Assembly (NCBI RefSeq): GCF_002831665.1
Contig: NZ_CP025118.1
Coordinates: 2,604,001-2,668,000, forward strand
Source: Lacinutrix sp. Bg11-31
Lineage (GTDB): Bacteria > Bacteroidota > Bacteroidia > Flavobacteriales > Flavobacteriaceae
Direction of reading: 5' to 3'
Length of the DNA: 64,000 bases
Made by a program: the position numbers and the translations under genes. Shown piece after piece: positions 1-64,000 of the stretch. The notes beneath the pieces were generated by a model that worked only from the letters and a program-made list of their open reading frames with translations, searched no databases and was not told the origin of the DNA. Numbering within the stretch: the first letter of the stretch is position 1; each line of letters opens with the position of its first letter.

Positions 1-587
1 GTTTTAGCATTACTTTCATATAACACATGTTTTAAATTATCTGAAAGCATTAAAATAAGCTCTGGTGTTTCCGATGGTTTTTCTATTGAATAAGAATAAA
101 TAGTATTCAAATTATTAAATAACACGTGCGGATTTATTTGCGATTTTAAAAACTTTAGTTCCATTTCTGCATGTTCTTTTTTCACCTGCTCCACTTCAGC
201 CTGTTTGTCGATAAAACGATACAAAACCCATACAAACGAAAAGAAAATAAGTGGCACCAAGGTTTGCCATAGGTAATCGCTGAGGCATTTCATTATAGAA
301 CAACCACACTGCGCAAATACATTACAATACAATTGTGTTGCAAAAAAGGAAATAATAGCAAATACAAACACATAAGGGATGTACCATTTTTTCTTTACGA
401 AAAAAGGTAATAACACGAAATTGTTGACATAAACGATAACTACAAGTATTGATAAATACTGTAAAAACGGATTTTCTTTCCAATAATATCTTGAGAAAAT
501 AGATAATGATACAAATACAAAAAGCATCCAAAATAGGATGTGTACCAATAGTTGAGAGCCATGTTTTTTAAAGAAGGTTTGTTTCAC
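1..587 (-). CDS. Sensor histidine kinase, LytS/YehU type (3'-truncated by window edge)
   Basis: The first 195 residues are visible; the catalytic ATPase part lies outside the window. Four hydrophobic segments (about residues 13-32, 43-63, 70-90 and 108-123) are followed by a short charged linker and the His_kinase signature SQINPHVLFNNLNTIYS, with the phospho-accepting His near residue 154. This is the family that normally pairs with a LytTR response regulator, which would sit beyond base 1. No ATG exists between the in-frame upstream stop and the membrane part, so I start at GTG (585-587). The ligand is unknown. The start codon is the least certain part. Confidence 0.85.
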   Translation of the reverse strand, partial: MKQTFFKKHGSQLLVHILFWMLFVFVSLSIFSRYYWKENPFLQYLSILVVIVYVNNFVLLPFFVKKKWYIPYVFVFAIISFFATQLYCNVFAQCGCSIMKCLSDYLWQTLVPLIFFSFVWVLYRFIDKQAEVEQVKKEHAEMELKFLKSQINPHVLFNNLNTIYSYSIEKPSETPELILMLSDNLKHVLYESNAK

Positions 588-792
588 AATTGAAAAGTAG
601 TGAGAAATGCTTTAACCATCAAAAACAAAGTACAAAAACCCATGTAAACATTGCAAACGGCATGTTTAATCTCGTTTGTTACTTTAAGTATGTTGTTTGT
701 ACAGATTTTTAGAAAACTATTGATTCTCAATTTACTTTTGATTTCATCTAAAAACAAATCAATCATGAACCATCCATATCTTAAATATAAAC

Positions 793-811
793 TTTAGCAA
801 AAAACGCTAAA
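793..811. promoter_or_regulatory. Inverted repeat between divergent kinase and thioredoxin-fold genes
   Basis: TTTAGC and GCTAAA face each other across 7 nt of mostly A. It lies in the 268-bp gap that separates the kinase start from the gene at 856, where no other gene is visible. It could be an operator or a weak RNA hairpin; nothing decides between these. Confidence 0.25.
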
Positions 812-855
812 TGGATGTAACATGTGACCATTAAAAAACAATAAAACCAATCATC

Positions 856-1758
856 ATGAAACGAACAGCTGTAATCACAGTAATCCTTAGTCTTTGTCTT
901 TCTTTTGGGTACGCTCAAACTTTAAATAATATTGTAAAAGATGAAGGTAATAAGGATATGCTTCTTGGTAAGATAGATAAAAACGGATTACAAACAGCTC
1001 CTTTTAATGAGTGGTTTAACAAAAACCACGATGATTATATTGTAAATTCAAGTTTAGTTAAAACGTTTAAAAAAGATTTGAAAAACTATACAATTAAAGC
1101 TTTTTTAGGCACTTGGTGTGGAGATAGCAAAAAAGAAGTGCCAAGGTTTTATAAGGTTTTGGAAGCTGCAAATTACCCTATGAATCAATTAGAAGTTTTT
1201 GCTTTAGACCACAGTAAAACTGCTTATAAAAAAGGCCCAAATGGAGAAGAAAAAGGATTAAACATCCACAGAGTACCAACCTTTATTTTCTATAAAGATA
1301 GTAAAGAAGTAAACCGAATTGTGGAACACCCTAAAGAAACTTTTGAGCGTGATATACAAAGTATAATAACGACAGATCGTTATAGACAAAACTATATTGC
1401 TGTGGATTACTTACATTCTTTATTAGTAGAAAAATCGATAGATTCTCTTAAAACAATTGAAACAGATTTAACCCAAAAGCTTGGCAGATTCGTAAAAAGT
1501 AGTAGCGAATTAAACACCTTTGGCTATGTACTTTTAAGAAGTAAACAAATTGAAAAAGCGTTATACGTTTTTAATTTAAATACAAAATTATATCCATACA
1601 AACATAGTGTTTACGATAGTTTAGCTGAAGCCTTTTTTATTGCAGAAAATTATTCTGAAGCTTTTAGAAATTACTACAAAGTACTAAGCATAATACCAGA
1701 TAATGAGAATGCATTGGAAATGGTGGATAAAATAAAGAAGCTTAATAGTTTGAAATAA
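856..1758 (+). CDS. Exported thioredoxin-fold protein with C-terminal TPR-like region
   Basis: A signal peptide ends at about residue 20 (FGYAQ). The thioredoxin fold follows, with the motif TWCGDSK at residues 86-92 and a cis-proline in RVPTF (Pro141). The usual CxxC is reduced to one cysteine (Cys88), so it cannot form the internal disulfide of a classical thioredoxin. Residues from about 215 to 295 are alpha-helical with TPR-like spacing (YVLLRSKQIEKALYVF and SLAEAFFIAENYSEAF). It is probably periplasmic. A single-Cys site suggests a carrier, chaperone or monothiol function, which is inference. It is monocistronic and followed by a repeat cluster. Confidence 0.75.
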   Translation: MKRTAVITVILSLCLSFGYAQTLNNIVKDEGNKDMLLGKIDKNGLQTAPFNEWFNKNHDDYIVNSSLVKTFKKDLKNYTIKAFLGTWCGDSKKEVPRFYKVLEAANYPMNQLEVFALDHSKTAYKKGPNGEEKGLNIHRVPTFIFYKDSKEVNRIVEHPKETFERDIQSIITTDRYRQNYIAVDYLHSLLVEKSIDSLKTIETDLTQKLGRFVKSSSELNTFGYVLLRSKQIEKALYVFNLNTKLYPYKHSVYDSLAEAFFIAENYSEAFRNYYKVLSIIPDNENALEMVDKIKKLNSLK

Positions 1759-1761
1759 CAA

Positions 1762-1955
1762 CTTCTCGATACAATTTTTAAAGCTACGCATTGGTATCTC
1801 AAAAATCACTCGAAGTGACAAGTGATAAATTTAGATTGAAACACGCTGTCAGTTCGAGTAATGCGACCAAAGGAGCATTGTATCGAGAACTTATCTTTAT
1901 TTAAAATGCTTCTCGATACAATTTTATCGTGCCTCAAAAATCACTCGAAGTGACA
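1762..1955. repeat. Cluster of three palindromic interspersed repeats (family 1)
   Basis: A direct copy (1762-1820, starting CTTCTCGATACAATTTT and ending CACTCGAAGTGACA), an inverted copy (1847-1891, starting TGTCAGTTCGAGT and ending TTGTATCGAGAACTT) and another direct copy (1909-1955) fill the gap between the thioredoxin-fold gene and the convergent MutS-like gene. The inverted plus direct pair can fold as one large hairpin. The same composite occurs near 20469-20550 and at 21139-21225. Confidence 0.85.
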
Positions 1956-1966
1956 AAACGAAATAC

Positions 1967-3736
1967 TTAAACAATCTCCATCTTCTTCAACAGAAAACTT
2001 GCATTCATATTCTGACAAATTCCTTTTTTAAAGGTATAATCGAAATACAACTCATCGTCAATAATCTGCGCATCGAAATAATGATTTTTAACCTCTTCTA
2101 ATTCTTTTTCAATTTCACAAAGACTTAAATCGTGAGTAGCAATTATTCCTGTAGCGTTACTTGCTACTAACTTCTCCACAAATTTTCTTGATCCAATGGC
2201 TTTATCTGTACTGTTTGTACCTTTTAGGATTTCGTCTAAAATAATAAAGTAATTATCCGTTTTAATAGCGTCTACAATGTATTTTAAACGTGTTAATTCC
2301 GAAAAGAAGTAAGAACTATCATCTGTTAAAGAATCGCTTGTACGCATGCTTGTAATTAATTTTACAGGAACATACTCACTAGATTTTGCACAAACAGGTA
2401 ATCCAACGTTTGCCATAACAATATGCAAAGAAACTGTTCTTAAAAATGTACTCTTTCCAGCCATGTTTGCTCCTGTAATAATAAAAAACTGTTCAGTTTC
2501 TATATTAAAATCATTGTCTACACGTTTCTCCTTTTTTAATAAAGGATGACCTAATTCTATTACAGTTGTTTTTTTACCAGCTTCTAAAATTTTAGAATAC
2601 ACATACTCTTTATGGTTAAAGGTATAGTTTCCTAAACTATTATAAGCATCGAAAAAGGTAACCACTTCAAACCAATCTTCCACTTTATCATGATACGTTT
2701 CAATCCATTGCTCAATAGCAAAACTGTTTTTTATATCTGTTAGAAAATAACCATTTCCAAAAATAGCAGAAATAAGATTGTTTCTATTATCTAAAGCATC
2801 CATTGCCTTGGATAAATCTGTTAAAATAGCAGAGGCTTTTTTTCCTTCCAATTGTATTCCTTTCTGTTTTTCAATAAGTAATGTTGAAGAAAATGTTTCA
2901 TTTTCGATAGCATTTAAAAGTTGAGCGTATTGCCTAAATGTATCTCTAATTTTATCTGTGTTTGCAGCTAAATCGTTTATCTTTTTTAAATACTTACCTG
3001 TTACCGCTAACCCGATTAATAACCAATATCCAAAAAACTCTATAGAAATTACTTTTGTAATACCTAAAATAAGAATCAATGCTGAAACACCAACAAACAC
3101 TATAGGCAATCGTTTTAATGTTTTAGGTAAAAACGATTTGTGTTTGTGTAGCCACGAAATAATTTGGTCTGGTTTGGTTTCTACTTTTATTAAGTTTGCA
3201 GTAGCTTGAAACCGCTGTCTCCATTCTGGCTTTGCAGACAATTCTTTTATTGCCTCTTGCCTTTGTTCTATATTTAAAATATTGTTAGCCTTAAGTGCAT
3301 TTGATAATGCTAAAGCACCAATTTTAGTTGCTGTTCTGTTTATAAATTGAAAGAAAGAACCACGACCAAATAAATCGATATCTAAAGCATAATTATGAAG
3401 CGGATCTTGGAATTCTAAGCCTTCACTTCTATCGAAAAAGTCGCCTGAACCAATTTTTAATTCTTCTGCATTTATAGCAAGTAATGCTTTTTTTAAAGCA
3501 TATTCTGATTTTAAAACGGTATGTTTTGATAACAAAAATAGAAACACAAATACACCAACTAAGCCACAACCTAATGCTATTTGCCAATTGCTAAATGTAA
3601 AATAAACAACTACAATTGTAGCCATAAAAGCTAATAGTCTTCCAGTACTTAAAGCTGTAAGTTGCTTGTGTAATTTTGAAACCTCTGTTTTATAAGTTTC
3701 GAGTTGTTGTTGATAATATTGAGTTGAATCTTGCAT
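1967..3736 (-). CDS. Membrane-anchored MutS-like ATPase
   Basis: The C-terminal part is a MutS-family ATPase: Walker A TGANMAGKST at residues 421-430, Walker B FIILDEILKGTNST near 497-510 and the ATHDL switch at 533-537. The N-terminal part replaces the mismatch-binding domains with two membrane segments (about 33-50 and 54-71), and a second hydrophobic pair occurs near 212-249. It is therefore not a mismatch-repair MutS but one of the membrane MutS-related proteins seen in Bacteroidota, whose substrate I do not know. It starts 4 nt after the M28 peptidase gene, so the two are surely cotranscribed. The 589-residue length is far below the roughly 850 of true MutS. Confidence 0.85.
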   Translation of the reverse strand: MQDSTQYYQQQLETYKTEVSKLHKQLTALSTGRLLAFMATIVVVYFTFSNWQIALGCGLVGVFVFLFLLSKHTVLKSEYALKKALLAINAEELKIGSGDFFDRSEGLEFQDPLHNYALDIDLFGRGSFFQFINRTATKIGALALSNALKANNILNIEQRQEAIKELSAKPEWRQRFQATANLIKVETKPDQIISWLHKHKSFLPKTLKRLPIVFVGVSALILILGITKVISIEFFGYWLLIGLAVTGKYLKKINDLAANTDKIRDTFRQYAQLLNAIENETFSSTLLIEKQKGIQLEGKKASAILTDLSKAMDALDNRNNLISAIFGNGYFLTDIKNSFAIEQWIETYHDKVEDWFEVVTFFDAYNSLGNYTFNHKEYVYSKILEAGKKTTVIELGHPLLKKEKRVDNDFNIETEQFFIITGANMAGKSTFLRTVSLHIVMANVGLPVCAKSSEYVPVKLITSMRTSDSLTDDSSYFFSELTRLKYIVDAIKTDNYFIILDEILKGTNSTDKAIGSRKFVEKLVASNATGIIATHDLSLCEIEKELEEVKNHYFDAQIIDDELYFDYTFKKGICQNMNASFLLKKMEIV

Positions 3737-3740
3737 TGTT

Positions 3741-4676
3741 TTATAATTCTAAAGCATCAAATTTTGTAAAAATTTGAATAATTGTTTCTACTGCGTCTTG
3801 GTAAAATTGATTGTCAATTTTCTCAAAATCATCAGTTGGTTTGTGGTAATCTTCATGATCTGCTACTCCAAAATAGATAAAAGGAATATCTGCTTTATGG
3901 AACACTGCATGATCGCTAGAATTTGTCCAATTATCTCCATCACCCAATCCTTCGTGACCAATTAGTAAATCTACTTTACCTAAATCCTTAAAGTTTTCTA
4001 TTGTTGGTTTTAAATGAGGATAATATCTCGATCCCACTGCGAAGAGTTCGTTTCTATCGCTTCGGCTAATCATATCCATATTTAAGTTCAAAACAATGTT
4101 TTTTTGCTGAATAGTATTGTCTTTTACAAAATGATATGCGCCTTTAAGGCCTAGTTCTTCACCATCAAAAGCGGCTAAAATTACGTTATGCTTTGGTAGA
4201 TTGCTTTTAAAATATTCTGCAAAAGCAAACAAAGCACTAATACCCGAAGCATCGTCGTCTGCTCCATTATATATCTTACCACCCTTAATACCTTCATGAT
4301 CGTAATGTGCAGATAATACTATGTATTTTCTATTTTTTTCTGTTCCTTTAACTAATCCTAAAATATTTTCAGCTTGATAATTTCCGAAAGTAAAAGGTTG
4401 TCCATAACCAAAACTTAAAGGCTTTACTTCTAATTCTAAAAAACGTTTTTCTATATATTCTTTTGCTTTTTTTGCGCCTTCTGTCCCTGTTCTTCTTCCT
4501 TCAAAAGCATCAGATGATAAGGTTTTAATATTTTTTAGCAACGCTTCAGTTGAATACGAATAATTTGTAATTGGAGTTGTATTCTCAACTTTTTTTAGCG
4601 CTTCAGCAGTTTGTGTTTTACAACTTATAAGAGAGATGCTTAATGCTAAAATATATAGTGGGTATGCTGTTTTCAT
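3741..4676 (-). CDS. Zinc aminopeptidase lipoprotein, peptidase family M28
   Basis: A lipoprotein signal with lipobox SLISC (Cys19) precedes an M28 catalytic domain. Expected metal ligands and catalytic residues are present in order: SAHYDHEG (His124), NGADDDASG (Asp near 140), FDGEELGLKGA (Glu173/Glu174), LNMDM (Asp201) and EDYHKPTDD (His278). It should act as a surface or periplasmic aminopeptidase on peptides. The gene precedes the MutS-like ATPase in one operon; whether the two proteins cooperate is unknown. Confidence 0.9.
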   Translation of the reverse strand: MKTAYPLYILALSISLISCKTQTAEALKKVENTTPITNYSYSTEALLKNIKTLSSDAFEGRRTGTEGAKKAKEYIEKRFLELEVKPLSFGYGQPFTFGNYQAENILGLVKGTEKNRKYIVLSAHYDHEGIKGGKIYNGADDDASGISALFAFAEYFKSNLPKHNVILAAFDGEELGLKGAYHFVKDNTIQQKNIVLNLNMDMISRSDRNELFAVGSRYYPHLKPTIENFKDLGKVDLLIGHEGLGDGDNWTNSSDHAVFHKADIPFIYFGVADHEDYHKPTDDFEKIDNQFYQDAVETIIQIFTKFDALEL

Positions 4677-4703
4677 TTAAAATAAAATTATAGGTAAAGC
4701 TAA

Positions 4704-4733
4704 TAAAAAAACCCAAGCGATAGGCTTGGGTTT
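4704..4733 (-). terminator. Rho-independent terminator of sdhCAB
   Basis: On the minus strand AAACCCAAGC pairs with GCTTGGGTTT across a 5-nt loop and is followed by a run of seven T. It sits about 50 nt past the sdhB stop. Confidence 0.85.
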
Positions 4734-4784
4734 ATATTTATTTAGGACTCTTCGCTAATGCTCTGAGTGACATTTCTGTTCTTA

Positions 4785-5537
4785 TTATCCTTTTAAGCTA
4801 GCTGCTAAATACTCACGATTCATACGTGCTATATTCTCTAAAGAAATTCCTTTAGGGCATTCAACTTCACAAGCTCCAGTGTTAGTACAGTTACCAAAAC
4901 CTTCGTCGTCCATTTGCTTAACCATGTTTAAAACTCTATCTGTAGCTTCTATTTTACCTTGTGGTAATAGTGCAAATTGAGAGACTTTAGCACCAACAAA
5001 TAACATTGCTGATGAGTTTTTACAAGATGCTACACATGCACCACAACCAATACAAGTTGCTGCTGAAAAAGCATCATCTGCATCTTCTTTATTTATTGGA
5101 GTTGCGTTTGCATCGATAGTATTACCAGATGTATTTACAGATATAAATCCTCCTGCATGTTGAATACGATCAAACGAGCTTCGATCTACAATTAAATCTT
5201 TTACTACAGGAAATGCTGTTGCTCTAAATGGCTCGATAGTAATTGTATCTCCATCTTTAAACATACGCATGTGTAACTGACATGTAGTTACACCACGATC
5301 TGGTCCATGAGCTTCTCCATTAATATATAAAGAACACATTCCGCAAATTCCTTCACGACAATCGTGATCGAAAGCTACTGGCTCTTCATCTTTATTAATT
5401 AGTTGTTCGTTTAAAACATCTAACATTTCAAGAAAAGACATATCTGGAGAAATATCGCTGACTTTATAATCAACCATACTTCCTTTATCACTAGCGTTTT
5501 TTTGACGCCAAATTTTTAACGTTAAATTCATATCCAT
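4785..5537 (-). CDS. sdhB: Succinate dehydrogenase iron-sulfur subunit
   Basis: It carries the electron-transfer clusters between SdhA and the membrane subunit. The plant-type [2Fe-2S] ligands are Cys60, Cys65, Cys68 and Cys86 ([10 protein letters not shown] then TTCQLH). The ferredoxin-type part has [11 protein letters not shown] (162-172) and a second group, [15 protein letters not shown] (217-227), for the [4Fe-4S] and [3Fe-4S] clusters. At 250 residues it matches the Bacteroidota form. It lies 8 nt after sdhA in a sdhC-sdhA-sdhB operon closed by the terminator at 4704-4733. The start could be the Met at position 3. Confidence 0.97.
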
Positions 5538-5545
5538 AGCTTTCC

Positions 5546-7558
5546 TTATTTGTATGATCTTTGTTTTAATTCTATATCCTTGAACTCTAATTCTTCTTTG
5601 TGTAACACCGCGTCGCTAGGTTCTCCTTTATATTCCCAAGCAGAAACATATGCAAAATCTTCATCGTTACGTTTTGCTTCACCTTTTTGCTCACCATCTA
5701 ACTCTACTGCATCCTCTCTAAAGTGTCCTCCACAAGATTCTTCTCTATTTAAAGCATCTTTAGCGAATAATTCTCCTAATTCTAAGAAATCTGCAACACG
5801 ACCAGCTTTTGCTAATTCTTCGTTGTATTCTTCGTTAGTTCCGGGTACTTTTACTTCTTTCCAGAATTGCTCTCTTAACGCTTTAATTTCAGCAATAGCT
5901 TCCGTTAAACCTTTTACATTTCTAGACATCCCTACTTTGTTCCACATGATTTTTCCTAATTTCTTATGGAAATAATCTACAGAGTGAGATCCTTTATTCG
6001 TTACAAAGAATTCTAATTGTTTTCTAACATCGTTTTCAGCTTCTTCAAATTCTTTAGAATCTGTAGAAATTGGTCCTGTTCTAATATCATCAGATAAATA
6101 ATCACCAATTGTATATGGTAACACAAAATATCCATCTGCTAAACCTTGCATTAAAGCTGAAGCACCAAGTCTGTTTGCACCATGATCAGAGAAATTAGCT
6201 TCTCCAATACAGTATAAACCAGGAACAGTTGTCATTAAGTTATAATCTACCCAAACACCACCCATTGTGTAATGTACTGCTGGATAAATCATCATTGGTG
6301 TGTTGTATGGATCTTGATCTACGATCTTCTCATACATTTGGAATAAGTTTCCATATTTATTTTTGATTACTTCTTGCCCTAATTTTTTAACAAGAGCAGC
6401 ATCATTTTCGTCTAATCCTTTAACGTGAGCAGTTTCTTTACCGTAACGTTGAATTGCCGAAGCAAAATCTAAGAATACAGCTTCTCCTGTTGCATTAACT
6501 CCAAAACCAGCATCACAACGTTCTTTTGCTGCACGAGAGGCAACATCACGAGGTACTAAGTTTCCGAATGCAGGATAGCGACGCTCTAGGTAGTAATCTC
6601 TATCGTCTTCAGCTAGTTCTCTAGGCTTTAATGCACCAGATTTAATAGCCTCAACATCTTTCATGTGTTTTGGTACCCAAATACGTCCATCATTTCTTAA
6701 AGACTCAGACATCAATGTTAATTTAGACTGATGATCTCCAGAAACAGGAATACATGTTGGGTGAATTTGTGTGTAACAAGGGTTTGCAAAATAAGCACCT
6801 TTTTTATGCGCTTTCCAACCTGCTGTTACATTACTTCCCATCGCGTTTGTTGATAAGAAGAATACGTTACCATAACCACCAGTTCCAAGAACTACAGCGT
6901 GAGCTGAGTGACGTTCTACTTCTCCAGTAATTAAGTTACGTGTTATAATTCCACGAGCTTTTCCATCAACCTTAACAACGTCTAACATTTCGTGACGGTT
7001 GTACATTTTGATTTTACCACGACCGATTTGACGATTCATAGCAGAATAAGCTCCTAATAATAATTGTTGTCCTGTTTGTCCAGCTGCGTAAAAAGTACGT
7101 GATACTAATACTCCACCAAACGAACGGTTATCTAATAATCCACCATATTCACGTGCAAAAGGAACACCTTGAGCAACACATTGGTCAATTATATTTGCAG
7201 ACACCTCAGCTAAACGGTATACGTTAGCTTCACGAGAACGGTAATCTCCACCTTTTACAGTATCATAAAATAATCTGTAAGTAGAATCACCATCTCCTTG
7301 GTAATTTTTTGCTGCGTTTATTCCTCCTTGCGCTGCAATAGAGTGTGCACGTCTTGGAGAATCTTGAAAGCAAAATGCTTTTACGTTATATCCAAGCTCT
7401 GCTAAAGTAGCAGCAGCCGATCCACCAGCTAATCCTGTTCCAACAATAATAACATCTATGTTACGTTTGTTAGCAGGATTTACTAAATCGATATGATTTT
7501 TATAATCTGTCCATTTATCTTTAATTGGACCTTGAGGTATTTTAGAATCTAAAGCCAT
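5546..7558 (-). CDS. sdhA: Succinate dehydrogenase flavoprotein subunit
   Basis: It oxidises succinate to fumarate at a covalently bound FAD. The dinucleotide-binding motif [13 protein letters not shown] lies at about residues 36-48, the FAD-attachment motif HSIAAQGG follows, and the active-site Arg is in the [10 protein letters not shown] segment. The 670 residues fit the Bacteroidota/epsilon-type SdhA, which has a long helical C-terminal part. It is second gene of the sdh operon, 15 nt after sdhC. Confidence 0.97.
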
Positions 7559-7573
7559 AAATCTCTCTGTATA

Positions 7574-8260
7574 TTAATGATTAAAATGATGAAATAATGC
7601 AATGAAGATAAATCCTAATGGAATACCAATTGCATAGATTTTACTAAATCTCTTTAATCCTTTTGTGTATTTATTATTTGCTCCAACTGATTGGAATGCT
7701 GAATCAAAACCATGTAATAAGTGTAATGCTAAGAATACAAATGCAATTACATAAAGTACAACTCTCCAGATATCTACAAATTTATGTTGCAGCTCTTCGA
7801 AGTATCTAAAACCACTTTCTGCATTATTTGGATCGATAAGACCAGACATATCACCAACAATAAATTTGGTGTTTAATTCTGGAAACCAAAAATCGTAAAA
7901 ATGAAGACCAACGAACGCTAAAATTGCTAGTCCACTCCAAATCATGTTTCTGCTCATCCATGAAGAATTTGCTCCTCCATTGTTTTTAGCATAACTAATT
8001 TGTCTTGCTTTGTTGTTTTTAATTTCTAAAACAAATCCCATTACAAAATGAAAAACAACTCCAAAAATTAAAACCGGTTGTAATGCATATTGTACTAACG
8101 GAAACGTTCCCATAAAGTGAGAGACATCGTTAAAAGTATCTGGACTAAATACCGAAAGTATGTTTATTGAAAAATGTTGAAGTAAAAAAAACATTAGAAA
8201 GAGTGCCGAAAGTGCCATGGCAAACTTCCTTCCTATTGAAGAATTTAAAATTCCGCTCAT
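7574..8260 (-). CDS. sdhC: Succinate dehydrogenase cytochrome b subunit
   Basis: This is a 228-residue membrane anchor with five hydrophobic helices and membrane-embedded histidines (LQHFSIN, FHFVMG, LHFYDFW, LHLLHGF) suited to two hemes b. It passes electrons to menaquinone. It belongs to the single-anchor type (Bacillus-like), so no sdhD is expected. It is the first gene of sdhCAB, behind the promoter at 8290-8320. Confidence 0.95.
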   Translation of the reverse strand: MSGILNSSIGRKFAMALSALFLMFFLLQHFSINILSVFSPDTFNDVSHFMGTFPLVQYALQPVLIFGVVFHFVMGFVLEIKNNKARQISYAKNNGGANSSWMSRNMIWSGLAILAFVGLHFYDFWFPELNTKFIVGDMSGLIDPNNAESGFRYFEELQHKFVDIWRVVLYVIAFVFLALHLLHGFDSAFQSVGANNKYTKGLKRFSKIYAIGIPLGFIFIALFHHFNH

Positions 8261-8289
8261 TATTTTATGAAGTTAAATTATAATATACA

Positions 8290-8320
8290 CAAATATAGTG
8301 AGCCATGCTTAGCCAAACAA
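8290..8320 (-). promoter_or_regulatory. sdhCAB promoter
   Basis: On the minus strand TATATTTG (8290-8297) matches the Bacteroidota -7 consensus TAnnTTTG. TTG triplets stand 16 and 20 nt upstream (8314-8316 and 8318-8320). The -7 box ends 29 nt before the sdhC start. Confidence 0.6.
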
Positions 8321-8424
8321 GTTTTACTAGTTTTTTAAAATTTATTTAGAATGAGTTTACTTAGCTTGTGGCTAATAGAAAACTAGCCTAAAAAGTTTTT
8401 TTATTATGTTCTGTTTTACCCAAA

Positions 8425-11268
8425 TTATTCGACTTCCAAGCCTTTAGTAACATTATCTATAGAAATAATATATTCACCTTTTGGCAAGTAATACTTGTTG
8501 TTTTTAGCTTTATTAATATCTATTGTAGTATTCTCTTTTAATAGTTTTTTTCTTCCTTTTTCTGTGATCGTTAAATCGTAATCTACATAATTAAAACCTT
8601 TATCCACATCGACTTCGATAGTTTGCAAAACTGAATTTTTATCACTTTTAATCTCAATCGTTTTTTTACCTGCATTGTTAGCATAAAACTTAATCTGCGT
8701 AGCAGGTTCGTAAGGCTGCATCCATTTACTCCAGCTGTTTCCCCAACGCCCATTAGCTTTTATTTTTTCGGTTTTAAAAATTGTTGGTTGACTTGTTAAA
8801 ACCATACCTGCTCCAAATTGTTGCAAAGCTTTAATATTTGTTTCATAAATACTTCTTCCGTGTGTTCCAATTAATAAATCATTACTTTCTTTATGTAAAA
8901 CAATATCATGTACTGCAACTGCTGGCAAACCTTTAGAGAAAGCCTCCCAGTTTTCACCGTTATTAAAGCTAACGTACGCTCCATTATCTGTACCTAAATA
9001 CAATATTCCTTCATTTACAAAATCCTCTTTAATCACATTAACAGGTGAAGTAGGAATGTTTGACGCTATAGACTTCCATGTTTGTCCGTAGTTTTCTGAA
9101 ACATAAACGTAGGTTGAAAAATCGTCGAATCGGTAGCCATTTAAAGTAACATAAACACGTTCCTTTTTATGTTTTGAAGCAATAACTCTACTCACCCATA
9201 AATCTTTAGGCAAGCCATTACTAATATTATTCCATGTGCCACCAGCGTTTTTGGTTACTTGCACTAATCCGTCGTCACTTCCTATGTAAATTAAACCAAA
9301 CTTGAAAGCCGATTCACTAATTGTCGTTAAAGTACCGTAAGCCACATTTCCTTTTTTTCCACCTTGCGTTAAATCTGGAGAAATAGCTTTCCAAGTCTCT
9401 CCTTTATCCATAGAACGCATTAATTTATTACCTCCTAAATATAAAATATCCTGATTGTGTTTTGATAAATGAATAGGTGTTTGCCAATTAAAACGGTAAG
9501 GTGTCTCACCTAATTCGTGCTTTGGCTGAATGTATTTTTGCTCACCTGTTTCTCTATTTATTCTATAATAATTACCAAATTGATAACCTGTGTAAACAAT
9601 ATCTGGATTACGATTATCAATCTCAATTTGCATACCGTCTCCTCCCATTATACTTTTCCATGGATATTCTCCATTTTGGTGCCATCTTTTATCTTCTGGA
9701 GCATCATGAGCACCAACCCAAACGCCATTATCTTGTAATCCACCATACACACGATAAGGCTCTTGATTATCTACATTTATTGCATAAAACTGACCAACTG
9801 CTGGTGCATTATTTTTTATCCAGTTGTCTCCATCATCGTAACTTATATTTACGCCACCATCGTTTCCATTAATTAAATGGTTTGTGTTTTTAGGGTTAAT
9901 CCATAAGGCATGATGATCTGCATGCACGTTTTCTGAACTTATAGATGTAAATGTTTTTCCACCATCTTTAGATTTTAAAATTGGCACACCATAAACATAA
10001 ATACTATTCTCGTTATCTGGAGCCACGTAAACATGCCCAAAATAATAACCATAACTGTAATACAAATCGTCTAAATAATCATTGTGCGTTTTTTTCCATG
10101 TTTTCCCACCATCTGTACTTTTATAAATCTCAGCACCAATAACTGGAGTCTCAAAAAGCATAGAATTAGCATCTTCTAAATAATGTGCTAAATCAATTGG
10201 TTTTACATTACCGCTGCGAACCATTTGTTTTACGTTTTCGGCTCTATATTTCTCCTGGAAACCATTCATTTTTAAAAACCCATTAAGCTTCTTATCTTCA
10301 AGCGATAAAAAAGCTTGAGTACTCATGGTTTTAAAATCTTCTTTTTTAAGACCTCTAGTTTCTTGTTTTTCTCCTTCGGAAGGCCTCCTGAACTGACTAT
10401 CGTGAATTGCATAAATAATATTATCATCGTAAATTGCTAATCCTATTCTACCTACTCCATTTCCTGTTGGAAAACCACTATTTTCTGTAGAAACTTTTTC
10501 CCAATTTTCTCCAGCATCTGTACTTTTATATATTGCCGAATTATTTCCGCTACCATCAAAATTCCATGCTTTTCTATTTTTAGTCCAAGACGAAGCAAAC
10601 ATAACATTATAGTTATTTGGTGCATGTTGCACATCTATAATACCACTAACATTATCTACAAATAAGTTTTTACTCCATGTTTTTCCGCCATCTTTAGTTT
10701 TATAAATTCCTCTGTCTTCAGATTTAGAATACAAAGCACCAGTAACTCCAATTACAACTTCGTTTACATTATTTGGATTGATTAAAATGCGACCTATATG
10801 CTGCGAGTTTGGCAAGCCTACATGTTCCCAAGTTTCACCATTATTAGTAGACTTTAAAATACCAATTCCCGAATAAGACGATCGAGATGCATTATTTTCT
10901 CCTGTACCAACCCAAATTGTTCGCGTGTTCCAATCTACAGCAATATCACCTACATTTTGAGTTTGCGCACTGTCTAGAATTGGTGTAAAAGTGGTACCAT
11001 TATTTGTAGTATGCCACACACCTCCAGAAGCATAACCTGCATAAAACTCTGCAGGATTTTCTGGGTTTACTGCTAAATCCACAACACGACCACTCATTAC
11101 TGTTGGTCCAATATTTTTAAAAGGTACATTCTTTACTAAAGACTCCTTTTGCAACACTGCTTTTTGCAGAAGCGCTTGTTGTACAGCTTCGGCATTTATT
11201 TGAGGTTGTTGTGCTTCGGTTTTAAGAATAACCAGAAAAGATAAAGCTAAGAAAATATTGAATTTCAT
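8425..11268 (-). CDS. Large exported Asp-box (BNR/sortilin-like) beta-propeller protein
   Basis: About eleven Asp-box motifs of the form S/T-x-D-x-G-x-T/N-W (for example TKDGGKTWSKN, STDGGKTWKKT, NNGENWEAF) run through the protein, as in VPS10/sortilin-type and glycosidase-like propellers. I start at the Met whose context gives a signal peptide ending near TEAQQ; an upstream in-frame Met at 11340 would add 24 residues with no signal-like order. The C-terminal about 130 residues form a beta-rich tail but no type IX sorting motif is visible. No catalytic residue set can be assigned, so activity is unknown. A second, type IX-tagged Asp-box protein lies at 53355-56777. Confidence 0.8.
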   Translation of the reverse strand: MKFNIFLALSFLVILKTEAQQPQINAEAVQQALLQKAVLQKESLVKNVPFKNIGPTVMSGRVVDLAVNPENPAEFYAGYASGGVWHTTNNGTTFTPILDSAQTQNVGDIAVDWNTRTIWVGTGENNASRSSYSGIGILKSTNNGETWEHVGLPNSQHIGRILINPNNVNEVVIGVTGALYSKSEDRGIYKTKDGGKTWSKNLFVDNVSGIIDVQHAPNNYNVMFASSWTKNRKAWNFDGSGNNSAIYKSTDAGENWEKVSTENSGFPTGNGVGRIGLAIYDDNIIYAIHDSQFRRPSEGEKQETRGLKKEDFKTMSTQAFLSLEDKKLNGFLKMNGFQEKYRAENVKQMVRSGNVKPIDLAHYLEDANSMLFETPVIGAEIYKSTDGGKTWKKTHNDYLDDLYYSYGYYFGHVYVAPDNENSIYVYGVPILKSKDGGKTFTSISSENVHADHHALWINPKNTNHLINGNDGGVNISYDDGDNWIKNNAPAVGQFYAINVDNQEPYRVYGGLQDNGVWVGAHDAPEDKRWHQNGEYPWKSIMGGDGMQIEIDNRNPDIVYTGYQFGNYYRINRETGEQKYIQPKHELGETPYRFNWQTPIHLSKHNQDILYLGGNKLMRSMDKGETWKAISPDLTQGGKKGNVAYGTLTTISESAFKFGLIYIGSDDGLVQVTKNAGGTWNNISNGLPKDLWVSRVIASKHKKERVYVTLNGYRFDDFSTYVYVSENYGQTWKSIASNIPTSPVNVIKEDFVNEGILYLGTDNGAYVSFNNGENWEAFSKGLPAVAVHDIVLHKESNDLLIGTHGRSIYETNIKALQQFGAGMVLTSQPTIFKTEKIKANGRWGNSWSKWMQPYEPATQIKFYANNAGKKTIEIKSDKNSVLQTIEVDVDKGFNYVDYDLTITEKGRKKLLKENTTIDINKAKNNKYYLPKGEYIISIDNVTKGLEVE

Positions 11269-11369
11269 AATATGTGTTTTTAAAAGCTTGAAGGTAATGA
11301 TTATGTTAAATCTGAGCAAAACCGAAATGCTTTTAAGCAATAAAATGTTACTTTTACACTTGCTAAGTA

Positions 11370-11432
11370 TTTCCGCTTGACGGAAAAATTATAGTTAACA
11401 TACATTAATAAGATTCCCATTTTCATGGGAAT
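11370..11432. promoter_or_regulatory. Two hairpins in the Asp-box/aminopeptidase P divergent region
   Basis: TTTCCG/CGGAAA (11370-11386, 5-nt loop) and ATTCCCAT/ATGGGAAT (11413-11432, 4-nt loop) are perfect inverted repeats. The second overlaps two potential ATG codons at 11425 and 11431 and ends 16 nt before the start I prefer for the peptidase, so it would lie in its leader. Role unknown. Confidence 0.35.
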
Positions 11433-11448
11433 GAAAAACAAGTTTTTC

Positions 11449-12741
11449 ATGAAATACAATAAAATAGATTCTGCCCTTTTTATAAAAAACCGTAAAAATT
11501 TTGGGTCTCAAATGAAGCCTAAAAGTATTGCGTTTTTTAACTCTAACGATATTTATCCTATTAGTGCAGATAGCACAATGCCTTTTGAGCAGCATAGAGA
11601 TATCTTTTATTTAAGTGGTGTAGATCAAGAAGAAAGTGTTTTGATACTGTTTCCAGATTGTCCGAATCCTAAAAATAGAGCCGTTTTATTTTTAAAAGAA
11701 ACTAACGAACATATTGCTGTTTGGGAAGGCGAAAAATTAACTAAAGATGCTGCTTTTACAACTAGCGGAATTAAAACCGTTTACTGGTTACAAGATTTAG
11801 AAAAAGTAGTGTTTGAAATGATGACACAAGCTGAAACCGTTTACATAAATACAAACGAGCACTACAGAGCAAATGTAGAAACGGAAACTAGAGAAGACCG
11901 TTTTACTACATGGATAAGAAACAAATATCCTGCGCACAGTGTTGCAAAAAGTAACCCGATTTTACAGCGTTTACGTTCTGTAAAAGACCAGATAGAATTA
12001 GACTTAATCCAGACCGCTTGCGATATTACTAACAAAGGTTTTAGACGTGTTTTAAATTTTGTAAAACCTGGTGTTATGGAATATAACATTGAAGCAGAAT
12101 TTATGCATGAGTTTTTAAATAACCGTTCTGATGGTTTTGCATACACTCCAATTGTAGGTTCTGGAAACAACGCTAACGTTTTGCATTATATAGAGAATAA
12201 TCAAGAGTGTAAAGCTGGCGATTTAATATTAATTGATGCTGGTGCTAAATACGCAAATTACGCAAGTGATATGACGCGTACTATTCCTGTTTCTGGAACG
12301 TTTAACGACAGACAAAAAGCAGTTTACAATGCTGTTTTAAGAGTGAAAAATGATGCTACAAAAATGTTAACTCCTGGAACTATTTGGGCAGATTACCATG
12401 TTGAAGTTGGTAAATTAATGACTAGCGAACTTTTAGGCTTAGGCTTACTTGATAAGGCTGATGTTAAAAACGAAAATCCAGATTGGCCAGCATACAAAAA
12501 ATACTTTATGCATGGAACGTCTCACCATATGGGATTAGATACGCATGATTACGGTATTTTAACTGAGCCTATGCAAGCAAACAATGTGTTTACTGTAGAG
12601 CCTGGAATTTATATTCCAGATGAAGGTTTTGGTATTAGATTGGAAGACGATGTGGTAATACAAAAAACTGGAGAACCTTTTAATTTAATGCGTGACATCC
12701 CGATTGAAGCTGAAGAGATTGAGAGTTTGATGAATAAATAA
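11449..12741 (+). CDS. pepP: Xaa-Pro aminopeptidase (aminopeptidase P, family M24B)
   Basis: It removes N-terminal residues before proline. An N-terminal AMP_N domain (about 1-130) precedes the pita-bread metallopeptidase fold. The dinuclear metal site is complete: ILIDAGAKY (Asp), YASDMTRT (Asp), FMHGTSHHMG (His), TVEPGIY (Glu) and IRLEDDVV (Glu). I start at MKYNKID, as is usual for this family; ATG codons at 11425 and 11431 are in frame but overlap a perfect inverted repeat. It is followed by a strong terminator. Confidence 0.9.
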   Translation: MKYNKIDSALFIKNRKNFGSQMKPKSIAFFNSNDIYPISADSTMPFEQHRDIFYLSGVDQEESVLILFPDCPNPKNRAVLFLKETNEHIAVWEGEKLTKDAAFTTSGIKTVYWLQDLEKVVFEMMTQAETVYINTNEHYRANVETETREDRFTTWIRNKYPAHSVAKSNPILQRLRSVKDQIELDLIQTACDITNKGFRRVLNFVKPGVMEYNIEAEFMHEFLNNRSDGFAYTPIVGSGNNANVLHYIENNQECKAGDLILIDAGAKYANYASDMTRTIPVSGTFNDRQKAVYNAVLRVKNDATKMLTPGTIWADYHVEVGKLMTSELLGLGLLDKADVKNENPDWPAYKKYFMHGTSHHMGLDTHDYGILTEPMQANNVFTVEPGIYIPDEGFGIRLEDDVVIQKTGEPFNLMRDIPIEAEEIESLMNK

Positions 12742-12764
12742 ATAAACTCTTTTGTTATAGAAAG

Positions 12765-12791
12765 AAAGCGAGCTTTAGGCTCGCTTTTTTT
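12765..12791 (+). terminator. Terminator of aminopeptidase P gene
   Basis: AAAGCGAGC and GCTCGCTTT form a 9-bp stem with a 5-nt loop, followed by a T run. Confidence 0.9.
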
Positions 12792-12802
12792 GTTTCTTGA
12801 CA

Positions 12803-12886
12803 CTTGACTTTCTAAAAAAAATAGTCGAACTTCGTTTGACTTATGATATAAAACGTTGAAATGATTTTATATTGAGGAAACGTTAG
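12803..12886. repeat. Interspersed repeat family 2, copy 1
   Basis: Starts CTTGACTTT and shares long blocks with 19896-19977, including AACTTCGTTT and TATGATA-AAAAC-TTGAAA-GATTTT. It sits just upstream of the KilA-N gene. Confidence 0.7.
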
Positions 12887-12941
12887 TAATAATACTTTAG
12901 AGCGTGCTCTATTCAATAAATATATTTTTGAAAATTTAATT

Positions 12942-12949
12942 TATCTTTG
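12942..12949 (+). promoter_or_regulatory. -7 box of the KilA-N gene
   Basis: TATCTTTG matches TAnnTTTG and ends 30 nt before the ATG. A well-spaced -33 TTG is not evident. Confidence 0.5.
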
Positions 12950-12979
12950 AATAATAGTTGAAATTTATAAAAACAAAAA

Positions 12980-13867
12980 ATGGCTAAAAGAAACAGCATT
13001 GTTGTTGAAGGCACAAAAATAAATATAACTTCTTTTAATGAAGAAGATTATATATGCCTTACAGATATGGCGGGAAGTAAAGATGATGATAGTAGAGCTG
13101 CTGATGTTATAAAAAATTGGATTAGAAATAGATCAACCATCGAGTTTTTAGGCACTTGGGAATCTTTATACAACAAAGATTTTAAAGTGGTCGAATTTGA
13201 CCACTTTAGAAAAGAAGCAGGACTTCCTACTTTTACCATGAGTGTTTCCAATTGGGTTGAGTCTACAAATGCTAAAGGTATATTTTCAGTAAAAGGAAGA
13301 TATGGTGGAACATATGCACATAGAGATATAGCTTTTGAATTTGGCTCTGCTATTAGCCCTATATTTAAGCTTCATATTATAAAAGAGTATCAAAGACTCA
13401 AAGAAATTGAAACTGATAAATATGGTTTAGAATGGAATGTAAGAAGAATTTTAAGTAAAACAAATTACAAAATTCATACTGATGCTGTGAAAAAACACAT
13501 ATTACCTAAAACAAGATATAGCGCAGCTAAAGAATGGTTAGAATATGCAGATGAAGCAGATTTGTTAAATATTGCATTATTTGGTTGTACATCTAAACAA
13601 TGGAGAGAATTAAATCCAACAAAAGTTTTAAATGGCGAAAACATAAGAGATATGGCCAGCATTAATGAATTAGCAATATTATCAAATATTGAGAGTTTGA
13701 GTTCTACATTAATAAAGAATGATATAACCAAAAAGAATAGGTTAAAAATACTTATTGATACTGTTAGAGAACAAAGAGAAACATTGGATAAAATAGATAT
13801 TATTAAATCTCTAAAAAAGGAAAGCGGAACAACCTTCTTAGACGCAAAAAGAAAGCTAAAAGAATAA
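12980..13867 (+). CDS. KilA-N domain protein
   Basis: Residues 1 to about 140 are a KilA-N domain, the DNA-binding domain of phage and large DNA-virus proteins: YICLTDMAGSK, AADVIKNWIRNRSTIEFLG and GRYGGTYAHRDIAFEFGSAI are recognisable. The roughly 150-residue remainder is helical and unassigned. It stands alone between aminopeptidase P and a beta-barrel gene, with its own -7 box, no phage genes nearby, and similar repeats on both sides (12803-12886 and 13887-13943). Codon use looks like its neighbours. It may be a domesticated phage regulator or a defence-related gene; neither is shown. Confidence 0.85.
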   Translation: MAKRNSIVVEGTKINITSFNEEDYICLTDMAGSKDDDSRAADVIKNWIRNRSTIEFLGTWESLYNKDFKVVEFDHFRKEAGLPTFTMSVSNWVESTNAKGIFSVKGRYGGTYAHRDIAFEFGSAISPIFKLHIIKEYQRLKEIETDKYGLEWNVRRILSKTNYKIHTDAVKKHILPKTRYSAAKEWLEYADEADLLNIALFGCTSKQWRELNPTKVLNGENIRDMASINELAILSNIESLSSTLIKNDITKKNRLKILIDTVREQRETLDKIDIIKSLKKESGTTFLDAKRKLKE

Positions 13868-13886
13868 AGAATTTAGTAATGTCAAT

Positions 13887-13943
13887 GTCTTTTGACGCCT
13901 GAGTACTATGACAAAAACATTGAACCGATTTTTACCGTAGCAC
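13887..13943. repeat. Interspersed repeat family 2, copy 2 (short)
   Basis: Retains the TATGA-AAAAACATTGAA-CGATTTTT block of the family, in the same orientation as copy 1. The AACTTCGTTT block is missing. Confidence 0.55.
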
Positions 13944-13946
13944 ATT

Positions 13947-14516
13947 ATGAAAAAAATTCTAATACTATTACTAATAGTTCTAACTTCAAATTTAGCTGAA
14001 GCTCAGTTTATAAAAGAAAAATCTATAAATGCTCAAATTGGATACGGCGTAAGCGTACCATTTAATAGTGCTGATGAAATTGCTGATAATGGCTTATTTT
14101 TACAAGGAGAATTAGTTTTAAAAGTAGCTTCTTGGTTTGAATTAAGACCTTACGCAGGTTTTATTTCGACAAGTTCAAGCGGAAAAGATATAAATAACAA
14201 ACCAACTAACGAAAGAGCAGAATCCAAAGCCATTTTACTTGGTGGAAAAGCAAGAGTTCGCGCGCCAATACCGTGGATTGCACCATACTTTGAAATTGGA
14301 ATAGGAACTTCAATTGGAAAATTTGAAACATTTACAGTTATTGATAACATCGATAAAGGTGGGATTATTTATCACATCCCTTTTTCATTAGGATTAGAAT
14401 TAGGAAAAAACAACAATGTTGATTTAGCTTTTTCTTATTATTTTCAACCATTGGTTAAACAATTTGTTGGAGCATTTGCAGTTGGTATTACATTTCCGCT
14501 GAATAATAAAAAGTAA
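13947..14516 (+). CDS. Small outer-membrane beta-barrel protein
   Basis: A 19-residue signal peptide (ending AEAQ) is followed by about 170 residues of alternating hydrophobic strands with aromatic girdles (GYGVSVPF, WFELRPYAGF, IAPYFEIGIG, VDLAFSYYF) and it ends in a short strand, FAVGITFPL. This is the pattern of an eight-stranded OmpA/OmpW-like barrel. Function is unknown. It is preceded closely by the short family 2 repeat and no clear promoter was seen. Confidence 0.75.
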   Translation: MKKILILLLIVLTSNLAEAQFIKEKSINAQIGYGVSVPFNSADEIADNGLFLQGELVLKVASWFELRPYAGFISTSSSGKDINNKPTNERAESKAILLGGKARVRAPIPWIAPYFEIGIGTSIGKFETFTVIDNIDKGGIIYHIPFSLGLELGKNNNVDLAFSYYFQPLVKQFVGAFAVGITFPLNNKK

Positions 14517-14523
14517 CGTTTTA

Positions 14524-14632
14524 CAACATCGTGCGTCTTTAATTGCAAGGTTCTTGCCTATTTATAAAATTCCTTCGGAATTTTCTCTGCTTAGTTTTCA
14601 CTTACTAAATTAGATCCGCACACGTGCAACTA
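14524..14632. repeat. Structured intergenic element with two hairpins
   Basis: Between the barrel gene and the aspartokinase terminator lie GCAAG/CTTGC (14545-14557) and AAAATTCC-TTC-GGAATTTT (14566-14584), then a GC-richer CGCACACGTGCAAC end. The composition differs from ordinary spacer. I know no named family for it and it has no T run after the hairpins. Confidence 0.4.
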
Positions 14633-14662
14633 GTCATAAATAAACACATTAAATAAAACATA

Positions 14663-14690
14663 AAAAGCGAGCCCAAAAGCTCGCTTTTCT
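14663..14690 (-). terminator. Bidirectional terminator of aspartokinase gene
   Basis: AAAAGCGAGC pairs with GCTCGCTTTT around a 6-nt loop; T runs follow in both directions. It ends 3 nt before the aspartokinase stop codon. Confidence 0.85.
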
Positions 14691-14692
14691 TA

Positions 14693-16021
14693 TTAAACTA
14701 AAACACCACTATTCTCAAAAACGTAACGTTGTAGTTTCTGTAGTGTTTCAATTTTATCACTAGTATTTATTAATAGAGAAATATTATTATTACTTCCTCC
14801 GTAAGAGATCATTCTTACGCTAACATCTTGTAAAATCTGGAATAAGTTAGGCGTGTCTGTATGAAATATTATTTCGTTTCCAACCAAACATACAATACTC
14901 ATAAAATCGTCTACCTCAACTACTGCAAATCTATTTAACTCCTCTACAATAGCGTCTAAATGTGTAGTATCGTCAATAGTTAAAGACACTGCAATTTCTG
15001 ATGTTGTAATCATGTCTATAGACGTTTCGTAACGCTCGAAAATCTCAAAGACTTTCTTTAAAAAACCATGAGCCAGTAACATTCTAGCAGACTTAATTTT
15101 AATGGCTGTAATACCATCTTTTGCGGCTATTGCCTTAATACCTTCACCATGTATTTGGTTTGTAATTAAAGTACCGTAAGACTCTGGAGACATCGTGTTT
15201 TTTAAGCGCACAGGAATATCTAGATCTCTAACAGGCATAACTGTTTGTGGATGCAATATTTTAGCTCCAAAATAAGCCAGCTCTGCAGACTCATCGAAAG
15301 AGAGGTTAGAAATGGCTTTAGTATTGTCTACAAAACGAGGATCGTTATTATGGAAACCATCAATATCTGTCCAAATTTGTACTTCTTCAGCTTTTAAAAT
15401 AGCACCAATTATAGTTGCGGTATAATCGCTTCCGCCACGTTGTAAATTAGCAATACTACCTTCGGCATCACGACTAATAAAACCTTGGGTAATGTAGATA
15501 TCTGCATTTGGCGTTTCGGCCATGATTCTGTTTAGATTCTGCTGAATGTAAAAGTTATCAGGTTCGTTAGTTTTATCAATTCGCATAAAATCTAAAGCAG
15601 TTAATAATGCTGCATTTATGCCTTCTTGCTGTAAATAATGACTAAAAATATAAGTAGACAATAATTCGCCTTGAGCCACAATTTGGTTATACATTAAAGT
15701 ATCGAATCGCTTATTTACCAATGCTTCTAAAGTATTAAAAACATCGTTTACATAAACAAAAACGGTTTTGTACAATTCTTGATTTGTAATAAAGCTTTTT
15801 ATGGTGGTATTATAATTGTTTCTAAGTGCGTCGATAACAATTAAAGCTTCGTCTACATTTCCATTTTTTATGTATTCCGAAATTTTAACCAATGCATTTG
15901 TAGTGCCTGACATTGCAGATAATACAACTACTTTTTTTTGTCCATCGTTGATAATGTTTTTAACATTAATCATGTTTTCTATTGTCCCAACAGATGTACC
16001 TCCAAATTTTAATACTAACAT
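14693..16021 (-). CDS. lysC: Aspartate kinase (monofunctional)
   Basis: It phosphorylates aspartate, the first step towards lysine, threonine and methionine. The amino-acid kinase domain opens with KFGGTSVG at residues 4-11; the LQRGGSDYTATIIGA segment near 200 and the aspartate-site residues follow. Two ACT domains occupy about 300-442 (segments AIKIKSARMLL and IEELNRFAVVEVDDF). The 442 residues fit a stand-alone enzyme rather than a fusion with homoserine dehydrogenase. It is divergent from an ACT-like gene at 16125, suggesting linked control. The isoform name lysC is a convention here. Confidence 0.92.
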   Translation of the reverse strand: MLVLKFGGTSVGTIENMINVKNIINDGQKKVVVLSAMSGTTNALVKISEYIKNGNVDEALIVIDALRNNYNTTIKSFITNQELYKTVFVYVNDVFNTLEALVNKRFDTLMYNQIVAQGELLSTYIFSHYLQQEGINAALLTALDFMRIDKTNEPDNFYIQQNLNRIMAETPNADIYITQGFISRDAEGSIANLQRGGSDYTATIIGAILKAEEVQIWTDIDGFHNNDPRFVDNTKAISNLSFDESAELAYFGAKILHPQTVMPVRDLDIPVRLKNTMSPESYGTLITNQIHGEGIKAIAAKDGITAIKIKSARMLLAHGFLKKVFEIFERYETSIDMITTSEIAVSLTIDDTTHLDAIVEELNRFAVVEVDDFMSIVCLVGNEIIFHTDTPNLFQILQDVSVRMISYGGSNNNISLLINTSDKIETLQKLQRYVFENSGVLV

Positions 16022-16091
16022 TTCTTTTCAATTTTATGGTGCTAAGCTAATTCGGAAGCTTGTAACAGCCATAAAAATGAAAAAATTGTTC

Positions 16092-16123
16092 TATTTTTAC
16101 ACAAATTGTTAAATATTTAACAA
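16092..16123 (+). promoter_or_regulatory. Near-consensus -7 box and 18-bp palindrome before the ACT-like gene
   Basis: TATTTTTA (16092-16099) differs from TAnnTTTG only at the last base. Seven nt later the perfect palindrome TTGTTAAATATTTAACAA (16106-16123) begins; it would cover the transcription start and the leader and ends one base before the ATG. It is a strong candidate operator or leader hairpin. Confidence 0.5.
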
Positions 16124-16124
16124 A

Positions 16125-16775
16125 ATGAAAACAATAGCAACCTGCGTAGAAGAGATATTAGTTACACAGCCTTTTCTTGAAGAAGCTTTATCGCGAAGCA
16201 TTATTAATTTCTCGGCTTTAGCCGAAGAACTACAAGCGCCTATTGGTGCTATGTTAAGAAAACCAGTTAAGACTGGAGCGATAATGATGGCTTTACGTCG
16301 TTACAATCCACCAAAAGATTTAAGGCATTCTAATCAGTTAAAGTCCGTTTTAAAAAACTTAGGAGACATAACTGTACGTTCTAACTTGGTTGATTTTACT
16401 TTTAAAAACTCTAAAACACTTATTAATAGTCATACTAAACTTCTAGAAACCATAGATAGTAATGCTTTTTATGGTTTTTCTCGTGGTATTTATGAAAGTA
16501 ATATGGTGATTTCGGATTCCGAAAAACAAAAAACTCAAGACCATTTTAAAAGTGAAGAAATGATTGGTTTACATGAAAACCTATCTGCTATAAGTATTCG
16601 ATTGCCAGAAAACAACTCTAAAATATCGGGCTTGTATTACCAAATATTTAAACGTTTTGCTTGGGAAGGCATTTCTTTATACGAAGTTATTTCTACTACA
16701 AATGAGTTTACTGTTTTAGTGGAAGATAATAATGTGGACAAGGCCTTTTCGGCTATAAAAAAATTAAATAATTAA
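16125..16775 (+). CDS. ACT-like domain protein next to aspartokinase
   Basis: I do not know a named family. The C-terminal about 65 residues (from LSAISIRLPENN, through SGLYYQIFKRFAWEGI, to FTVLVEDNNVDKAFSAI) show the beta-alpha-beta-beta-alpha-beta order and the typical wording of aspartokinase ACT domains. The N-terminal 150 residues are mostly helical and contain MLRKPVKTGAIMMALRRY, which could be a winged-helix-like DNA-binding segment, although this is weak. Its position, head to head with aspartokinase, suggests an amino-acid-sensing regulator of that gene or enzyme. That role is inference. Confidence 0.7.
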   Translation: MKTIATCVEEILVTQPFLEEALSRSIINFSALAEELQAPIGAMLRKPVKTGAIMMALRRYNPPKDLRHSNQLKSVLKNLGDITVRSNLVDFTFKNSKTLINSHTKLLETIDSNAFYGFSRGIYESNMVISDSEKQKTQDHFKSEEMIGLHENLSAISIRLPENNSKISGLYYQIFKRFAWEGISLYEVISTTNEFTVLVEDNNVDKAFSAIKKLNN

Positions 16776-16835
16776 AATTTGATCTTTTAAAGTTTAGGAT
16801 TTAAATATAAATAAATGTTAAAAGATTTTTTATAT

Positions 16836-16856
16836 CTAAACGATTGGTTAGTTTTG
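16836..16856 (+). promoter_or_regulatory. TetR-gene promoter with overlapping operator
   Basis: CTAAACG-AT-TGGTTAG (16836-16851) is an imperfect copy of the perfect site at 17482-17497. Its right arm overlaps the -7 box TAGTTTTG (16849-16856). A bound repressor would cover the box, which fits autorepression. Confidence 0.6.
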
Positions 16857-16897
16857 TCCTGTAATTAGAAATGACTTCTGTTTTTACAGAAAAAAAG

Positions 16898-17461
16898 ATG
16901 GCAAGAAAAAAAGAATATAACGAACATGAAGTAGTAGAAAAAGCAATGCACCTTTTTTGGCGCAATGGTTATGAAACTACATCTATGCAAATGCTTGAAA
17001 AAGAAATGGGCATTAACAAGTTCTCTATATATTCTAGTTTTGGCAACAAACATGGTTTATTTCTTGAAAGCTTAAAAAGCTATAAAAAGAAAGTAAATCT
17101 TATTTTAGAAAAGTTTAAAAATGCCGATAATGGTGTGGAAGATATTAAACAATTCTTTTACGATTCTATAAGTTCTAATTTCAAAAAAAATAGTGAGAAA
17201 GGCTGTTTTTTAACAAATACTTATAATGAGTTTTCAGACAATGAGGATGAGTTAATAAGGGAACACATGAATTCTTTTATGGATAATCTTAAACTATTAT
17301 TTATAGAAAAATTACAAAAGGATGACACTAGAGATGAAGCAACAGTAATAAAACAAGCAAATTATTTATTATTAGCGAAGCATGGTTTAGCTGCCGCAGC
17401 TAGAGTAAACAGTCCAAAAGAAATTGAAGATTATATTGAAATGACTTTTGTAAACATTTAG
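16898..17461 (+). CDS. TetR/AcrR-family transcriptional repressor
   Basis: The N-terminal helix-turn-helix is clear (HEVVEKAMHLFWRNGYETTS, then LEKEMGINKFSIYSSFGNKHGLF). The C-terminal ligand domain contains KGCFLTNTYNEFSD, as in the TetR subgroup related to YcdC/NemR-like regulators of electrophile stress, which is only a resemblance. I start at MARKKEYNE, as in homologues; an upstream in-frame ATG at 16871 would add nine residues. An operator overlaps its own -7 box and a perfect copy lies before the CMD gene 65 nt downstream, so it probably represses itself and the 17.5-19.8 kb genes. Confidence 0.88.
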   Translation: MARKKEYNEHEVVEKAMHLFWRNGYETTSMQMLEKEMGINKFSIYSSFGNKHGLFLESLKSYKKKVNLILEKFKNADNGVEDIKQFFYDSISSNFKKNSEKGCFLTNTYNEFSDNEDELIREHMNSFMDNLKLLFIEKLQKDDTRDEATVIKQANYLLLAKHGLAAAARVNSPKEIEDYIEMTFVNI

Positions 17462-17481
17462 ACCTTTTTTTTACAAAATAA

Positions 17482-17497
17482 CTAAACGAACGTTTAG
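17482..17497. promoter_or_regulatory. Predicted TetR operator upstream of the CMD gene
   Basis: CTAAACG-AA-CGTTTAG is a perfect 7-bp-arm inverted repeat 29 nt before the ATG at 17527. The same half-site occurs in the regulator's own promoter. No TAnnTTTG box is visible in the 65-bp gap. Confidence 0.65.
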
Positions 17498-17526
17498 ATA
17501 AAATAAATATTAAATTAAAAAAAATT

Positions 17527-18075
17527 ATGACAACATTAAAAGTTCACAACATCGAAACAGCACCAACAGATAGTAAACCACTTTTAGAGAATTCTCAAAA
17601 AGCATTTGGAATGATACCTGGTTTACACGGTGTATTAGCTGGAGCTCCAAAAACATTAGAAGCTTACCAAGTATTACATAAATTATTTACAGAGTCTTCA
17701 TTTAATGCAGAAGAACTAACTGTAGTATGGCAAACAATAAACGTAGAACATGCTTGTCATTACTGCGTACCTGCACATACAGGAATTGCAAAAATGATGA
17801 AAGTTGATGATGCTATTACTGAAGCATTACGTAACGAAACACCTCTTGAAGATTCTAAATTAGAAGCTTTACGTACATTTACTTTAACTGTTGTTCGTAA
17901 TCGTGGACACGTTTCTCAAGAAGATTTAACTGCTTTTTATAGCGCTGGTTACGGTGAGCAACAAGTACTAGAAATTATTTTAGCTGTATCTCAAAAAGTA
18001 ATTAGTAACTACACAAATCATATTGCAAATACACCTGTAGATGCACCTTTTCAAGCTTTTGCTTGGGAAAAATAA
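17527..18075 (+). CDS. Carboxymuconolactone decarboxylase-family (AhpD-like) protein
   Basis: The AhpD-like active-site pattern is present: EHACHYCVPAHTGIAKM gives Cys77-x-x-Cys80 and His84. In characterised relatives this site reduces peroxides through a relay thiol or acts on lactones; the CxxC favours a thiol role here. It has 182 residues and no signal peptide, so it is cytoplasmic. It follows the TetR gene behind a perfect operator and is separated from the next gene by a terminator-like hairpin, which would make it the most highly expressed gene of the set. A paralogue is at 20556-21113. Confidence 0.88.
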   Translation: MTTLKVHNIETAPTDSKPLLENSQKAFGMIPGLHGVLAGAPKTLEAYQVLHKLFTESSFNAEELTVVWQTINVEHACHYCVPAHTGIAKMMKVDDAITEALRNETPLEDSKLEALRTFTLTVVRNRGHVSQEDLTAFYSAGYGEQQVLEIILAVSQKVISNYTNHIANTPVDAPFQAFAWEK

Positions 18076-18077
18076 AT

Positions 18078-18098
18078 TGTAGTTTTGTGAAAACTACA
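18078..18098 (+). terminator. Hairpin directly after the CMD gene
   Basis: TGTAGTTTT-GTG-AAAACTACA is a perfect 9-bp hairpin just past the stop codon. No T run follows, so it may protect the 3' end instead of terminating. Confidence 0.45.
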
Positions 18099-18110
18099 TA
18101 TTAATTGTTG

Positions 18111-18148
18111 TGAGCCTTCTGTACTTTGTATGGGAGGCTTTTTTTTAA
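18111..18148 (+). terminator. Terminator or attenuator inside the TetR-linked gene set
   Basis: AGCCTTC and GGGAGGCT can pair across about 13 nt and are followed by eight T. It separates the CMD gene from the EthD-HAD-DsbA genes. Confidence 0.65.
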
Positions 18149-18166
18149 AACGTAAAATATATAATT

Positions 18167-18481
18167 ATGATAAAAGCATCTGTAATGTACCCAAGCGGTA
18201 AAGATGTAAAATTCGATGTAGATTATTACAAAAACAAACATTTACCAATGGTTACTAATGCTATTGGAGAAGCATTAAAAGGACTAGAATTAGATTTAGG
18301 ATTAGGCAGTAGAGTTCCTGGAGAACCTGCACCTTATGTTGCAATTGCACACTTAAAATTTGATGACTTAGACACTTTTAAAGCTTCATTTGCTCCACAC
18401 GTTGCATTATTTGCTGAAGATTTAAAGAATTATACTAATGTAAAAGGAGAACTACAAATTAGCGAATTAATAACATTTTAA
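18167..18481 (+). CDS. EthD-family protein
   Basis: A 104-residue ferredoxin-like (dimeric alpha/beta barrel) protein. The EthD pattern is seen in MIKASVMYPSGKD, DVDYYKNKHLPMV and the C-terminal PHVALFAEDLKNYTNV. Members of this family assist or catalyse oxidation or breakdown of aromatic and ether compounds; the substrate is unknown. The next gene begins 2 nt after its stop, so it is cotranscribed with the HAD gene. Confidence 0.85.
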   Translation: MIKASVMYPSGKDVKFDVDYYKNKHLPMVTNAIGEALKGLELDLGLGSRVPGEPAPYVAIAHLKFDDLDTFKASFAPHVALFAEDLKNYTNVKGELQISELITF

Positions 18482-18483
18482 AT

Positions 18484-19179
18484 ATGAAAAGTATAACCAT
18501 AAATAAACCCAAAGTTTTATTCTTCGATGTAAACGAAACACTTTTAGATCTTACCAAAATGAAAAAGCATGTTGGTAAAGCTTTAGGTGGCAAGGAAGAG
18601 TTATTGTCTTTATGGTTTACTACAATGCTGCATTACTCTTTAGTTACATCAGCTAGCGGACATTATAAACCTTTTGGACATATTGGAGCGGCAGCATTAC
18701 AAATGGTAGCAGCAAATAATAACATTACAATTTCCGAAGAAGAGGCACGTAAAGTTATAATAGAAGCTATGCAAAACTTACCTGCACATCCTGAAGTAAA
18801 AACGGCTTTAACTGAGCTTAAAAAAGCAGGATACACATTAGTTGCTTTTACAAACTCGTCTAACGAAGGTTTAAAAAAGCAATTTGAAAATGCAGGATTA
18901 ACCGATTATTTTGACGAAAGACTTAGTGTTGAAGACTCCGGGAAATTTAAACCATTTACCAACACTTATGTTTGGGGAGCAAACAAAATGGGTGTTAAAC
19001 TGGAAGAGTGTATGCTAATTGCAGCACACGGTTGGGATGTTGCTGGTGCACTTTGGGCTGGCTGGAGAGCTGCTTTTGTAAGCAGACCTGGACAACAAAT
19101 ATTTCCATTAGCGCCAAAAACAGAAATTGAAGAATCAGACTTAAAAAAAGTAGCAGATATTCTTGTTACCTATAAATAA
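18484..19179 (+). CDS. Haloacid dehalogenase type II-like HAD hydrolase
   Basis: The nucleophile motif is FFDVNETLLD (Asp15), as in L-2-haloacid dehalogenases. FTNSSNEG supplies the motif II Ser/Thr, SGKFKPFTNTY the motif III Lys, and AAHGWDVAGALWAG the motif IV region. The wording favours the dehalogenase-like branch, but phosphatase or another C-Cl/C-O hydrolysis cannot be excluded. It lies 2 nt after the EthD gene and 8 nt before the DsbA-like gene, consistent with an operon for dealing with small electrophiles. Confidence 0.85.
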   Translation: MKSITINKPKVLFFDVNETLLDLTKMKKHVGKALGGKEELLSLWFTTMLHYSLVTSASGHYKPFGHIGAAALQMVAANNNITISEEEARKVIIEAMQNLPAHPEVKTALTELKKAGYTLVAFTNSSNEGLKKQFENAGLTDYFDERLSVEDSGKFKPFTNTYVWGANKMGVKLEECMLIAAHGWDVAGALWAGWRAAFVSRPGQQIFPLAPKTEIEESDLKKVADILVTYK

Positions 19180-19187
19180 ATTGTAAA

Positions 19188-19832
19188 ATGAAAGAAAAAT
19201 TAAAAATAGATATCGTTTCAGATGTTGTTTGTCCATGGTGCACCATTGGATATAAGCGTTTAGAAAAAGCAATACAAGAACTTGGTGTTCAAGATCAAGT
19301 AGAAATAGAATGGCAACCGTTTGAATTAAATCCAAACATGCCTGCCGAAGGACAGAATGTAGACGAGCATATTACAAAAAAATATGGATCTACTCCAGAG
19401 CAGCAAAAGGAATCTAAACAACACATGACCGAAGCTGGAGAAGAGCTTGGTTTTACCTTCGATTATTTTGATGACATGCGTATGGTAAATACTTTTGAGG
19501 CTCATATTTTATTAGACTATGCTAAAGCATTCGACAAGCAAACCGATTTAAAAATGACTTTAACAAAAGCATTTTTTAGTGACCGTAAAGATGTTTCTAA
19601 AAGAGGCATTTTAAAAGAAGCTTTGGAAACTGTTGGTTTAAATGCTGAAGAAGGTTTAGCTAAGTTAGATAACGAAGAAGCACAAAAAGAAGTAAGAAGT
19701 AAACAAAACTATTGGAAAAGTTTAGGTGTAAACTCTGTACCAACTATTGTTTTTAATAGAAAAAGTGCAGTAACTGGTGCGCAACCTGTAGATACTTTTA
19801 AGCAAGTACTTTCAGAATTAATTACTGAATAA
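19188..19832 (+). CDS. DsbA-family (FrnE-like) oxidoreductase
   Basis: A thioredoxin fold with a large helical insertion. CPWC (Cys15-Cys18) is in DVVCPWCTIG and the cis-Pro is in SVPTIVFN. No signal peptide is present, so it is a cytoplasmic FrnE-like protein, not periplasmic DsbA. FrnE-type proteins are linked to polyketide chemistry and to oxidative-stress tolerance. It is the last gene of the EthD-HAD-DsbA unit and is followed by a family 2 repeat and a bidirectional terminator. Confidence 0.9.
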   Translation: MKEKLKIDIVSDVVCPWCTIGYKRLEKAIQELGVQDQVEIEWQPFELNPNMPAEGQNVDEHITKKYGSTPEQQKESKQHMTEAGEELGFTFDYFDDMRMVNTFEAHILLDYAKAFDKQTDLKMTLTKAFFSDRKDVSKRGILKEALETVGLNAEEGLAKLDNEEAQKEVRSKQNYWKSLGVNSVPTIVFNRKSAVTGAQPVDTFKQVLSELITE

Positions 19833-19895
19833 AGTTATTGTTTTATATGTAGATTTTTATACCATAAAAAGCAATTTAATTAGTGAAAAACTCGC

Positions 19896-19977
19896 CTTGA
19901 CTTTGTCAAAAAAACCGCTAACTTCGTTTATCGTATGATAAAAAACATTGAAACGATTTTTTATCAACGAAACAATA
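19896..19977. repeat. Interspersed repeat family 2, copy 3
   Basis: Shares CTTGACTTT, AACTTCGTTT and the TATGATA-AAAAC-TTGAAA-GATTTT block with 12803-12886, in the same orientation. It lies between the DsbA-like gene and the terminator. Confidence 0.7.
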
Positions 19978-19987
19978 AACGAAATAA

Positions 19988-20017
19988 AAAAAGCGAGCCT
20001 GTAAAAGCTCGCTTTTT
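19988..20017. terminator. Bidirectional terminator between convergent genes
   Basis: AAAAAGCGAGC pairs with GCTCGCTTTTT around an 8-nt loop. It serves the DsbA-like gene on the plus strand and the cupredoxin-like gene on the minus strand. Its core is the same GCGAGC as the terminators at 12765 and 14663. Confidence 0.9.
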
Positions 20018-20041
20018 CCTCTTAAAATTCTATTAGTGAAA

Positions 20042-20422
20042 CTATTCTACTACTAAAGTATATTCTGGTGTTTTGTTAAAAGGACAGAAATATGTGTATG
20101 TTCCTTTTGTAAGTGTTACTTCTTTTGAAGATTCTGTTTTACCATGCTTTACCATTTGAGATACATAAGCATCTGCAATGTGGTTTTTAGCATCTGCTCC
20201 ATCTTTACCAGCTTCAATTAATACTAAACCTACCTCTGGTGCTGCATTTGTGTTTGTTAAATTAAACACGTAAACACCTTCAGATACTGTTAATGCTTTT
20301 TGTGTAAACTCTCCAGCAGTTTGCTCTAATGAGATTGTTTTTACTGCTTTACTCATTTTGTCTTGTGCTCCAGATACAAATGTGAAGGCTACTGAAAATA
20401 CTGCTAATACTAAATTTTTCAT
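20042..20422 (-). CDS. Exported cupredoxin-like protein without a full copper site
   Basis: A signal peptide (ending SGAQ) precedes an about 105-residue Greek-key beta domain. The C-terminal GTYTYFCPFNKTPEYTLVV resembles the copper loop of plastocyanin/azurin (Y-x-C-x-x-x-x), but the second His and the Met of that loop are absent, so a type 1 copper site is unlikely. It is downstream of the second CMD gene, separated by a repeat, and could be cotranscribed. A structural or adhesion role is possible. Confidence 0.65.
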   Translation of the reverse strand: MKNLVLAVFSVAFTFVSGAQDKMSKAVKTISLEQTAGEFTQKALTVSEGVYVFNLTNTNAAPEVGLVLIEAGKDGADAKNHIADAYVSQMVKHGKTESSKEVTLTKGTYTYFCPFNKTPEYTLVVE

Positions 20423-20468
20423 AATGTGATTTGTTTTAATTTATTTGTTATTGTTTAATTCTATTTTG

Positions 20469-20550
20469 TTTGTTTGAGTTGAGATTTCGCAAAATATCAA
20501 GAGTTTCTCGATACGCTTTTTTCATGCTTCAAAAACCACTCGAAATGACA
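20469..20550. repeat. Composite family 1 repeat (degenerate)
   Basis: A decayed inverted half (TTGTTTGAGTTGAG to CAAGAG) faces a direct half (GTTTCTCGATACG to CACTCGAAATGACA). It fills the gap between the CMD and cupredoxin-like genes. Confidence 0.7.
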
Positions 20551-20555
20551 CGTTA

Positions 20556-21113
20556 TTATTGTGCTACTGTAAACTTTCCTGCTTCTACAGACGGAAAATC
20601 CACTTCTGTTTCTGCAATATGGTTTACATAGTTTGTTAATGTGTTAGACACAACATTAAGTACAATTTCTAATATTTCGCCATCGTTAAAACCGGCAGCT
20701 TTTACTTCGCTAATTGCTTCTGTAGATACTTGTCCGCGATTTAATGTTACAGCCTGTGCAAATTGTAATCCTGCTTGTGCTTTGTTGTCGTTTGCAAAAC
20801 CTTTACGACTTTGTTCTGTTTGTTCTTCTGTTAAGCCATTCATTTTACCAATAGCTGTGTGTGCAGATAAACAGTAGTTACATGAGTTTGTTTCTGCAAT
20901 TGCTAATGCTAATTGTTCACGGTATTTGTTTGTAAATTCTCCGCTTGCTGTTAATTCTCCTAAACTTAAATACGTTTGTAATGTTGCTGGAGAATTACCA
21001 AATACTTTAATAAGGTTTGGTATAAAACCTAACTTCTTTTGTACTGCGTTAAATAAATCTTTAGCTTTTCCTGTTGTTGTTTCTGGATTTAATGTTTTAA
21101 TTCTTGTGCTCAT
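20556..21113 (-). CDS. Carboxymuconolactone decarboxylase-family (AhpD-like) protein, second copy
   Basis: The thiol site SCNYCLSAHTAIGKM gives Cys78-x-x-Cys81 and His85. The 185 residues align in length and layout with the gene at 17527-18075, but the two differ clearly in sequence, so this is an old paralogue pair. It is cytoplasmic. Its mRNA probably starts at the promoter at 21385-21441, before the 35-residue CxxC gene; a palindromic family 1 repeat separates it from that small gene. Peroxide or hydroperoxide reduction coupled to the nearby thioredoxin is a reasonable inference. Confidence 0.88.
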   Translation of the reverse strand: MSTRIKTLNPETTTGKAKDLFNAVQKKLGFIPNLIKVFGNSPATLQTYLSLGELTASGEFTNKYREQLALAIAETNSCNYCLSAHTAIGKMNGLTEEQTEQSRKGFANDNKAQAGLQFAQAVTLNRGQVSTEAISEVKAAGFNDGEILEIVLNVVSNTLTNYVNHIAETEVDFPSVEAGKFTVAQ

Positions 21114-21138
21114 AATTTTTATATTTTATATTAAATAG

Positions 21139-21225
21139 TGTCTGTTCGAGTTGAGGCTTTTTAAACGAAGTATCGAAAACTTCTCGATACAATTTTTTCA
21201 TGCTTCAAAAATTACTCGAAGTGAC
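21139..21225. repeat. Composite family 1 repeat
   Basis: The inverted half (TGTCTGTTCGAGTTGAG to GTATCGAAAAC) and direct half (TTCTCGATAC to ACTCGAAGTGACA) form one large dyad centred near 21180. It lies inside the predicted mini-protein/CMD transcript. Confidence 0.85.
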
Positions 21226-21237
21226 ATTTTGTTATTA

Positions 21238-21345
21238 TTATTTATTTTCTTTTGGGCATTCGCATAATTGTTGTTCTGGCTTTTGCTCGTTATATGTTTG
21301 ATATCCCCAACAATTTGGACATTGTTTGTTTTCTGTTGTTTTCAT
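21238..21345 (-). CDS. 35-residue cysteine-rich mini-protein
   Basis: The reading frame begins ATG (21343-21345) and ends TAA. It encodes KQCPNCWGYQTYNE near the N-terminus (CPNC at residues 9-12) and CECP near the C-terminus (Cys28, Cys30), a pattern fit for one zinc or a redox pair. Support comes from context: a -7 box and an upstream element stand exactly as they do before trxA, with the same 39-nt gap between box and ATG. I recall similar short CPNCWG proteins in flavobacteria, but cannot check. It lies in a thioredoxin-CMD neighbourhood, so a thiol role is plausible. Confidence 0.65.
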   Translation of the reverse strand: MKTTENKQCPNCWGYQTYNEQKPEQQLCECPKENK

Positions 21346-21384
21346 AATTGGTTGTGTTTACTAGGTTACTAATTAATTACACTG

Positions 21385-21441
21385 CAAAGATGCGACGAGA
21401 ACTTGCCTTTAAAAATGGACAAAAGTTCCTTATGCATGGAC
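21385..21441 (-). promoter_or_regulatory. Promoter of mini-protein/CMD unit with AraC-type element
   Basis: On the minus strand GTCCATGCATAAGGAAC begins at 21441, TGTCCA recurs 20-21 bp later, and 49 nt separate the first base from the -7 box CATCTTTG (21392-21385). The spaced GTCCA repeats are on one helix face, typical of AraC-family sites. The mini-protein ATG is 39 nt after the box. Confidence 0.65.
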
Positions 21442-21450
21442 AGCCCGTTT

Positions 21451-21780
21451 TTATTGGGCTACAGCCACTTCTAACTCGTCTATTTTTAATCTAAGCTCTC
21501 TTTCTGTTATTAAGCCTGTGTGTTTATCTACTACTTTTCCTTCTTGAAAAAATACAAGTGTTGGAATACTTCTTACATTAAAGTATGCTGCTAAATCCTT
21601 ATTTTGATCTACGTTTACTTTTTTAATAATAACATCGTCGTTTAATTCTTCGGCTAATTTGTGAATGGTTGGTAATAATGTTTGACACGGTCCACACCAG
21701 TCTGCATAAAAATCTAATACTACTTTTTTATTATTTAGTACTGTGCTTTTAAAGTCTGCTTGATTTAGTTGAATCTCCAT
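21451..21780 (-). CDS. trxA: Thioredoxin
   Basis: A 109-residue thioredoxin with the classical site DWCGPC (Cys29, Cys32) and cis-Pro in RSIPTLVFF. It has no signal peptide and works in the cytoplasm as a general disulfide reductant. It has its own promoter block (21820-21876), an almost exact copy of the block before the mini-protein gene, so it is probably induced together with it. It is likely a stress-linked paralogue, not the only thioredoxin of the cell, which is inference. Confidence 0.93.
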   Translation of the reverse strand: MEIQLNQADFKSTVLNNKKVVLDFYADWCGPCQTLLPTIHKLAEELNDDVIIKKVNVDQNKDLAAYFNVRSIPTLVFFQEGKVVDKHTGLITERELRLKIDELEVAVAQ

Positions 21781-21819
21781 ATGTTCTATAATTTTAGTGT
21801 TGTTGTTTTAATTATAGTG

Positions 21820-21876
21820 CAAAGATGCTCTGTAAGTGCCTAGTAATAAATAGACAAAGGTTCCTTATACTTGGAC
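21820..21876 (-). promoter_or_regulatory. trxA promoter with AraC-type element
   Basis: On the minus strand GTCCAAGTATAAGGAAC starts at 21876, TTTGTCTA follows, and CATCTTTG (21827-21820) stands 49 nt downstream of the first base. The box-to-ATG distance is 39 nt. Both spacings equal those of 21385-21441. Confidence 0.65.
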
Positions 21877-21922
21877 TTGCCTATTTTTATTGGGTTTTAT
21901 TGGGTTTAGAACTGGTAATTAT

Positions 21923-22085
21923 AGCGTGAAGGATGGAAGTGGCATCCTTTTTTTAAAGAAATACCATTAATAGAAAGGTAATTGTACTGCATTGGAAAGT
22001 TGCTAAAATAGATTCAGCTTGAAAAAAAAGATATAACGTACAGCCTGACCAAAACTTGGCTTTTTGCGAGTTTTGGGCACGCCAT
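21923..22085. repeat. Interspersed repeat family 3, copy A (expanded)
   Basis: The left part contains AGCGTGAAGGATGGAAGTGG and CATCC plus a T run. The right part is AAAAAAAAGATATAACGTA, then CAGCCTGACC and a GGCACGCC end. About 60 extra nt separate the halves compared with the copy at 42956-43043. The rest of the 368-bp trxA-araC gap holds the trxA promoter and a family 5 hairpin. Confidence 0.7.
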
Positions 22086-22108
22086 TAAAATTTTAAAAAT
22101 CAGGATGA

Positions 22109-22147
22109 GATTACCACATCTTGCATAAAAGCAAGATTCGTAATGAC
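22109..22147. repeat. Hairpin repeat family 5, copy 1
   Basis: GATTACCACATCTTGC-ATAAAA-GCAAGATTCGTAATGAC folds on itself (ATCTTGC/GCAAGAT) and resembles the GATTGCCACGTCGC element at 60927-60960. It ends next to the araC-family stop codon and may act as its terminator. Confidence 0.5.
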
Positions 22148-22148
22148 G

Positions 22149-22988
22149 CTAATAGTCTTTTCTAAATTGTAATGGAGACTTTGTGGTTGCTTTGGTGAAA
22201 AAACGACTGAAGTATGCCGAGTCATTAAAACCAAGGTCGTAAGCAATTTGTTTTACGGCTTCGTCTGTATAGATAAGTTGGCGCTTTGCTTCTAGGACAA
22301 TTCGGTTTTTAATAAAATCACTTGGTGTTTCTGCGCCTACTTTTTGAAAGTTTTTGGTCAACGATTTTGGTGATACTGCTAACCTATTTGCATAGTCTGT
22401 TACAGAGTGCAGCGTTTTATAGTTTTGCTCTACTAGTGTGCTAAAGTCTTTAAAGAGTTTAGTTTCTATGTCGGTTTTTATAGGATGATGTTCTTTTTGT
22501 ATGCGTACCGAATGGATAATAAATTGCTTTAAATAGGTTTGCAACATATCGTACTGGGCGGTTTCGGTGTTTTTGAATTCCTCGATAAGGCTTTCTAATA
22601 TAAAACTAAGTTTTTTAGTATCGTTTTCGCATGGTTTTACAAAAGGTGTTTCGTAGACATTATTAAAGAGCACACCGTTACAGGCAACTTCTTTATCGTG
22701 TGTTTGTATGCAATAGAAGTCTTTAACAAAGGTGATTTTATAGGCTTCTTTTATTTTTTCGGAATCTACAGAGAATACTTGACCAGGTGATAGAAAGAAC
22801 AATACATTCTCTTTAAAAGAGTAGCTTTTAAAATCTATGTTATAGGTCCCTACTCCTTCTTTAATCCAATAAATACTGTAGACATCTACTTGCTCTGGTT
22901 TATTGACTACGCAGGCTTTTTCGAATTGCACGACGCTTAACGAAAAGAGATCTTTATAGGTATGTACTGTTATGTCTTGTATTGCCAT
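22149..22988 (-). CDS. AraC-family transcriptional regulator
   Basis: Residues from about 185 to 279 hold the two helix-turn-helix motifs of the family; the second is very clear (AVKQIAYDLGFNDSAYFSRFF, with KSPLQFRKDY at the end). The N-terminal part has cupin-like strands (YWIKEGVGTYNIDF, LFFLSPGQVF) and should sense a small ligand. It lies 4 nt after brnQ in the same operon. The tandem half-sites at 21385-21441 and 21820-21876, found on the next two promoters, are its most likely targets; this link is inference from position and site geometry. Confidence 0.9.
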   Translation of the reverse strand: MAIQDITVHTYKDLFSLSVVQFEKACVVNKPEQVDVYSIYWIKEGVGTYNIDFKSYSFKENVLFFLSPGQVFSVDSEKIKEAYKITFVKDFYCIQTHDKEVACNGVLFNNVYETPFVKPCENDTKKLSFILESLIEEFKNTETAQYDMLQTYLKQFIIHSVRIQKEHHPIKTDIETKLFKDFSTLVEQNYKTLHSVTDYANRLAVSPKSLTKNFQKVGAETPSDFIKNRIVLEAKRQLIYTDEAVKQIAYDLGFNDSAYFSRFFTKATTKSPLQFRKDY

Positions 22989-22992
22989 TGGT

Positions 22993-24282
22993 TTACGCGC
23001 TAATAGTTTTATTAGTCGTAAAATTTTTGATATTTAACACTATAAACATAATTATTGCTGGTATTAACCATCCTAAATTTTGATTTGCCAACGGAATAAA
23101 GGATTTAACACCTGTTAAATTGCCTTCTGGCAATAAAAACCCTAAGAAATCTGGAATACTAAATAAAACGGTTACCAATGCAACACCTTTAAAAACTGCA
23201 GACGATGCATATTTTTCGGGCATTACATTTAAAAGTATCAATACAATAGTAATTGGATAAATAAACATTAACGCTGGTACAGCTACAACTATAATATAAC
23301 CCACATCAAACTGCCCAACAAACACACCTAGTAAACACGAAATAACTGCTGTTACAGTATACACTGTTTGCGAATTTTTAAAAAGGCCTTTAAAAAAATC
23401 TGCCGTACCAACAATTACTGAAGTTGCTGTTGTAAAACAAGCTAAAGCGATTAATACACTTAAAAACACATTACCAATGTTTCCTAAAGTTTTAATACTT
23501 AAGCCTGTTAATAGTTCTGGTCTAGAAATTGAAGCATCAAACTCTGTATTATGTAATGCGCCAACAGCTATCATTCCTGTATATATTATAAATAACCCAA
23601 TGGCTGCTACTAATCCTGATTTAGCAATGATTGCTTTTTTATCTTCAAAGGAAACGCCTCCTTCTAAATTAAGTGATATTATTACTACTCCTCCTATTAC
23701 TACACCTCCAAGTGCATCGTAAGTTTGGTAGCCTTCAAGCAATCCTGCTATTAAAGCTGGAGATTCTAAAACTGAAGGATTCATACTTTCTGGAGAAGAA
23801 AAAAGTCCGATTCCTATTATAGCCAAAAGAATTAAAACAATTAAAGGCGTAAGGAATTTTCCTAAAATACTTAGTATGCGATCTCTTTTCATAATAAAGA
23901 TAAAAGCAATACCAAAATAAATAGAACTTGTTAATAAGGACGATGTATCGAAAAAAGGCTGAATTGCCATTTCATGTGTTACTGCTGCTGTTCTTGGTAT
24001 TGGTAGCGTTATAGCAATAATGTATACACTTAAGCAATATATTAAACTAAACAATGGTGATACTTTTTTACCAAAGTCTAACATTGTACCTTGTAATCTT
24101 GCATGACCAAATAAAGCTAAAAGCGGTATTACTATAGCTGAAGCAATAAAACCGAGTGTTACAAGCCACCAATCTGGTCCAGAATTAAAACCTAATTGTG
24201 GTGGCAATATTAAATTTCCTGCTCCAAAATAGCTTGCAAAAATTGCGAAGCCAATTATTAATATTGTTTTATTATTATTCAT
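22993..24282 (-). CDS. brnQ: Branched-chain amino acid:cation symporter
   Basis: A 429-residue integral membrane protein with about 12 hydrophobic helices. It begins with the BrnQ/LivCS signature (FAIFASYFGAGNLILPPQLG) and shows LEGYQTYDALGG near residue 190. It imports leucine, isoleucine and valine with Na+ or H+. It is first in an operon with the AraC gene, and divergent from an alpha/beta hydrolase across 36 bp. Confidence 0.93.
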   Translation of the reverse strand: MNNNKTILIIGFAIFASYFGAGNLILPPQLGFNSGPDWWLVTLGFIASAIVIPLLALFGHARLQGTMLDFGKKVSPLFSLIYCLSVYIIAITLPIPRTAAVTHEMAIQPFFDTSSLLTSSIYFGIAFIFIMKRDRILSILGKFLTPLIVLILLAIIGIGLFSSPESMNPSVLESPALIAGLLEGYQTYDALGGVVIGGVVIISLNLEGGVSFEDKKAIIAKSGLVAAIGLFIIYTGMIAVGALHNTEFDASISRPELLTGLSIKTLGNIGNVFLSVLIALACFTTATSVIVGTADFFKGLFKNSQTVYTVTAVISCLLGVFVGQFDVGYIIVVAVPALMFIYPITIVLILLNVMPEKYASSAVFKGVALVTVLFSIPDFLGFLLPEGNLTGVKSFIPLANQNLGWLIPAIIMFIVLNIKNFTTNKTISA

Positions 24283-24292
24283 TGCATAAAAT

Positions 24293-24300
24293 TATCTTTG
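24293..24300 (+). promoter_or_regulatory. -7 box of the alpha/beta hydrolase gene
   Basis: TATCTTTG matches the consensus exactly and ends 18 nt before the ATG at 24319. Confidence 0.5.
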
Positions 24301-24318
24301 ACCAATATACTTTAAAAA

Positions 24319-25098
24319 ATGATTTTAGATTATAAAGGTGTTCCTCTTTTTTATTCAGATTCTGGTAAAGGACAAGTAATAGTATTGTTACATGGCTTTC
24401 TAGAAGACAATTCTATGTGGGATAATATAACACCAGAACTTATTAAAAAGAACAGAGTTATTGCTATAGACTTGTTAGGACATGGAAAAACAGGTTGTTT
24501 GGGTTATGTGCATAAAATGGAGGATATGGCAGAAGCTGTTTCTGTTGTTTTAAAACATTTAAAACTTAGAAAATATATTTTTATTGGGCACTCCATGGGT
24601 GGTTATGTGGCTTTGGCTTTTGCAAAGTTATATCCTGAAAACATTAAAGGTTTATGCTTATTAAATTCTACTTACGAAGCAGATGATAAGGAGCGTAAAC
24701 AATTAAGAGCTCGTGCTAATAAAATAGTACAAACCAATTATGAAAATATGGTTAGAATGAGTTTTGCTAATCTTTTTAGTGCTGAAAGTAAACTGAAATA
24801 TATTGAAGCTTACAATAACGCATTAGAAATTGCTTTACAAACACCTGTTCAAGGTTACATGGCTGCAAATGAAGGCATGCGTTTACGAGAGGATTCTTCA
24901 GTTTTCTTTACTGAAGCTACCTTTAAAAAAGCAGTTTTATTAGGAAAGAAAGATACTATTTTAAATACTGAAGACATGCTATTGTTTACTAATAGGCATA
25001 ATATTGAAACGCACGTTTTTTCTGAAGGCCACATGAGCCATATTGAAAATAAAGAAGAGGTAAAACAAAAAATAATGCATTTCATCGAAAAAATGTAA
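24319..25098 (+). CDS. Alpha/beta-fold hydrolase
   Basis: It has the canonical layout: oxyanion loop LLHGFLED (residues 23-30), nucleophile elbow FIGHSMGGY (Ser92), acid in LLGKKDTIL (Asp212) and His in SEGHMSHIE (His238 or His241). The 259 residues with no signal peptide fit a cytoplasmic esterase, lipase or C-C hydrolase. The natural substrate cannot be read from sequence. It is transcribed alone and divergent from brnQ. Confidence 0.88.
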   Translation: MILDYKGVPLFYSDSGKGQVIVLLHGFLEDNSMWDNITPELIKKNRVIAIDLLGHGKTGCLGYVHKMEDMAEAVSVVLKHLKLRKYIFIGHSMGGYVALAFAKLYPENIKGLCLLNSTYEADDKERKQLRARANKIVQTNYENMVRMSFANLFSAESKLKYIEAYNNALEIALQTPVQGYMAANEGMRLREDSSVFFTEATFKKAVLLGKKDTILNTEDMLLFTNRHNIETHVFSEGHMSHIENKEEVKQKIMHFIEKM

Positions 25099-25182
25099 CG
25101 TTTTGTCGAGCGTTATGTTTTTTGTTTATCTTTAACCTCCTAACAACCAACATTAAGAATAAAATTTAAACTAATCACATCT

Positions 25183-25419
25183 ATGTTTTGTAAGCTATTT
25201 GGCCATAAATACGAAGTTTCTAAAAAAATAACGTATCACGTAAAAGAATATAAATGCTGTAAATGCAATAAACAACTAACCACTAGTAGTAATGGAGAAC
25301 TAGTAGAGCTTACTCCAAAATACATAGAAATAAACTCTATTTTATCTAAAATACATACTAAAAAACAGGCAAAACTTCGCAAAGAAGAATTACATGTTGC
25401 TTATAAAATGACATCTTAA
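25183..25419 (+). CDS. Small CxxC protein resembling DUF1660
   Basis: This 78-residue protein begins MFCKLFGHKYEV and contains YKCCKCNKQL, the pattern of the short phage-linked DUF1660 zinc-ribbon-like proteins. The C-terminal half is charged and helical (KIHTKKQAKLRKEELHVAYK). No phage gene is near. The assignment rests on the opening motif and CxxC only. Zinc binding is likely; function is unknown. Confidence 0.65.
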   Translation: MFCKLFGHKYEVSKKITYHVKEYKCCKCNKQLTTSSNGELVELTPKYIEINSILSKIHTKKQAKLRKEELHVAYKMTS

Positions 25420-25469
25420 TAGGATACAATTATTAAGCTTCCTTAAAGTATTGCTCAATTTAAAAAACC

Positions 25470-26516
25470 TTAACTATCGAAGTTTTTCCAACCTTGCGCT
25501 TGCAATGGTATCTTTGTTTCTCCTCTAGTAACTAAATTTGCACCAACACTTTTGTCTGTAATATATCCAATAACTGTTAAATTAGGATTGGCTTTTATTT
25601 TCGGAAAATCTTCTTGTGATATTGTCATTAACAACTCGTAATCTTCACCTCCATTTAATACTACAGTTGTACTATCCATATTAAACTCTTCGCAAGTTGA
25701 AATAACCTGTGGATCTAAAGGTAATTTCTCTTCATATAAATCGCAACCTACATCACTAGCTTTACAAATGTGTAAAATTTCTGAAGATAAACCGTCACTA
25801 ACATCAATCATTGAAGTTGGTTTTACGCCTAAATCTTTCAGTAATTTAATAATATCACCTCTCGCTTCTGGTTTTAATTGTCGCTCCATTACATAAGTGT
25901 ATGCATCCAAATCTGGTTGATTATTTGGGTTTACTTTAAACACTTCTTTTTCACGTTCTAAAATTTGAAGTCCCATATAAGCACCACCTAAATCACCTGT
26001 TACAACAAGTAAGTCGTTTGGCTTTGCTCCTTTTCTAAGGACAATGTCTTCTGTATTTACTTCACCAATTGCTGTTATAGAAATTATTAATCCTGCGGTA
26101 GAAGATGTTGTATCTCCTCCAACAACATCAACATTATATATTTTTGATGCTAAGGTAATCCCTTCATAAAGCTCTTCTAATGCTTCCAAAGGAAAACGGT
26201 TAGAAACAGCTATTGATACTGTAATCTGGGTCGCTTCAGCATTCATAGCATAAACGTCAGATAAATTTACAACCACAGCTTTATAACCTAAATGTTTTAG
26301 TGGTGCATAACTTAAATCAAAATGCACACCTTCAACTAACATATCTGTAGTTACTACAATTTGCTTGTTTTTAAAATCTAAAACTGCAGCATCGTCTCCA
26401 ATACTTGTAATGGTAGATTTCTGCTTAACTTCAAACTGCTTAGTAAGATGGTCTATAAGTCCAAATTCTCCTAATTCACTTAATGGTGTACGTGCTTGAT
26501 TTTTATCTTCTATCAT
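25470..26516 (-). CDS. thiL: Thiamine-monophosphate kinase
   Basis: It converts thiamine phosphate to thiamine diphosphate. The AIRS/PurM-like fold shows SIGDDAAVLDF (about 42-52), TTDMLVEGVHF, VVNLSDVYAMNAEATQ, TGDLGGAYMG and IDVSDGLSSEILH, all typical of ThiL. At 348 residues it has the usual Bacteroidota length. The start MIEDKN agrees with homologues and stands only 4 nt after a consensus -7 box (26521-26528), so the mRNA is probably leaderless. It is convergent with the DUF1660-like gene. Confidence 0.95.
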   Translation of the reverse strand: MIEDKNQARTPLSELGEFGLIDHLTKQFEVKQKSTITSIGDDAAVLDFKNKQIVVTTDMLVEGVHFDLSYAPLKHLGYKAVVVNLSDVYAMNAEATQITVSIAVSNRFPLEALEELYEGITLASKIYNVDVVGGDTTSSTAGLIISITAIGEVNTEDIVLRKGAKPNDLLVVTGDLGGAYMGLQILEREKEVFKVNPNNQPDLDAYTYVMERQLKPEARGDIIKLLKDLGVKPTSMIDVSDGLSSEILHICKASDVGCDLYEEKLPLDPQVISTCEEFNMDSTTVVLNGGEDYELLMTISQEDFPKIKANPNLTVIGYITDKSVGANLVTRGETKIPLQAQGWKNFDS

Positions 26517-26520
26517 ATTG

Positions 26521-26554
26521 CAAAAATAAGAAGATGAATTAAAAAGTAGGGCAA
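26521..26554 (-). promoter_or_regulatory. thiL promoter, apparently leaderless
   Basis: On the minus strand TATTTTTG (26528-26521) lies 4 nt before the ATG, and a TTG is found 23 nt further upstream (26552-26554). Confidence 0.5.
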
Positions 26555-26757
26555 AATAACTTTTAATTGTTTCTTTAATAAAAACTCATTTTATGCAATA
26601 CTTAGACTCATGGTGCGTTTATAAAAAAATAAATAATAATGAAACCTAGGTGCTAGCATTTTAACGCTACAAATCAACGTTTTATCGTTTTTTTTATTAA
26701 TTTCGCTTTAGGTTTTTTATCAAAAGAGTCCTAATAGCAACAAGAAAATAGTTATAA

Positions 26758-28452
26758 ATGAAATTACTAAAAATGAAAAACATAAAAAACAGCATATCAC
26801 TTCTATTAATTTGCCTTGCAATAGTCTTCGCTTTTAATAATTGTTCTAATGAAACTACAAGCGACGCTCCTGTAGCAGATACAGATGGTGATGGCATTCC
26901 TGATTCAAGTGATAATTGTTTAGAAACAGCAAATCCTGACCAAGCAGATTTAGACGGAAATGGTGTTGGTGATGTTTGTGATCCAGATGGTGATGACGAT
27001 GGCATTATTGATACTCTTGACAACTGTCCATTTTTTGCTAATCCAGATCAATTAGATTCAGACAACGATGGAATTGGTGATGTTTGTGAAAACGATGAGG
27101 ATGACGATGGTATTCCAGATGATTTTGATAACTGTGTTACTATTGCAAATACAGAGCAATTAGATACAGATAACGATGGTAGTGGTGATGCTTGTGATAC
27201 GGATGATGATAACGATGGTATTGAAGATGCTATAGATAATTGTCCTTTAACACCAAATCCTGACCAAGCAGATACAGATGGAGACGGTATTGGTGATGTT
27301 TGTGACTTCAACCCTCTTTTTCCATGCGAAAATGGAATGGCTGGAGATTACCCTTGTAATGGAATAGATTTATTAGCTGTAATTGATTTACAAACTTTAG
27401 GAGGTAGTGCAAGTAGTGAAGGAAGTGATATTTGGGGATGGACTGACCCAACAAACAATAGTGAGTATGCTATTATTGCACTATCAAACGCTACAGCTTT
27501 TATAGATGTTACAAATCCTACAAATCCAATATTTTTAGGAAGATTAAACTCTAATGCTGGATCGAACGCTTGGAGAGATGTAAAAGTTTATAGTAACCAT
27601 GCTTTTATTGTAGCCGATAATGTAGGAGCACATGGTATGCAAGTTTTCGATCTAACAAGATTAAGAAACGTTACAAATGCACCAGAAACGTTTACTGCAG
27701 ATGCTGTTTATTCTGGAGTAGGAAGTTGCCATAACATTGTAATAAACGAAAACGAAGGCGTTGCCTATTTAGTTGGTTGTAACTCTACAAATGGTGGAGG
27801 ACCAATTTTTGTGGATATTTCTAACCCAACAAACCCAACACTTTTAGGAGACTACACTGCTGGTGGTTATTCTCATGATGCGCAAGTTGTAACTTACAAT
27901 GGTCCAGACACAGATTACACTGGTAAACAAATATATGTAGGTAGTAATGGTAACACAGATAAGGTTGTAATACTTGATGTTACAGATAAAAATAATGTAA
28001 TACCAATTAGCGATTTCACATATCCACAAACAGCGTATGCTCACCAGGGCTGGTTTACAGACGATCATGCTTATTTTATTTTAGGTGATGAGGTAGACGA
28101 ACAAAACTTTGGTTTCAACACAAAAACTTTAATATTTGATTTTACAGATTTAGATAACCCTTCTCTATCTTCTACATATTTAGGACCTACAGCAGCTATC
28201 GATCATAATGGATATGTTAAAGGAAATGAATATTACCTAGCTAATTATAGAGCTGGAATGAGAATATTAGATATTTCAAACATTTCGGCACCAACTAATG
28301 CAATGACAGAAACTGCCTTTTTCGATACGTATCCATCGAGCAACAGTGCTAACTTTAATGGTGTATGGAGTGTTTACCCATATTTTGCTAGTGGAAATAT
28401 AATTATTAGTGATATTGAAGGCGGGCTTTTTATTGTTAGAAAAAGTAATTAA
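26758..28452 (+). CDS. Lipoprotein with thrombospondin type 3 repeats and LVIVD-like propeller
   Basis: A signal with Cys near the FNNC site marks a lipoprotein; a second in-frame Met at 26773 is an equally good start. Residues about 35-180 are four calcium-binding thrombospondin type 3 repeats ([18 protein letters not shown] and similar, with paired cysteines). The rest, from [15 protein letters not shown], is the choice-of-anchor B type with LVIVD-like repeats ([47 protein letters not shown]). It is likely surface-exposed. It leads a four-gene lipoprotein operon that ends with MbnP- and di-heme cytochrome-like genes. Confidence 0.88.
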
Positions 28453-28463
28453 TTATTTCTTAA

Positions 28464-29795
28464 ATGAATTATAAAACAGCTCTACTTGTTAATCTATTCG
28501 TTTTAATAACTGTAATCAGTTGTAAAAACGACGATGATGGTATTGTAAACACTAAAGATTTAGTGTCTTCTGTAAGAACTTTTGGAGGCTCTAAAAACGA
28601 CAGTGCACAAGAAATTGTAAGCACTAATGATGGTGGTTACGCTGTACTCGGTTTTACCCAAAGTATGGATGGAGATATTACAGACAAACAAAGCGAAGAT
28701 TTCGATTTCTGGGTATTAAAATTCAATGAAGAAAACGAAATACAGTGGAATAAAACCTACGGTGGAACCGAAGATGATAAAGGACAAGACATTATTCAAA
28801 CAACAGATGGTGGCTATGCTCTTTTAGGCTCAAGTTTTAGTAATAATGAAGACGTTTCTGGAAATCAAGGTCAAAACGATTATTGGCTGGCAAAGCTAGA
28901 CGCTTCTGGAAATATTTCTTGGCAAAAATCTTTTGGTTATCAAGGCGCAGATTATGGTATTTCTGTTATTCAAACCAACGACTCTGGATATTTAGTAACT
29001 GGTGTTTTAGATGTTACAGGCTCTAATGGCCAAGGTAATACTAACCGTTTTAGTAACAAACATGCTGGTGGAGATTACTGGGCTATAAAATTGGATGCTT
29101 CAGGCACAACAGAATGGAGTAAATATTATGGTGGATTATTAACAGATACTCCAGAAGGTATTGTACAGACAGAGGACAATGGCTATATAATTGTTGGCGG
29201 TTCAGACAGTATGGATACAGACATTACTAACAATATTGGGTCTTACGATTTTTGGGTAGTTAAAATTTCGGCTACAGGAATAGTCGATTGGGAGAGATCT
29301 TATGGAGGCGACGAAATAGATGAAGCTTGGTCGATTGTAAAATCTGGAGATGGAAATTATCTTATTGCTGGAGACACGAGAAGTAACAATGTAGACATCT
29401 CTAATAATATAGGAGCAGCAGATTTGTGGCTTATAAAAATTTCTCCTTTAGGTGAATTGCTTTGGGAAAAAACCTTAGGAGGTACAAATTTTGATGTTGC
29501 AAGAGACATTACAGCAACTCAAGATGGCGGATTTTTACTCGCAGGAAGCTCTAGAAGTGACGATGTTGATGTTTCAAAAAATAACGGTCAAAACGATGCT
29601 TGGGCTTTAAAAATAGACAGTAATGGAACCATTGAATGGGAAACATCTGTTGGAGGAACAAACATAGATTTCGCTTATGGAATTACCCAATTGAACAATA
29701 AAAAAGTAGTCGTTGTTGGAGATACTTATAGTGATGACGAAGATATAATTGAAAATAAAGGATTCTCAGATTTACTGGTAATTACTATCGACTAA
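28464..29795 (+). CDS. Lipoprotein with seven-repeat beta-propeller
   Basis: The lipobox is VISC (Cys near residue 20). After it come seven repeats of about 55-70 residues with the pattern W-x-K-x-x-GG-x-x-x-D-x-x-x-x-I then DGGY-x-x-x-G and D-F/Y-W-x-x-K. The seven centres are NDGGYAVLGF, TDGGYALLGSS, NDSGYLVTGV, EDNGYIIVGGS, GDGNYLIAGDT, QDGGFLLAGSS and NNKKVVVVGDT. Seven such units should close as a seven-bladed propeller. No catalytic residue is recognisable. It sits 11 nt after the first lipoprotein gene and 12 nt before the MbnP-like gene, so it belongs to that operon. Confidence 0.82.
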   Translation: MNYKTALLVNLFVLITVISCKNDDDGIVNTKDLVSSVRTFGGSKNDSAQEIVSTNDGGYAVLGFTQSMDGDITDKQSEDFDFWVLKFNEENEIQWNKTYGGTEDDKGQDIIQTTDGGYALLGSSFSNNEDVSGNQGQNDYWLAKLDASGNISWQKSFGYQGADYGISVIQTNDSGYLVTGVLDVTGSNGQGNTNRFSNKHAGGDYWAIKLDASGTTEWSKYYGGLLTDTPEGIVQTEDNGYIIVGGSDSMDTDITNNIGSYDFWVVKISATGIVDWERSYGGDEIDEAWSIVKSGDGNYLIAGDTRSNNVDISNNIGAADLWLIKISPLGELLWEKTLGGTNFDVARDITATQDGGFLLAGSSRSDDVDVSKNNGQNDAWALKIDSNGTIEWETSVGGTNIDFAYGITQLNNKKVVVVGDTYSDDEDIIENKGFSDLLVITID

Positions 29796-29807
29796 AAACA
29801 GATAAAA

Positions 29808-30587
29808 ATGAAAAGAATTTTTGCCTTAATATTATGCACAACTTTAGCATTTACATCTTGTGGTGAAGACCAAGATGATAACTTGGTTTTAAAAACTGAA
29901 GCTGAAACAACTTTTAATTTTACGCATAGTTGGAATGAAACTGAAATAACTAATGCAGATTTTAACACTATACAGTACACTAACGAAAATGGTGAAATGC
30001 TAAGTGTTGAAAAATTGCGTTATGTGATTTCTGATATTACTTTTTCTCGTGAAGGTGAAGAAGATATTGTTTTAGACGTTTACAATTTAGTTGATGTAAC
30101 CAATAATACTAATTTAACTTTTACTCCAGAAACAAAAATTCCTACAGGAGAATACACAAATGTATCTTTTACTTTTGGACTAGATAATGAAGACAATGCA
30201 GAAAACTATTTAGATCTTAATTCTGAATCTTTTAATGTACCAGCAATGCTTGGTGGTGGTTATCACTACATGCAATTTGATGGAAAATTTATAAATTCAA
30301 GCGATTTAGAACAAGGTTTTAACTACCATGCCATTAGAGCAGTAGATAATCCTGGAATAAACCCTACATTTCCTCAAGACACCTTTTTTAATGTTGATTT
30401 AGGTGCCACTATTATAACAAACGATGCTACTTTTAAAGTAAAAATGAATATAGCAGAATGGTTTAAAAGTCCTAACCTTTGGGATTTAAATCAATTTAAT
30501 CAAATGCTTATGCCAAATTCTACAGCTCAAATAATGATGTATGAAAATGGAGCTTCTGTTTTTAGTTTAGAAGCTATTACACAATAA
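29808..30587 (+). CDS. MbnP-family lipoprotein (putative copper-binding)
   Basis: A lipoprotein signal (FTSCGE, Cys near 19) precedes an MbnP-like domain: FNFTHSWNETEI, LRYVISDITFS, YNLVDV, IPTGEYTNVSFTFGLD and GGGYHYMQFDGKF are characteristic. In methanotrophs MbnP is modified by the di-heme enzyme MbnH, which turns a Trp into kynurenine, and it binds copper. A di-heme enzyme gene follows 6 nt downstream, as in known mbnP-mbnH pairs. Copper binding here is inferred from family and neighbour, not from a visible site. Confidence 0.85.
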   Translation: MKRIFALILCTTLAFTSCGEDQDDNLVLKTEAETTFNFTHSWNETEITNADFNTIQYTNENGEMLSVEKLRYVISDITFSREGEEDIVLDVYNLVDVTNNTNLTFTPETKIPTGEYTNVSFTFGLDNEDNAENYLDLNSESFNVPAMLGGGYHYMQFDGKFINSSDLEQGFNYHAIRAVDNPGINPTFPQDTFFNVDLGATIITNDATFKVKMNIAEWFKSPNLWDLNQFNQMLMPNSTAQIMMYENGASVFSLEAITQ

Positions 30588-30593
30588 TATATA

Positions 30594-31661
30594 ATGAAAA
30601 ACTGGTTCGTATACCTATTACTTATTGTTTCTGTTTTGGCTTGCTCAAAGAATGACGCTCCAGAAACAGAAACCTATGAACCTACACCTTTAGCATTAAA
30701 TATTCCTCAGCTATTTTCAGACAATATAATTGCACCTGTAATACCAAGTAATAATCCGCAAACAGTGGAAGGTGTTGCTTTAGGCAAAAAACTATTTTTC
30801 GATAAAAAACTCTCAGGCGATCAAACAATGGCTTGTGTTTCATGCCATTCACCACAACATGCTTTTACAGATAACACACCAACAAGTGATGGAATAGATG
30901 GTTTTTTTGGCACTAGAAATTCTATGCCATTATTTAACTTGGCTTGGAATTATGGTGAACGTTTTACTTGGGATGGTAAAGAATTAAGTATAGAGCGTCA
31001 AGCTTTAGAACCAGTGCAAAACCCAATAGAAATGCATAGCGATTGGAACGATGTCGTAGATAAATTACAATCTGATAACGACTATCCAGAATTGTTTCGT
31101 TTAGCTTTTAAAACATCAACCATCACAAAAGAATTAACAACAAAGGCTCTCGCTCAATTTGAACGCACATTAATTTCTGCAAATTCAAAATTCGATAAAT
31201 TTTCTTTAGGCACTGCAACATTGACTCCTCAAGAACAAAATGGCTTAAATGTATTTATGGACGAAACTAAAGGAGATTGTTTTCATTGTCATGGCAACCC
31301 AAATAATCCATTATGGACTGATAATATATTTCATAATAATGGCTTAGACTCTAACTTTACAGACCTTGGTTTAGGAGGTGTAACTGGAGACACAAACGAC
31401 AATGGAAAATTTAAAAGTCCATCATTAAGAAATCTAGCTTATACTGCTCCATACATGCACGACGGCAGGTTTAACACAATAGAAGAGGTAATAGAATTTT
31501 ACAGCACAGGCTTACAATATTCGTCGACAATAGATACATTAATGAAAAAAGTAGAATTTGGAGGCGTAAATCTTACTGAAGAAGATAAAGCAGATTTAAA
31601 AGCTTTTCTACTAACATTATCTGACCCTTCATTTCTTACAAATCCTGACTTTCAAGAGTAA
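30594..31661 (+). CDS. Di-heme cytochrome c peroxidase/MauG/MbnH-like lipoprotein
   Basis: The lipobox is LACS (Cys17). Two heme c motifs are visible, MACVSCHSPQHAF near residue 81 and DCFHCHGN near 226, with APYMHDGRF near the end, as in the bacterial di-heme peroxidase superfamily. The order after an MbnP-like gene favours an MbnH-type partner over a plain hydrogen peroxide scavenger. The TM/Tyr/Met axial ligands that separate the subfamilies need alignment. It is the last gene of the 26.8-31.7 kb operon. Confidence 0.87.
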   Translation: MKNWFVYLLLIVSVLACSKNDAPETETYEPTPLALNIPQLFSDNIIAPVIPSNNPQTVEGVALGKKLFFDKKLSGDQTMACVSCHSPQHAFTDNTPTSDGIDGFFGTRNSMPLFNLAWNYGERFTWDGKELSIERQALEPVQNPIEMHSDWNDVVDKLQSDNDYPELFRLAFKTSTITKELTTKALAQFERTLISANSKFDKFSLGTATLTPQEQNGLNVFMDETKGDCFHCHGNPNNPLWTDNIFHNNGLDSNFTDLGLGGVTGDTNDNGKFKSPSLRNLAYTAPYMHDGRFNTIEEVIEFYSTGLQYSSTIDTLMKKVEFGGVNLTEEDKADLKAFLLTLSDPSFLTNPDFQE

Positions 31662-31752
31662 GTACTTCCGAAGAAAACAATCTATAACAATTTCCTATTA
31701 AACCATATGCTAATATAATGTTAGGTAGCATGGAAAAAACAGACCAATATTG

Positions 31753-31760
31753 TATCTTTG
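31753..31760 (+). promoter_or_regulatory. suf operon promoter -7 box
   Basis: TATCTTTG followed by C matches the Bacteroidota consensus and ends 31 nt before the A-type carrier start. Confidence 0.55.
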
Positions 31761-31791
31761 CCTACTATTTAGATAAATTCTATATAAGAAT

Positions 31792-32121
31792 ATGATAAAA
31801 GTTTCTGATACAGCTAAAAAGAAAGTCGTTGAATTAATGACAGACGATGGATATAATCCAACAGAAGATTACGTTCGCGTTGGTGTTAAAAGTGGTGGAT
31901 GCTCTGGTTTGTCTTACGATTTAAAGTTTGACAAAGCCAAAGAGGATGACGATAAAGTTTTTGAAGATAATGGTGTAAAAATTATAGTCGACAAAAAAAG
32001 TTTTTTATACCTAATTGGTACAACTTTAGAATTTTCTGGAGGATTAAACGGAACAGGTTTCGTATTTAATAACCCAAATGCAAACCGTACATGCGGTTGC
32101 GGAGAAAGTTTCTCATTATAA
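31792..32121 (+). CDS. sufA: A-type iron-sulfur carrier (SufA/IscA/ErpA family)
   Basis: A 109-residue HesB-family protein. The three cluster-binding cysteines are present: GGCSGLSYD (Cys37) and the C-terminal TCGCGESF (Cys101, Cys103). It receives clusters from SufBCD and passes them to apoproteins. It is the first gene of the suf operon, 18 nt before sufB. The family does not separate clearly into SufA, IscA and ErpA by sequence; the symbol follows the operon. Confidence 0.92.
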   Translation: MIKVSDTAKKKVVELMTDDGYNPTEDYVRVGVKSGGCSGLSYDLKFDKAKEDDDKVFEDNGVKIIVDKKSFLYLIGTTLEFSGGLNGTGFVFNNPNANRTCGCGESFSL

Positions 32122-32139
32122 AAATTGAAAGAACGAGTT

Positions 32140-33588
32140 ATGTCGAAATATACTGAAGACGATTTAAGAGAAGAACTTAAAACCAAAGAATACGAATACG
32201 GTTTTTTTACAGATATAGAATCTGAAACATTTCCTATTGGTTTAAATGAAGATATTGTTCGCGCCATTTCTAAGAAAAAGGATGAACCAGAATGGATGAC
32301 GCAATGGAGACTGGAAGCCTTTAAGGTATGGAAAGCAATGGAAGAGCCAGATTGGGCAAATGTAAATTATACAAAGCCAGATTTTCAAGCCATTGCTTAT
32401 TACTCTGCTCCTGTTGCTGTAGATCCTAATAAAACATTAGACGATGTAGATCCAGATTTATTAGCGATGTACAAAAAGCTAGGAATCTCTGTAGATGAGC
32501 AAAAGAAAATGAACAACGTAGCAATGGATATTGTTGTTGATTCTGTTTCTGTAGCTACTACATTCAAAAAAACATTAGCAGAAAAAGGTATTATTTTTAT
32601 GCCAATTTCTGAAGCAATACAAGAGCATCCAGAACTAGTTAGAAAATACATTGGTACTATAGTGCCAACAACAGACAACTTTTATGCAGCTTTAAATTCT
32701 GCAGTATTTAGTGATGGTTCGTTTTGTTACATCCCAAAAGGTGTAAAGTGTCCAATGGAATTGTCTACATATTTTAGAATTAATCAAGGTGGAACAGGAC
32801 AGTTTGAACGCACATTACTTGTCGCAGACGAAGGTAGTTATGTCTCTTACCTAGAAGGTTGTACGGCACCAAGTAGAGATGAAAACCAATTACACGCAGC
32901 AGTTGTAGAGCTTATTGCTCTTGACAATGCAGAAATAAAATACTCAACGGTACAAAACTGGTATCCAGGAAATGCTGAAGGAGTAGGTGGTGTTTATAAC
33001 TTTGTAACTAAACGTGGTTTATGCGAGAAAAACGCTAAAATCTCATGGACACAAGTTGAAACTGGCTCTGCAGTTACATGGAAATATCCAAGTTGTATTT
33101 TAAAAGGTGATAACTCGGTAGGCGAATTTTATTCTATTGCAGTAACAAACAATTACCAACAGGCAGATACTGGAACAAAAATGATTCACTTGGGAAAAAA
33201 CACCAAATCGACTATTATTTCTAAAGGTATTTCGGCTGGAAAATCGCAAAACTCTTATCGTGGATTAGTGCAAGTAAGTGCACGTGCAGACAATGCGCGT
33301 AACTTCTCGCAATGCGATAGTTTATTAATGGGTAACGAATGTGGAGCACATACGTTTCCATACATAGAAGTAAAGAATAAAAGTGCCATGATTGAGCACG
33401 AGGCGACTACAAGTAAAATTGGTGAGGATCAAATTTTTTATTGTAATCAACGTGGTATTGATACAGAAAAAGCAATTGCTCTAATTGTTAATGGTTTTAG
33501 TAAAGATGTACTAAATAAGTTACCAATGGAATTTGCAGTAGAAGCACAAAAACTATTAGAAATTAGCCTTGAAGGCTCAGTCGGATAA
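32140..33588 (+). CDS. sufB: Fe-S cluster assembly scaffold subunit SufB
   Basis: SufB forms the SufBC2D scaffold on which clusters are built. The family signatures are clear: [38 protein letters not shown] and [18 protein letters not shown], the last carrying the Cys/His region used in cluster assembly. I start at MSKYTEDDL (ATG at 32140); the upstream TTG at 32125 is in frame but unlikely. The 482 residues fit the family. Confidence 0.97.
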
Positions 33589-33599
33589 AAATATTAATT

Positions 33600-34013
33600 A
33601 TGAAAAGAGTACTAATTTTATTACTAACATTTGCGGCTTTTACAAGTTGTAAAAATGATGCAAAACCAGAAACACCTACAATTGGTGCAGATGCTGTAGA
33701 AAAAACTGCAAAGCAAAACGACGGATTAACACTACTTAGTGGTGAGTTTTCATATTATGCAGATGCAGCCGTTTTACAAGTTGGGAACAGCTCTATATAT
33801 GGTGTTGTTTTAAACGAAAAAATGCACGAATTACACGATATGGGAGAACCATTTAGAACAGAACCAACAGATGGTGTTCTTGTGCAAGTTCGCGGTAAGA
33901 TTATACCTAAAGAAGAAGGCGAAGAAGGTTGGCCTTTTAATATTGATATTAAAGAAATTATTAGCGTAAAAGAACCTTCTGTAAAAAGTGAGGTGATTAA
34001 AATTGGAAAATAA
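33600..34013 (+). CDS. NlpE C-terminal-like (OB-fold) lipoprotein inside the suf operon
   Basis: The signal ends with the lipobox FTSC (Cys17). The mature part, 120 residues, reads like the OB-fold C-terminal domain of NlpE: LLSGEFSYYADAAVLQVGNS, YGVVLNEKMHELHD and VLVQVRGKIIPKEE. It lacks the N-terminal NlpE barrel and its CxxC. It lies 11 nt after sufB and 4 nt before the sufC start, so it is cotranscribed with both. A lipoprotein in a cytoplasmic Fe-S operon is unexpected. NlpE senses copper and lipoprotein stress in enterobacteria; a similar sensing link is only a guess. Confidence 0.75.
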   Translation: MKRVLILLLTFAAFTSCKNDAKPETPTIGADAVEKTAKQNDGLTLLSGEFSYYADAAVLQVGNSSIYGVVLNEKMHELHDMGEPFRTEPTDGVLVQVRGKIIPKEEGEEGWPFNIDIKEIISVKEPSVKSEVIKIGK

Positions 34014-34017
34014 AACT

Positions 34018-34770
34018 ATGTTACAAATAAAAGATTTACACGCAAGTGTTGAGGATAAATCGATTTTAAGAGGTATTAACCTTGAAGTTAAGGCAGGAGA
34101 AGTACATGCAATCATGGGACCAAATGGTTCTGGAAAGAGTACTTTAGCTTCAGTTATTGCTGGGAAAGAAGAATATGAAGTAGATAAAGGACAAATTTTT
34201 TTAAATGGAGAAGATTTAGAAGAATTAGCTCCCGAAGAACGTGCTCACAAAGGTATTTTCTTGTCGTTTCAATATCCTGTAGAGATTCCTGGAGTTTCGG
34301 TAACAAACTTCATAAAAACAGCTATAAACGCAACACGAAAATCTAAAGGTCTTGGAGACATGCCTGCAAAAGACATGCTTAAAATGATTCGCGAGAAGTC
34401 TGAAATGCTAGAAATAGACCGTAAATTCTTATCTCGTTCTTTAAACGTAGGTTTTTCTGGAGGAGAAAAGAAACGTAACGAGATTTTTCAAATGGCAATG
34501 CTAGAACCAAAATTAGCCATCTTAGATGAGACAGATTCTGGTTTAGATATCGATGCTTTACGTATTGTTGCTAATGGTGTAAACAAATTAAAATCTAAAG
34601 ATAATGCTGTCGTTTTAATTACACATTACCAACGTTTACTAGACTATATTAAGCCTGATTTTGTTCACGTATTATACAATGGTCGTATTGTAAAATCTGG
34701 AGGCCCAGAATTAGCACACGAACTTGAAGAAAAAGGCTACGACTGGATTAAAGAAGAGGTTAACGCTTAA
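34018..34770 (+). CDS. sufC: Fe-S cluster assembly ATPase SufC
   Basis: An ABC-type ATPase of the SufBC2D scaffold. Walker A GPNGSGKST (34-42), the family-specific Q-loop SFQYPVEIPGVS, the signature FSGGEKKRNEIFQM and Walker B LAILDETDSGLD are intact. I start at MLQIKDLH (34018); a TTG at 34003 would overlap the upstream gene. It has 250 residues and no membrane segments. Confidence 0.97.
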   Translation: MLQIKDLHASVEDKSILRGINLEVKAGEVHAIMGPNGSGKSTLASVIAGKEEYEVDKGQIFLNGEDLEELAPEERAHKGIFLSFQYPVEIPGVSVTNFIKTAINATRKSKGLGDMPAKDMLKMIREKSEMLEIDRKFLSRSLNVGFSGGEKKRNEIFQMAMLEPKLAILDETDSGLDIDALRIVANGVNKLKSKDNAVVLITHYQRLLDYIKPDFVHVLYNGRIVKSGGPELAHELEEKGYDWIKEEVNA

Positions 34771-34788
34771 AATTAGTTGGTAGTGGTC

Positions 34789-34913
34789 AGTCTTCAGTAG
34801 GCAGTATGCTTGCTTTGGTGCGATTACTCTTAATGTTTAAAAAAGTATTCAAAATTTAGTAGGACTGTTTGCGATTGAGTGAACTAAAGACTGGAGACTG
34901 AGTACTGAAGACT
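34789..34913. repeat. CAGT-rich element with 11-bp terminal inverted repeats (sufC-sufD)
   Basis: AGTCTTCAGTA (34789-34799) is matched by TACTGAAGACT (34903-34913), and CAGT/ACTG blocks recur between them. It fills the 150-bp sufC-sufD gap. Related sequence is found before the DUF2480 gene. Confidence 0.6.
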
Positions 34914-34920
34914 TAAAAAA

Positions 34921-36234
34921 ATGAGTTTAAAAGAAAAATTAGTATCATCCTTTTTAGCATTCGAAAACAATATCGATATAGATTCGCCTATTCATGATAT
35001 TCGTAGTGAAGCTATTAAGACCTTCGAAAACGATGGTTTCCCTTCAAAAAAGGAAGAAGCTTGGAAATATACGTCGTTAAACAGTGTATTAAAACACGAT
35101 TATAGCGTATTTCCAAAACAAGAGAATGCTATAGAATATAATGATATCAAAAAATATTTTATTCACGATATCGACACTTATAAAATTGTATTTATAGATG
35201 GTAAGTTCGCATCTAACTTATCGCAAACAACTCACGATGGTATAGATGTTTGTTTAATGTCTTCGGCTTTAAACAAGCCAAAATACAGGTTGGTTATTGA
35301 AAATTATTTCAATAAAATAGCACCTAAAGATAGTTTAACATCTTTAAATACAGCGTTTTCAAACGAAGGTGCTTACATTCACATTCCAAAAAACAAATTG
35401 GTACAAAAACCAATTCAAATTATACATTTTTCTACAGGTAATGAGGCTGCTTTAATGCTTCAACCTAGAAATTTAATTGTTGTTGATGAGAATTCTCATG
35501 TTCAGATTATGGAACGTCATCAAAGTTTAACAGATAATCCTGTTTTAACTAATAGTGTTACTGAGATTTTTGCGAATAAACGTGCTATTGTAGATTACTA
35601 TAAAGTGCAAAATGATAACAAAAACGCATCTTTAATAGACAGTACTTATGTTAATCAGAAAGATCAAAGTCATTGTTTAGTGCATACTTTTTCTTTTGGA
35701 GGAAAGTTGACGCGTAACAATCTAAACTTTTACCAAAATGGTGAGTATATGGATTCTACAATGAAAGGCATCACCATTATTGGAGATAAACAACACGTAG
35801 ACCACAACACATTAGTACACCATATAGAACCAAATTGCGAAAGTCATCAAGATTACAAAGGTATTTTTGCAGACAGTTCAACAGGTGTTTTTAATGGTAA
35901 AGTTGTTGTAGATAAATTAGCGCAGAAAACAAACGCTTTCCAATCTAACAATAATATTTTACTAAGCAATAAAGCCTCTATAAATACAAAACCTCAGCTT
36001 GAAATTTTTGCAGACGATGTAAAATGTTCTCATGGTTGTACAATTGGACAACTAGATGAAAGCGCATTGTTTTACATGAAACAACGTGGTATTCCTGAAA
36101 AAGAAGCTAGAGCATTGTTAATGTATGCCTTTAGTAATAACGTTTTAAGTTCTGTTAAAATTCCAGAATTAAAACAACGTATTACTAATATAATTGCTAA
36201 CAAACTAGGTGTTAATATTGGGTTCGATTTATAA
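34921..36234 (+). CDS. sufD: Fe-S cluster assembly protein SufD
   Basis: The third SufBC2D subunit. The C-terminal part shows the SufB/SufD beta-helix signatures: NTLVHHIEPNCESHQDYKG, GVFNGKVVVDKLAQKTNAFQ and CSHGCTIGQLDESALFYMKQ. The N-terminal region contains the KKEEAWKYTSL motif typical of SufD. The 437 residues are usual. It is followed by a strong terminator, so sufS may depend on its own promoter. Confidence 0.96.
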   Translation: MSLKEKLVSSFLAFENNIDIDSPIHDIRSEAIKTFENDGFPSKKEEAWKYTSLNSVLKHDYSVFPKQENAIEYNDIKKYFIHDIDTYKIVFIDGKFASNLSQTTHDGIDVCLMSSALNKPKYRLVIENYFNKIAPKDSLTSLNTAFSNEGAYIHIPKNKLVQKPIQIIHFSTGNEAALMLQPRNLIVVDENSHVQIMERHQSLTDNPVLTNSVTEIFANKRAIVDYYKVQNDNKNASLIDSTYVNQKDQSHCLVHTFSFGGKLTRNNLNFYQNGEYMDSTMKGITIIGDKQHVDHNTLVHHIEPNCESHQDYKGIFADSSTGVFNGKVVVDKLAQKTNAFQSNNNILLSNKASINTKPQLEIFADDVKCSHGCTIGQLDESALFYMKQRGIPEKEARALLMYAFSNNVLSSVKIPELKQRITNIIANKLGVNIGFDL

Positions 36235-36257
36235 ACTAAACCCTTTTTCTAAATAAA

Positions 36258-36295
36258 AAAAAGAGCCTTTTTTGTATTCAGAAAAGGCTCTTTTT
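36258..36295 (+). terminator. Terminator after sufD
   Basis: AAAAGAGCCTTTT pairs with AAAAGGCTCTTTT across about 9 nt and is followed by T residues. Confidence 0.88.
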
Positions 36296-36331
36296 CGTAA
36301 TCTATCCAGAAATTTATTTCGCTCTATAGAT

Positions 36332-36363
36332 TATCTTTACGTAATACCTTAAGTAAGTATTAC
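36332..36363 (+). promoter_or_regulatory. Putative sufS promoter and operator-like palindrome
   Basis: TATCTTTA (36332-36339) is one base from the -7 consensus. The inverted repeat GTAATAC/GTATTAC (36341-36363, 9-nt centre) lies directly downstream, where it would cover the transcription start. The sufS ATG is at 36393. Confidence 0.45.
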
Positions 36364-36392
36364 AATTTACAAATGATTCTAAATTCAATCTA

Positions 36393-37607
36393 ATGCTAGA
36401 CATAAACCAAATTCGTAAAGACTTCCCAATACTTAACCGTGAAGTAAATGGCAAACCTTTGGTGTATTTTGACAATGCAGCAACCTCACAAACACCGCAA
36501 CAAGTAATAGATGTTATTGTAGATTATTATAGTAACTACAATGCAAATATTCATAGAGGAGTACATACATTAAGTCAAGAAGCAACAGACAAATACGAAG
36601 CTGCAAGACACACAATTAAAACTCATTTTAATGCTAAACACGCTTACGAGATAATATTAACTTCTGGAACAACAGAAAGTATTAATCTTGTTGCTCATGG
36701 TTTTGCTTCTCTATTAAATAAAGGAGACGAAATTATTGTTTCAGCTCTAGAGCATCATAGTAATATTGTGCCTTGGCAAATGTTATGTGAGAAAACTGGT
36801 GCTATTTTAAAGGTTATTCCAATGAATCTAAAAGGTGAATTGGAAATGGATAGTTATACAAAATTACTTTCAGACAAAACAAAATTGGTTTTTGTAAATC
36901 ATATTTCAAATGCACTAGGAACTGTAAATCCTATAGAAAAAATTATAGAACAAGCACATAAATTTGGTGCTGCTGTATTGATTGATGGCGCACAAGCTTG
37001 TCCGCATATTAAACCAAACGTTCAAGAATTAGATGTCGATTTCTACGTAGCTTCTGCACATAAAATATGTGGTCCAACAGGTGTTGGAATGTTATATGGA
37101 AAAGAAGAATGGCTTACTAAGCTACCTCCTTATCAAGGTGGTGGAGAAATGATAGATCAAGTTAGTTTCGAAAAAACAACTTACGCAGGTTTACCACATA
37201 AATTTGAAGCAGGCACACCTAACATTTGTGGAGGTATTGCTTTTGGTGCAGCCTTAGATTATATGAATGCTATTGGTTTCGATAACATTTCAAAATATGA
37301 AAATGAATTGTTAGCCTACGGAACAAAAAGGTTATTAGAAATTGAAGGTTTAAAAATTTACGGAACTTCAAAAAATAAAACATCTGTAATTAGTTTTAAT
37401 TTAGAAGGCATACACCCTTACGATGTTGGTACTTTACTAGACAAGATGGGAATTGCTGTAAGAACTGGCCATCATTGCGCACAACCAATAATGGCTTTTT
37501 ATAACATTCCTGGAACTGTTCGCGCTTCCTTTGCTTTTTATAATACTAAAGAAGAAATTGATACCTTAGTAGAAGGTGTTAAAAAAGCAAAAATGATGCT
37601 TTCTTAA
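36393..37607 (+). CDS. sufS: Cysteine desulfurase SufS
   Basis: A class V PLP enzyme that takes sulfur from cysteine as a persulfide. PLP-binding Lys224 is in SAHKICGPTG; the active-site Cys362 is in RTGHHCAQP, the form used by group II (SufS-type) desulfurases that need SufE. The 404 residues are typical. A sufE gene lies downstream after a META-domain lipoprotein. Confidence 0.97.
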   Translation: MLDINQIRKDFPILNREVNGKPLVYFDNAATSQTPQQVIDVIVDYYSNYNANIHRGVHTLSQEATDKYEAARHTIKTHFNAKHAYEIILTSGTTESINLVAHGFASLLNKGDEIIVSALEHHSNIVPWQMLCEKTGAILKVIPMNLKGELEMDSYTKLLSDKTKLVFVNHISNALGTVNPIEKIIEQAHKFGAAVLIDGAQACPHIKPNVQELDVDFYVASAHKICGPTGVGMLYGKEEWLTKLPPYQGGGEMIDQVSFEKTTYAGLPHKFEAGTPNICGGIAFGAALDYMNAIGFDNISKYENELLAYGTKRLLEIEGLKIYGTSKNKTSVISFNLEGIHPYDVGTLLDKMGIAVRTGHHCAQPIMAFYNIPGTVRASFAFYNTKEEIDTLVEGVKKAKMMLS

Positions 37608-37659
37608 AGTTTGGCTTCTTTTTTGTAATATTATACTATAAACAAACAACTTTTACAAA

Positions 37660-38475
37660 ATGAAAACAACTACAATACTACTTTTCGCAATTATATTAAA
37701 CGCATGTGGCGCTTCTAATAAAGTAGCAACAAAACTATCTGACGATAATATGAAAAACGCACAAGAATCTTTAAATGGAACATTTACAGTATTAGGAATG
37801 GACATGAAAAATTTAACTGAAGATTTAACAATTAGTTTCGATGAAGCCAATAGTAAGGTTTCAGGTTTTTCCGGTTGTAATAGCTTTTTTGGTACCTATA
37901 CTGCTAATGGAAATACTATTAAATTTAATGGTTTAGCTTCAACTAGAAAAATGTGTGCAGACGAAAATGGAAATATGGTTGAAAGTAAAATAATGGCTGC
38001 TTTAGGTGAAGTCACAAATTTTGAAATAAAGGATAAAAAATTAGTCCTACTTAATGCAAAAAAGGAATTACTTAGTGCTACAAAAAGTACTGAATCAAAA
38101 TTAACTCAAGACACTATTAAAATAGAATACAGAGCTCATGCAAGAGGAAATTTTAAAAACATTATTTTAGAAAACAAAACGGTTAGTGTTAAAAACAAAT
38201 ATGATGGTAAACCTATTGTTCTATCATGTAATGATACCGATTGGGACATGCTATTAAAGATGGTTTCAGACACTAATTTAAAAACATTAGCGACTTTAGA
38301 AGCTCCAAGTAAGGCTCACCAATACGATGGTGCTGCTATAGCTAACTTGATAATAACAAAAGAAGGCGAAACGTATACAACTCCTGCTTTTGATGCTGGA
38401 AACCCAAATAAAGACATTGAATCTTTGGTTAATTTAGTTATAAAGATTGCAGAAGTAACTAAAGAAAAGAATTAA
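37660..38475 (+). CDS. META/HslJ-domain lipoprotein between sufS and sufE
   Basis: A lipoprotein signal (lipobox LNAC, Cys16) leads to a META domain: SFDEANSKVSGFSGCNSFFGTY and STRKMCADENGNMVESKIMAAL are the family core, including the conserved GC-N and K-C positions. A second, C-terminal part of about 120 residues is unassigned (KIEYRAHARGNFKN, with ALATLEAPSKAHQYDG-like wording at about 215-230). HslJ-type META proteins are linked to heat and novobiocin resistance in E. coli. It is cotranscribed with sufS (52-bp gap), and a -7 box separates it from sufE. Confidence 0.82.
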   Translation: MKTTTILLFAIILNACGASNKVATKLSDDNMKNAQESLNGTFTVLGMDMKNLTEDLTISFDEANSKVSGFSGCNSFFGTYTANGNTIKFNGLASTRKMCADENGNMVESKIMAALGEVTNFEIKDKKLVLLNAKKELLSATKSTESKLTQDTIKIEYRAHARGNFKNIILENKTVSVKNKYDGKPIVLSCNDTDWDMLLKMVSDTNLKTLATLEAPSKAHQYDGAAIANLIITKEGETYTTPAFDAGNPNKDIESLVNLVIKIAEVTKEKN

Positions 38476-38484
38476 AGATTTACG

Positions 38485-38492
38485 TAAATTTG
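38485..38492 (+). promoter_or_regulatory. -7 box before sufE
   Basis: TAAATTTG matches TAnnTTTG and ends 23 nt before the sufE ATG. Confidence 0.45.
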
Positions 38493-38515
38493 TAATAGTA
38501 AAAATTATATTATAA

Positions 38516-38941
38516 ATGCAAAGCATTCAAGAGATACAAGAAGAAATCATAGACGAATTTTCAATGTTTGAAGATTGGGAGGAACGCTATCAATACATGA
38601 TAGACTTAGGTAAGGATTTACCCTTAATTGACAACCAATTTAAAACCGACGATAACATTATTAAGGGTTGCCAGAGTAAAGTTTGGGTTCATGCAGAAAT
38701 GATTGATAATAAAATTGATTTCACTGCAGATAGCGATGCTATTATAACAAAAGGAATTATTGCTATTTTAATTAGAACATTTTCAAACCAGCACCCAAAA
38801 GATATTATAGAAGCCAATACCGATTTTATTGATGCTATTGGTTTAAAAGAACATTTGTCTCCAACACGAGCAAATGGCTTGGTAAGCATGATAAAACAAA
38901 TTAAATTATATGCCATTGCGTACCAAACGCAAGTAAAATAG
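38516..38941 (+). CDS. sufE: Sulfur acceptor protein SufE
   Basis: SufE takes persulfide sulfur from SufS on a loop cysteine and delivers it to SufB. The loop is IIKGCQSKVWVHAE with Cys52. The preceding helix FEDWEERYQYMIDLGKDLP and the C-terminal LSPTRANGL are standard. The 141 residues fit the family. Confidence 0.95.
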   Translation: MQSIQEIQEEIIDEFSMFEDWEERYQYMIDLGKDLPLIDNQFKTDDNIIKGCQSKVWVHAEMIDNKIDFTADSDAIITKGIIAILIRTFSNQHPKDIIEANTDFIDAIGLKEHLSPTRANGLVSMIKQIKLYAIAYQTQVK

Positions 38942-39018
38942 TTTAGTAGTCTGTTGTAGAGCTAGGTGTGAACTAACGACTAAACAACAACAAAACTTAA
39001 CGCATAAAAAGAAAAAAA

Positions 39019-39345
39019 ATGAGCGATACAACAATAGATACTACAGAATTAGGAGAGAAAATAGTAGCCGTTATAAAAACTATATACGATCCAGAAATTC
39101 CAGTTGATATATACGAACTAGGATTAATTTACGATGTTTTTGTAAATGAAGATTACGACGTAAAAATATTAATGACTTTAACAACACCTAACTGTCCAGT
39201 AGCAGAAACACTTCCTCTAGAAGTAGAAGAAAAAGTCAAGTCTCTTAAAGATGTCAATAATGCTGAAGTTGAAATAACTTTCGATCCACCATGGACACAA
39301 GAATTAATGAGTGAAGAAGCCAAATTAGAGCTTGGCATGCTTTAG
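39019..39345 (+). CDS. DUF59/MIP18-family Fe-S assembly protein (SufT-like)
   Basis: A 108-residue DUF59 protein with IYDPEIPVDIYELGLIYDV and the conserved cysteine in TTPNCPVAETLP (Cys59), followed by VEITFDPPWTQELMSEEAK. Members near suf genes help mature Fe-S proteins, as SufT does. CAGT-containing repeats lie on both sides. The exact step is not known. Confidence 0.9.
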   Translation: MSDTTIDTTELGEKIVAVIKTIYDPEIPVDIYELGLIYDVFVNEDYDVKILMTLTTPNCPVAETLPLEVEEKVKSLKDVNNAEVEITFDPPWTQELMSEEAKLELGML

Positions 39346-39346
39346 A

Positions 39347-39369
39347 TTGAGTAGGCAGTACCTACTCAA
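39347..39369. repeat. Perfect hairpin after the DUF59 gene
   Basis: TTGAGTAGG-CAGTA-CCTACTCAA, a 9-bp stem with a 5-nt loop, directly after the stop codon. No T run follows. The remaining 94 bp to the next gene include CAGT-type repeat sequence (GTCCTGAGTTTACTGCAGAC). Confidence 0.6.
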
Positions 39370-39463
39370 CTCTATTTACTAAAATCTATATAATAAAATA
39401 ATAATTAATTTAAAGTCTTAGTCCTGAGTTTACTGCAGACTGTAGACTGATTACTTAAAAAAT

Positions 39464-39967
39464 TTGAAAGACGAAATTATAAATCGCGTAGCAACCAGTA
39501 AACTTGTTGTTTTTGATCTTGAGGATTATTATCCTAAAGGTGAACGCATACTTTTTGATATAAAAGATTGGCTTTACGAAGGTTTCGTACTAAGAGAAAA
39601 AGAGTTTAGAACGTTAGTTAAAGAACATAATTGGTCGCAATACCAAGATGCTTTTGTTGCGCTAACTTGTACAACAGATGCTATAGTTCCAGATTGGGCT
39701 TATATGCTTTTAAGTATCCAATTAGAGCCTTATGTAAAAAAGGTTGTTTTAGGAAACTTAGAAACCTTAGAAGCATCACTATATCAAGAAATTATTTCTA
39801 ATTTAAACACTACTCCATTTAAAGATAGGCCAATAATTATTAAAGGCTGCTCTAAAAAACCAGTACCTTCTAGCGCTTACATAATGATTACCAGTAGATT
39901 AAAGCCTATTGCGAAATCTATTATGTTTGGAGAAGCTTGCTCTTCTGTTCCGCTTTTTAAGCGTTAA
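39464..39967 (+). CDS. DUF2480 family protein
   Basis: A conserved Bacteroidota protein of unknown function (167 residues). It begins DEIINRVATSKLVVFDLEDYYP and carries two cysteine segments near its end, IIKGCSKKPVPSSAY and FGEACSSVPLFKR. The start is TTG (39464), supported by conserved residues from position 2 on and by the lack of any nearby ATG. Its steady place at the end of flavobacterial suf clusters suggests a role linked to Fe-S biogenesis; this is inference. Confidence 0.85.
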   Translation: MKDEIINRVATSKLVVFDLEDYYPKGERILFDIKDWLYEGFVLREKEFRTLVKEHNWSQYQDAFVALTCTTDAIVPDWAYMLLSIQLEPYVKKVVLGNLETLEASLYQEIISNLNTTPFKDRPIIIKGCSKKPVPSSAYIMITSRLKPIAKSIMFGEACSSVPLFKR

Positions 39968-40045
39968 TTATCGGTAAAATCAGCAATTGGTCGTTTATCT
40001 TGATTTATTGCATTTCTATATTCTTTTTTTTATATCTATTTGACA

Positions 40046-40053
40046 TACTTTTG
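40046..40053 (+). promoter_or_regulatory. -7 box of the DUF3078 gene
   Basis: TACTTTTG followed by C fits TAnnTTTG. It ends 20 nt before the ATG. Confidence 0.5.
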
Positions 40054-40073
40054 CATTTCAAAATTTTAAAAAA

Positions 40074-41012
40074 ATGAAAAAACTACTATTATTATTAGCT
40101 TTTAGTATTGGTGTTGTATCAGTACAAGCGCAAACAAAAGAGGAGTTACACACTCAAAAAACTGAAAAGCAAGCCATTGCTGATGCTGCTCAAAGTGAAG
40201 CAGATGCTTTACAAGCTCAAATTGATGCACTTCCAGGTTGGAGAAAAGGAATGTTTGGTACTATTGGTGGTACGCTTTCTAATTTTAACAACTGGTATTC
40301 TCAAGGAACTCCAAATAATGCATCTGGTAACATTGGTATTTCTATTAATTCATATGCAAACTTAATTGAAGATAAATTTTTCTGGAGAAACTCTTTAACT
40401 TCTAATTTAAACTGGGTAAAATTAGACAATAAAGACACTAACTTAGATAGTGATGATTTTAACCCAACTACAGATGTTTTTAACATTTCTTCTTTATACG
40501 GAAGAAACATTGCTAAAAACTTTGCAGTTTCTACATTAGCAGAATACAGAACTACATTATTAGACAACTTTAACGATCCTGGATATTTAGACGTTGGTGT
40601 TGGTGGAACTTGGACTCCTATGGAAAACTTAATAGTTGTTATTCACCCATTAAACTACAACTTTGTTTTTTCTAAAAATGATGCTGTTTTTGAATCTTCT
40701 TTAGGTGCTAAAATTGTTGCAGATTATACAAGACAAATTGGTGCAATTAGCTTCAAGTCTAACTTATCTACTTTCCAAAGTTATAAGAGTGGAGATTTAT
40801 CTAACGTAACTTGGACAAACTCATTTAGCTATACTTTATGGAAAATGATTGGTGTTGGTTTCGATTTTGGTTTAAGAAGCAACAAACAAGAAGCGCTTAA
40901 CTACACTTTAGGACAGTATGATGCTACATCAACAAATCCTATTCCTACTTTTGGAAACGTAGATAACAAATTACAGTCTTACTGGTTATTAGGATTAAGC
41001 TACAACCTATAA
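40074..41012 (+). CDS. DUF3078 outer-membrane protein
   Basis: A signal peptide ends at VQAQ. A short coiled region (KTEKQAIADAAQSEADALQA) precedes a barrel-like domain with GWRKGMFGTIGGTLSNFNNWYSQG, typical of DUF3078, and it ends in a strand (YWLLGLSYNL) expected for BAM recognition. The 312 residues fit. It probably spans the outer membrane; any channel function is unproved. Confidence 0.85.
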   Translation: MKKLLLLLAFSIGVVSVQAQTKEELHTQKTEKQAIADAAQSEADALQAQIDALPGWRKGMFGTIGGTLSNFNNWYSQGTPNNASGNIGISINSYANLIEDKFFWRNSLTSNLNWVKLDNKDTNLDSDDFNPTTDVFNISSLYGRNIAKNFAVSTLAEYRTTLLDNFNDPGYLDVGVGGTWTPMENLIVVIHPLNYNFVFSKNDAVFESSLGAKIVADYTRQIGAISFKSNLSTFQSYKSGDLSNVTWTNSFSYTLWKMIGVGFDFGLRSNKQEALNYTLGQYDATSTNPIPTFGNVDNKLQSYWLLGLSYNL

Positions 41013-41032
41013 TACTAAACATATTATTTATT

Positions 41033-41066
41033 AAAAAGTGTTTCAATTATTTGAAGCACTTTTTTA
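41033..41066 (+). terminator. Terminator after the DUF3078 gene
   Basis: AAAAAGTG-TTTCAA pairs with TTGAAGCACTTTTT (one bulge/mismatch), followed by T residues. Confidence 0.8.
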
Positions 41067-41138
41067 TTTATTTTTCTTTTGAAATCTATTCCAATCTAAA
41101 AAGTAAGTCATTTTTAACGACACTGTATTACTGCTATT

Positions 41139-41780
41139 TTACTTTATAGTATTTCCTAAATTATCTAAATAAGAAGAACGTACATCGTTATTAAAAAAGG
41201 TACTTCCTAATTTATATCCTAAACTAATTTCGCTGGCTGGAGCAAATTGCCATTTGGCTAAAAAATCGATATTAAATTGATTAAAATTATCAGGATTATC
41301 AGGATTAATATCGTAGTTGTTTGCTACTAAATCTCCATTATCTTCTAAAGTAAATTGATCTTTATAATCTACTTGAATCCAATAATGGCGCAATCTAGCA
41401 TTTACATTAAACTTAGAGGTTATAGAATAATTAAGTGTTAACGAATTATTTAATTCTTTAACAGCACGTTGTCCAAAAACAACATCATCTCCAACCTTAT
41501 CTATAAATCCTGCTTTGCTAGGTTTACTTTCTAAAGATTGATTAAAATTAGCGAAAAAATGATGACCAATTCTAGCACGAATACCATAACCTGCTATAAA
41601 TTCTTGCGAATAAATAGTGGGATTTAAATAGTTAACATAAACAATGTAACCAGCAAAGGCTAGGTTTTTATTCCTGTTAGTTTGGTATTCTAAAAAGGAT
41701 TCGGTTTTCGCAAGAATATTAAAATGTTTGTGTTTTACACGAGCATCGTAAAAATTTTGTCCTTTAGGTAAATAAGTAAA
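41139..41780 (-). pseudogene. 5'-truncated DUF5916 remnant
   Basis: The frame is open for 213 codons with no plausible start; it is cut by a stop at 41781-41783. The coded sequence (DARVKHKHFNILAKTESF, GYGIRARIGHHFFANF, KVGDDVVFGQRAVKEL, LTSKFNVNARLRHYW-like wording and the end SYLDNLGNTIK) matches the C-terminal barrel of DUF5916 proteins, which are normally 700 or more residues with an N-terminal carbohydrate-binding-like domain. The N-terminal two thirds are missing. The break coincides with a 33-bp inverted repeat. Confidence 0.75.
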
Positions 41781-41813
41781 TTACGCAAAAAACCACCTAG
41801 TTTATTTGCGTAA
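41781..41813. repeat. Inverted repeat at the junction of two gene remnants
   Basis: TTACGCAAA and TTTGCGTAA are perfect 9-bp arms with a 15-nt centre. The minus-strand DUF5916 remnant ends on its left edge and the plus-strand remnant begins just right of it. Confidence 0.6.
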
Positions 41814-42922
41814 TCACTTAAACGATTATAAGAGTAACCGTATTACTAAAGCTGAAGTTTTAAATCGTTTCGCGCAAAATTTCCTTCGGAGAAATACAAC
41901 GATATTAAAGCTATCTTAACTAAGGAAATGAACAGTAAAAACTATACGCTTTCTAAAGGAAAAGACACTTGGAGTTCAGATTCTAATGGTGAAGAAGTTT
42001 ACAAAGTAAGTTTAAGTAACAAGAAACTAACAATGCATTTAGATAAGGATATTGCCTCTTCTACTCTAGCCAAAAAATTTGAAACTTTGGGTTCAACTAT
42101 TCGTATTGTAATTGTTGGCGAGCAAAATGAAACTAGACGTGATGCCGAACGCTTACAACGTGAAGCAGATAGATTGCGTAGAGATGCCGAACGTATGCAA
42201 AGCGAAGCAGACAGAATACAACGTGAAGCACAAAGGCAAGCAGCATCTACATCTAACCAATATAGAGATGATGCCATAAGAATTGCATATGAAGCTTCTG
42301 GTTTAAATTTGGAAGCAGCACATAAAGGTGCTGTTAGTTCTATTGTAAAACAGCTTTTAGCAGACTCGAAAACGGCTTATAATAACACAACAAAAAGTGG
42401 TTTTAATTGGACTTGGCCTAAGGCACAAAACCAATTACTTGATGCTTTTAAAAAGGATAATTTAATACATACCAAAAATGATGTTGTGTTTATAAAAAAA
42501 AAACAGGAATGCATGTTAATGGCAAACATTTATCAAGAACTCAAGCAACAAAATACAATGGTATTTTAGTAAAACATGATATTTCTAGTTCTCACTATTT
42601 TACTTTTTACAAAACAGACTCCCATATTGTTTTAATTAATGACAATGCTAATTTAAAAGGCTTTATTAATACTGCTGTTTCTAAAAACATATTAGATTCA
42701 GCAAATAAAAAAGTAAAATTAGAACTTAATGGAAATACGGCTTACATAAACGGAACTCAAGTTTCGACAGTCCTTTTAGGCAAACTAAATACTGTGCTAT
42801 TACAAAACAAAATTATTCCTACTCCAGGAAAGGTTTTTGAAATTATAAAACTCGGAAACTATAAACTAGGATATTCTGTTGGACCAAAAACACATTTAGG
42901 AACATGGCAAATGGGTAATTAA
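41814..42922 (+). pseudogene. Frameshifted remnant of an unidentified coiled-coil protein
   Basis: Coding-like sequence runs through three frames. DYKSNRITKAEV (one frame) continues as KSFRAKFPSEKYNDIK after a shift near 41860, and a second shift occurs in a run of ten A at 42493-42502, after DVVFIKK and before TGMHVNGKHLSRTQATKYNG. The middle has a heptad-like READRLRRDAERMQSEADR coiled coil. The protein lacks any N-terminus, signal or start site, so it looks like the 3' part of a lost gene. Family not recognised. Sequencing error at the A run is an alternative for that shift only. Confidence 0.65.
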
Positions 42923-42923
42923 A

Positions 42924-42955
42924 AAAAAAGCACTTCTTTTTAGAAGTGCTTTTTT
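42924..42955 (+). terminator. Terminator after the remnant
   Basis: AAAAAGCACTTCT pairs with AGAAGTGCTTTTT across TTTT, with T residues after it. Confidence 0.88.
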
Positions 42956-43043
42956 GCGTTAAGGATAGAAGCGGCATCCTTTTTTTGCTGCCATATATGG
43001 CAAAAAAAGATATAGCGTATAGCCTGACCTTTAGGTAACGCCC
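42956..43043. repeat. Interspersed repeat family 3, copy B (compact)
   Basis: GCGTTAAGGATAGAAGCGG, CATCC with seven T, a short hairpin GCCATATATGGC, AAAAAAAGATATAGCG, then TAGCCTGACC and GGTAACGCC. The ends GCGTTA and TAACGC are complementary, so the whole unit can fold. Confidence 0.75.
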
Positions 43044-43051
43044 AAATTACT

Positions 43052-44281
43052 TTACTCTTCCTCTCCCATGTTTTTATAATCGTAATCTGGATAAAGGAAA
43101 TTATTATATGGAAAACGAGTGACGTGGATATCTCTAACCTCATCGTAAATACGTTTTTTAAAGTCTTCTAAATTCTCTTTATTTAATGCCGAAATAAATA
43201 GCGCGTTGTTCTCGCCTACTCTATTCATCCATGTTTTTTTCCATTCTACAAGGCTGTAATGTTCTTCGGTACGCTCTGCAATTAAATCGGTTTCATCAAA
43301 TGGTTTAGCTTCATAGGCATCAATTTTATTAAACACCATAATTACCGGCTTATCACCACTGTCTATTTCGCCTAAAACTTTGTTTACAGAGGCAATATGA
43401 TCTTCGAAATTAGGATGAGAAATATCTACTACGTGTAGTAATAAATCTGCTTCGCGAACCTCGTCTAATGTGCTTTTAAAACTGTCTACTAGTTGCGTTG
43501 GCAATTTTCTAATAAAACCTACAGTATCACTTAATAGAAAAGGTAAATTTTGAATTACTACTTTTCTAACCGTTGTGTCTAAGGTTGCAAAGAGTTTGTT
43601 TTCTGCAAACACTTTACTTTTGCTAACGGTATTCATTAAGGTAGATTTACCAACATTGGTATAACCAACTAAAGCTACACGTACCATTTTACCGCGATTT
43701 CCACGTTGTACAGACATTTGCTTGTCTATAACCTTAATTTTATCTTTTAATAACGAGATTCTATCTCTTACAATACGTCTATCTGTTTCAATTTCTGTTT
43801 CTCCAGGTCCACGCATTCCAATTCCACCTTTTTGGCGTTCAAGGTGTGTCCACATTCCTTTTAATCGTGGTAGTAAGTATTCGCATTGTGCCAATTCTAC
43901 TTGTGTTCTTGCATAACTTGTTTGCGCTCGTTGTGCAAAAATATCGAGAATAAGATTGGTTCTATCTAGTACTTTACATTCTAAAATTTTACTAATATTT
44001 CGTTCTTGAGATGCAGATAACTCATCATCAAAAATAGCCGTACCAATTTTATTATCGTAAATGTATTGGCGAACCTCATCCATTTTCCCTGTACCAATAT
44101 AGGTTTTAGGGTTTGGTTGCTCCATTTTTTGGGTGAAGCGTTTTTTAACCTCTCCACCTGCTGTATAGGTTAAAAACTCTAGTTCGTCTAAGTATTCTTT
44201 AGACTTAACTTCGTTTTGTTGTTTTGTAACCACACCAATTAGCACAGCACTTTCTAAGTCTATATCTTTTTTTTCTAGCAT
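43052..44281 (-). CDS. hflX: Ribosome-associated GTPase HflX
   Basis: HflX splits or rescues stalled 70S ribosomes under stress. The N-terminal HflX domain ends in the glycine-rich GMRGPGETEIE (155-165). The G domain has G1 GYTNVGKST (206-214), G3 DTVGFIRKLP and G4 FNKID. The 409 residues are typical. The ATG is only 5 nt after a -7 box (44287-44294), so its mRNA is probably leaderless, and a long inverted repeat lies just upstream. Confidence 0.96.
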   Translation of the reverse strand: MLEKKDIDLESAVLIGVVTKQQNEVKSKEYLDELEFLTYTAGGEVKKRFTQKMEQPNPKTYIGTGKMDEVRQYIYDNKIGTAIFDDELSASQERNISKILECKVLDRTNLILDIFAQRAQTSYARTQVELAQCEYLLPRLKGMWTHLERQKGGIGMRGPGETEIETDRRIVRDRISLLKDKIKVIDKQMSVQRGNRGKMVRVALVGYTNVGKSTLMNTVSKSKVFAENKLFATLDTTVRKVVIQNLPFLLSDTVGFIRKLPTQLVDSFKSTLDEVREADLLLHVVDISHPNFEDHIASVNKVLGEIDSGDKPVIMVFNKIDAYEAKPFDETDLIAERTEEHYSLVEWKKTWMNRVGENNALFISALNKENLEDFKKRIYDEVRDIHVTRFPYNNFLYPDYDYKNMGEEE

Positions 44282-44286
44282 AAGTA

Positions 44287-44294
44287 CAAAGTTA
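44287..44294 (-). promoter_or_regulatory. hflX -7 box, apparently leaderless
   Basis: Minus-strand TAACTTTG matches TAnnTTTG and stands 5 nt before the hflX ATG. No TTG lies at the usual distance. Confidence 0.45.
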
Positions 44295-44322
44295 TAGCAT
44301 TTCTACTTTTAAAGCATCATAA

Positions 44323-44422
44323 AATAAAATGCCTTTTCTTTTTACAAAATAGAGAAATAAAGGGTAGCAATGGTTATGGTTTCTTTTTATGTTGAAATAA
44401 AAAAAAGAAAAGGCATTTTATT
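44323..44422. repeat. 21-bp perfect inverted repeat between hflX and the EEP gene
   Basis: The left arm (44323-44343, containing AATAAAATGCCTTTTC) and right arm (44402-44422) are exact reverse complements, with 58 nt between. No gene is visible inside. It may form a long hairpin in either strand's transcript. Confidence 0.75.
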
Positions 44423-44486
44423 ATGGTTATTAAAAATTGTAAGCAGATAAAATTTGTTATTTTTAACGCAATTAAAACTAAAAAAA

Positions 44487-45452
44487 TTGAAATTAAACTT
44501 CTTTAAGTCCAAAGAAAAACGCCACACCATTGCTTTTTATAATATTGAAAATCTATTTGATGTTTATGATGATGAAATAACGCGTGATAGTGATATGCTA
44601 CCTAATTCTGAAAAAAAATGGAGCATAAAACGTTACAAGAACAAACTACGAAAAATAGGTTTTGTTATTTCTAATATTGGAAAAAAAGAGGTAGAAAGAC
44701 ATCCTGCAATTATAGGTTTAGCAGAAGTTGAAAATGAAGCAGTTTTAAAAGATTTAGTGGGTTCTAAACATTTAAAAGAGTTTAACTATAAATTTATACA
44801 TTATAATTCTCCGGACGAACGTGGAATTGATGTGGCTTTGCTTTACGACGAGACCGTATTTCAAATTGCTTTTTCTAAAACATACACTGTAGATTTGCTG
44901 GATAACGATGGAGAAACAGACCACACCAGAGATATATTATTAGTAAGTGGATTGTTTGAAGGTTTAGAACTACATGTAATAGTTAATCATTGGCCTTCAA
45001 GACGAACTGGTGATATTGAAACCAAACATAAACGCTTGAAAGCGTCACAAAAAGTAACTGAGGTTATTAGTTTTTTAAAAGAGAAAAATCCTGATGCAAA
45101 AGTTATTGTTATGGGTGATTTTAATGATGATCCCGAAAGCGAAAGCCTTAAAGCCTTAGAGTTAAGTCATGGGCTTTTTAACCCAATGCGTACATTAATA
45201 TCTAATGATCGTGGTACGACTAGTTATAACCATAATTGGAATTTATTCGATCAGTTTTTAATTAGCCCTAATTTTTTTGAACGTAAGAAAAATTCGCTTC
45301 GCTATGTTAACGCTAATATTTTTGATGAAGATTATTTAAAAGAATCCGAAGGCAAGTATAAAGGTAGTCCATACCGAACTTATGCTGGAAAGCGATACAA
45401 AGGTGGTTATAGTGATCATTTCCCTGTTTACATGGTATTATCTAAAAAGTAA
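44487..45452 (+). CDS. Endonuclease/exonuclease/phosphatase-family protein
   Basis: The EEP fold residues are in place: AFYNIENLFDVYDD, GLAEVENEA (metal-binding Glu), ERGIDVALLYD, NHWPSRRTGD, MGDFNDDPES (Asp, Asn) and GGYSDHFPVYM (catalytic Asp-His). There is no signal peptide. No ATG is available; I use TTG at 44487 (KLNFFKSKEK follows), with TTG at 44454 as the alternative. Whether it cuts nucleic acid, dephosphorylates inositol phosphates or acts on another phosphoester is unknown. Confidence 0.85.
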   Translation: MKLNFFKSKEKRHTIAFYNIENLFDVYDDEITRDSDMLPNSEKKWSIKRYKNKLRKIGFVISNIGKKEVERHPAIIGLAEVENEAVLKDLVGSKHLKEFNYKFIHYNSPDERGIDVALLYDETVFQIAFSKTYTVDLLDNDGETDHTRDILLVSGLFEGLELHVIVNHWPSRRTGDIETKHKRLKASQKVTEVISFLKEKNPDAKVIVMGDFNDDPESESLKALELSHGLFNPMRTLISNDRGTTSYNHNWNLFDQFLISPNFFERKKNSLRYVNANIFDEDYLKESEGKYKGSPYRTYAGKRYKGGYSDHFPVYMVLSKK

Positions 45453-45460
45453 AATTAAAC

Positions 45461-45489
45461 AAAAAGGCTCACGATTGTGAGCCTTTTTA
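45461..45489. terminator. Bidirectional terminator between the EEP gene and ssb
   Basis: AAAAAGGCTCAC pairs with GTGAGCCTTTTT across GATT. Confidence 0.9.
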
Positions 45490-45510
45490 TTTTTTAGAAT
45501 TAGTAATAAA

Positions 45511-45846
45511 CTACTTTCCTCCCAACATTAACAACTCATTACAAACAACTTCTGTAGTATAACGTTTTATGCCATCTTTATCTTCCCAAGAGCGAGTAGT
45601 AAGCTTCCCATCTATAGCTACTTCTTTTCCTTTAGTTACATACTTCTCGATAACATCTGCTGTTTTTCCCCAAGCAACTATTTGATGCCACTGTGTATCT
45701 GTAATCTTTTCGCCTTGTGCATTTTTATAACTCTCGTTTGTTGCTAAAGTAAATTTAGCTAGTTTTTTTCCCGATTCTAGATTTACTATTTCTGGATCTT
45801 TACCTAAGTTCCCAATTAACTGTACTTTGTTTCTTAACGTATTCAT
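45511..45846 (-). CDS. ssb: Single-stranded DNA-binding protein (short form)
   Basis: An OB-fold SSB: MNTLRNKVQLIGNLGKDPEI, KKLAKFTLATNE, TQWHQIVAWGKTADVIEKYV and KGKEVAIDGKLTTRSW. It has 111 residues and lacks the acidic C-terminal tail that recruits partner proteins, so it is probably an accessory SSB rather than the replicative one. Its promoter shares 18 identical nt with the promoter of the 35-residue mini-protein (21379-21396). Confidence 0.9.
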   Translation of the reverse strand: MNTLRNKVQLIGNLGKDPEIVNLESGKKLAKFTLATNESYKNAQGEKITDTQWHQIVAWGKTADVIEKYVTKGKEVAIDGKLTTRSWEDKDGIKRYTTEVVCNELLMLGGK

Positions 45847-45893
45847 AAGATAAGTTTTAATATATTGAATCTCATTAGTTCAATTCAACACTG

Positions 45894-45901
45894 CAAAGAT
45901 G
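45894..45901 (-). promoter_or_regulatory. ssb -7 box
   Basis: Minus-strand CATCTTTG followed by CAG, 47 nt before the ssb ATG. The surrounding 18 nt (45888-45905) are identical to 21379-21396. Confidence 0.45.
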
Positions 45902-45984
45902 CGACAGCTTCCAAATGTTAAACGGTATTTACGCATTTAATGTCGGTTGTAAACATTTGTAGTCGTTTGTACGCGAATAAACCG

Positions 45985-45992
45985 TATCTTCA
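45985..45992 (+). promoter_or_regulatory. Possible -7 box of the DUF6265-like gene
   Basis: TATCTTCA, with TTTG 15-16 nt upstream and the ATG 17 nt downstream. The match is imperfect. Confidence 0.35.
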
Positions 45993-46009
45993 TAAAAACA
46001 ATTTTTAAA

Positions 46010-46504
46010 ATGAAAATCCTAGCATTAATAATAGCTATCGTGTTTTTAAGTAGCTGTAACGCTCAACAAAACATACTAAAATTTCCAGAAAATGGAAAAT
46101 CTCCAAAAGCCAATTTAAATCAGGTTTCATGGATAGAAGGTCGTTGGCTAGGTGAAGCTTTTGGTGGCATTACCGAAGAAATATGGAGTCCTCCACTTGG
46201 AGATTCTATGATGTTTTCTTTTAAATTGGTAAGTGAAGGCAAAGTTGTTTTTTACGAATTTGGAGGTATTAGACAAGTGGACGACACCTTAATATTTCAA
46301 CTAAAACATTTTGAAAATGACTTTAAAGGTTGGGAAGAAAAAGATGAAACAATAGATGCTAAATTGGTTAAGATTGAAGATAATCGTGCGTATTTTGATG
46401 GGTTTACTTTCGAAAAAATAAGCGATTCTGAAATTAATATCTATGTAGAAATGGAAGAAAAAAGTAAAACGGAAGAATTGAAATTTAACTACAAAAAACA
46501 ATAA
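46010..46504 (+). CDS. DUF6265-like lipoprotein
   Basis: The lipobox is LSSC (Cys16). The mature domain begins with LNQVSWIEGRWLGEAFGGITEE and continues with IWSPPLGDSMMFSFKLV and VVFYEFGGIRQ, the pattern of DUF6265 lipocalin-like domains found in many Bacteroidota lipoproteins. Function is unknown. Its stop overlaps the next ATG by one base (TAATG), so it is translationally coupled to the acetyltransferase. Confidence 0.8.
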   Translation: MKILALIIAIVFLSSCNAQQNILKFPENGKSPKANLNQVSWIEGRWLGEAFGGITEEIWSPPLGDSMMFSFKLVSEGKVVFYEFGGIRQVDDTLIFQLKHFENDFKGWEEKDETIDAKLVKIEDNRAYFDGFTFEKISDSEINIYVEMEEKSKTEELKFNYKKQ

Positions 46505-47055
46505 TGACATTTAATATAGAAACCGAACGCTTGCTACTTAGAGACATTAAAGCTGAAGATTTAGAAGGCATGTTTGCCTTAGATTCTAACCCAAATGTAC
46601 ACGAATATTTAGGTAAGAAACCAATTAAAACTAAAGCAGAAGCGCAACATAACATCGAAAAAATATTACACCAATATAAAACACTTGGTATTGGTAGATT
46701 TGCTGTAATTGAAAAAGAAACTAACCAATTTATAGGTTGGTCTGGCTTAAAGTTTAATACTGGAGAAAAAGAATCTTTAGGAGACAAAAGAGAGTTTTAC
46801 GATGTTGGCTACAGACTTATTGAACGCTTTTGGAATAAAGGTTATGCAGGAGAATCTGCAATAGCATCTTTAGATTATGGTTTTAAAGAGTTAAAGTTAG
46901 ACGTAATTGTAGGTGCAGCTGAAACCGGAAATATAGCATCTAATAAGATTCTTAAAAAAATAGGCTTGCAGTATGTAGAGCAATTTCCGTTTAAAAATGA
47001 AATGATTAATTGGTACGAATTAAAAAAAGAAGAGTATGCAAAAAACATGTCCTGA
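46504..47055 (+). CDS. GNAT-family N-acetyltransferase (RimJ/RimL-like)
   Basis: The fold is recognisable: ETERLLLRDIKAEDLEGMF, FIGWSGLKF, VGYRLIERFWNKGYAGESAIASLDYGF (acetyl-CoA loop) and ASNKILKKIGLQYVEQF. The RimJ/RimL type acetylates N-termini or small amines; the substrate is unknown. It overlaps the preceding gene by 1 nt and the following gene by 20 nt. Confidence 0.9.
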   Translation: MTFNIETERLLLRDIKAEDLEGMFALDSNPNVHEYLGKKPIKTKAEAQHNIEKILHQYKTLGIGRFAVIEKETNQFIGWSGLKFNTGEKESLGDKREFYDVGYRLIERFWNKGYAGESAIASLDYGFKELKLDVIVGAAETGNIASNKILKKIGLQYVEQFPFKNEMINWYELKKEEYAKNMS

Positions 47056-47383
47056 ATGTGGCGATAAAATTGTTGGTAGAATAGATAAAAAATTCTGTAG
47101 CGATGGTTGTAGAAATGCACATAATAACAAAGTAAATAAAGATGGTAAAAACTTAATCCGTAATATTAATAACCGCTTACGTAAAAATTGGCGCATTTTA
47201 GAAAGCTTAAATCCGGACCAAAAAACAAAGACTTCTAAAACAAAGTTAGAAGCTAAAGGTTTCGATTTTAATTACTTTACGAGTATTTACACCACCAAAA
47301 TAGGTACAGTGTATTACTTTGTTTACGATCAAGGTTATTTGCCTTTAGAAGGCGATTTTTATGCGTTGGTAAAACGACAGTAA
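47036..47383 (+). CDS. DUF2116-like zinc-ribbon protein
   Basis: The N-terminal MQKTCPECGDKIVGRIDKKFCSDGCRNAHNN provides four zinc-ligand cysteines (Cys5, Cys8 and a CxxxC pair near 21-25). The remaining 80 residues are basic and then beta-rich (KKTSKTKLEAKGFDFNYFT-like segment, then GTVYYFVYDQGYLPL). It has 115 residues and starts inside the acetyltransferase gene (20-nt overlap), so the two are coupled. Nucleic-acid binding is possible but not shown. Confidence 0.8.
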   Translation: MQKTCPECGDKIVGRIDKKFCSDGCRNAHNNKVNKDGKNLIRNINNRLRKNWRILESLNPDQKTKTSKTKLEAKGFDFNYFTSIYTTKIGTVYYFVYDQGYLPLEGDFYALVKRQ

Positions 47384-47450
47384 TAAAAACGTAACATTTT
47401 GTATAAATACGTTACTTATAATTGTAACCAATTAATCTTTCATTTTAAAA

Positions 47451-48140
47451 ATGCCTACACCACTTATTATTATACTTGTAGTTTGCGCAATCGCTTTAAT
47501 AGCGTTCTTAATCTATTATTTTCTTCCAAAAACAATTATTCTAAGACGTTTAAAAAAATTGCCTTATAGTAAAATCGGGAGTTTACAAAGTCATAAATAT
47601 TCTAAAATTGAGGGTGTAACATTAAATGTGAGAACACCATTAATTGCGCCTTTAAGCAAAAGAAAGTGCGTTTATTATAAAATAATGATTCAAAAAAAGG
47701 TGAGTTCTGGTAAAAGCTCGCATTGGGATACCATTGTGGATGAAGAAATAATTCAAGATTTTTTTGTTGAACAAACTGGCGAACGATTGTTAATTTTTCC
47801 TAAGAAAAAACCTAAAAACTACTACGACTATCTAGTTACAGACAAAACAGCCAACTCTGGTTCTTTTAATGATCCAACACCAGAATTTAAGACCCTTTTA
47901 GATAGATATAATATAGAGACCGAAGGCTTCTTTGGTTTTAATAAACAACTGCGTTATCACGAATCTATTATAGAAGTTGGAGAGCGTATTACAGTTGCTG
48001 GTTTTGTAAAATGGGTGGAATTAGAAAACCCTATTGCAGATTATAACTACTCTCGTGTTGCTTCATTAATTGCTAAAGACAAAATTAAAATATTAATAAC
48101 AGATAGTCCAGATGCTTTGAGACCGAGAAGACAACGTTAA
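47451..48140 (+). CDS. GIDE-domain membrane protein
   Basis: An N-terminal membrane helix (LIIILVVCAIALIAFLIYYF) precedes a domain with SLQSHKYSKIEGVTLNV, PLIAPLSKRKCVYYKIMIQ, EEIIQDFFVEQTGERLLIFP and IIEVGERITVAGFV. This is the GIDE/BAM domain of the mitochondrial E3 ligase MUL1/MULAN, found without the RING finger in bacteria. The 229 residues lack any RING. It is probably an inner-membrane protein with unknown role. It is convergent with the CBS gene and their stop codons overlap in TTAA. Confidence 0.8.
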   Translation: MPTPLIIILVVCAIALIAFLIYYFLPKTIILRRLKKLPYSKIGSLQSHKYSKIEGVTLNVRTPLIAPLSKRKCVYYKIMIQKKVSSGKSSHWDTIVDEEIIQDFFVEQTGERLLIFPKKKPKNYYDYLVTDKTANSGSFNDPTPEFKTLLDRYNIETEGFFGFNKQLRYHESIIEVGERITVAGFVKWVELENPIADYNYSRVASLIAKDKIKILITDSPDALRPRRQR

Positions 48141-48613
48141 GGTTTCCAATTCTGCTGCTTTAATTGCATTGCTGCTTTTAAAATATCTTTCTGGCTTATT
48201 TGTCCTACTAACTTTCCGTCTTCTACAATAGGAAAACGACGCCTTTTAGAGTCTAAAAACTGTTTAGCTGCATCAAAAACATTAAGGTTACCATCTATAG
48301 TTTCAACATTGGTAACCATGTGTTTTTCTATAGAATTATTATCCATTGGCATATTATAGTATCTACTATCACTAATTTGTTTAATGCAATCTCCTTCGGA
48401 AATAATACCGATTAACTCATTCTTTTCATTCACAACTGGTCCTCCAGAAATTCTATGTTTTATTAATATATTCACAACATCTTCAACCGATTGTGTTGGT
48501 TGAAATGTAATTAAATCTCGCGTCATAAAATCACTAACTTTAAAATTTGCTTGATTATTATTACTCTTTTGTTGTGTCTCTTTTCTGGCTCCTTGAAAAC
48601 TTTTTATTCCCAT
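48137..48613 (-). CDS. CBS-domain pair protein
   Basis: Two CBS domains fill the 158 residues after a 25-residue start. CBS1 is MTRDLITFQPTQSVEDVVN to PVVNEKNELIGIISEGDC; CBS2 is MVTNVETIDGNLNVFDAAK to FPIVEDGKLVGQISQKDIL. Such pairs bind adenosine nucleotides. No catalytic domain is fused, so it may regulate another protein in trans. The start could be a few residues later. Confidence 0.9.
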   Translation of the reverse strand: MGIKSFQGARKETQQKSNNNQANFKVSDFMTRDLITFQPTQSVEDVVNILIKHRISGGPVVNEKNELIGIISEGDCIKQISDSRYYNMPMDNNSIEKHMVTNVETIDGNLNVFDAAKQFLDSKRRRFPIVEDGKLVGQISQKDILKAAMQLKQQNWKP

Positions 48614-48736
48614 GTTTCTGTTTTTTAATACCGTTATGAAGTGAACTAAAGTTACTCATTTTAAACCATTTATCCTAAACCATTAACATACCTAATAATT
48701 TATTACTTTTATATCAACTAATTAATCACTATCAAA

Positions 48737-51040
48737 ATGTTAAAAAAAGGGATCGCTTTACTAATAATCATAGCTTCAATTTACGTTAGCTTTAAAGCAT
48801 TATTACCTTCAAAAATATCTGATTTATCTACCGAAAAAACACAATTCTCAACAGAACGCGCATTAATTCATTTAGATAAAATTTCACAAAAGCCACATTT
48901 TGTTGGCACAAAAGAACATAAAAAGGTAAGAAACTATATTGTTTCAGAATTACAAAAACTAGGCATTAAAACCGAAATTCAAGAAGGTTACTCTATTACA
49001 AGTTGGGGAAACTTAACCAAATCTAAAAATATTTTGGCTCGCCTAAAAGGAAGCGAAAATGGTAAAGCGTTAATGTTATTAACTCATTATGATAGCAATC
49101 CACATTCTGCCATTGGAGCAAGCGATGCTGGCTCTGGAGTTGTAACTATTTTAGAAAGCCTACGTGCTTTTTTAGCTGAAGGTAAACAACCTAAAAATGA
49201 TATAATTATTCTTATTTCTGATGCTGAAGAACTAGGATTAAATGGTGCAGATCTTTTTGTAAAGCAACATGAATGGGCAAAAGATGTTGGTTTAGTTTTA
49301 AATTTTGAAGCACGTGGTAGTGGTGGACCAAGTTATATGCTTATTGAAACTAATGGCGGAAATGCCAATTTAATGAAAGCGTTTGTGGCTGCAAATCCGC
49401 AATATCCTGTTGCAAACTCGTTAGCCTACAGCATTTACAAAATGCTGCCAAACGATACAGATTTAACTGTTTTTAGGCGCGATAAAAACATAGATGGTTT
49501 TAACTTTGCGTTTATAGACGACCATTTCGATTACCACACTGTAAAAGATAATTTCGAAAGACTAGATAGAAACACATTAGAGCATCAAGGTAGTTACCTA
49601 ATGCCATTATTAGAACATTTTAGCAACTCTAACCTAGAAAACGTTAAAGCTAACGAGGATTACATTTATTTTAATGCACCTTTTGTAAAAACCGTTATTT
49701 ATCCTTTTTCGTGGATTTTACCAATGTTATGTATTGCTATACTAATTTTTATTGGGCTTTTAATTTATGGGTTTAGGCAAAAAGTGTTAAAAACAAAAAC
49801 CATTGGTCGTGGTTTTCTAGTATTTATTTTAGCTTTAGTATTTGGTGGGTTAGTAACTTTTTTAGGTTGGGAAGGCATATTACTACTTTATCCAGAGTAC
49901 AACGAAATTTTACATGGATTCACCTATAATGGCCACACATATATTTGGTTTTTTGTTTTCTTAACTCTTTCTATTTGTTTCTACTTATATAGTAAAACAG
50001 ATATAAAACAAAATGTTACAAACACACTAATTGCACCACTTACAATATGGTTAATTATTTGTGGTTTTGTTGCTTTAAAACTTGAAGGCGCAAGCTTCTT
50101 TATTATTCCTGTCTATTTTGCTTTACTCTCTTTATTTCTATTAATAAGACAGAAAAAACCTGATCTTATTTTATTAGCACTATTATCTATTCCTGTGCTT
50201 TTTATTATGGTGCCTTTTATAAAAATGTTTCCTGTTGGTTTAGGTTTAAAAATGTTATTTGTAAGTGCCATTTTTGTTGTTTTAATTTTTGGTTTCCTAC
50301 TACCTGTTTTTGGTTACTTTAAACACAAAAAAAGATGGAGTTATCTGTTTTTGTTCTTCGGAATAATTATGTTTTGTAAAGCACATATTAACTCTAGTTT
50401 TAAACCAGATACACCAAAACCTAATAGCTTAATTTACAGTTTAAATACCGACACTAATAAAGCGCATTGGGCAACTTACGATCATGTATTAGATTCTTGG
50501 ACAGCGAACTTTTTAGGTAAAACGCCAAATAAAGCTTCTTCAAGTAATAATACTATTTTTAGTAGTAAGTATAAAACTACTTTGTCTTATACAAAAGAAG
50601 CACCTTTAAAAGCGCTACCTAATCCTATTATAGAGATAACAAGCGATACTATAATTAATAGTCAAAGGCAATTTAAAATTACTGTAACACCTCAACGCGA
50701 GGTTCAACGTTTTGATGTGTTTTCTAATTCTGAAAACAGTTTTAATACCTTTAAAATTAATGGTGTTTTAGTAGAAAAGACAAAAGGTGCTTCATTAGTT
50801 TTTACGGAAAGAAAAAACAATAGGCTTTTTAGTTATTTTATTGTGGACAAAGAACCTTTAGAAATGGAAATTACAATACCACAAAATCAAAAAAACACAA
50901 CATTAGAGTTATATGAATCTTCTTTCGATTTACTTACAAATAGCCAGTTTACAGTTCCGGAACGCGAATTAAACATGATTCCAAAACCTTTTGTTTTAAA
51001 TGATGCTGTAATACTTAAAAAAACGATAGTTATAGAATAA
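48737..51040 (+). CDS. Membrane M28-family metallopeptidase (ERMP1-like)
   Basis: One N-terminal helix anchors an M28 domain (about 40-310): LLTHYDSNPHS (His117), GASDAGSGV (Asp130), SDAEELGLNG (Glu164/Glu165), NFEARGSGG (Glu191) and DDHFDYHTVKDN (His267). Eight or nine membrane helices follow (about 315-545), then an extracytoplasmic beta domain to residue 767. The layout matches endoplasmic reticulum metallopeptidase 1/Fxna-type proteins. Substrates are unknown. Confidence 0.88.
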   Translation: MLKKGIALLIIIASIYVSFKALLPSKISDLSTEKTQFSTERALIHLDKISQKPHFVGTKEHKKVRNYIVSELQKLGIKTEIQEGYSITSWGNLTKSKNILARLKGSENGKALMLLTHYDSNPHSAIGASDAGSGVVTILESLRAFLAEGKQPKNDIIILISDAEELGLNGADLFVKQHEWAKDVGLVLNFEARGSGGPSYMLIETNGGNANLMKAFVAANPQYPVANSLAYSIYKMLPNDTDLTVFRRDKNIDGFNFAFIDDHFDYHTVKDNFERLDRNTLEHQGSYLMPLLEHFSNSNLENVKANEDYIYFNAPFVKTVIYPFSWILPMLCIAILIFIGLLIYGFRQKVLKTKTIGRGFLVFILALVFGGLVTFLGWEGILLLYPEYNEILHGFTYNGHTYIWFFVFLTLSICFYLYSKTDIKQNVTNTLIAPLTIWLIICGFVALKLEGASFFIIPVYFALLSLFLLIRQKKPDLILLALLSIPVLFIMVPFIKMFPVGLGLKMLFVSAIFVVLIFGFLLPVFGYFKHKKRWSYLFLFFGIIMFCKAHINSSFKPDTPKPNSLIYSLNTDTNKAHWATYDHVLDSWTANFLGKTPNKASSSNNTIFSSKYKTTLSYTKEAPLKALPNPIIEITSDTIINSQRQFKITVTPQREVQRFDVFSNSENSFNTFKINGVLVEKTKGASLVFTERKNNRLFSYFIVDKEPLEMEITIPQNQKNTTLELYESSFDLLTNSQFTVPERELNMIPKPFVLNDAVILKKTIVIE

Positions 51041-51083
51041 TACCAAGCGCTTTAATATTAGCTTTAGAATAAAATACAACATA

Positions 51084-51112
51084 AAAAAGCCTCGTTTAAA
51101 ACGAGGCTTTTC
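51084..51112. terminator. Bidirectional terminator
   Basis: AAAAGCCTCGTTT and AAACGAGGCTTTT form a 13-bp perfect stem between convergent peptidase genes. Confidence 0.9.
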
Positions 51113-51132
51113 AATATTATCAAAGTTTATTT

Positions 51133-53226
51133 TTACCAAATTCTCACACGATCTTCTGGAGCAATGTACATTTTATCACCTTCTTTAATACCAAATGCTT
51201 CGTAAAACGAATCGACATTTAAAAGTGGTTGTACTGCTCTATTCATTCCTGGAGAATGTGGGTCTGTTTTAATTTTAGTTTTTAAAGCATCATCACGCAT
51301 TTTAGTTCTCCAAACGGTTGCCCAACTCATAAAAAAACGTTGTTCTGCAGTAAAACCATCTATGTTTTCTGGTCTTTCGCTTTCACCAAAACTTAGTTGT
51401 AAAGCATCATAAGCTGCTAATACACCACCTAAATCACCTATGTTTTCACCTAAAGTAAATTTACCATTAATGTTAACTTCTGGTAACACTTCGATAGCAC
51501 TGTATTGTGCTGCAAGGTCTGCACCTAAGCCTTCAAATTTTGTTAAATCTTCTTTAGTCCACCAATCGTTTAAATTTCCATCTTTATCGTAACGCGATCC
51601 AGAATCGTCAAAACTATGAGAAATTTCATGACCAATTACGGCTCCTATTCCTCCATAATTAACTGCGTCGTCTGCTGTATAATTATAAAAAGGAGGTTGT
51701 AAAATAGCTGCTGGAAAAACAATTTCGTTATACGAAGGATTAAAATAAGCATTCACAACTTGTGGTGCCATATACCATTCGCTTTTATCTACAGGTTTTC
51801 CTAGTTTATCGATGCTCTTTTTAAAGTTCCATGCTTGTGCATTTAAAGAGTTTTGTAGGTAAGAACCTCCATCTTCTGCACTTGCAATATCTAAAGAAGA
51901 ATAGTCTTTCCACTTATCTGGATACGCTATTTTAATTTGTGTTGCTTTAAGTTTTTCGATGGCCTTTACCTTTGTTTCTGGGCTCATCCACTCCAGATTA
52001 TTAATTCTGTTTTCGAATGCTAAAATTACATTCTTAATCATTTTTTCTGCTTTTGCTTTTGCTTCTGGCGGAAACTTTCTATCAACATATAATTTACCTA
52101 AAGCCTCACCTAATGTTCCGTTTAAACGTCCCAAAGCACGCTCGTCTAGAGCACGTTGCTTTTTAGAACCATTTAAAGTTTTACCATAAAACTCCCAATT
52201 TGCTTTGTCTAATTCTGTAGATAAACTACCTGCTGCTCCATTAAAAGCATCCCATCTTAAATAGGTTTTCCAATCTTCTACATTGCCTTCTGCTAATATT
52301 TCTTGCAAACGATTAAAGTAACCTAAATCGCCAACTATTACAGTGTCTAATTTTGTTGCACCAATGCCATCAAAATAATTTCTCCAGTTTACGGCTGGTA
52401 CCATTTTTTGTAAGTCTGCTATAGATCTTGGATTGTAACGTTTACGTGCATCACGCCTCTCTACTTTATCCATTTTTGCTTCAGCAATACGTGTTTCGAA
52501 AGCTAAAATTCTATCAGCTTGTGCTTTTGCATCAGTTTCATTATCTCCTAAATACTGTAACATTCTTGCAACATGCTCTACATATTTTGCTCTTTTTTCT
52601 TTAGAGTCTGCATCATCTTTTACATAATAATCTCTATCTGGCAAACCTGTACTTCCTCCTCCAACATAAGCAACATTTCTGTTACTATCTTTAGGATCAC
52701 TACCTACACCAAAACCATATAAACCTCCACCGCCTTTAGGCTCCATTTCTATCATGTAAGCCTGTAAATCTTCACTTGTTTTAATAGCTGCAATTTTAGC
52801 TAAGTATGGTTGTAAAGGTTTTAAGCCTTGTTCATTTCTACCTAAAGTATCCATTATAGTTTGAAAATAATGCACCGCTTTTTCTTGGTCTGAACCAGGA
52901 AGTACTTCTATAGTTTCGAAGTCTTTATTTGTATTCGTCGCTGCTTTTAAAATAGCCAAAGCATCTTCGTCTGTATTTTTTCTAAGTTCTGAAAAACTTC
53001 CCCAAGTAGATCTATCGTCTGGAATCTCGTTAGTTTCTAACCATTTTCCATTTACGTATTTAAAGAAATCATCGCTAGGCTTTACACTTGCATCCATAAA
53101 ATCCAGATTAATACCTGGTATTTTTTCTAATTGAACCACATCTTCTTTAGGTTCCTCTTTACATGCTACAATACTTGCTAAAGCAAATACACCAAGTAGT
53201 GATACTGTTTTAAAGTTAGTTTTCAT
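51133..53226 (-). CDS. M13-family (neprilysin-like) metallopeptidase lipoprotein
   Basis: The lipobox is IVAC (Cys22). The N-terminal M13 domain begins with LDFMDASVKPSDDFFKYVNGKW. The catalytic domain has the zinc site VIGHEISHSFDDSG, the second Glu in ENIGDLGG, NAYFNPSYNEIVFPAAILQPP before them, and the C-terminal VRIW. The 697 residues fit a PepO-type oligopeptidase facing the periplasm or outside. Confidence 0.94.
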   Translation of the reverse strand: MKTNFKTVSLLGVFALASIVACKEEPKEDVVQLEKIPGINLDFMDASVKPSDDFFKYVNGKWLETNEIPDDRSTWGSFSELRKNTDEDALAILKAATNTNKDFETIEVLPGSDQEKAVHYFQTIMDTLGRNEQGLKPLQPYLAKIAAIKTSEDLQAYMIEMEPKGGGGLYGFGVGSDPKDSNRNVAYVGGGSTGLPDRDYYVKDDADSKEKRAKYVEHVARMLQYLGDNETDAKAQADRILAFETRIAEAKMDKVERRDARKRYNPRSIADLQKMVPAVNWRNYFDGIGATKLDTVIVGDLGYFNRLQEILAEGNVEDWKTYLRWDAFNGAAGSLSTELDKANWEFYGKTLNGSKKQRALDERALGRLNGTLGEALGKLYVDRKFPPEAKAKAEKMIKNVILAFENRINNLEWMSPETKVKAIEKLKATQIKIAYPDKWKDYSSLDIASAEDGGSYLQNSLNAQAWNFKKSIDKLGKPVDKSEWYMAPQVVNAYFNPSYNEIVFPAAILQPPFYNYTADDAVNYGGIGAVIGHEISHSFDDSGSRYDKDGNLNDWWTKEDLTKFEGLGADLAAQYSAIEVLPEVNINGKFTLGENIGDLGGVLAAYDALQLSFGESERPENIDGFTAEQRFFMSWATVWRTKMRDDALKTKIKTDPHSPGMNRAVQPLLNVDSFYEAFGIKEGDKMYIAPEDRVRIW

Positions 53227-53301
53227 TTTATTAATATTCTTTAGTTGATTATAAGCATGTAATTTACATAGATATTTTTATGTTACAATTTCATTTAACA
53301 T

Positions 53302-53333
53302 AAAAAAGCGCATCCAACTTAATGAATACGCTT
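53302..53333 (-). terminator. Terminator of the type IX-secreted Asp-box gene
   Basis: Minus-strand AAGCGTAT pairs with ATGCGCTT (one G-T pair), followed by six T. Confidence 0.55.
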
Positions 53334-53354
53334 AATAAAATAATTATTCTTGCT

Positions 53355-56300
53355 TTAATTTAGCATAAGTTTTTTAGTGACTTTACTCTTTTCATTATAA
53401 ATATTTAAGAAATAAACGCCTGATGCATAACTAGTAATATCTATTTTATATTGGTTGTTATTTGTTTTTACATTTTTTTGCTGAAGAACTAATTTCCCAG
53501 TAACATCGTAAACATCAAAACTAAAAGCTTCTGGTGTTTTTGTTTTTATATTGAATAATCCATGTGATGGATTTGGGTATACAGAAAAACCATCTGTATT
53601 AAATTCGTCTACACTTAATGGATTTTGAGTGACTACTAAATTATCAATAATTACACCTTCTTCGGTTACAGATTGATCTGAATGAAAAACAAATCTAAAC
53701 ATCATAGTTGATTCGTTTGTAAATGCAGTTAAATCGTATGCATAATTAGATAAATTTACACTTTGCCCTGTCCATTGTGCTCCTGGACAGTTCAAACAGT
53801 TGTTTCCTGGTAAGGTGCTACTGTTATACCAATTTGAATCTGAAGCAGTACCTAAAACATCCCAATTCACTCCTTGGTTTGTTGAGTATTCCATATATGC
53901 AATATCCCAGTCTAACTCTAATTGAAATGCCATATCAAATTGAATAATAGGACTTGAAAGCGTTGTTAAATCGTAACATTCACTTATTAAGTAACTTTTT
54001 GTGTTATCAATATATTCTCCGCCTAAATTGGTAGCATATACTTGATTAGTTGGGTTTGAAGCATCATTTAAAACAGTTCCTGTAGGTACTCCTCTTTCCC
54101 AATATTGAGTTGTCGCTCCATCATCGGAAACTAGCAACTCTTCGTTTACTGTTTCGAATGTATTTACTACATCTACTACTGCTGAAGCGTTGGCAAGGAT
54201 TATTTTTTCTTCAGAATTGTTATTAATAGTATAGGCATCGTTAAGTGTGTTAACCGAAGCTGCAAACGTATGCGTTCCTTTAGCCAAAGCAATTTGAGGC
54301 AATGTAACTGTTGTTGTTGCTTCGGACGCTAAACTACCTATCCAACTATATACAGTATCTGTTCCATCTACTGAGTATGTTATATCTACCGATGAAATAG
54401 TACTAATTCCGTTGTTACTAATTTCTACTTGAGGTGTAATATTAGCATCACATTCTATTGCTGTACTTATTCCAGACAAACCTAACAGCTTAACATCTGT
54501 TGGTGCTAATTCTGTTGGAATTATAGATTGCCAAACACCTCTTCCGTAAGTTGCTGCTGTAATTTTATTATCGAAAATATTAACTTCTATATCTGTAACA
54601 TCAACATTTGGTAATCCAATATTGAATAACTCCCAGGCTAACGTATCATCATCGTAACGATACACACCTAAACTTGTACCTAAAAACAAAGGGTTTTTAG
54701 AATGTAAACTTTGATGTTTAATACTATTTTTGGTAACACTTGGTAAACCTGAAGAAATATTTGTAAAGTTTAAACCTCCATCTATAGACTTGTATACCTG
54801 ACCATTTATTCCAGAAGTAGTAACGTAAACAATGTTATTGTTAGTAGTATTTACTTCTATAGAAGTTATATTATTAGAAAAATTTTCGACTAAAGAAAAT
54901 ACTACTCCTCGATCTGTACTTTTTCTAAGTGCATTATTAATACCTACATACATATTATCTGGATTAATGTCGTCTATTTCTAGTACATCTACACTTGAAC
55001 CAAAATTTTGAGACACCTGAACCCAAGCGCCATTTTCTAATTTATAAACTGAATTGTACCCAGCAAATAGCTCACTATCGCTATTCATTTTTAATGGTGT
55101 AATCCAGTTTCCGTCTTCTGGACTTCCTACAGTACCACTTATTCCTCCTCCTGAAGTATTTGATATATATAAACTACTTCCGTTTTGAATAAAACCATAA
55201 TAGATATTTGAATTCGCTGGGTCTACAGCTGTATCCATTCCATCTGCTCCATAATAGTTTTGCCAAGTGTTATTGTTGTATGCATGACCACCATTATCTT
55301 GTAAACCACCAACCATTTTATCTGAGGATTGCTTAGAAACTGCAATACGATAAAATTGACCAATTTGCATGCCTCCTGTTAAGTCTGTAAAACTTACTCC
55401 AGCATTATCCGATTTATAAAAACCTCCATCTGAACCAACCAGTAATTCTCCACCATAAAATCTTATAAAATGAATATCCGCATGTGTATATGTTGAACTA
55501 AAAGGTGCGCTCCAACTGTTTATGTTTGTAAACGTGGCCTGCCCATTAGTTCCAACAATACCTTTCCAAACATTTAAAACACCTGTATAAATTTCGTTTT
55601 CGTTAGTTGCAGAAACCCCAAAAGCCATATCGTACCAACTTTGTGTAGATTCAAAAATATCACCAACTGTAGCTGGTGTTGCAATTGTGGAGAACGTATC
55701 TCCAGAATCAATAGACCTATAAATACCTTTAAATCCATTACCATTATCTGATGCTAAAACGTAAACCAAATTAGGATTTGCAGGTGTAACATCTATTGCT
55801 AATCTAGAAATATTAGACAATGGTAATCCTGAACTTGTAGAATTATAAATAGTAAAGCTATCTCCACCATCTGTTGACTTAAAAAATCGGTTTGACGACA
55901 CAGCATATATTATAGTGTCGTCTTGAGGATTAATTTTGATATCTCTAATGTTTTGTCCTTGTGTATTGTTTGTATTACTCCAAGTTGTTCCAGCATCTAT
56001 AGATTTGTATACACCATTATTTGTTGCAACCCAAACAATATTAGCATTTGTAGAACTTACATAAATATCGTTCATACTTCCAGGTGTATTTCCTGCATTT
56101 AAACCAGTAGTATTCCAATTTAAACCACCATCTATAGACTTCATAACTCCTACACTTACCGAGTCTCCTGCATCATCATCTCCTGTTGCAATATAAATAG
56201 TACCAGGATTACTATAATCTATAGCGATACCAGAAACTCCTATTTGTGGTAAAAGATCTGTATATGTAGCCCAAGAAACACCATTGTCTGTAGATTTCCA

Positions 56301-56777
56301 AAAACCTCCTGCTGGAGCTCCTACGTAATATGTTCCTGCAATAACCTCATCTTTAACTATTACATTAACACGACCTTGACCAGAAGACCAAGAACCAGTA
56401 TTTGTATGTGTAAATGGGCCAACTGGAACCCAATTACTTTCGTCTGCCATAAAACTTTTTGAAGTTGCATTGCTTTTCGTACTTAAGTAAGTGTTCCAAA
56501 GTTCTTGAGAGGTTGGTAAAGTGCCATCTTCTTTTGTAAATTTTCCCCAATGGTTTTCCCAACGCTTAAATGGCTTATAACCGCTGCCTTTTACATTAGG
56601 GTCTCTTGTTTCCCAATAGGTATTAAAAGCATTTACAACTTCTTGAAATTGTACTGGGTTGTCTGTTTTTGCTCGAGATTCAACATTTATAGTCTCCATC
56701 CAAGGCGCATTCTGGTTGTATTGCGCTTGAGAAAAAGTAAAGCAGAAAAAACAAAATAGGATAAGTAAATTTTTCAT
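53355..56777 (-). CDS. Type IX-secreted Asp-box (VPS10-like) beta-propeller protein
   Basis: A signal peptide ends near SQAQ. Many Asp-box motifs follow (STDNGVSWAT, SIDGGLNWNT, SIDAGTTWSN, STDGGDSFTI, SIDGGLNFTN), forming one or two propellers to about residue 720. A CARDB-like Ig domain (ITPQVEISNNGISTISSVDI) and a MAM/jelly-roll-like domain (near 900-1045) come next. The C-terminal type A sorting domain reads FSVYPNPSHGLFNI and ends KVTKKLMLN, so it is secreted by PorSS and anchored at the surface. The 1140-residue protein may bind or degrade polymers; no catalytic site is recognised. Confidence 0.88.
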   Translation of the reverse strand: MKNLLILFCFFCFTFSQAQYNQNAPWMETINVESRAKTDNPVQFQEVVNAFNTYWETRDPNVKGSGYKPFKRWENHWGKFTKEDGTLPTSQELWNTYLSTKSNATSKSFMADESNWVPVGPFTHTNTGSWSSGQGRVNVIVKDEVIAGTYYVGAPAGGFWKSTDNGVSWATYTDLLPQIGVSGIAIDYSNPGTIYIATGDDDAGDSVSVGVMKSIDGGLNWNTTGLNAGNTPGSMNDIYVSSTNANIVWVATNNGVYKSIDAGTTWSNTNNTQGQNIRDIKINPQDDTIIYAVSSNRFFKSTDGGDSFTIYNSTSSGLPLSNISRLAIDVTPANPNLVYVLASDNGNGFKGIYRSIDSGDTFSTIATPATVGDIFESTQSWYDMAFGVSATNENEIYTGVLNVWKGIVGTNGQATFTNINSWSAPFSSTYTHADIHFIRFYGGELLVGSDGGFYKSDNAGVSFTDLTGGMQIGQFYRIAVSKQSSDKMVGGLQDNGGHAYNNNTWQNYYGADGMDTAVDPANSNIYYGFIQNGSSLYISNTSGGGISGTVGSPEDGNWITPLKMNSDSELFAGYNSVYKLENGAWVQVSQNFGSSVDVLEIDDINPDNMYVGINNALRKSTDRGVVFSLVENFSNNITSIEVNTTNNNIVYVTTSGINGQVYKSIDGGLNFTNISSGLPSVTKNSIKHQSLHSKNPLFLGTSLGVYRYDDDTLAWELFNIGLPNVDVTDIEVNIFDNKITAATYGRGVWQSIIPTELAPTDVKLLGLSGISTAIECDANITPQVEISNNGISTISSVDITYSVDGTDTVYSWIGSLASEATTTVTLPQIALAKGTHTFAASVNTLNDAYTINNNSEEKIILANASAVVDVVNTFETVNEELLVSDDGATTQYWERGVPTGTVLNDASNPTNQVYATNLGGEYIDNTKSYLISECYDLTTLSSPIIQFDMAFQLELDWDIAYMEYSTNQGVNWDVLGTASDSNWYNSSTLPGNNCLNCPGAQWTGQSVNLSNYAYDLTAFTNESTMMFRFVFHSDQSVTEEGVIIDNLVVTQNPLSVDEFNTDGFSVYPNPSHGLFNIKTKTPEAFSFDVYDVTGKLVLQQKNVKTNNNQYKIDITSYASGVYFLNIYNEKSKVTKKLMLN

Positions 56778-56840
56778 TATAATTTTTTTGAAAAGTAAAA
56801 ATAAGAGATTGTAATGTATTTAGTCGTAAAAAAACAACCT

Positions 56841-57383
56841 TTAATCTTTGGCTAAAATGTTTTTAGTATATAAATTATCAAAATCCGCCTTCAGTTTCAC
56901 AACTTCTGAAACATTTTCGTTTGGAATAGCTATAGACAATACATAGTGAGCTACTTTCCATTGGTTGTCTACTAATTTTAGAATTCCAGAGCCTCTACAT
57001 AATTTCATTTGTGTGTCTAGCAACTCATCGAACCAAGCTAGTTTTTGGTCTTCGTAAACATAAATATTTCTATCTATAGCTGTAAAACTCCATGCTTTTC
57101 CTTTATCGAAATAAGGTTTTGAAAAGGTTTTAAAAGCATCAATTTTCCAGTTTTCTGTAGCGTCTGTACCAATAAACACACCATCTTTAGTCATTAAATT
57201 AAAGTAGTTATCGAAATTTGCTTCGGCTGCAGCCTTATGCCAAAGATCTAAACTGGTGTTAATATTCTTTTCTATCTCTTCTGTTGAAACAACCTGAGTT
57301 TCTAACGTATTTGTATCTATTTTAACTTCAGTTTTGCAAGACACAAAAAGGGCAATTAATAAAAGAAACTTAATTATTCTCAT
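56841..57383 (-). CDS. SnoaL/NTF2-like lipoprotein
   Basis: The lipobox is FVSC (Cys16). The mature 160 residues fit the NTF2-like (SnoaL_3) fold: ALDLWHKAAAEANFDNYFN-like helix, MTKDGVFIGTDATENW, AFTAIDRNIYVYEDQKLAWFDE-like strands and CRGSGILKLVDNQWKVAHYVLS. Similar proteins in this family are DUF4440-type. No enzymatic residues stand out. It overlaps the upstream lipoprotein gene by 4 nt, so the two are translated together. Confidence 0.8.
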   Translation of the reverse strand: MRIIKFLLLIALFVSCKTEVKIDTNTLETQVVSTEEIEKNINTSLDLWHKAAAEANFDNYFNLMTKDGVFIGTDATENWKIDAFKTFSKPYFDKGKAWSFTAIDRNIYVYEDQKLAWFDELLDTQMKLCRGSGILKLVDNQWKVAHYVLSIAIPNENVSEVVKLKADFDNLYTKNILAKD

Positions 57384-57901
57384 AACGAATCTGGTTTAAT
57401 AATATTTTGAGCTTCTTTCTCAAACTTCTTGTTTATTTGAAGCGTTAAGTACGAAAAGGATTGAAAGAGCTCTTTTACAGCAATTAGCTTTTCATTTTTA
57501 TTAGAGGTACTCAAATTAATCACTTCTCTAAATTTTAATAGTTTTGTTCTTAAAATCAACACTCTTGCTTTAATTGGTTCGCTATCTATAGCGTTGGGAG
57601 TTGTGCCTTCTATGTCTTTTAAAGTAGTATTAAAAACTTCATCATCCGCTTTAAAGAACGTAAAATCACCTTGTTTCACTTTTTCAATAGCACTTGAAAT
57701 AGTATTATAGGCGATCCAAGAGTCTAATGTTTCTTTTGCTTTATTATCTATACCATATTCTATATAGTTAATTTTAGAAATGTCTTCTTTAGTTATTTTT
57801 GTAGAATCGCTATTAACTACAGTAGTTTCTGTCGAGGTATTTACTTCCTTTTTACATGCTGAAAGCGAAACTAGAAGTATGAGTATTAATAATTTTTTCA
57901 T
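57380..57901 (-). CDS. Helical lipoprotein of unknown family
   Basis: A lipoprotein signal (LSAC, Cys16) is followed by a Thr/Ser-rich linker and about 130 helical residues with no recognised domain (ETLDSWIAYNTISSAIEKV, then RTKLLKFREVINLST). No cysteine other than the lipid anchor is present. It overlaps the SnoaL-like gene by 4 nt (ATGA), so the two lipoproteins probably work together. Confidence 0.7.
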   Translation of the reverse strand: MKKLLILILLVSLSACKKEVNTSTETTVVNSDSTKITKEDISKINYIEYGIDNKAKETLDSWIAYNTISSAIEKVKQGDFTFFKADDEVFNTTLKDIEGTTPNAIDSEPIKARVLILRTKLLKFREVINLSTSNKNEKLIAVKELFQSFSYLTLQINKKFEKEAQNIIKPDSL

Positions 57902-58026
57902 TAATTAGGGTATCTTTATTATTACAAATATATTGTATTCAAGCTTTTAAGTTCTTAGTAATATCATAAAAATATACTCAAGGTATTAATATTCTCTTTT
58001 TAACTAAAAGTTGAATAAAATCTTAT

Positions 58027-58034
58027 TATTTTTG
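58027..58034 (+). promoter_or_regulatory. -7 box of threonine dehydrogenase gene
   Basis: TATTTTTG fits the consensus and ends 24 nt before the ATG at 58059. Confidence 0.5.
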
Positions 58035-58058
58035 ATTCACTTTATATACAACAATACT

Positions 58059-59009
58059 ATGTCATCAAAAATTTTAATTATTGGCGCTTGTGGTCAAATA
58101 GGTTCGGAACTTACTTACAAACTTAGAGAAATCTATGGCGTTGATAATGTTATTGCCAGCGATATAAATACTCGAAAACTAGAATTAGTAAATGCTGGGC
58201 CATTTGTTATTCTTGATGCTAAAAACTTTAATGCTATTAAAGATTGCTGTATAAATAATAATGTGAAAACAATTTATTTAATGGCTGCTTTGTTGAGTGC
58301 TACCGGAGAAAAATACCCAATGGAAGCTTGGGATTTAAATATGAATTCTCTTTTTCATGTTTTAAATCTTGCTAAAGGAAAAGTTATCGATAAAGTATTT
58401 TGGCCTTCTAGCATTGCTGTTTTTGGACCAACAACTCCTAAAGAGAATACTCCGCAATATACAACTATGGAGCCTACAACGGTTTACGGTATTACTAAAC
58501 AAGTTGGTGAGCGTTGGTGTGAATATTACCATAATAAATACGGTGTAGATGTTAGAAGTATTCGCTATCCTGGGATTATTAGCTGGAAAACATTACCAGG
58601 TGGTGGCACTACAGATTATGCTGTTGAAATTTATCATGAAGCTTTAAAAGAAAGTAAATACGAGTGTTTTCTATCTGAAAACACAGCATTACCAATGTTA
58701 TTTATGGACGATGCCATTAAAGCTACAGTAGATATTATGGCTGCAAAACCGGAGACTATAAAAATAAGATCTGCTTATAATTTATCTGGTATTAGTTTTA
58801 CGCCAAAAGAAATTGCGGCATCTATACAAAAAGTTATTCCTGACTTTAAAATGACTTACAAACCAGATTTTAGGCAACAAATTGCTGATTCTTGGCCACA
58901 AAGCATTGATGATACTGAAGCTAGAGAACAATGGAACTGGAAACATAGTTTTGACTTAGAAGCTATTACCAAAGAAATGCTAACGCAATTAAAAGCTTCT
59001 AAAAACTAA
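58059..59009 (+). CDS. NAD-dependent L-threonine 3-dehydrogenase, SDR type
   Basis: It should oxidise threonine to 2-amino-3-ketobutyrate. The NAD-binding motif is GACGQIG (residues 9-15), Tyr-x-x-x-Lys is in TVYGITKQVGE, and LLSATGEKYPMEAWDLNM and SIRYPGIISWKTLPGGGTTDYA are characteristic of the short-chain-type enzyme known from Flavobacterium and animals, not the zinc-dependent Tdh of E. coli. I start at MSSKILIIG (58059); the upstream TTG at 58011 would precede the transcription start. Confidence 0.92.
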   Translation: MSSKILIIGACGQIGSELTYKLREIYGVDNVIASDINTRKLELVNAGPFVILDAKNFNAIKDCCINNNVKTIYLMAALLSATGEKYPMEAWDLNMNSLFHVLNLAKGKVIDKVFWPSSIAVFGPTTPKENTPQYTTMEPTTVYGITKQVGERWCEYYHNKYGVDVRSIRYPGIISWKTLPGGGTTDYAVEIYHEALKESKYECFLSENTALPMLFMDDAIKATVDIMAAKPETIKIRSAYNLSGISFTPKEIAASIQKVIPDFKMTYKPDFRQQIADSWPQSIDDTEAREQWNWKHSFDLEAITKEMLTQLKASKN

Positions 59010-59030
59010 TTTTACAAAATAAACAAAGGC

Positions 59031-59999
59031 CTAATAACCAACCTTTGCTCTTACACGACTTAAAACAGCATTTGCTACAACTTTAGCTTTTTCTGCTCCT
59101 TTAGCAAGTGCTTCGTCTATTTTATCAAGATTATCCATATAGAAATTGTAACGCTCTCGTTCTGTTTCGAATGTTTTTAAAATTAACTCAAACAAAGCTT
59201 GTTTTGCGTGACCATAACCGTAATTACCATTTTCGTAATTAGCTTTCATGGCAGCAATCTCTTCTTCCGAAGCCAATAAACTATAAATGGTAAAACAGTT
59301 ACAAGTAGCCCAATCTTTTGGCTCTTCTAAAGGTGTACTATCTGTTTCGATGCTCATTATTTGTTTACGCAATTTCTTTTCTGGCAAAAAGATATTGATA
59401 ATATTACCTTTACTCTTACTCATTTTTGCGCCATCTGTTCCAGGAATAAGCATGGTACTCTCTTGTATTTTCCCTTCTGGCATTACAAATGTTTCACCCA
59501 TTTTAGCATGAAAACGAGAAGCAACATCACGTGTCATTTCTATGTGTTGCAATTGGTCTTTCCCTACAGGTATAATTTCGGCATCGTATAACAAAATATC
59601 TGCTGCCATAAGCATAGGGTAGGTAAACAAACCAGCGTTTACATCTTCTAAACGGTCTGCTTTATCTTTAAAACTATGCGCTAATGTTAAACGTTGGTAT
59701 GGAAAAAAACAACTTAAGTACCAAGATAACTCTGTAGTTTGTGGTATATCACTTTGTCTATAAAACACTGTTTTATCAATATCTAAACCAAGAGCCAACC
59801 AGGTTGCAGCTGTAGAGTATGTGTTATTACGTAACGTTTCTCCATCTTTAATTTGTGTAAGCGAATGCATATCTGCTATAAACAAATACGATTCGTTCGC
59901 TGTATCGTTAGCTAAAGCCATTGCTGGCATTAATGCGCCTAAAATATTTCCTAAATGTGGTGTTCCTGTACTTTGTATTCCTGTAAGTATTCTTGCCAT
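59031..59999 (-). CDS. trpS: Tryptophanyl-tRNA synthetase
   Basis: A class I synthetase. The HIGH-like motif is GTPHLGNIL (about 12-20), the KMSKS motif is AKMSKSKGNI (about 192-201), and SDIPQTTELSWYLSC and VPVGKDQLQHIEMTRD are typical. The 322 residues are the short bacterial form. It is divergent from the plsC-like gene. Confidence 0.96.
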   Translation of the reverse strand: MARILTGIQSTGTPHLGNILGALMPAMALANDTANESYLFIADMHSLTQIKDGETLRNNTYSTAATWLALGLDIDKTVFYRQSDIPQTTELSWYLSCFFPYQRLTLAHSFKDKADRLEDVNAGLFTYPMLMAADILLYDAEIIPVGKDQLQHIEMTRDVASRFHAKMGETFVMPEGKIQESTMLIPGTDGAKMSKSKGNIINIFLPEKKLRKQIMSIETDSTPLEEPKDWATCNCFTIYSLLASEEEIAAMKANYENGNYGYGHAKQALFELILKTFETERERYNFYMDNLDKIDEALAKGAEKAKVVANAVLSRVRAKVGY

Positions 60000-60068
60000 A
60001 ATTTTACCTATACCTTAACTCTACTCTACCTAAACATTAGTAGAAGTTTTTTTTAGTTAATTAAAAAA

Positions 60069-60101
60069 CAAAGGTATTTTTTTTCAATTAAAATAGCTCA
60101 A
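60069..60101 (-). promoter_or_regulatory. trpS promoter
   Basis: Minus-strand TACCTTTG (60076-60069) has TTG 22 nt upstream (60101-60099). The leader would be about 65 nt. Confidence 0.55.
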
Positions 60102-60111
60102 AACAATTATG

Positions 60112-60119
60112 TATTTTTG
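60112..60119 (+). promoter_or_regulatory. -7 box of the plsC-like gene, apparently leaderless
   Basis: TATTTTTG ends 6 nt before the ATG at 60126, so transcription should start at or near the start codon. Confidence 0.5.
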
Positions 60120-60125
60120 ACGCTT

Positions 60126-60866
60126 ATGGTTGTATTTAAATACATTTTCTGGTTTTTATACCGTATTTGGTTTTACATAATGGTTGCATTACCAATTATT
60201 TTCATGTTTCCTTTTCTAATAGTCTCTATTTTAAAAGAATCTTGGTATCCCTATTTCTTTAAGTTAGCGCGTATTTGGGCACGTTGTATTTTAATAGGCA
60301 TGGGCTTTAATACTAAAATAACAAGAGAACAAATGCCAGAAATAAACAAGAGTTATATGTTTATTGCCAACCACACCTCTATGGTAGACATTATGCTAAT
60401 GTTGGTTACTGTTAAAAATCCATTTGTTTTTGTTGGTAAAGCAGAACTCGCAAAGATTCCGTTATTTGGTTTTTTCTATAAGCGTACCGCTATTTTAGTA
60501 GATAGAAACAACCAAAAAAGCAGACAAGCTGTGTTTTTAAGAGCGCAAAGACGACTAAAACAAGGCTTAAGTATTTGTATTTTCCCAGAAGGTTTAGTTC
60601 CCGAAGAACACATTCTTTTAACCGATTTTAAAGATGGTGCTTTCCGCTTAGCAATTAATCATCAAATACCCATAGTGCCTATTACTTTTGGTGATAATAA
60701 AAAGCGTTTTTCTTATACATTTTTTAGCGGAAGTCCAGGACAAATGAGAGCTGAAATTCATAAATTTATTGAGACCGAAGGCTTAACAAAGCATGATGCT
60801 AAAGCTATTAATGCAGAGTCTAAATCTGTTATTTATAATCAGTTGTTGGAGTTTGGGAGTAAGTAG
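60126..60866 (+). CDS. 1-acyl-sn-glycerol-3-phosphate acyltransferase-like protein (PlsC family)
   Basis: It transfers an acyl chain to lysophosphatidate in the inner membrane. Motif I is ANHTSMVDIM (Asn82, His83, Asp88); motif III is CIFPEGLVPE (near 151-160); VGKAELAKIPLFG supplies motif II. One N-terminal membrane segment (about 8-36) is present. I start at MVVFKYIFWF (60126), not the TTG at 60117, which overlaps the -7 box. A second family member is at 62570-63307. Confidence 0.92.
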   Translation: MVVFKYIFWFLYRIWFYIMVALPIIFMFPFLIVSILKESWYPYFFKLARIWARCILIGMGFNTKITREQMPEINKSYMFIANHTSMVDIMLMLVTVKNPFVFVGKAELAKIPLFGFFYKRTAILVDRNNQKSRQAVFLRAQRRLKQGLSICIFPEGLVPEEHILLTDFKDGAFRLAINHQIPIVPITFGDNKKRFSYTFFSGSPGQMRAEIHKFIETEGLTKHDAKAINAESKSVIYNQLLEFGSK

Positions 60867-60926
60867 CCTAAGCTAATGATCTTTAGATTAAAAGCAATGG
60901 GTTTTTATTTTTAGCAAAATTTATAA

Positions 60927-60960
60927 GATTGCCACGTCGCAAAAATCCCCTCGCAATAAC
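60927..60960. repeat. Hairpin repeat family 5, copy 2
   Basis: GATTGCCACGTCGC and CTCGCAATAAC resemble the wide Bacteroidota element GATTGCCACGTCGC...CTCGCAATGAC. It lies in the plsC/co-chaperone gap. Confidence 0.6.
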
Positions 60961-61003
60961 AGATGCGAACAAGCATTTTGTGTAAGCGACTGTACACTAT
61001 TAT

Positions 61004-61789
61004 TTAAAACCCACGCTCCTGTTGCAACTGCTCGTAAGCCTTTTGTACTTGCTTAAACTTATCTTCGGCTCCTTTTTTATGCTCTTCTCCTAAGTGTTCT
61101 ACTTTGTCTGGGTGGTATTTTTTAGCCATATTTCTATAGGCTTTTTTAATTTCGCCTGTAGTAGCAGACTTTGTGATTTCTAAAATTTCGTAAGCATTAT
61201 CGCTACTGTTATAAAACATCGCTTTTATACTATTATAATCGCGAGAACTAACGCCAAGGTAACCTGCTATTGTGAAGATTTGTCGTTCTTCGTCATCGGT
61301 TACCATACCATCGGCTTTTGCGATACCGAATAAAAAGTGCATAAGTTGTAAACGAGACGAGTGATCCATCATTTGCTGTATTTGCATACATACTTGACGC
61401 AATGGAACGGTTTGCTGGCTCACTTTTTTAAATAATTCGAATGCTTTGTTGGCTCTATCTTTGCCATACATACCAACAAATTGTTTTCGCACAAAGTCTA
61501 ATTCTCTTTGGTCTTGTACGCCATCCGCCTTTATAACTACTGTTGCTAGAATTAGTAAACTAACTTCAAAATCTCCAGAGGTTGTTTGTGCTCTTCTTTG
61601 TTGTTGTGTTCTATAGTTTGGTCTTCTGCCTTGTTGCTGTTGCGAATCATCGCCTTGACCTAAAAATATGTTTCCTTTTCCTGATGCTAAAGCATCTCCT
61701 AATCCACCAAGTGCTAATCCTATTATTGCTCCTATTGGTCCTCCAAAAGACCAACCTATTGTGGCACCAATCCATTTTAATCCACTCAT
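61004..61789 (-). CDS. DjlA-like co-chaperone: TerB plus C-terminal J domain
   Basis: A glycine-rich hydrophobic N-terminus ([18 protein letters not shown]) probably anchors it. A Gln-rich linker leads to a TerB-like helical domain (about 80-180; [20 protein letters not shown] and [15 protein letters not shown]). The J domain is last (about 195-261) with the HPD motif in [12 protein letters not shown], so it can stimulate DnaK. This order is that of DjlA. It lies alone on the minus strand. Confidence 0.88.
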
Positions 61790-61875
61790 TATCCTGTTAT
61801 TATTTTTAAGATTGTAAATATAATACTTTGTTAGTTGTCAATTCCTTTGTTTTGTTACGACTATTAGCTGGTAAG

Positions 61876-61983
61876 AGCGTTAAGGATGGAACGGCGTGTT
61901 TGAGCTCTTTTTTGTTTTTCTCAAAAAAAGCGAGTAGTGATAGCCTGACCTTATGGCACCATAGTGACATAAGGTAACGCCAT
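61876..61983. repeat. Interspersed repeat family 3, copy C
   Basis: AGCGTTAAGGATGGAACGGC, a T-rich middle, AAAAAAAGCGAGTAGTGATA, then GCCTGACC and AAGGTAACGCC. The ends GCGTTA and TAACGC can pair. It lies in the divergent region upstream of the co-chaperone and bacilliredoxin genes. Confidence 0.7.
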
Positions 61984-62007
61984 AATAATTATTGCATGGT
62001 TTTTGAT

Positions 62008-62015
62008 TAACTTTG
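62008..62015 (+). promoter_or_regulatory. -7 box of the bacilliredoxin gene
   Basis: TAACTTTG matches the consensus; the ATG is 35 nt downstream. Confidence 0.5.
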
Positions 62016-62050
62016 TACAAATAGAATATTAATATAAAAATTAGAAAGAT

Positions 62051-62461
62051 ATGTATCCAGCAGAAATGGTAAAACCTATGAGCGAAGATTTAACAAACGC
62101 AGGTTTTGAAGCATTACATACAGCAGCGTCTGTTGACGAAGCGATAAAAAGAGAAGGAACTACGTTAGTGGTTGTAAATTCAGTTTGTGGTTGTGCAGCA
62201 GCAAATGCGCGTCCAGGTGCAAAAATGAGTTTAAATAATGATAAAAAACCTACTAATATCGTAACTGTTTTTGCAGGTGTAGATAAAGATGCGGTTAACC
62301 AAGCGAGAGCACATATGGTACCTTTTCCTCCAAGTTCGCCAAGTATGGCTTTGTTTAAAAATGGAGAATTAGTACACATGTTAGAGCGCCATCATATTGA
62401 AGGTCGTCCTGCAGAATTAATTGCAGAAAATCTTGTAGATGCTTATAACGAGCATTGCTAA
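62051..62461 (+). CDS. BrxA/BrxB-family bacilliredoxin
   Basis: The redox motif is CGC (Cys46-Gly47-Cys48) in VVNSVCGCAAANARPG, as in the DUF1094/YphP family, whose members remove bacillithiol or similar small thiols from proteins. LERHHIEGRPAELIAENL near the end is also conserved. The 136 residues fit. It is monocistronic, with its own -7 box and terminator. Confidence 0.92.
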   Translation: MYPAEMVKPMSEDLTNAGFEALHTAASVDEAIKREGTTLVVVNSVCGCAAANARPGAKMSLNNDKKPTNIVTVFAGVDKDAVNQARAHMVPFPPSSPSMALFKNGELVHMLERHHIEGRPAELIAENLVDAYNEHC

Positions 62462-62507
62462 GAGTTAAATAACAGAAAATTACTTTGCTTTTTAAGCTAA
62501 GTATTAC

Positions 62508-62540
62508 AGAAAAACCACGTTTTTTAAACGTGGTTTTTCT
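62508..62540 (+). terminator. Terminator of bacilliredoxin gene
   Basis: AGAAAAACCACGTTT pairs with AAACGTGGTTTTTCT; the T-rich 3' arm provides the U run. Confidence 0.88.
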
Positions 62541-62569
62541 ATTTTTGGAGGATAGATTTTTATATTAAA

Positions 62570-63307
62570 ATGAGAAAAATTTTAGCATATCCATTAACTT
62601 GTATTTATTACCTATTTTTTGGGTTATCGTTACTTGTTTTTCATCCAATACAATGGTTTTGTTTTAATGTATTTGGGTATAACGCTCTTAAAAAAAGCGT
62701 AGACCTTTTACAGTTTTGTTTAATGCGTTGCTTAAACTGTTTAGGTACTTGGCATACGTTTATAAATCCTTATAAATTAGACACATCTCAACCTGTTATT
62801 ATTGTTTCTAATCACCAAAGTATGGCAGATATTCCGCCATTAATGTGGTATTTTAGAAAACATCATGTAAAATTTGTTAGCAAAAAGGAATTAGGAAAAG
62901 GTATTCCAAGTGTTTCTTACAATTTACGCCATGGAGGATCGGCTTTAATAGACCGTAAAAACCCGAGACAAGCTATTGTTGCTATTAGAAAATTTGCAGA
63001 TTATATAGAATCTACAAATAGAGCAGCAGTTATTTTTCCTGAAGGCACTAGAAGTCGCGATGGAAGACCTAAAAAATTTCAAACTAAAGGTTTGGAAACA
63101 CTAATAAAATATATACCAAGCGCAGTTATTGTTCCTGTAACGATTAATAATTCTTGGAAGAATTTACGTTATGGAAAATTTCCATTGGGAATAGGAAATA
63201 ATATTATTATTAATGCTCATAAACCTGTTAAATTAAGTGATTTTGAAACACAGGAATTATTATTAGCATATATTGAAACTACTATAAAAAACAGTATAAA
63301 ACTTTAA
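62570..63307 (+). CDS. 1-acyl-sn-glycerol-3-phosphate acyltransferase-like protein (PlsC family), second copy
   Basis: Motif I is SNHQSMADIPP (Asn81, His82, Asp87), and motif III FPEGTRSRDG begins near residue 156, the textbook form for lysophosphatidate acyltransferases. A hydrophobic N-terminal stretch (about 6-38) anchors it to the membrane. It keeps the canonical motif III better than the copy at 60126. Next gene is 4 nt downstream and encodes an acyl-ACP desaturase, so both belong to membrane-lipid synthesis. Confidence 0.93.
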   Translation: MRKILAYPLTCIYYLFFGLSLLVFHPIQWFCFNVFGYNALKKSVDLLQFCLMRCLNCLGTWHTFINPYKLDTSQPVIIVSNHQSMADIPPLMWYFRKHHVKFVSKKELGKGIPSVSYNLRHGGSALIDRKNPRQAIVAIRKFADYIESTNRAAVIFPEGTRSRDGRPKKFQTKGLETLIKYIPSAVIVPVTINNSWKNLRYGKFPLGIGNNIIINAHKPVKLSDFETQELLLAYIETTIKNSIKL

Positions 63308-63311
63308 GATT

Positions 63312-64000
63312 ATGTCATTAAAAAATATAAGATTAGAAGTAATGTCGTTTTTAGAAAAGGACATAGAAACACTAATAGAAAAATATTTAATTCCTCCTGA
63401 AACTATATGGCAACCTACGGATTTTTTACCAAATTCTGAAGGCCCAAACTTCCTTGAAGAAGTTAAAGAAATTAGAGAGCTTTCTAAAGAATTACCTTAC
63501 GATTTCTGGGTGGTTTTAGTTGGTGATATGATTACTGAAGAAGCGCTACCAACCTACGAATCTTGGTTAATGGATGTTGAAGGTGTAGACCAAGGTGGTA
63601 GAAATGGTTGGGCAAAATGGGTTAGACATTGGACAGCCGAAGAAAACCGTCATGGAGATGTACTTAATAAATACCTATATCTTTCTGGTCGTGTAAATAT
63701 GAGAGAAATTGAACAAACCACACAACATCTTATTGCAGATGGTTTTGATATTGGTACAGCTCAAGACCCTTATAAAAACTTTGTTTACACTAGTTTCCAG
63801 GAATTAGCAACTTATGTTTCTCATAATCGTGTTGCTAAATTAGCAAAGCAAAAAGGTAACAAACAATTATCTAAAATGTGTAAGATTATTGCTGGTGACG
63901 AAATGAGACATCATCATGCTTACAGTGAGTTTGTAGAGCGTATTTTTGCTGTAGATCCAAGCCAAATGATGTTAGCTTTTCAATACATGATGAAGCAAAA
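63312..64000 (+). CDS. Acyl-ACP desaturase (3'-truncated by window edge)
   Basis: A ferritin-like di-iron enzyme that puts a double bond in acyl-ACP. The first metal motif is TAEENRHGD (Glu111, His114) and the second is AGDEMRHHHAYSEF; an early Glu ligand is in MITEEALPTYE (near 75-80). About 229 residues are visible of roughly 325 expected. It is cotranscribed with the PlsC-like gene. The chain length and double-bond position cannot be told. Confidence 0.93.
   Translation, partial: MSLKNIRLEVMSFLEKDIETLIEKYLIPPETIWQPTDFLPNSEGPNFLEEVKEIRELSKELPYDFWVVLVGDMITEEALPTYESWLMDVEGVDQGGRNGWAKWVRHWTAEENRHGDVLNKYLYLSGRVNMREIEQTTQHLIADGFDIGTAQDPYKNFVYTSFQELATYVSHNRVAKLAKQKGNKQLSKMCKIIAGDEMRHHHAYSEFVERIFAVDPSQMMLAFQYMMKQ

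Follow-up and report, generated by a model that had tools for sequence, protein, structure and literature searches.

A conserved direct-repeat element, probably an activator site and promoter for a neighbouring AraC-type protein, at a redox locus of Lacinutrix sp. Bg11-31

The locus and its genes

The window considered here is a stretch of 64,000 nucleotides of the genome of Lacinutrix sp. Bg11-31, a marine flavobacterium, and on its minus strand lie in order an araC-type gene, a first promoter block, a thioredoxin gene, a second block and then genes for a mini-protein, an AhpD-like CMD protein and a cupredoxin-like protein. The AraC-type regulator (22149..22988, minus strand) scores above cutoff against PF12833 (E 2.1e-21) and PF00165 (E 2.5e-08), which give it the C-terminal double helix-turn-helix of AraC/XylS proteins. 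Its predicted structure (mean pLDDT 81.4) has strands between residues 4 and 87 followed by helices, as in the N-terminal beta-rich sensor domain of that family, and it has near full-length sequence matches in the PDB to ToxT-type entries.

The thioredoxin (21451..21780, minus strand) has a WCGPC centre and matches PF00085, with TIGR01068 above cutoff, it is accompanied elsewhere in the genome by six other thioredoxin matches at E <= 1e-5, the best of them 38% identical, and the RNA hairpin at the end of its gene is not notable (z -1.17). The mini-protein (21238..21345, minus strand) has only 35 amino acids, including the motif CPNCWGYQ, and found no match in Pfam or NCBIfam, its cysteines are conserved, with the first CxxC present in all 61 distinct relatives and the later cysteines in 49 and 38 of the 61. 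The CMD protein (20556..21113, minus strand; PF02627, with TIGR00778 above cutoff and TIGR01926 below) has the C-x2-C-x3-H centre of AhpD-like CMD proteins, the Cys, Cys and His being kept in 74 of 76 relatives. Last in the operon is the cupredoxin-like protein (20042..20422, minus strand; PF13473, 28.6 bits where the cutoff is 27), in which H81 and C113 are found in 70 of 70 relatives.

Several other features lie close by. A 69-nt repeat, 81% identical between its copies, flanks the CMD gene in both operon gaps (20492-20560 and 21168-21236), and a 54-nt pattern taken from the second copy matched the genome once at up to three mismatches, at that copy itself. Between araC and the first promoter a Flavo-1 RNA (RF01705, 50.7 bits, gathering score 42) lies on the plus strand at 21919-22054. 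Convergent with the CMD operon is a second redox-looking cluster (16871-19832, plus strand) which has no copy of the element described below, and which encodes a TetR-type regulator, an EthD-domain protein, a DsbA-type protein, a protein without a Pfam match that resembles CMD proteins on inspection, and what is presumably a HAD-like protein.

Twin promoter blocks

The two blocks share a 29-nt element, two letters longer than the 27 nt of the original prediction. Before the thioredoxin gene (promoter 1) the element occupies 21848..21876 of the minus strand (GTCCAAGTATAAGGAACCTTTGTCTATTT, read 21876-21848), with a GTCCA half-site at 21876-21872 and a degenerate one, GTCTA, 21 bp away at 21855-21851, and is followed by a -7-like box, CATCTTTG, at 21820..21827. 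Before the mini-protein and CMD genes (promoter 2) it occupies 21413..21441 of the same strand (GTCCATGCATAAGGAACTTTTGTCCATTT, read 21441-21413), with both half-sites reading GTCCA (21441-21437 and 21420-21416), again 21 bp apart, and with the same box at 21385..21392. The twin geometry that had been predicted is exact, with 49 nt from the first base of GTCCA to the start of CATCTTTG (at 21827 and 21392) and 39 nt from the end of the box to the ATG (21780 for thioredoxin, 21345 for the mini-protein) at both promoters.

A pattern of the element, allowing up to three mismatches, matched the window at these two sites and nowhere else, and matched none of 100 shuffled windows, although this comparison is post hoc, and as the pattern came from its own two sites the real test of the element is conservation. 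No third copy was found in the 3.67-Mb genome at up to three mismatches and the reversed pattern gave 0 matches, so the regulon looks, from the sequence, to be local and confined to its own locus. When the genome was scanned for the proximal half-site together with the -7 box, tolerating up to three mismatches, there were 59 matches, and the reversed control had 63; with no more than two tolerated, the scan returned the two known sites and positions 272929 and 3558133. A search of a plasmid collection gave no match.

Conservation of the element and its spacing

A scan of named genomes for the CMD protein gave 156 relatives, of which the best 80 were kept as loci. The element, with at least 17 of its 22 defined letters and with its box at 49 nt, lies within 1300 nt upstream of CMD in 80 of the 80 loci (the best 80 of 156), in 76 of them as a single copy, thus the loss of the element before homologues of trxA and CMD, which would have spoken against the original prediction, is not what is seen. 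The fetched loci together contain 106 distinct sites with a score of 16/22 or more, and the 94 that have a box anywhere at offsets 40-54 all have it at 49. The remaining 12 sites are boxless over those offsets, ten of them chance-like by eye and two real-looking, the first copy in L006 and a copy before the cupredoxin gene in L105. Since these loci and sites are related by descent, their counts do not represent independent events.

The defined columns of the element hold 1.27-2.0 bits, with position 17 lower at 0.85, its variable middle holds 0.3-1.0 bits, and the columns of the upstream flank mostly fall below 0.5 bits apart from an A-rich patch of up to 0.86. The two equal spacings had been taken together as a sign of selection, and this can be kept for one of them. 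As the box stands at 49 nt in all 80 CMD loci (best 80 of 156), that distance is a fixed property of the promoter. The distance from box to ATG varies from 18 to 228 across the 86 sites, of 93, with an identified first gene; six of them show 39, including both in the window, so the equal 39-nt leaders weigh little.

The element as operator and promoter

In the element the GTCCA half-sites are repeated directly, with a period of 21 bp. Identity between half-sites is 0.87 at a shift of 21 and at most 0.41 at all other shifts from 8 to 39 (six distal positions, 93 sites), and an inverted-repeat operator was rejected with a best score of 6.2 against 11.4 for the direct repeat. In a class II AraC-type operator the regulator binds two direct half-sites spaced by about two turns of the helix, the proximal of which overlaps the upstream promoter element, and the spacing seen over these 93 sites is that of such an operator.

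In Flavobacterium johnsoniae the -7 element is described as covering -12 to -5 and having a nearly invariant T at -12, transcription starting 4-5 nt beyond it (PMC6847099), and the same position of the box is described for F. psychrophilum (PMC9723704). By the F. johnsoniae ruler the element would cover about -61 to -33, with its proximal half-site reaching the -33 region. The box resembles the Bacteroidota primary sigma promoters described there (TTTG / TAHHTTTG; PMC6847099) in its A at -11 and TTTG at -8 to -5, but here C replaces the nearly invariant T at -12 and the -33 position would fall inside the operator. Among 96 sites scoring at least 18, AnnTTTG is kept in 93 and the letter at -12 is C, not T, in 92. 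Because of this -7 box with C at -12 the promoter looks like an activator-dependent one.

Co-occurrence with the AraC-type gene

An ortholog of the AraC-type protein (at least 60% identity) is encoded in the fetched DNA of 74 of the 80 loci (best 80 of 156), and among the six others a contig edge is 354-625 nt away in four, while in two (L090 and L093) the 6 kb upstream contain no AraC gene. The pairing was followed through 537 distinct genomes (149 from the family, 13 from the genus and 395 from the order), of which 26 have the ortholog, and it is those 26 that also have the element when up to two mismatches are allowed. The orthologs in these 26 are 58-100% identical to the window's protein, with the next matches at 45% or less in the family sample. 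None of the 511 genomes lacking the ortholog has a match as close as that; three of them (G093, G037 and G061) have matches with three mismatches, and these have no box. A dedicated pair should be jointly present and jointly absent even within one genus, and in the genus sample both are present in 10 of 13 genomes and neither in 3, two of these three being 84-89% complete. In 25 of the 26 genomes element and gene share a contig and are no more than about 2 kb apart; in the other (G138) they sit on separate contigs, each at the end or close to it. The ortholog and the element are also paired in three genomes whose fetched locus is without CMD (G002, G033 and G077).

These counts are to be read with care, as relatedness inflates the statistics and the co-occurrence is in part shared descent. 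The pattern used was tuned on loci that come partly from the same 149 genomes (G002, G033, G077 and G138 were not scored there), genomes of the genus and order samples may be of the same species as loci of the CMD scan, and the AraC searches of those two samples cover relatives within limits of 1e-70 and 1e-80. Even so, the matching distribution in 26 of 537 genomes, the adjacency and the 21-bp direct repeat support what was originally predicted, that the element would be a regulator site and promoter bound by the adjoining AraC-type protein.

Paralogs of the regulator, 35-41% identical to it, adjoin another element, RGGAAAAATTGACA-N7-RGG. In 13 of the 149 family genomes this lies in tandem on one strand beside the paralog, the copies being 267-271 nt apart (607 in G076), although the pattern is a loose one that gives single matches, and reversed-control matches, elsewhere. 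In the four such loci that were read, the first block stands before a 57-58-aa ORF that contains Cys and His and is unlike the window's mini-protein, and the second before a CMD-cupredoxin pair. There are 42 distinct sites, of which 28 have a [CT]AnnTTTG[CT] box, at 58 nt in all 28, and 14 do not; the first block of L026, counted among the unboxed, has GATCTTTG at 58. Among 28 blocks selected for having C, T or G at -12, the letter is C in 93%. The 21-bp repeat is less pronounced than in the window's element, at 0.56 with the next best shift at 0.45, and is partly built into the pattern used for fetching. With tandem operators in the paralog system as well, tandem promoters are a recurring design.

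Further operator variants were seen in passing. L025, L157 and L173 have GGGAAAAATTGCCAACTCCTCGGG or a sequence differing from it by at most two letters, and there too the -7 box stands at 58. The AraC paralog loci L018, L019, L021, L022 and L024 have CCAT-N3, 19 nt and then a -7-like box, which is a lead only since the pattern itself required that spacing and was uncontrolled; the next gene in L024 is presumably OsmC-like.

Genes under the element

At 45 of 93 sites the element is followed by mini-protein, CMD and cupredoxin, the commonest order, and a further small gene, which we take to be NTF2-like, is present at 11. The cupredoxin-like gene is found in 74 of the 80 loci and thioredoxin in 7 (best 80 of 156). 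Where CMD is missing from the fetched locus, the element is followed by cupredoxin in G002, by mini-protein and cupredoxin in G033, and in G077 by a different enzyme, presumably a cysteine hydrolase.

The window's arrangement, in which one block precedes thioredoxin and a second precedes mini-protein and CMD, is found in Lacinutrix sp. Bg11-31 and L033-L035, in a Lutibacter locus (L096) and in two genomes of another genus (G408 and G453). Elsewhere the order is thioredoxin, mini-protein, CMD (L103), mini-protein, thioredoxin, CMD (L051), or thioredoxin and CMD behind a gene that we take to be DoxX-like (L108). Second copies of the element also precede other genes, the cupredoxin gene in L100 and L106, where they are boxed, and in L105, where there is no good box, and a DoxX-like gene in G059, again without a good -7 box and with a hairpin-and-T-run before the next block. 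A tree of ten thioredoxin sequences is compatible with one or several gains of the gene.

The core of the regulon looks to be mini-protein, CMD and cupredoxin, with thioredoxin an occasional recruit that in three lineages stands under a second copy of the element. Given these second copies and the varied positions of thioredoxin, genes seem to have come under the element either through local duplication of the block or by inserting into the operon. The single regulon of thioredoxin, CxxC mini-protein and CMD that was originally predicted is supported for its mini-protein and CMD core, and has to be amended in that it omitted cupredoxin and counted in a thioredoxin present at 7 of the 80 loci (best 80 of 156). 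Branched-chain amino-acid stress, which had been put forward among the conditions to be tried, is supported by nothing more than a neighbouring branched-chain amino acid transporter gene. As a lead only for membership of the system, the Zobellia CMD gene ZGAL_1598 is described as induced on fresh kelp (PMC9296495).

Proposed regulation

It is likely, from the sequence comparisons above, that the block is an activator site and promoter for the neighbouring AraC-type protein. An oxidant or electrophile would trigger this protein by way of its sensor cysteines. It would then bind the block through the two GTCCA half-sites that form a 21-bp direct repeat at about -61 to -33 from the putative start, and recruit RNA polymerase to an intrinsically weak promoter, whose -7 box is of the Bacteroidota type, has an unusual C at -12 and keeps a fixed distance from the half-sites. 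At block 2 this would switch on the mini-protein, the AhpD-like CMD protein and the cupredoxin, and at the second copy in this genome a dedicated thioredoxin. The degenerate proximal half-site of promoter 1 counts against this reading, as do the two loci (L090 and L093) without an AraC gene in 6 kb upstream and the want of a cysteine opposite RclR Cys89.

C93 and C103 are present in all of 80 full-length orthologs (80 distinct of 117) and C26 in 79, and one alignment (A1) of 26 sequences, paralogs among them, shows no variation at C93, H97 or C103; H97 is missing in L028, one of 17 proteins (L016-L032), which lies outside that alignment. In the predicted structure the loop containing C26 (residues 23-26) and the one beside C93 (residues 94-97) have a pLDDT below 50. 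Against E. coli RclR the protein gives a full-length profile match in hhalign (probability 82.8%), which sets C26 opposite RclR C21 and C93 opposite C86, and has nothing opposite C89. Conserved sensor cysteines together with a thiol-redox cargo suggest an oxidant or electrophile as trigger, and our best guess is a thiol oxidant or electrophile such as a reactive halogen or an organic hydroperoxide.

The main alternative for the signal, a variant of the same reading rather than a competitor to it, is that C93-x3-H97-x5-C103 binds a metal such as copper or zinc and serves a metal-stress response. This would fit the invariance of all three residues in A1 and a cupredoxin-like gene at 74 of 80 loci (best 80 of 156), but it is doubtful given that H97 is absent from L028, that the invariant candidates for copper ligands in the cupredoxin are one Cys and one His, that C26 is nearly invariant too and that CMD and thioredoxin point to thiol chemistry. 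The protein may also sense a small molecule. Leaving the signal aside, the AraC-type protein might repress here and be released by the signal, as a protein bound at a half-site reaching the -33 region could block the polymerase; this is unlikely, as the -7 box with C at -12 fits a promoter dependent on an activator and the parallel protein RclR is described as an activator (PMC7464077, PMC7950407). It is also quite improbable that another regulator binds the element, or that it is the promoter of a specialised sigma factor, with AraC a mere neighbour. The non-consensus C at -12 and the two loci of 80 (best 80 of 156) with no AraC gene within 6 kb upstream would allow this, yet it has to contend with the finding that ortholog and element coincide in 26 of 537 genomes, including those CMD-less in the fetched locus, with the direct-repeat structure and with the AraC paralog that lies beside a different operator in 13 genomes. 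That the blocks are a recent duplication which carried a promoter along without any regulator site is scarcely credible, since the 435 nt between the copies and the shared 39-nt leaders would suit it but it is contradicted already by the conservation across genomes (80 of 80 loci, best 80 of 156, 76 of them single-copy upstream of CMD), by filler that has diverged where the element has not and by second copies that recur in other lineages.

If the block does serve as activator site and promoter for the AraC-type protein, it offers a concrete regulator-operator pair with a fixed promoter geometry in Bacteroidota, and would tie one sensor to thioredoxin, to an AhpD-like enzyme and to a conserved but unnamed CxxC mini-protein, whose function thereby becomes testable. 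The second copies of the block in several lineages point to one route by which small regulons may gain genes. More tentatively, and with rather less than even confidence, there may be a flavobacterial family of AraC-type thiol sensors with private operators and one grammar, that is 21-bp direct repeats reaching the -33 region, a fixed distance and a -7 box with C at -12. Such a family could grow by local duplication of operator and promoter, repeatedly giving genes for thioredoxin, DoxX-like proteins, cupredoxin or mini-protein a control of their own, and might defend marine bacteria against reactive halogens and organic oxidants. Among the matches listed in open-licence literature, judged by title and the start of the abstract, there was no description of this system.

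Comparison with known systems

In the 21-bp period of its direct half-sites the block is like the operator of E. coli AraC at araBAD (I1 and I2), where the proximal half-site reaches the upstream promoter element, as that of the block would on the F. johnsoniae ruler. It differs in the sequence of its half-sites, in its sigma factor and in having no sugar genes, and the window's blocks give no sign of looping as in E. coli AraC.

The closest functional parallel, by analogy, is RclR-RclX of Pseudomonas aeruginosa. RclR is described as an AraC-family activator responding to HOCl and HOSCN in P. aeruginosa and E. coli (PMC7950407, PMC7464077), and in P. aeruginosa it activates the adjacent AhpD-like gene under both oxidants (PMC7950407), so that in both systems an AraC-family regulator lies beside an AhpD-like gene. 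Both regulators have cysteines in the N-terminal domain, although of the redox pair described for RclR, Cys21 and Cys89 (PMC7464077), only Cys21 is aligned with a cysteine of the window's protein, C26. The system described here also differs in its Bacteroidota promoter and in its extra cargo of mini-protein, cupredoxin and sometimes thioredoxin.
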